In this document: piece after piece, positions 1-5,127 of the stretch
How positions within the stretch are numbered: position 1 is the first letter of the stretch
Layout: every line of letters starts with the position of its first letter
Assembly: GCA_020433785.1 (NCBI GenBank)
Contig: JAGRCC010000428.1
Location: 1-5,127, forward strand
DNA: 5,127 nucleotides
Origin: Anaerolineae bacterium
GTDB lineage: Bacteria > Chloroflexota > Anaerolineae > 4572-78 > J111
Reading direction: 5' to 3'
Translations under genes and position numbers: made by a program
The notes under the pieces: model-generated
Databases searched by the model: none
What the model saw: only the letters and a program-made list of their open reading frames with translations
What the model was told of the DNA's origin: nothing

Positions 1-417
1 CGCGTGGTTAAACCGAGCGGGCGGGTGGCCGTGAGTCTGTGGTGTGCGATGGAAGAGAGTCCCTATTTTTACACCCTGGTCGAGACCATCGCTCGACACA
101 TTGGCCCGGAGACGGCGGCGGGCTTGCAATCGGCCTTTGCCTTAGCCGATGCGGACGAAATCTACGGGCTGCTTGAGGCCGCGGGCTTCGGGCAGATCGA
201 AATGACAATTAGACAATTGAATTTACCGCTGCCCCACCTAACCGAGTTTATCCCGCGCCACATCAGCGCCACACCGATGGCCGTGGGCTTTAACCAAGCC
301 GACCCGGTGATCCAGCAAAAGATTGTTCGAGAGGTAACGAAGCAGTTACATCAGTATACGATGAATGGATACCCCAGCATCCCCTTCAAATCCCATTTTA
401 TTATGGCTAGAAAATAA
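1..417 (+). CDS. Class I SAM-dependent methyltransferase, C-terminal part (5' truncated)
   Basis: The open frame enters from the left edge, so the true start is outside the window; 138 residues are visible and end at TAA. The first residues, R-V-V-K-P-S-G-R-V-A-V-S-L-W, match the strand and turn after motif III of class I methyltransferases (usual form R-x-L-K-P-G-G-R). A 'DADEIYGLLEAAGF' stretch around residues 50-63 resembles the segment just before the last beta strands in UbiE/Methyltransf_11-type enzymes. The SAM-binding glycine motif would lie upstream and is not visible. The family transfers a methyl group from S-adenosylmethionine in the cytoplasm, but the substrate cannot be told from this part. 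The GTG at position 4 is only an internal Val codon. A 271-bp gap with its own promoter separates it from csoR, so it is probably not part of the copper operon. Fold assignment is fairly sure; specific function is unknown. Confidence 0.8.
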   Translation, partial: RVVKPSGRVAVSLWCAMEESPYFYTLVETIARHIGPETAAGLQSAFALADADEIYGLLEAAGFGQIEMTIRQLNLPLPHLTEFIPRHISATPMAVGFNQADPVIQQKIVREVTKQLHQYTMNGYPSIPFKSHFIMARK

Positions 418-545
418 ATCAATCCTTCAAGAGGTGCCGAATTGTCTCGAATGAGATGAGACGATACGACATGTAAAAATTGCCCTCTAGGTTGTAGTAA
501 GCCATGGGGCTAATCAGGTCACTATTCAATTTAATCAGTTTGTAT

Positions 546-598
546 AAGTCGAGATTTTAGCCAACGCTTTCTTTAGTCAGCAAAAATCTCGACTTTTT
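546..598 (+). terminator. Hairpin with T-run, probable intrinsic terminator upstream of csoR
   Basis: A perfect 13-bp inverted repeat, AAGTCGAGATTTT at 546-558 and AAAATCTCGACTT at 583-595, ends in five T residues (594-598). The 24-nt loop is long for a rho-independent terminator and the stem is not GC-rich, so efficiency is uncertain. It lies between the methyltransferase stop and the csoR promoter and would insulate the copper genes from upstream transcription. It could instead be a palindromic protein-binding site. The rest of 418-545 shows only a weak 7-bp hairpin (442-448 with 458-464) and no gene. Confidence 0.5.
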
Positions 599-603
599 GA
601 TTC

Positions 604-632
604 TTGACAGCAAGTATAAATAGTGCTAACAT
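604..632 (+). promoter_or_regulatory. Sigma70-type promoter of csoR and the copper operon
   Basis: A perfect -35 hexamer TTGACA (604-609) is followed after exactly 17 bp by TAACAT (627-632), which matches the -10 consensus at four of six positions. The predicted transcription start, about 638-641, falls at the left edge of the operator, so bound CsoR would block RNA polymerase. The perfect -35 suggests a strong promoter held down by the repressor. Confidence 0.75.
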
Positions 633-637
633 ACAAA

Positions 638-663
638 TACCCCACCCCCTGGGGGGTGGGGTA
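638..663. promoter_or_regulatory. CsoR operator (G/C-tract palindrome)
   Basis: A 26-bp inverted repeat with perfect 12-bp arms, TACCCCACCCCC (638-649) and its complement (652-663), around a central TG. The TAC-plus-C-tract / G-tract-plus-GTA layout is the known signature of operators bound by CsoR/RcnR-family repressors. It sits directly after the -10 box and 25 bp before the csoR start codon, which fits autoregulation with release by Cu(I). No second copy is visible elsewhere in the window. Confidence 0.85.
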
Positions 664-688
664 AGGAAACGAGTACAAAGGCGTCATC

Positions 689-958
689 ATGGATGAAGAA
701 ACAAAAAATATCGTAAATCGGCTTAAAAGTATCGAAGGGCATGTGCGTGGTGTAACCAAAATGGTGGAGGACGGCGCTTACTGCATCGACATTGTCAATC
801 AAATCAGCGCCATTCAGGCCGCGCTGCAAAAAGCGAGCGCCATGGTGCTGGATCGACATTTGCACACCTGCGTCACCACGGCCATTCGCGGCGATGATCC
901 AGCCGAGCGAGAGCGGGTCATCGACGAAATTATGGGTGTCTTTAACGCCAAGAAATAG
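689..958 (+). CDS. csoR: Copper-sensing transcriptional repressor, CsoR family
   Basis: This 89-residue protein has the length and all-helical pattern of the CsoR/RcnR/FrmR (DUF156) family. The family hallmark 'R-L-K-x-I-E-G-H-V-R-G' lies at residues 11-21. The copper ligands fit Cys32, His57 and Cys61; their spacing of 25 and 4 residues is the same as C36-H61-C65 of Mycobacterium tuberculosis CsoR, which supports Cu(I) sensing rather than nickel or formaldehyde. Apo-CsoR tetramers bind G/C-tract operators, and Cu(I) binding in a trigonal Cys-His-Cys site releases the DNA. The start at 689 follows a modest AAAGG (677-681) with 7-nt spacing. The operator immediately upstream implies autoregulation, and copZ and copA downstream are the expected targets. 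Function is well supported by both residues and context. Confidence 0.95.
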   Translation: MDEETKNIVNRLKSIEGHVRGVTKMVEDGAYCIDIVNQISAIQAALQKASAMVLDRHLHTCVTTAIRGDDPAERERVIDEIMGVFNAKK

Positions 959-997
959 CCGGGGTTTTAACCCATAGATAAAGATTGATGTCTTCAA

Positions 998-1031
998 AAA
1001 AGGTGACTGTCAGAAGTGACAGTCACCTTTT
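998..1031 (+). terminator. 14-bp perfect hairpin between csoR and copZ (attenuator or terminator)
   Basis: AAAAGGTGACTGTC (998-1011) and GACAGTCACCTTTT (1018-1031) form a 14-bp perfect stem with a 6-nt loop AGAAGT. The A-tract before and T-tract after give the shape of a bidirectional intrinsic terminator, though only four T residues follow. It lies 40 nt after the csoR stop and 40 nt before copZ, so it could partly terminate transcripts or protect mRNA ends, setting a csoR:copZ ratio. No convincing new promoter is seen between it and copZ. Confidence 0.5.
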
Positions 1032-1071
1032 GAAAATAAATTGTGTAATAGTTAGAGAGGATAGACACATT

Positions 1072-1281
1072 ATGCAAACCAAAACATTCAAAGTACCCGG
1101 TATTTCCTGCGGTCACTGCGTCCGCACCATTGAAAATGAAGTCAGTGACCTGGAGGGCGTCAAAATGGTTTCGGCCTCGCAGGACACGAAGATGGTCACA
1201 GTCGAGTGGGATGAGCCGCCTCAAAGTTGGGAAGGCATCAAGGCCTTGTTGGAAGAGATCAACTATCCACCGGAAAATTAG
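1072..1281 (+). CDS. copZ: CopZ-like copper chaperone, single HMA domain
   Basis: A 69-residue protein made of one heavy-metal-associated domain with the beta-alpha-beta-beta-alpha-beta pattern. The metal site is Cys13-Gly-His-Cys16 in the segment 'G-I-S-C-G-H-C', equivalent to the family's MxCxxC loop with Met replaced by Ile. Such proteins bind Cu(I) in the cytoplasm and pass it to the N-terminal domains of CopA or to CsoR. The ATG at 1072 was chosen over an in-frame TTG at 985 because the extra 29 residues are the translation of the 998-1031 hairpin, and because AGAGAGG (1054-1060) precedes this ATG. The second helix carries a Pro-Pro-Gln-Ser-Trp insertion-like turn (residues 49-53), slightly unusual. 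Its place between csoR and copA makes a copper role more likely than mercury or zinc. Confidence 0.88.
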   Translation: MQTKTFKVPGISCGHCVRTIENEVSDLEGVKMVSASQDTKMVTVEWDEPPQSWEGIKALLEEINYPPEN

Positions 1282-1299
1282 GAAGGCAGCCGACGGCTG

Positions 1300-1353
1300 A
1301 CCGCCGGCCGCCATTGTCGTCAGGGCATGGGGTCGGCGGTAGGACAGTTTTTT
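1300..1353 (+). terminator. Imperfect GC-rich stem with a distal T6 run (weak terminator candidate)
   Basis: Bases 1300-1309 can pair with 1331-1340 (ten pairs, one of them G-U) across a 21-nt loop, and six T residues follow at 1348-1353. The seven-base gap between stem and T-run is too long for a classic intrinsic terminator, so this is only a possibility. A small 6-bp palindrome (1287-1299) lies just before it. If it works, it would reduce expression of the downstream lipoprotein gene, whose ATG is at 1360. Confidence 0.25.
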
Positions 1354-1359
1354 CGATTG

Positions 1360-1734
1360 ATGAAATTAGTTATCCGACTGGCTTTATTATGCGCCTTCAT
1401 CCTGCTCTTGGCGGGGTGCGGCGCTGAAGCGACTCCGCCGCTGGCGGTGGCAGGTGAACCAACCCTGGTTTACCTCTACACCGAAGGCTGACCCCCTTGA
1501 GCGGAGATGACACCCATCGTGGATGGGTTAGAGCAAACTTATCGCGGGCGGCTCGTTTTCAAACGCGTCAATGCCAATGAAGGCGACGGCCCCGCTATCA
1601 TGCGCGATTATCGCATTCCCGGCCATCCAACCACGCTAATCTTTGACAGCGAGGGACGAGAGGTTCAACGCTTCATCGGGCCACAGCCGGCTGAGGCGAT
1701 AGAGGATGTGATTTTGACGGTTGTAAATGAATAA
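1360..1734 (+). CDS. Thioredoxin-like lipoprotein with UGA-Pro-Pro-UGA active site (candidate double selenoprotein)
   Basis: Read through two TGA codons, the frame gives 124 residues. Residues 1-20 form a lipoprotein signal: Lys2 and Arg6, a hydrophobic run, then lipobox L-A-G-C with Cys20. A thioredoxin-like domain follows: strand 'TLVYLYTEG' (35-43), [TGA]44-Pro-Pro-[TGA]47, helix 'AEMTPIVDGLEQ', then 'RLVFKRVNAN' and 'YRIPGHPTTLIFD' with the cis-proline at Pro90. The two TGAs occupy exactly the CxxC cysteines and are the only interruptions. Cys11 and Cys20 use TGC and copA ends in TGA, so TGA is not a general cysteine codon here. A hairpin at 1512-1528 could act as SECIS. The product would be a membrane-anchored oxidoreductase outside the cytoplasm, possibly protecting or reducing copper-exposed thiols. 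The ATG at 1360 lacks a good Shine-Dalgarno; AGGA (1341-1344) is 15 nt away, and TTG 1357 or ATG 1327 are alternatives. A pseudogene with two hits is the main rival. Confidence 0.75.
1489..1500 (+). other. UGA-CCC-CCU-UGA: two candidate selenocysteine codons at the CxxC site
   Basis: TGA at 1489-1491 and TGA at 1498-1500 flank two proline codons in the frame set by the lipoprotein signal. CPPC is a common thioredoxin-like active site, so the expected protein is C-P-P-C with each Cys replaced by TGA. Both are one base away from TGC or TGT. The same frame is open before them from 1327 and after them to 1734. Confidence 0.7.
1512..1528 (+). promoter_or_regulatory. Candidate bacterial SECIS hairpin
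   Basis: ACCCATC (1512-1518) and GATGGGT (1522-1528) form a perfect 7-bp stem with loop GUG. It begins 11 nt after the second UGA and is 17 nt long; both spacing and size resemble the minimal upper stem-loop of the Escherichia coli fdhF SECIS. The loop holds a G-U pair of neighbours, as in the SelB-recognised loop. The bulged U of the E. coli element is not seen. The same hairpin lies 20 nt after the first UGA and might serve both. Confidence 0.5.
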
Positions 1735-1735
1735 C

Positions 1736-1799
1736 GAGTAATTAGGAAATGGTAATTGAGTGGTCTAAAAAATCTCCAATTACCAATTACCAATTACTC
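1736..1799. repeat. Palindromic heptamer-repeat element in the copA leader
   Basis: The right arm holds three perfect tandem copies of the 7-mer CAATTAC (1777-1797). The left arm carries complementary words: GAGTAATT (1736-1743) pairs with AATTACTC (1792-1799), and GGTAATTG (1751-1758) pairs with CAATTACC (1777-1784). Together they form a long imperfect hairpin with a loop near 1759-1776. It starts two bases after the lipoprotein stop. It looks like a small dispersed palindromic repeat rather than coding sequence. Confidence 0.6.
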
Positions 1800-1812
1800 C
1801 TTTTATAAGGAG
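1797..1812 (+). promoter_or_regulatory. copA Shine-Dalgarno inside a small hairpin
   Basis: AAGGAG (1807-1812) lies 8 nt before the copA ATG and is a strong ribosome-binding site that fixes the start. CTCCTT (1797-1802) is its exact complement across a TTAT loop, so the site can be hidden in a 6-bp stem. The CTC of this stem is also the end of the upstream repeat's long hairpin, so the two structures compete. Confidence 0.55.
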
Positions 1813-1820
1813 ATGTCACA

Positions 1821-4403
1821 ATGGCACAACAGCAACAGATCACCATGCCTGTTCTGGGCATGACCTGTGCCAACTGCGTGGCGACGGTTGAGAGAAACGT
1901 AAAAAAAGTAGAGGGTGTCGATGAGGCGGCGGTTAATTTTAGCACCGAAAAAGTCTCGGTTAGCTATGATCCGGCCAAGGCGACGCCGCAAGTCATTATC
2001 GATCGCATTGCTCGAGCCGGCTATGAAGTGCCGGTCGCCAGTATCGAACTGCCGATTACCGGGATGACCTGTGCCAACTGTGTCAACACAGTCGAGCGAA
2101 CGCTCAACAAAAAAGTACCGGGAATTCTGGAAGCGAACGTCAATTTCGCTACTGAAAAAGCCACGGTCAAATATATTCCCGGCGCAGTGACTCGCGCCGA
2201 TATGGTTGCTGCTGTTGAAAGAGCCGGCTACGGCGTGGTGGCCGCCGACTCCGACGAAGCGCTAGTCGATGCCGAAAAAGAGGCCCGTGAGCGCGAGATC
2301 AGGGATCAGACCCGCAAATTGTGGGTTGGGGTGATCTTTACGCTGCCACTGTTTCTGATGAGCATGGCCCGTGATTTTGGGCTGGTGGGTCACTGGGCTC
2401 ACGCCGGTTGGGTCAATTATCTGTTCTTGCTACTGGCCACACCGGTGCAATTTTACACCGGCTGGGATTATTACGTCGGCGCTTATAAAAGCCTGCGCAA
2501 CAAATCGGCCAATATGGATGTGCTGGTGGCGCTGGGCTCGTCGGTGGCGTACGTTTATTCGATTATCGTCACGGTCGGGCTGCTGGGCGGGCACGTTTAT
2601 TTCGAAACCTCAGCGGCGATTATTACCTTGATCAAAGTCGGCAAGCTGCTGGAGGTGCAGGCCAAAGGCAAAACCAGCGAGGCCATCAAAGCGTTGATGG
2701 GCTTGCAAGCCAAAACCGCGCGAGTGGTGCGTAACGGCACGGAAGTCGATATCCCGGTCGATCAGGTCGAGGTGGGCGATACCGTGATCGTTCGCCCGGG
2801 CGAAAAAGTGCCGGTCGATGGCGTCGTGGTGAATGGTTATTCCTCGGTCGATGAGGCCCTGTTGACGGGCGAAAGTTTGCCGGTTAATAAAAAAGTGGGG
2901 GATGAGGTCATCGGCGCAACGCTCAACAAGCAGGGCTTGCTCAAGATCGAAGCGACCAAAGTGGGACGCGATACGGCCCTGGCCCAGATTGTGCGGCTAG
3001 TCGAAGCCGCGCAAGGCTCCAAAGCGCCAATTCAGGCCCTGGCGGATAAAGTCGCGGCCATATTTGTCCCGGCAGTAATCAGTATCGCCGTACTAACCTT
3101 CATCGCCTGGCTGGCTAGCGGGGCGGGCTTCACTCCGGCGCTGGTCCGGCTGGTGGCCGTGCTGGTCATCGCCTGCCCCTGTGCCTTGGGTCTAGCCACC
3201 CCGACTGCGATTGTAGTCGGTATGGGGAAAGGGGCCGGGCAAGGCATTCTCTTCAAGAACAGCACCGCCCTCGAACGGTCGCATGCCCTTCGGGCTATCG
3301 TTTTGGACAAAACCGGCACCATTACCAAAGGCGAACCAGCCGTCACCGATATCATTGTCAGCGATGACGTATCGGAAGTCGGTAGTCGGAAGCCGGTAGT
3401 CAGTAGTCGGATGTCGGTAGCCGGGAGTCAGATACCCGAACTAGGGAGCGAACCAAATACCAATTATTCATCTCTCACCCCCCAACCTGATGCTTCATTC
3501 TCCATTCTCAATTCTCAATTCTCAATTCTCCGCCTGGCCGCTTCGGTCGAGCGGGGATCGGAGCATCCGCTGGGTGAGGCCGTGGTTCGAGCGGCACAGG
3601 CCGAAGGGTTGGCCTTGAGCGAGCCGGCGAACTTCGAAGCAATTGCCGGCCACGGGGTGGCGGCTGAAGTGGACGGGTATCGCGTGCTGTTGGGCAACCG
3701 GCGCTTAATGGAACGCGAAGAAGTTAACCTCAACGGCCTCGGTCCCAAGGTCGAGCAGTTGCAGAATGAAGCTAAAACCGCGATGTGGGTGGCTATCGAT
3801 GGCCAAGCCAGTGCGGTTATCGGCATTGCCGATACGATCAAAGACGGATCGAAGGAAGCCATTGCCAAACTCAAGAAAATGGGCTTGCAGGTGGTCATGA
3901 TGACCGGTGACAACCGGGCCACGGCCGAGGCCATCGCCACCGAAGTTGGCGTCGATCGGGTGCTGGCCGAAGTGTTGCCAGGCGATAAAGCGGCCAACGT
4001 TGCCAAGCTGCAAGAGGAAGGGCTGACAGTAGCGATGGTCGGCGATGGCATCAATGATGCCCCGGCGCTGGCCCAGGCCGATGTCGGCATCGCCATTGGC
4101 ACGGGGGCCGATGTGGCGATGGAAGCCGCCGGTATCACGCTGATTAGCGGCGACCTGCGGGGCGTTCCAAAAGCCATTGGGCTGAGTCACGCCACCATGC
4201 GGACCATCAAGCAAAACTTGTTTTGGGCTTTTGCTTACAACGTAATTCTCATTCCGGTGGCGGCCGGCGTGTTAACCTTCTTCCCCGGTTTGCCTATTTA
4301 CTTGCGCGAACTGCATCCCATCGCTGCCGCGTTTGCGATGGCCTTCAGTTCGGTCACGGTGGTCGGTAACAGCTTGCGTCTGCGTGGAGCAAAAATCGAT
4401 TGA
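1821..4403 (+). CDS. copA: Cu(+)-exporting P1B-1-type ATPase CopA with repeat-derived insertion
   Basis: An 860-residue inner-membrane pump that uses ATP to move Cu(I) out of the cytoplasm. Two N-terminal HMA domains carry GMTCANC metal sites (Cys16/Cys19, Cys84/Cys87). Predicted membrane segments begin near 167, 199, 232, 262, 412 and 440, with two more near 799-819 and 836-851. The transport site is Cys452-Pro-Cys454, with Tyr806-Asn807 in segment 7 and Met840-x2-Ser843-Ser844 in segment 8, the Cu(I) P1B-1 pattern. Catalytic motifs are TGES (349-352), DKTGT with phosphorylated Asp496, His582-Pro583, and GDGINDAP (741-748). The start is set by AAGGAG at 1807. Residues about 518-569 are an extra low-complexity stretch encoded by heptanucleotide repeats, making the protein longer than usual two-HMA CopA proteins (about 800). 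All catalytic motifs are intact, so it is probably functional. It would receive Cu(I) from the upstream CopZ. Confidence 0.97.
3370..3432 (+). repeat. Degenerate 7-bp tandem repeat (AGTCGGW) inside copA, nine units
   Basis: Nine consecutive heptamers fit a consensus AGTCGG(A/T): TATCGGA, AGTCGGT, AGTCGGA, AGCCGGT, AGTCAGT, AGTCGGA, TGTCGGT, AGCCGGG, AGTCAGA. The 63 bp stay in the copA frame and encode a Ser/Gly/Val-rich stretch just after the phosphorylation domain strand. It forms the left part of the copA insertion. Confidence 0.75.
3496..3530 (+). repeat. 7-bp tandem repeat ((C/A)ATTCTC) inside copA, five units
   Basis: Two copies of CATTCTC (3496-3509) are followed by three copies of AATTCTC (3510-3530). 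Read in the copA frame they give '[12 protein letters not shown]' with a seven-residue period. The array ends where normal CopA sequence (L-R-L-A-A-S-V-E) resumes. The unit resembles the CAATTAC heptamer in the copA leader. Confidence 0.8.
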
Positions 4404-4416
4404 TTGTATTTTTCGA

Positions 4417-4474
4417 GGAGCGACAAAGTTGGCTTTGTCATTCGCAGGAAGGTCAAAGTAAACTTTGACGCTCC
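4417..4474. repeat. Double-hairpin palindromic element after copA
   Basis: Two 7-bp hairpins, GACAAAG/CTTTGTC (4422-4428 with 4433-4439, loop TTGG) and GTCAAAG/CTTTGAC (4452-4458 with 4463-4469, loop TAAA), are enclosed by GGAGC (4417-4421) pairing with GCTCC (4470-4474). The result is a three-way-junction shape that reads GGAGCG...CGCTCC on both strands. It begins 14 nt after the copA stop and could end or stabilise the copA transcript. It has no T-run and looks like a REP/BIME-type interspersed repeat. The remaining gap to 4672 shows no gene or RNA. Confidence 0.55.
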
Positions 4475-4613
4475 AAATCATTAAGTTCAAAAGAGTGCCA
4501 TAATCCCCACGTGAGTTAATTATAGCCTCGTATCCTAGCCTGCTGATCTAGTCCAAGACTAACCGCTCAGCCAGTGGGCAAACTCTCCAAATGCCTGATG
4601 CGTCCCCGGCCTA

Positions 4614-4640
4614 TTGACCGTATACTTTAAAAGATAATAC
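4614..4640 (+). promoter_or_regulatory. Possible promoter for the downstream ATPase
   Basis: TTGACC (4614-4619) resembles a -35 box, and TAATAC (4635-4640) or the overlapping GATAAT could be a -10 box. The spacing (15 bp or 13 bp) is shorter than the ideal 17, so support is weak. No CsoR-type G/C palindrome lies nearby, so copper control of this gene is not suggested. Confidence 0.3.
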
Positions 4641-4672
4641 GCGACGTTAATGAGTAGCAACGGACGCTCCTA

Positions 4673-5127
4673 ATGAAATCTAACACGATGATCACCCCCG
4701 CCCCGGTCAGCCCCGAACTTCTGGCCTCGATTCCCGCTTTGCCCATCTCCCAAGTCTACCGCGCCTTAGGCACGCAGCCTCAGGGGTTGACCCAAACCGA
4801 AGCCGAGCAGCGCCTGGCCCTCTACGGCCGCAACCTGATTCGCAAAGTGAAGGGCAAACCGCTCTGGCTGAAGTTCGTGGTCAATTTCACCCATTTGATG
4901 GCCATTCTATTGTGGATCGGCGGCTTTATCGCCCTAGCGGCGCGGCTACCGGAATTGGCCTTCGCCATCTGGCTGGTTAACCTGATCAACGGGCTGTTCA
5001 GCTTTTGGCAGGAATACCGAGCCGAACGCGCCACCGAGGCCCTACGCAAGTTGATGCCGGCCTACGCCCGCGTGGTGCGCGACGGCCAGGAGCAGCGGCT
5101 GCTGGCCGAAGAACTGGTCCCCGGCGA
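4673..5127 (+). CDS. P2-like cation-transporting P-type ATPase, N-terminal part (3' truncated)
   Basis: The frame opens at ATG 4673 and leaves the right edge; 151 residues are visible. Residues about 24-56 ('QVYRALGTQPQGLTQTEAEQRLALYGRNLI') are the cation-ATPase N-terminal domain, with the usual G-L-T-x-x-E-A-x-x-R-L-x-x-Y-G-x-N pattern. Two membrane segments follow near 75-90 and 95-112, then 'FWQEYRAERATEALRKLMP', the stalk entering the actuator domain. No HMA domain or CxxC is present, so it is not a P1B copper pump; the pattern is that of P2-type Ca/Mg/Na/H-transporting relatives. The ion cannot be told, because the membrane segments that bind it lie beyond the window. Met6 (4688) is an alternative start; neither has a strong Shine-Dalgarno. 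The 269-bp gap from copA suggests a separate unit. Confidence 0.85.
   Translation, partial: MKSNTMITPAPVSPELLASIPALPISQVYRALGTQPQGLTQTEAEQRLALYGRNLIRKVKGKPLWLKFVVNFTHLMAILLWIGGFIALAARLPELAFAIWLVNLINGLFSFWQEYRAERATEALRKLMPAYARVVRDGQEQRLLAEELVPG

Follow-up and report, generated by a model that had tools for sequence, protein, structure and literature searches.

A copper gene cluster with an interrupted thioredoxin gene

The window, by which we mean the whole stretch of DNA analysed, is a contig of 5127 bases, and all genes noted in it sit on one strand. It opens with the end of an ORF that gave no Pfam match and breaks off inside a second cation ATPase gene; no tRNA genes were found in the window. 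Between these two partial genes lies a single-strand series consisting of a csoR-like repressor gene, a copZ-like gene, a thioredoxin-like gene containing two in-frame TGA codons, and copA. The features considered here are listed below.

604..632, plus strand: sigma-70-like promoter TTGACA-17-TAACAT upstream of csoR, from a consensus scan (10/12 matches; only suggestive)
638..663, no strand assigned: G/C-rich inverted repeat with an 11-pair stem, from the minus-strand listing; candidate CsoR operator
689..958, plus strand: csoR-like metal-sensing repressor (PF02583, 1.8e-28)
1072..1281, plus strand: CopZ-like heavy-metal-associated protein with GISCGHC (PF00403, 4.7e-14)
1360..1734, plus strand: UPPU thioredoxin-like lipoprotein, candidate double selenoprotein (read-through, PF00085, relatives, fold)
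1408..1419, plus strand: predicted lipobox LAGC with Cys20 (sequence motif; AlphaFold helix 3-19)
1489..1491, plus strand: first in-frame TGA, putative Sec44 at active-site position one (read-through)
1498..1500, plus strand: second in-frame TGA, putative Sec47 at active-site position two (read-through)
1512..1528, plus strand: hairpin ACCCAUC-GUG-GAUGGGU in the TPIVDGL codons, a bacterial SECIS candidate (folding)
1821..4403, plus strand: copper-exporting P-type ATPase of the CopA type with two HMA stretches (Pfam; TIGR01511)

CopA scores 604.6 bits against TIGR01511 (cut-off 397), and the gene ends with TGA. The CopZ-like protein falls slightly under the cut-off of TIGR00003 (59.2 bits; cut-off 62), and the csoR-like protein stays under that of the NCBIfam RicR model (74.9 bits; cut-off 175). 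Upstream of csoR, the inverted repeat TACCCCACCCCCTGGGGGGTGGGGTA resembles CsoR operators. Promoter matches of the sigma-70-like type are not commoner in the window than chance (one observed, against a mean of 1.8 in shuffles).

Several further features of the cluster were recorded as side observations. The spacer between csoR and the CopZ-like gene (998-1031) holds a perfect 15-bp inverted repeat with arms AAAAGGTGACTGTCA and TGACAGTCACCTTTT and 4 nt between them, a candidate terminator-like or repeat element. The spacer between the thioredoxin-like gene and copA (1733-1802) contains 26-nt arms that are 85% complementary, together with AATTACC repeats, and may represent a small mobile repeat. 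These AATTACC repeats (1782-1799) resemble part (3452-3469) of what appears, by eye, to be an in-frame low-complexity insert of about 50 residues in copA (3364-3535), located soon after DKTGTITKG and containing the internal repeats GTCGGTAGTCGG... and CTCAATTCTCAATTCTC. At its N-terminus (1821-2030), copA also matches the NF041115 model, UxxU_metal_bind, the whole protein scoring 104.8 bits over two stretches against a cut-off of 95, despite the fact that its HMA domains carry Cys. The metal-binding selenoprotein described by NF041115 may be related to Cys-bearing HMA domains like those of copA.

Two TGA codons at the active site of a thioredoxin fold

When TGA is read as U, positions 1360-1734 encode 124 residues, MKLVIRLALLCAFILLLAGCGAEATPPLAVAGEPTLVYLYTEG-U-PP-U-AEMTPIVDGLEQ..., followed by a TAA stop, with U44 and U47 as the sole departures from translation table 11. 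Under table 11 the frame falls into two ORFs, one of 54 aa that stops at 1491 and one of 75 aa that starts at ATG 1507. An open frame under the TGA=U code is no evidence in its own right, because 8 of the 13 listed ORFs of at least 110 aa contain a TGA under this code; the weight is carried by the position of the two codons and by the relatives. The motif across the sites is GUPPUAEM, with both U residues at CxxC cysteine positions, and an alignment to thioredoxin 3ziv places residues 44 and 47 on the cysteines of its CxPC motif. The chance that two random stops on 124 codons would land on exactly these two is 1/7626. The remaining two Cys codons of the gene are TGC (1390 and 1417), and the four neighbouring genes counted, of which one is incomplete at the contig end, contain 10 TGG codons and an in-frame TGA only as the copA stop. 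Codon-position GC is similar on both sides of the interruption (0.63/0.47/0.63 upstream, 0.66/0.40/0.58 downstream).

The read-through product, hereafter the UPPU protein, matches PF00085 (1.4e-10, 41.5 bits; cut-off 23.5) as well as PF13098 (Thioredoxin_2; 29.8 bits, cut-off 27). It scores under the cut-off of the thioredoxin equivalog TIGR01068 (43.2 bits; cut-off 96.8), and among the 11 NCBIfam families scored for it no model was above cut-off. An AlphaFold model, for which Cys was substituted for Sec and 47 aligned rows were used, has a thioredoxin fold with a mean pLDDT of 87.5. The top PDB fold matches of this model are thioredoxins, and residues 44-47 open its active-site helix (45-60). 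At the N-terminus the model contains a helix (3-19) next to the LAGC motif at Cys20, a predicted lipobox. The sequence-only reading had described one frame from ATG 1360 to TAA 1734 broken only by the TGAs at 1489 and 1498, with these codons exactly at the cysteines of an expected CPPC motif in a thioredoxin-like lipoprotein, Cys encoded elsewhere by TGC, and TGA serving as a true stop for copA. All of this was reproduced, the lipoprotein signal at the level of prediction; that reading mentioned copA only as a control for stop codons and contained neither the copper cluster nor the SECIS candidate nor the fusions to cytochrome c reported here.

Relatives of the UPPU protein occur in databases almost only as fragments, apparently because gene finders take the putative Sec codons as stops. 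Two protein searches returned 81 of 100 and 18 of 60 candidates at E<=1e-3, the second admitting only proteins of at least 83 residues. Four proteins were common to both, which leaves 95 distinct proteins and, since P0002 is the window's own tail, 94 relatives. On the read-through protein, residue 1 aligns to position 50 in 85 cases (P0002 included), to 51 in one, to 54 in seven and to 57 in one, so that 93 of the 94 relatives start 3-10 residues past the second TGA; the first residue is M in 92 and V in 3 of the 95. At most, these 93 starts indicate a frame break of some kind before them, by one stop or more, and in single entries a contig end is a possible cause of the late start.

The only full-length relative, P0008, has its residue 1 aligned to residue 6, is 55% identical to the UPPU protein and carries GWPPW against GUPPU. 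It has LTAC, and VAGEPTL and YT.G are common to the two proteins. The simplest reading of W at both sites is TGA translated with table 4, and these two tryptophans, at the protein level, suggest that relatives may carry TGA at both positions. Neither search returned a relative with Cys at both sites, although neither length limit would have excluded a full-length Cys form; the Cys-bearing proteins met in other comparisons were ordinary thioredoxins. In the tail, residues such as GHP, which we interpret as the cis-Pro loop of thioredoxin, are invariant or near-invariant among the relatives, which points to purifying selection. An organism name is attached to 10 of the 94 relatives, in every case that of an Anaerolineae, Anaerolineales or Chloroflexi/Chloroflexota bacterium. 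A cytochrome c domain (PF13442/PF00034) lies C-terminal to the thioredoxin tail in 11 of the 18 relatives of the second search (P0084, P0085, P0087, P0088 and P0091-P0097), all of which start after the Sec site; c-type cytochrome is the database name of P0092 and P0097 (Chloroflexi, Anaerolineae), and mono/diheme cytochrome c family protein that of P0096.

The interruption appears to be common to relatives, and we therefore reject a sequencing error or a local pseudogene as very unlikely. Likewise, a genome-wide code change is rejected because the neighbours use TGG and copA ends with TGA. The relatives bear out two expectations of the sequence-only reading, namely that gene finders would leave a 75-residue tail and that random decay is unlikely to explain the two stops.

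Searches for further DNA matches gave no additional member. A scan of a genome collection (P0001) produced 69 pattern stretches, of which one, on an Acidobacteria contig, passed tblastn; it covers residues 25-58 only and was judged by eye to be a chance match. P0001 gave four distant matches against the Acidobacteria genome G001 (best 34.2 bits), and among 396 relatives of G001 the one match at E<=1e-12 is an ordinary WCVPC thioredoxin. In viral contigs, DNA encoding GUPPU-x-(E/D)-M occurred at five places, three of them near-identical, and all were discarded on reading; viral scans at the protein level gave 13 stretches for A1, 15 for P0097 and 30 for P0001, none confirmed. Among the best 20 of 51 plasmid records from tblastn, all matches are under 60% identity and none covers 80% of the query; the annotated ones are thioredoxins and several lack annotation. 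Eight phage records are likewise all under 60% identity. A protein search with the N-terminal region gave four candidates, none at E<=1e-3, and is uninformative because P0008 is also absent from its matches.

A candidate SECIS hairpin and the selenocysteine machinery

According to the excerpted text of a 2026 review, bacterial SECIS elements have an upper stem of 4-16 bp and a loop of 3-9 nt whose first or second nucleotide is G (PMC13188914), with a UGA-loop spacing of 16-37 nt and a minimum free energy <= -7.5 kcal/mol (PMC13188914, Fig. 2 legend); some predicted elements depart from this model (PMC13188914). The hairpin at 1512-1528, with 7 bp, a GUG loop and -8.5 kcal/mol, satisfies all four published rules. 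It lies 18 nt from the second UGA and 27 nt from the first, and one hairpin can serve both codons because the loop is within 16-37 nt of each.

Such a hairpin is not rare, since about 4-6% of controls meet the energy rule. Among 1161 control codon positions in neighbouring genes, 71 reach -7.5 and 62 reach -8.5 kcal/mol, and 35 share one hairpin (<= -8.5) with the position 9 nt on; among 20,000 synonymous recodings, 4.0% pass -7.5 and 3.7% pass -8.5 kcal/mol. Longer stretches show no extra stability over shuffles (z of -0.07, -0.81, -0.63 and 0.16), and the minimum-energy fold is without the hairpin in two of these four stretches and in the fold of 1492-1545. Of the 87 proteins (P0002 among them) that extend across the hairpin-encoded residues, 77 retain PIVDG. 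This conservation is no proof of an RNA constraint, because ordinary thioredoxins have similar residues after the active site (APIIEEL in the 3ziv alignment). Rfam gave nine matches in the window up to E=5, all under their gathering scores and none of them SECIS. The hairpin is compatible evidence for Sec insertion and no proof of it.

We infer that the host genome possesses Sec genes. The accessible text on Anaerolineales single-cell genomes reports three formate dehydrogenases whose annotation includes Sec, as well as translation factors specific for Sec in several of the genomes though not all (PMC4959059); a 2006 survey, as excerpted, lists three selenoproteins in Chloroflexi (PMC1794560). 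SelB was above cut-off in 18 of 21 relatives of the Acidobacteria genome G001, a result that has no bearing on the window's host.

Interpretation and comparison with known systems

The best explanation as a whole is that the gene encodes a double-Sec, lipid-anchored thioredoxin-fold protein of a copper cluster in uncultured Chloroflexota, to which we assign a probability of about 0.78. Double Sec at UGA 1489 and UGA 1498 is very likely; this part of the sequence-only reading is supported, without being proven, by the late starts of 93 of 94 relatives, by W at both sites of P0008 and by a SECIS-like hairpin within range. Against it counts the cost of recoding two UGAs 9 nt apart, which can be expected to be high. 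If both TGAs were real stops, the conserved product would consist of the 75 residues encoded from ATG 1507 onwards, and the ORF ahead of it would be either a relic or a short peptide of its own. Gene finders do call such a product in nearly all relatives and its sequence is well conserved, but this reading is improbable: P0008 shares conserved sequence with the part ahead of the TGAs (LxxC, VAGEPTL, YT.G.PP), a product made up of the tail only would be missing the fold's active site and its first strand, codon-position GC is alike on both sides, and the stops fall exactly on both catalytic positions. Still less probable is that UGA is read as another amino acid, with an opal-suppressor tRNA supplying Cys or an altered genetic code giving Trp. 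The database entry for P0008 does show W at both sites, but the neighbouring genes with their 10 TGG codons have no internal TGA, copA stops at TGA, and Trp at both catalytic sites would be chemically implausible; moreover, the words 'UGA' and 'opal' do not occur in the accessible part of the Chloroflexi genetic-code paper (PMC5424206).

As to function, the UPPU protein is likely, with slightly more reserve than the double Sec itself, to be an extracytoplasmic thiol/selenol redox protein. A copper-specific role, suggested by the gene order on one contig, falls a little short of even odds. There is also a sizeable, if minority, chance that the double selenoprotein serves general extracytoplasmic thiol redox or cytochrome c maturation, and that it owes its place in the copper cluster to chance gene order or to a part in assembling cytochrome oxidase, not to detoxification. 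The cytochrome c domains in 11 of the 18 second-search relatives favour this broader role, as does the fact that no copper motif was noticed outside the active site. For some members of the family the fusions also suggest that electrons are exchanged with heme, which weakens a purely copper-specific role. The location of the gene inside a single-strand csoR-copZ-copA cluster argues in the other direction, as do copper-tolerance thioredoxin-like proteins of the ScsC type, which in the accessible text bind Cu(I) or aid resistance (PMC8900818, PMC5524982). Overall, the UPPU protein probably acts outside the cytoplasm as a redox partner in the handling of copper or cytochromes.

Under the double-Sec reading, Sec would be inserted at both UGAs, with the hairpin at 1512-1528 serving the two codons 9 nt apart, to give U44-P-P-U47 in place of the active-site cysteines. 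The protein would then be exported and lipid-anchored on the outer face of the membrane, where U44 and U47 could cycle as a diselenide/diselenol couple. As part of a putative copper-induced operon, it might keep outer-side thiols that handle copper reduced or correctly paired; alternatively, its selenolates might hold Cu(I) where CopA delivers copper. In the relatives with a C-terminal cytochrome c, the redox centre might exchange electrons with heme. More tentatively, and with the odds clearly against the full combination, one may picture a widespread, so far overlooked Chloroflexota class of extracytoplasmic UPPU thioredoxins with no Cys form and one PIVDG-encoded SECIS, acting in copper homeostasis and in diselenide-heme electron transfer.

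Among thioredoxin-like lipoproteins, the UPPU protein likely represents a new branch with double Sec (UxxU). If so, the known selenoproteins would gain a family in which both catalytic positions of a thioredoxin domain hold Sec, about 93 entries in databases would be its fragments, and the UPPU protein would offer a natural system for comparing diselenide with disulfide function and for studying one SECIS that serves two UGAs. No description of a UPPU thioredoxin lipoprotein was found in the accessible text of the open-licence literature on UxxU, Chloroflexi, copper, cytochrome and diselenide.

Selenoprotein L is a known example of a protein with a UxxU motif and a possible diselenide, as proposed for the UPPU protein. 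The Prx-like UxxU proteins also have this motif (excerpts of PMC2398784, PMC13188914); they are, however, placed in Prx-like families (PF00578), with a low similarity to pfam04592 reported in PMC2398784, whereas the UPPU protein matches thioredoxin. A peroxiredoxin-like domain was not found in the UPPU protein (Redoxin 16.6 bits, under 26.6; AhpC-TSA not among the Pfam matches). NF041115, which was not among the 11 NCBIfam families scored for the UPPU protein, resembles it in UxxU and in the heavy-metal setting. It is a 74-position model matched by HMA domains, and the HMA proteins of the window resemble it, with Cys. Membership of the UPPU protein in SelL or NF041115 is rejected.

ScsD-type proteins have an extracytoplasmic thioredoxin fold and a link to copper tolerance, and Scs-type active sites carry Cys, unlike that of the UPPU protein. 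The excerpted work on ScsC copper-tolerance proteins likewise ties an extracytoplasmic thioredoxin fold to copper tolerance, as proposed here for the UPPU protein; one ScsC has a subpicomolar affinity for copper(I), and for another a contribution to copper resistance is reported (PMC8900818, PMC5524982). In a table of 119 selenoprotein families, thioredoxin is listed as UxxC, and UxxU appears only in the rows for Prx-like, NF041115 and FmdB (PMC13188914, Table 1). With the UxxC thiol:disulfide interchange selenoprotein of PF13098, as excerpted, the UPPU protein shares the Thioredoxin_2 match and would share Sec, but it would have two Sec instead of a single one (PMC13188914). The selenoprotein thioredoxin of the UxxC type (PF00085; PMC13188914, in part) has the thioredoxin fold, the Pfam family and the proposed active-site Sec in common with the UPPU protein, and differs in having one Sec where the UPPU protein would combine two with a lipobox.
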